Origin: Actinomycetota bacterium
Lineage (GTDB): Bacteria; Actinomycetota; Thermoleophilia; Solirubrobacterales; 70-9
Direction: 5' to 3'
Assembly: GCA_018268695.1 (NCBI GenBank)
Contig: JAFDWD010001118.1
Location: forward strand, 1 to 5,720
Length of the DNA stretch: 5,720 bases
The translations under genes were made by a program, and so were the position numbers. Shown one piece after another: positions 1-5,720 of the stretch. Within the stretch, counting starts at the first letter, position 1; every line of letters starts with the position of its first letter. The notes under the pieces were generated by a model that was given only the letters and a program-made list of their open reading frames with translations, did not search any database and was not told the DNA's origin.

Positions 1-997
1 GCTCTTCCTGCCCGAGATCTCGATCTGCCGCAGCGGCGGCGAATCCTTCCTCACCGTGAACGCGATCGTCGGCGCGGGGGACGATGCCGAGCGGCGCGGG
101 GCGGAGCTCGCGGCGCGCCTCGGGGGCCTGCGCGCCGACGCGACCCTGCCGCTGCTCGACCCGCACCCGACGGCCCGGCCGGAGATCCGCAGTGCCAGGC
201 CGCCGCGCGCCTTCGAAGACGCGGTGGAGAAGGCGACAGCCCGGATCGCGGCGGGGGAGATGCAGAAGGTGGTGCTCGCCCGCGAGGTCATCGTCAGCGC
301 CGCCGCCGCCCACGACCCGGCGCCGATCTTCGGCGGCATGCGCGAGCAGTTCCCGGCCTGCTTCTGCTTCTGCGCCGGGACGCCCGAGGCCGCCTTCATC
401 GGCGCCAGCCCCGAGCTCCTGGTGCGCCGCTCCGGCGCCGGTGTCTCCACCGTGGCCCTCGCGGGGTCCACCCGTCGCAGCTCCGACCCCGCCGTCGACG
501 ACCACCTCGGCGAGCGCCTGATGCGCTCCGACAAGGAGCGTCGCGAGCATCGCGTCGTCGCCGAGCGCATCGTCCGCCGCCTCCGCCCGCACGCCGTCTG
601 GGTCGAGACCGGCGCCGAGCCGGAGATCGTCAAGGTCGCCAACATCCAGCACCTCGCCACCCCCGTCATCGCCCAACTCGCCGAGCCCCGCTCGGCGATC
701 GAGCTGGCGGGCATGCTCCACCCGACGCCCGCGGTCGGCGGCGAGCCCTGGCCCGACGCTGCCCCCGCACTAACAGAGCTGGAGCAGATGGACCGCGGCT
801 GGTACGCCGCCCCGGTCGGCTGGATGGACGCCACCGAGGACGGCGAATTCTGCGTCGCCCTCCGCAGCGCCCTCCTCCGCGACCGCGACGCCCACCTCTT
901 CGCCGGCGTCGGCGTCGTCGCCGGCTCCGACCCCGAGGCCGAGCTGGCCGAGACCGAGGTCAAGCTCCAGGCGATGCTGCCGCTGGTGGCGGACTGA
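1..997 (+). CDS. menF: Isochorismate synthase, MenF/EntC family (5' end outside window)
   Basis: Converts chorismate to isochorismate, the entry step of menaquinone synthesis, as a cytosolic Mg-dependent enzyme. The frame is open from base 2 and already reads family-like sequence, so the gene is cut by the window edge; the GTG at 56 is internal, not the start. Numbering from that GTG, I see QKVVLAREV with Lys71, which is Gln in anthranilate synthases and Lys in isochorismate/salicylate synthases; GASPELLVRR (116-125), with the Glu that acts as general acid in EntC; ALAGSTRR (134-141); SDKERREH (158-165) and the ETEVKL segment (299-304), the regions that hold Mg in EntC; NIQHLATP (196-203); LHPTPAVGG (221-229); and RGWYAAPVGW (247-256). 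About 331 residues remain, fitting the chorismate-binding domain of a roughly 400-450 residue protein. Proximity to menD, menC and menA favours a menaquinone role over a siderophore one. The stop is TGA at 995-997. Confidence 0.95.
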   Translation, partial: LFLPEISICRSGGESFLTVNAIVGAGDDAERRGAELAARLGGLRADATLPLLDPHPTARPEIRSARPPRAFEDAVEKATARIAAGEMQKVVLAREVIVSAAAAHDPAPIFGGMREQFPACFCFCAGTPEAAFIGASPELLVRRSGAGVSTVALAGSTRRSSDPAVDDHLGERLMRSDKERREHRVVAERIVRRLRPHAVWVETGAEPEIVKVANIQHLATPVIAQLAEPRSAIELAGMLHPTPAVGGEPWPDAAPALTELEQMDRGWYAAPVGWMDATEDGEFCVALRSALLRDRDAHLFAGVGVVAGSDPEAELAETEVKLQAMLPLVAD

Positions 998-1043
998 CCG
1001 TCCCCGACGGGCCGGCAATCAGGTCAATATCCTGCTGAACACT

Positions 1044-2144
1044 GTGCGTCGTCTGACCATGGCAGCGCTCGTCTGTGGAGCCGTCTTCCTCGCATCGGCA
1101 GCCCTCGCGGGCGGTGCCGGGACGAAGCTGCCTGGCGGGCCGCGCCTCGCGGTGGTGGTCTCCAACTTCCACGGGCCGAGCGCGACCGAAGTCCTCACCG
1201 TCGGACCTGGCGGCGAGGACCCGCGGCGGCTCGCGCAGGGCACGTTCCCCGGGCCGATGTCCTTCTTCGAACACCCGAACTGGAGCCCCGACGGCAAGCT
1301 CCTCGCCTTCAACAGCCAGGGCGAAGAAACCCCCGCGGTCGCCCTGCTCGGTGCCGATGGGTCGAACCTGCACCTGCTCCGGTCCTCCGAACACCCGGGC
1401 GGCCCCGACAACTCGACCCTGCTGGAACCGCTCTTCGACCCGAAGACCGGCGAGGTCTTGGTCGGCATCGTCCACACGCCGCATGGCGAAGGGCTCTTCG
1501 GCGACGCCCGCCCGACCGGCAAGGCCGCCCAGTTCCGCGGCGAGTTCTGGTCGCTCCCCGTCCGCGGCGGCGGCAAGCCGCGGCGCCTCAGCAGCCGCTA
1601 CCTGGTCCGCTCCGGGATCTTCTATCCGTCCTCGATCGCCGCCGACGGGACGATCGCCGCGACCGACCTGAACCAGAAGGGCTTCACCGTCGCGGTCCTC
1701 GATCCCCGCGGCGGCCCGATCCGCACCGTGGTGACGGCTAGGCAGCAGAGGGAAGGCAGCCTCGAGCCGGCTATCTCCCCGGACGGATCGCGGATCGTCT
1801 ACAAGGTTGACCTTCAGAAGGAAGTTCGCGAGCGCCGGACCCTGATCGGTAGTGAGCTGATGATCGTGTCCCGCGAGGGCGGCAAGCCGAGGCGGCTCGC
1901 CTGGGTCAAGGGCGGAGCGGGCTGGCCGACCTGGGACCCGTCGGGCTCCCGGATCGCCTTTACGGCGATGGAAGACGCGGGCGGCGAAGACGGGGCCTTC
2001 GCCCAGCTCGGGAACGCGCTGATGGAGATCAATCCCGACGGCACCTGCCTGACGAAGGTCTATTCGGCCGGGCCCCAGGCTGCCGTCGAGGGCGCGGCCT
2101 GGCAGCCGGGCGCCGAACGCGGCGTCGGGCCGATCAACTGCTGA
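1044..2144 (+). CDS. Exported TolB-like/PD40 beta-propeller protein
   Basis: Predicted 366-residue exported protein. The GTG start is the first available after the menF stop; an ATG at 1059 (residue 6) is an equally plausible start and would still leave a signal peptide. Neither has a clear ribosome binding site. Residues 1-24 form a signal peptide: RR near the start, a hydrophobic core, then ALAGGA as a likely cleavage region. No lipobox is seen (Cys11 follows Val). The rest shows TolB/WD40-like (PD40) blades: NWSPDGKLLAF (79-89), SIAADGTIAATD (197-208), AISPDGSRIVY (243-253) and TWDPSGSRIAF (296-306). Each is followed by a strand such as LMIVSREGGKPRRL or LMEINPDG. The chain ends in a Cys (366), with another at 335, so a disulfide is possible outside the cytoplasm. 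True TolB acts with Pal in the Gram-negative envelope; this protein lacks an obvious TolB N-terminal domain, so only the fold is assigned. Substrate and role are unknown. It follows menF by 46 bases and could be cotranscribed with it. Confidence 0.8.
   Translation: MRRLTMAALVCGAVFLASAALAGGAGTKLPGGPRLAVVVSNFHGPSATEVLTVGPGGEDPRRLAQGTFPGPMSFFEHPNWSPDGKLLAFNSQGEETPAVALLGADGSNLHLLRSSEHPGGPDNSTLLEPLFDPKTGEVLVGIVHTPHGEGLFGDARPTGKAAQFRGEFWSLPVRGGGKPRRLSSRYLVRSGIFYPSSIAADGTIAATDLNQKGFTVAVLDPRGGPIRTVVTARQQREGSLEPAISPDGSRIVYKVDLQKEVRERRTLIGSELMIVSREGGKPRRLAWVKGGAGWPTWDPSGSRIAFTAMEDAGGEDGAFAQLGNALMEINPDGTCLTKVYSAGPQAAVEGAAWQPGAERGVGPINC
2134..2144. other. Tail-to-tail 11-base overlap of two convergent genes
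   Basis: The propeller gene stops at TGA 2142-2144 on +, and menD stops at TGA 2136-2134 on the minus strand. Each therefore encodes its last residues in the other's 3' end. No spacer is left for an intergenic terminator, so the two transcripts must run into each other or end inside the opposite coding region. Confidence 0.85.
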
Positions 2145-3948
2145 GGCCGGCCAGGACTCGCTCGGTGACGCGGTGGTGGGCGGCGACGTTGGTGTGGCGG
2201 TCGGTACGGACCTCGATCAGGCCGGTGCCGGCGGCGAGGGCGGCCGGGAGGTCGGCGAGGGATTCGAGGCGGCGGTAGGGGAGGTCGAAGAGGGCGGCGG
2301 CGCGTTCGACCGAGACGGCGCGGGGGGTGCCGAAGAGGGCCTCGAACTCGTCTGTCTCCAGGGCGGTCTGCTGGGGAAGGAAGTGGAAGATGCCGCCGCC
2401 GCCGTTGTCGATGACGAGGATGCGGACCGGGGTGGTGACGTCGCGCAGGGCGGCGAGGGCGCCGATGTCGTGGAGAAAGCCGAGCTCGCCGGTGACGATC
2501 GTGGTCGGACGGCCGCTGGCTTGGGCGGCGCCGATGCCGGAGGAGACGAGACCGTCGATGCCGTTGGCGCCGCGGTTGCAGAGGAAGTGGACATCGGCCG
2601 CGCCCGGGGCCAGGAACTGCTCCTGGTCGCGGATCGGCATCGAGGAGGCGGTGAAGACGAGGTCGCCGTCGGCATGGGCGCGGCCGAGCGCGAGGTGCAG
2701 GGCGGGCTCGGTCATCTCCGTCCCGACCGAGTCCTCGATCGTCTTCAACGCCGCCGTCTCGGCGTCGAGCCACGCTCGCGGCGCCGGCGGCTGCTCGCCG
2801 GTCAGACCTTCGAGGCGTGCGGCCCAGCCGCTCGCGCACTCGGTCGGATCCGCCCTCAGGATCGCCGCCGCGCGCCCCGTCGGCTCGTTCCAGCCGCCGG
2901 TCGGGTCGACGACGATCTGGTCGGCCCCGCTCGCGGCCAGCCACTGGCGCAGGGGCTTGGACGTCGGCAGCTCGCCGAAGCGCAGCACCAGCTCCGGCAC
3001 GACGCCGCGCGCCCAGTGCTCGTCGCGGAGCAGCGTGTCGTAGGTAGTGACGACGTAGGAGCGGTCGTGGGGACCGAGGCGCATCTGCGAGGTGGGCTCG
3101 GCGAGGATCGGGAAGCCGGAGGCGCGCGCCAGGTGGGCAAGGGGCTCGCGCAGCTCGGGGTCGGTCTGGCGGCCAGCGATGATAACTCCCGCGATCGCGT
3201 CGCCGATGTGGCCCGCGACCTCGTCGAGGACGAAGCTGGTCGGCTCGAGGTCGACGCGCGTCACCGCCGTGAGCGGGCGTCCGCCTTCGCGGCCGTGGAG
3301 CGCCAGCGGGTCGGTCGCCGTCACCGCGCCCTCGACCGGGATCGGTGCCAGCGGCTCGCGCCAGGGGAAGTTGAGGTGGACCGGGCCGGGGCGGATCTCC
3401 CCACGCGCCCGCGCCAGCGCCCGCGCCGCCACCGAGCGCAGGTGGAGGAGGCCCGAGTCGTCGGCGTCGTGCGTCCCGACTTCGCAGAACCAGCGCACGG
3501 TCTCGCCGAAGGTCTTGATCTGGTCGATCACCTGGCCGGCGCCGATGCCGCGCAGCTCCGGCGGGCGGTCGGCGCTGAGGACGATCAGCGGTAGCCCCGA
3601 CTCGTCGGCCTCGGCGATCGCCGGGTGGTAGTTGGCCAGCGCCGTCCCCGAGGTGCAGAGGAGCGCCACCGGCTCGCCGCTCGCCTGCGCCGCACCGAGC
3701 GCGAAGAACCCGGCCGAGCGCTCGTCGAGGATCACCGTGACCTCGATCCCCGGCTCCCGCCAGAGCGCCACCGCGAGCGGCGTCGAGCGCGAGCCCGGAG
3801 AAATGATCGCCCGCCTGAGCCCGCCCCGCGCGAGCTCCTCGGCAAAGGCCGATGCGAGAGCGGTGTTGGCGTTGGTCGGGTCCACGACAAAGGTGCCGGC
3901 TGAAGCATTTTGGTCGTAGGAGGACCAAAAGGCTTCAGCGGGGGTCAT
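2134..3948 (-). CDS. menD: SEPHCHC synthase (MenD), thiamine-diphosphate enzyme
   Basis: Catalyses the ThDP- and Mg-dependent addition of decarboxylated 2-oxoglutarate to isochorismate, the committed menaquinone step. The 604-residue length from ATG 3948 is near the family norm. Motifs: ISPGSRSTPLAVAL (49-62); DERSAGFFALG (75-85), holding the Glu that activates ThDP; LLCTSGTALANYHPA (96-110); SADRPPELRG (125-134); VIDQIKTFGE (140-149); GPVHLNFPWREPL (188-200); SSMPIRDQEQF (435-445); and NRGANGIDG (458-466). The Mg/ThDP motif reads TGELGFLHD (486-494) then VIDNGGGGIFHFLPQ (512-526); the usual GD is GE here. ATG 3948 overlaps the menC stop as ATGA, pointing to translational coupling; no Shine-Dalgarno is seen. 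Residues 1-20 precede the usual start of homology (about NANTALASAF, 27-36) and contain a strong palindrome. An in-frame GTG at 3885 is the alternative start and would leave a 59-base gap after menC. The frame also stays open upstream to about 4128, but that part overlaps menC and is spurious. Confidence 0.95.
   Translation of the reverse strand: MTPAEAFWSSYDQNASAGTFVVDPTNANTALASAFAEELARGGLRRAIISPGSRSTPLAVALWREPGIEVTVILDERSAGFFALGAAQASGEPVALLCTSGTALANYHPAIAEADESGLPLIVLSADRPPELRGIGAGQVIDQIKTFGETVRWFCEVGTHDADDSGLLHLRSVAARALARARGEIRPGPVHLNFPWREPLAPIPVEGAVTATDPLALHGREGGRPLTAVTRVDLEPTSFVLDEVAGHIGDAIAGVIIAGRQTDPELREPLAHLARASGFPILAEPTSQMRLGPHDRSYVVTTYDTLLRDEHWARGVVPELVLRFGELPTSKPLRQWLAASGADQIVVDPTGGWNEPTGRAAAILRADPTECASGWAARLEGLTGEQPPAPRAWLDAETAALKTIEDSVGTEMTEPALHLALGRAHADGDLVFTASSMPIRDQEQFLAPGAADVHFLCNRGANGIDGLVSSGIGAAQASGRPTTIVTGELGFLHDIGALAALRDVTTPVRILVIDNGGGGIFHFLPQQTALETDEFEALFGTPRAVSVERAAALFDLPYRRLESLADLPAALAAGTGLIEVRTDRHTNVAAHHRVTERVLAGLSS
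3899..3939. repeat. Near-perfect inverted repeat / hairpin in the 5' end of menD
   Basis: The left arm TGAAGCATTTTGGTC (3901-3915) and right arm GACCAAAAGGCTTCA (3923-3937) pair at 14 of 15 positions, with one A/G mismatch (3907 with 3931). Two further pairs (3900-3938 and 3899-3939) extend the stem to 17 positions around a 7-base loop (3916-3922). By hand count the 37-base core is about 46% GC, in DNA that is otherwise mostly G and C. No T-run follows on either strand, so it does not look like an ordinary intrinsic terminator. On the + strand the loop region reads AGGAGG (3918-3923), but no start codon follows at a usable distance. In the menD mRNA the same bases read CCUCCU, like the anti-Shine-Dalgarno end of 16S rRNA. 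It is read in frame as MenD residues 4-17 if ATG 3948 is used. It could be a dispersed palindromic element, an operator or an RNA switch; the sequence alone does not decide. Confidence 0.8.
3945..3948 (-). other. menC stop / menD start overlap (ATGA)
   Basis: The menC TGA (3947-3945) shares bases with the menD ATG (3948-3946). The sequence just upstream, reading toward menD, has no purine-rich ribosome binding site. Reinitiation by ribosomes finishing menC is the simplest way to start menD. This holds only if ATG 3948, and not GTG 3885, is the true start. Confidence 0.65.
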
Positions 3949-4958
3949 AAGCGGTGGTGTCGGAGCGAATCCTCGTCGATCACGATGCCGAGGCCCGGTC
4001 CTGGGGACTCGTGCAGGAGGTCGCCCTCCAGGGGACACTCCTCGGCGGCGATCGTCTCGGCGAAGAGGCGACGGGTCGCGAGGCCATGGGCGAGGCGCTC
4101 CTCGGCGGGCGTCCGGGCATCGACCCACTCCGCCAGCCGCCGCCCGATCGCGATCCCGACCGGGCCGTCGAGAGCGCTCGCCACGTAGGTGCGCATGATC
4201 GCGGCGATCTCCTCGCCCGCCTCGATCCCGCCGACCTTCGACAGCTTCACCCCGGTGATCCCGAAGGCGCTCGCCGCGACCGACTCCCGCGCGTCGGCGG
4301 CGGTGACGATGCTCTCGTCGCCGGCCAGCGGGATCCGCGTCCGCCAGGCCAGGTCCGCGGCCTCGGCGATCGTCTCGACCGGCTGCTCGACCAGCTCGAT
4401 CCCCAGCGGCTCGATCGCCGCGAGGATCCGGCTCGCCTCGTCCGGCGACCAGGCCGCGTTGGCGTCGAGCCGGATCTTCGCCCGCGGGCCGAGCGCCGCC
4501 CGCACCGCCTCGACCTGCGCGATGTCGTCGCCGGCGCCGACCTTCAGCTTGAAGGTCCCGAACCCGGACCGCGCCCAGCGGGCCGCCTCGGCGGCGACCT
4601 CGGCCGGCGGCCCGCTGACCAGGGTCGCGTTGCAGCGGACGGGGGCATGCTCGGCCTTCGTCCCTTGCCGCTTCTCCCGCAGGTCGAGGAGCGCGGTCGA
4701 CAGCGCGCAGCGCGCGGGCCGCGAGAGGCCCTCGGGCGCGGGCGCGAACGGATCGATCGACTCCAGTTCCCCCACCACCTTCGCGATCGAGACACCCCCG
4801 CGCAGGCTCAACGGCACCGCTTCGCCGAGCCCCTCGACGCCGTCCTCGTCCCGGATCCGCAGCAGCACCATCTCCCGCCGCGTCAGGCGCCCGCGCGCCG
4901 TCACGTACGGCTCTTTGAACGGAAGCGCGTAGGGGATGACCTCGACCGCCGCGCGCAC
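3945..4958 (-). CDS. menC: o-Succinylbenzoate synthase (MenC), enolase superfamily
   Basis: Dehydrates SHCHC to o-succinylbenzoate, the step after MenD and MenH; cytosolic and Mg-dependent. With GTG 4958 the protein has 337 residues, normal for actinobacterial MenC. The N-terminal capping domain (about 1-105) includes the early motif VEGLGEAVPL (41-50). The barrel carries the muconate-lactonizing subgroup residues: FKLKVG with Lys137 and Lys139, Asp165 in RLDANAAW, Glu191 in ELVEQPV, Asp214 in LAGDESI and Lys238 in GVKLSKVGGI. These match the two catalytic lysines and three metal ligands known in OSBS. SALDGPVG (261-268) is a typical late-barrel loop. GTG 4958 was chosen because homology-like sequence begins right there and it lies 2 bases after the menA stop; the frame is open to 5129 but that region is menA. 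The family also includes dipeptide epimerases and N-acylamino acid racemases, so the specific call rests on its place between menA and menD. Confidence 0.92.
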   Translation of the reverse strand: MRAAVEVIPYALPFKEPYVTARGRLTRREMVLLRIRDEDGVEGLGEAVPLSLRGGVSIAKVVGELESIDPFAPAPEGLSRPARCALSTALLDLREKRQGTKAEHAPVRCNATLVSGPPAEVAAEAARWARSGFGTFKLKVGAGDDIAQVEAVRAALGPRAKIRLDANAAWSPDEASRILAAIEPLGIELVEQPVETIAEAADLAWRTRIPLAGDESIVTAADARESVAASAFGITGVKLSKVGGIEAGEEIAAIMRTYVASALDGPVGIAIGRRLAEWVDARTPAEERLAHGLATRRLFAETIAAEECPLEGDLLHESPGPGLGIVIDEDSLRHHRL

Positions 4959-4960
4959 GG

Positions 4961-5720
4961 CTAGACCGAGAGCAGCAGGCCGATCGTGACCAGCAGGCTG
5001 TAGACCGCCAGCAGGCCGCCGGTCGCGGCCAGGCATTTGTTCAGCGCCGGGCCGTCGGTGCGCGTTTCCAGGACCCGGATCGGTTTGATCGCCAGCGGGA
5101 TCGCCAGCAGCCCGATCAGCGGCCACCATTGGCAGTCCCCGGCCCAGATCGTGAAGGGCAGGAGGACGAACGCCCCCGCGACGAGCACCTTGTACATGTT
5201 GATCGCGTTGGCCCGGCCCATCCGGACCGCGGAGGTGTTCTTGCCCGCCCGCCGGTCGGTCTCCAGGTCGCGCACGTTGTTGACGACCAGGATCGCGGTG
5301 GCGAGGAAGCCGACCGCGATCGAGAGCCCGAGGGGCAGCGCCGCGAGTTCCTCGGTCTGCACGTAGAAGGACCCGTTCACTGCGACGAGGCCGAAGAAGA
5401 GGAAGACGAAGACCTCACCCAGCCCGGCGTAGCCGTAGGGGCGGGGGCCGCCGGTGTAGAGGACGCCCGCGGCGATCGAGGCGACGCCGACGACGAGGAT
5501 GATCCAGCCCGCGACTACGGCCAGGTAGATGCCGCAGGCGACGGCGACGCCGAAGGCCACCCAGGTCGCGGTGAGGACGCGGCGGGGGGTGACGAGGCCC
5601 GCCGAGGTGACCCGCACCGGCCCGAGCCGGTCGGCGGTGTCGGCCCCGCGGCGCGCGTCGGAGTAGTCATTTGCGAGGTTGGGCCCGATCTGGATGAAGA
5701 TCGAACCGATCAACGCGGCG
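4961..5720 (-). CDS. menA: 1,4-Dihydroxy-2-naphthoate polyprenyltransferase (MenA), N-terminus outside window
   Basis: Integral membrane UbiA-family enzyme that joins a polyprenyl diphosphate to 1,4-dihydroxy-2-naphthoate, giving demethylmenaquinol. The frame runs off the right edge without a stop. The TTG at 5713 is internal, because MenA normally has about 40-50 residues with a first helix before this point. Numbering from that TTG, the first Asp-rich prenyl-diphosphate/Mg motif is NLANDYSDARRGAD (12-25), followed by RLGPVRVTSAGL, a typical MenA stretch. YTGGPRPYGYAGLGEVFVF (86-104) is a MenA hallmark. The second Asp-rich motif is NNVRDLETDRRAGK (145-158), with Asp149 and Asp153. Hydrophobic segments lie at about 46-65, 66-86, 98-113, 125-145, 175-190, 195-210 and 228-248. 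The stop is TAG at 4963-4961, followed 2 bases later by the menC GTG, so menA is upstream in the same transcript. Its promoter is not in the window. Confidence 0.95.
   Translation of the reverse strand, partial: AALIGSIFIQIGPNLANDYSDARRGADTADRLGPVRVTSAGLVTPRRVLTATWVAFGVAVACGIYLAVVAGWIILVVGVASIAAGVLYTGGPRPYGYAGLGEVFVFLFFGLVAVNGSFYVQTEELAALPLGLSIAVGFLATAILVVNNVRDLETDRRAGKNTSAVRMGRANAINMYKVLVAGAFVLLPFTIWAGDCQWWPLIGLLAIPLAIKPIRVLETRTDGPALNKCLAATGGLLAVYSLLVTIGLLLSV

Follow-up and report, generated by a model that had tools for sequence, protein, structure and literature searches.

The 5,720-nucleotide stretch that we analysed (hereafter the window; contig JAFDWD010001118.1 of an Actinomycetota bacterium) carries, between what appear to be menC and menD, a palindrome that is probably a member of a family of near-perfect palindromes, c. 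45 nt long, spreading as whole units within one actinobacterial order. A REP/RPE-like palindrome family in this lineage is real, and the best reading of the window element is that of a non-autonomous, hairpin-forming dispersed repeat that would act like the Rickettsia palindromic elements (RPE).

A first-pass annotation of the window had described a 17-bp stem with one mismatch and a 7-base loop, very unlikely to arise by chance and AT-richer than its surroundings, and our measurements agree on each count. Between 3899 and 3939, 16 of 17 pairs form (Table 1), and outward extension lengthens the arms to 20 nt. The hairpin scan scored the palindrome at 14, against a maximum of 13 over 200 dinucleotide shuffles of the window, and 19 of the 39 bases of its core (3900–3938) are G or C, versus 73% for the window overall. 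Read in the menD sense, a 121-nt stretch folds into the palindrome (z = −3.3, equalled by none of 200 shuffles), while the full-length menC–menD spacer RNA has a fold energy of −28.2 kcal/mol. A repeat search at its default seed of 9 misses the palindrome because exact seeds within it are 8 nt, and an Rfam search of the window returned no family up to E = 1.

Table 1. Features of the men region and of the palindromic element in the window.
Feature	Position	Strand	Basis or remark
menD, 583 aa, probable GTG start at 3885–3883	2134..3885	−	TIGR00173, 426 bits, above cut-off (scored on the longer 604-aa reading)
Probable menC–menD intergenic spacer holding the element, 59 nt	3886..3944	−	menD start from relatives and listed protein
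Entire palindromic element including G/C stem extensions, 47 nt	3896..3942	.	20-nt arms at 90% complementarity
Left arm	3899..3915	+	sequence, arm pairing
Loop, 7 nt	3916..3922	+	CTCCTAC in menD sense; majority CCATGAC among 18 aligned copies
Right arm	3923..3939	+	pairs with left arm except 3907/3931
menC-like o-succinylbenzoate synthase	3945..4961	−	models below cut-off (best 124.3 vs 288 bits), and men-cluster position

Profile search places the palindrome in a men cluster (menD, a menC-like gene, menA and menF), the two flanking genes serving vitamin K2 synthesis, and close MenD proteins come from organisms whose names begin Solirubro (several of the closest named ones) or Actinobacteri. 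The first-pass annotation had embedded the palindrome in the 5′ coding region of menD, a placement that we abandon: it most likely belongs to the menC–menD spacer, because relatives start MenD downstream of it. Near relatives have a (V/M)DPTN-type MenD start at residue 22 of the window ORF; 15 of 17 fetched MenD proteins, including the 583-residue protein listed for the window contig, start downstream of the palindrome; and among the best 30 MenD matches made into loci, 27 start no earlier than query residue 15, and only G041 (residue 4, its spacer holding the window's family), G023 and G009 depart from this. That the palindrome is ordinary menD coding sequence, its codons happening to form a palindrome, agrees with a frame that is open from an ATG (3948–3946) overlapping the menC TGA stop (3945–3947), reads PAEAFWSSYDQNASA across the palindrome and is open in G041 as well. 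It agrees also with P0028, which like P0019, and unlike the other 15 proteins, has an upstream start; the N-terminus of P0028 (MTLAEAFWSHNDQKASAGTLMDPTNAN, from the protein sequence only) is the same palindrome read in frame. Given the downstream starts in the relatives, we nevertheless regard this reading as very improbable: the same sequence recurs between genes, and in G038, whose MenD shows 90% identity, both arms are shorter by a single base, so that the left half reads differently and the frame meets the menC TGA (judged by eye). The palindrome can thus mislead the annotation of MenD N-termini in this lineage, P0028 being an example if the downstream start is right.

Searches for further copies bore out the earlier suggestion of a dispersed repeat family, the repeating unit being the palindrome itself, c. 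45–47 nt. The exact inner-stem pattern occurred in five stretches of the genome collection, only one of which, L003 from an Actinomycetota MAG, has the full stem, around another loop; two further copies lie in the same genome. The remaining four (L001, L002, L004 and L005) share just the inner pattern, have different flanks and were discounted as chance matches, and viral contigs gave no match to this pattern. A 28-base pattern with up to three mismatches found copies in four of 232 genomes of the order, its reversed-pattern controls none, and a covariance model raised this to 22 of 232; the model recognizes the window element in either orientation (65.5 and 55 bits), the window being itself one of its 18 sequences. 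When 399 genomes sampled across the class were searched, 16 gave matches at E ≤ 1e-4, every one of them already known from the order. Both genome counts (22/232 and 16/399) are lower bounds, since these searches of order and class used strict filters and scored few candidates per genome (26 and 15, respectively). Deeper searches gave 8 matches in G001, 1 in G033, 92 in G038, 27 in G039, 31 in G041, 18 in G043 and 15 in G057, with both strands of each copy counted and the G038 figure including a sister family, beginning CTGTTCC, to which many of its matches belong.

An alignment of 18 copies (A1) shows conserved arms. Over 17 distinct copies, 7 of the 17 stem pairs have changed on both sides, amounting to 21 cells against a mean of 7.6 after shuffling, a value reached by none of 500 shuffles, which is not to be read as a probability, as the copies are related and kinship by itself may exceed what this control allows. 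In G038, a search with sister-family arms gave 80/81 matches against 0/1 for the control, and 66 of the 68 exact places listed form opposed pairs 22 nt apart. This arm-pairing figure rests on G038, because in G041, where most listed arms look single under the same pattern, the variant partner arm TATGCCGG (seen for C82) falls outside it.

More than one unrelated palindrome family occurs in each host genome, and the sampled copies are mostly intergenic. A de novo scan over 400 kb of G041 found 25 hairpins (score ≥ 13), 19 of them intergenic in a sequence whose intergenic share is 11% (p = 7e-14); five shuffles yielded 0 to 3 hairpins in the 340-kb part and none in the 60-kb part. G057 has six hairpins in 400 kb, with 0 to 2 per 200 kb after shuffling. 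Grouped by shared 8-mers, the 56 distinct hairpin sequences within 151 kb around copies in G038 fall into 11 clusters, six with at least two members, and the 31 from G041 (the 400 kb plus 14 copy loci) into 14, four with at least two members, the clustering being crude, the copy-selected loci differing from genome averages and some single-member clusters possibly reflecting chance. Tandem arrangement occurs as well: at L022:1449-1591 in G043 three palindromes with differing stems follow one another 49–50 nt apart. The palindrome of L100-L113 in G039 lies within a longer conserved repeat, its flanks conserved over c. 100 nt, while the G057 hairpin is bare.

Among 80 copies fetched, mostly from draft genomes of relatives of the window's species, 28 lie between co-directional genes, as does the window copy, 25 between convergent and 8 between divergent genes, 5 within predicted genes and 14 at contig edges, as judged from approximate gene calls made with our own codon-score method. 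The excess of convergent over divergent sites, together with the direct contact of some copies with stop codons (of convergent genes in G057), is what an intrinsic transcription terminator might show. In three cases the foot TGA of the palindrome is itself the neighbour's stop codon: a long ORF in L003 (808–810), whose motif suggests a glycosyltransferase, an Era-like GTPase in G057 (L119:2506-2508) and menC of G041 (L134). Yet a terminator is hardly credible here, given that the U-run lies within the 5′ arm and none follows either arm, and that the window copy sits within a co-directional pair and others within ORFs or between divergent genes supported by Pfam. Two such divergent sites are found in G057, between an O-antigen ligase and a PMT-type transferase and between a UvrD helicase and a queuosine salvage gene; because these neighbours are Pfam-supported, the element is not simply a 3′-end feature, and we ruled out a hairpin tied to gene ends.

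Across relatives, the menC–menD site is variably occupied. The clade tree has 16 rows; among these, the G001 sequence stops short of the spacer, and the G046 spacer is anomalous at 164 nt. Clear spacer palindromes, equalled by none of 200 shuffles, are present in the window, G035, G036, G042 and G047, and probable ones in G038 (5/200) and G039 (2/200). The spacers of G033, G048, G040, G043 and G041 hold no palindrome beyond shuffles, with imperfect or decayed stems visible by eye. Finally, G034 and G037 have short spacers without a palindrome (9 nt in G037, similar in G034), and the empty G034 is the sister of the filled G042 with support of 100/100. Two more copies of the G035 spacer palindrome occur in G035 and two in G041; the pattern based on the G039 spacer matches two additional copies in each of G033 and G041, with none further in G039. 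Different dispersed families thus occupy this one spot in different genomes.

These comparisons also bear on whether the palindrome is a selected cis-acting RNA hairpin in the menC–menD message, an mRNA stabilizer or attenuator kept by compensatory change. Stems that differ greatly between the five clear palindromes and the two likely ones fit such a role, and hairpin-like spacers in several neighbours could mean that the site needs one. Against it stand the five spacers that cannot be told from shuffles and the short ones in G037 and in G034, the latter so close to a filled relative; the same families also lie between divergent genes and within ORFs, and for G033 and G035, though not for G039, sister copies of the spacer hairpin turn up at other places in the same genome. 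We consider a selected RNA hairpin unlikely, if the least so of the alternatives weighed here, and prefer the dispersed repeat.

Copies inside genes point in the same direction. A G041 gene with GHMP kinase domains, which we take from its sequence to be ispE, holds an in-frame member of the window's own family, reading PAEAFWSPDNQNASA. Among 14 ispE loci, 13 are readable at the insert point (G049 is not), and six of these (G041, G038, G001, G043, G033 and G039; L238 for G041, L239 for G038, and L240-L243) are interrupted there, at one and the same position, by 16 to 22 extra residues in frame; G037, G042, G040, G046, G047 and G050 have an uninterrupted 33-residue form, and G048 has 39 residues without a palindrome. 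The inserts belong to different families. That of G041 is of the TGAAGC family (scan score 19), of which G038 holds a decayed version by eye; that of G039 is a perfect 23-pair palindrome beginning GTTCGCAG, whose family is also seen in the insert of G033 (score 13), probably, by eye, in that of G043, and elsewhere in G035, G038, G039 and G041; and that of G001 is, by eye, a third palindrome type. At a score of 8 or more the scan flags G041, G033 and G039, the imperfect inserts of G038, G001 and G043 having been judged by eye.

A second gene repeats the pattern. In the ileS linker between the YAN motif and LDRW (L218-L229), in-frame palindromes that none of 200 shuffles equalled occur in G038, G041, G042, G047 and G039, those of G038 and G041 being of one family whose inner stems differ yet remain complementary. 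In 14 further rows from 13 genomes no ileS palindrome stood out at this 0/200 level, the nearest being G043 (7/200); G001 was not covered and G040 gave no match. Outside genes, G043, G041 and G001 share an intergenic site at which the stems differ around a common CCATGAC, and an intergenic region with two palindromes in G038 has none in G041. Comparison of relatives, which the first-pass annotation had suggested for the menD region, shows that orthologous sites either hold a whole palindrome or lack it, and that palindromes are tolerated within coding sequence. It shows too that at menC–menD and in ispE different species hold different families at the same address. Of the earlier suggestion that the element keeps frame as RPE do, the part concerning its family stands, with the in-frame copy in ispE of G041, while the part concerning menD itself probably does not hold, that copy being likely in the spacer. 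Other copies lie in Pfam-supported ORFs for an FAD-linked oxidase (L197:8916-11804), an anthranilate synthase (L209:13204-15561) and an FMN oxidoreductase (L098:2129-4192). Three candidate gene insertions were set aside: L154 (G038), whose ORF has no Pfam match, L109 (G039), with a weak coding score, and L207, where a MutL-family ORF (Pfam PF13941) contains a hairpin that seems to have arisen by chance at the codon level.

That the family at a given site changes between species could reflect either the overwriting of one palindrome by another or repeated insertion into permissive spots. We raise, tentatively and as something that we doubt, the possibility that palindromes are swapped, such that fixed addresses (menC–menD, ispE, the ileS linker and at least one intergenic site) retain a palindrome in several species while its family changes, even in frame in essential genes. 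If true, hairpins already in place would have to be targeted or overwritten by some process, a form of hairpin homing or conversion not described in those parts of the literature examined here.

REP-type short palindromic repeats are tied to a RAYT transposase, and classical REPs or REPINs moved by such an enzyme (Y1, IS200/IS605-type) would account for several traits of our family. As portrayed in excerpts from two papers, REPs and REPINs are short intergenic palindromes with compensatory stem changes, tandem groups and copies in ORFs (PMC3733652; PMC3116915), all of which recur in this lineage; our elements are REP-like in these terms by their size and hairpin, their intergenic bias, their compensatory changes and their grouping in tandem (three copies, 49–50 nt apart). 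However, the Y1_Tnp domain was found in just one of 13 genomes (G049, where L150 and L151 hold the sole match) and was absent from G001, G038, G039, G041, G043 and G057, which are drafts; GTAG occurs at none of the 144 feet of 72 copies, and CGTC at 17 of 144, 10 of them in G039 and none in the window. Stems are longer as well, at 13 to 27 scored pairs versus the 5–13 bp (GTAG) and 8–9 bp (CGTC) of the excerpted account (PMC3733652). Because of the single Y1 genome, the missing GTAG and the sparse CGTC, our family is not a RAYT-type REP by the features given there, and we hold a classical REP origin to be highly unlikely. CGTC-tagged repeats, for which the same excerpts give no dedicated transposase, 8–9 bp stems and some copies within genes (PMC3733652), resemble ours in being short palindromes, some within genes, with no mobilizing enzyme known for either; they differ in their shorter stems and in the tag.

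The preferred comparison, that with RPE, is apt because a close relative has the window's family in frame within its ispE. RPE, in the portion of the source available, form several palindrome families per genome, insert as whole units of c. 150 nt and lie in frame in unrelated genes (PMC10969869). Our elements are likewise palindromic, with many dispersed copies in relatives of the window, and likewise make in-frame coding insertions where orthologues lack the unit (ispE, ileS). On the other hand, at c. 45 nt they have about a third of the RPE length given in that portion, and they are mostly intergenic where sampled, in high-GC Actinomycetota, the likeness being one of described features. They resemble MITEs, introduced in the same text as non-autonomous, mostly intergenic inverted-repeat elements (PMC10969869), in that they are mostly intergenic, have inverted repeats and would be non-autonomous. 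A search with one arm of one sister family in two genomes showed no partner insertion sequence, and filled and empty sites have diverged too far for a target-site duplication to be read; a difference from MITEs is that the G038 sister-family arms occur almost only as the close pairs noted above.

How the elements move can be sketched from these patterns. No transposase could be linked to the palindrome, and no copy was seen to have moved; it may be non-autonomous, with an unlinked enzyme copying it in the form of a folded single strand. Once inserted, it might keep its arms complementary through hairpin-templated correction or conversion from sister copies, and not through selection on the host gene. 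In the window the palindrome would add a hairpin to the menC–menD message, and any effect on it, such as protection of menC mRNA or looser coupling of menC to menD, would be a by-product. Literature searches returned no description of such repeats for this little-studied lineage, in which the spread of hairpin repeats and their accommodation by proteins can be approached comparatively. With several families, in-frame copies in ispE and ileS, and 12 of 13 genomes without the transposase in question, it contrasts with the tie between REP and RAYT. G038 also contains, at L030:1262-1426, near a palindrome, an array of CCCGTC-type repeats spaced 12 nt apart.
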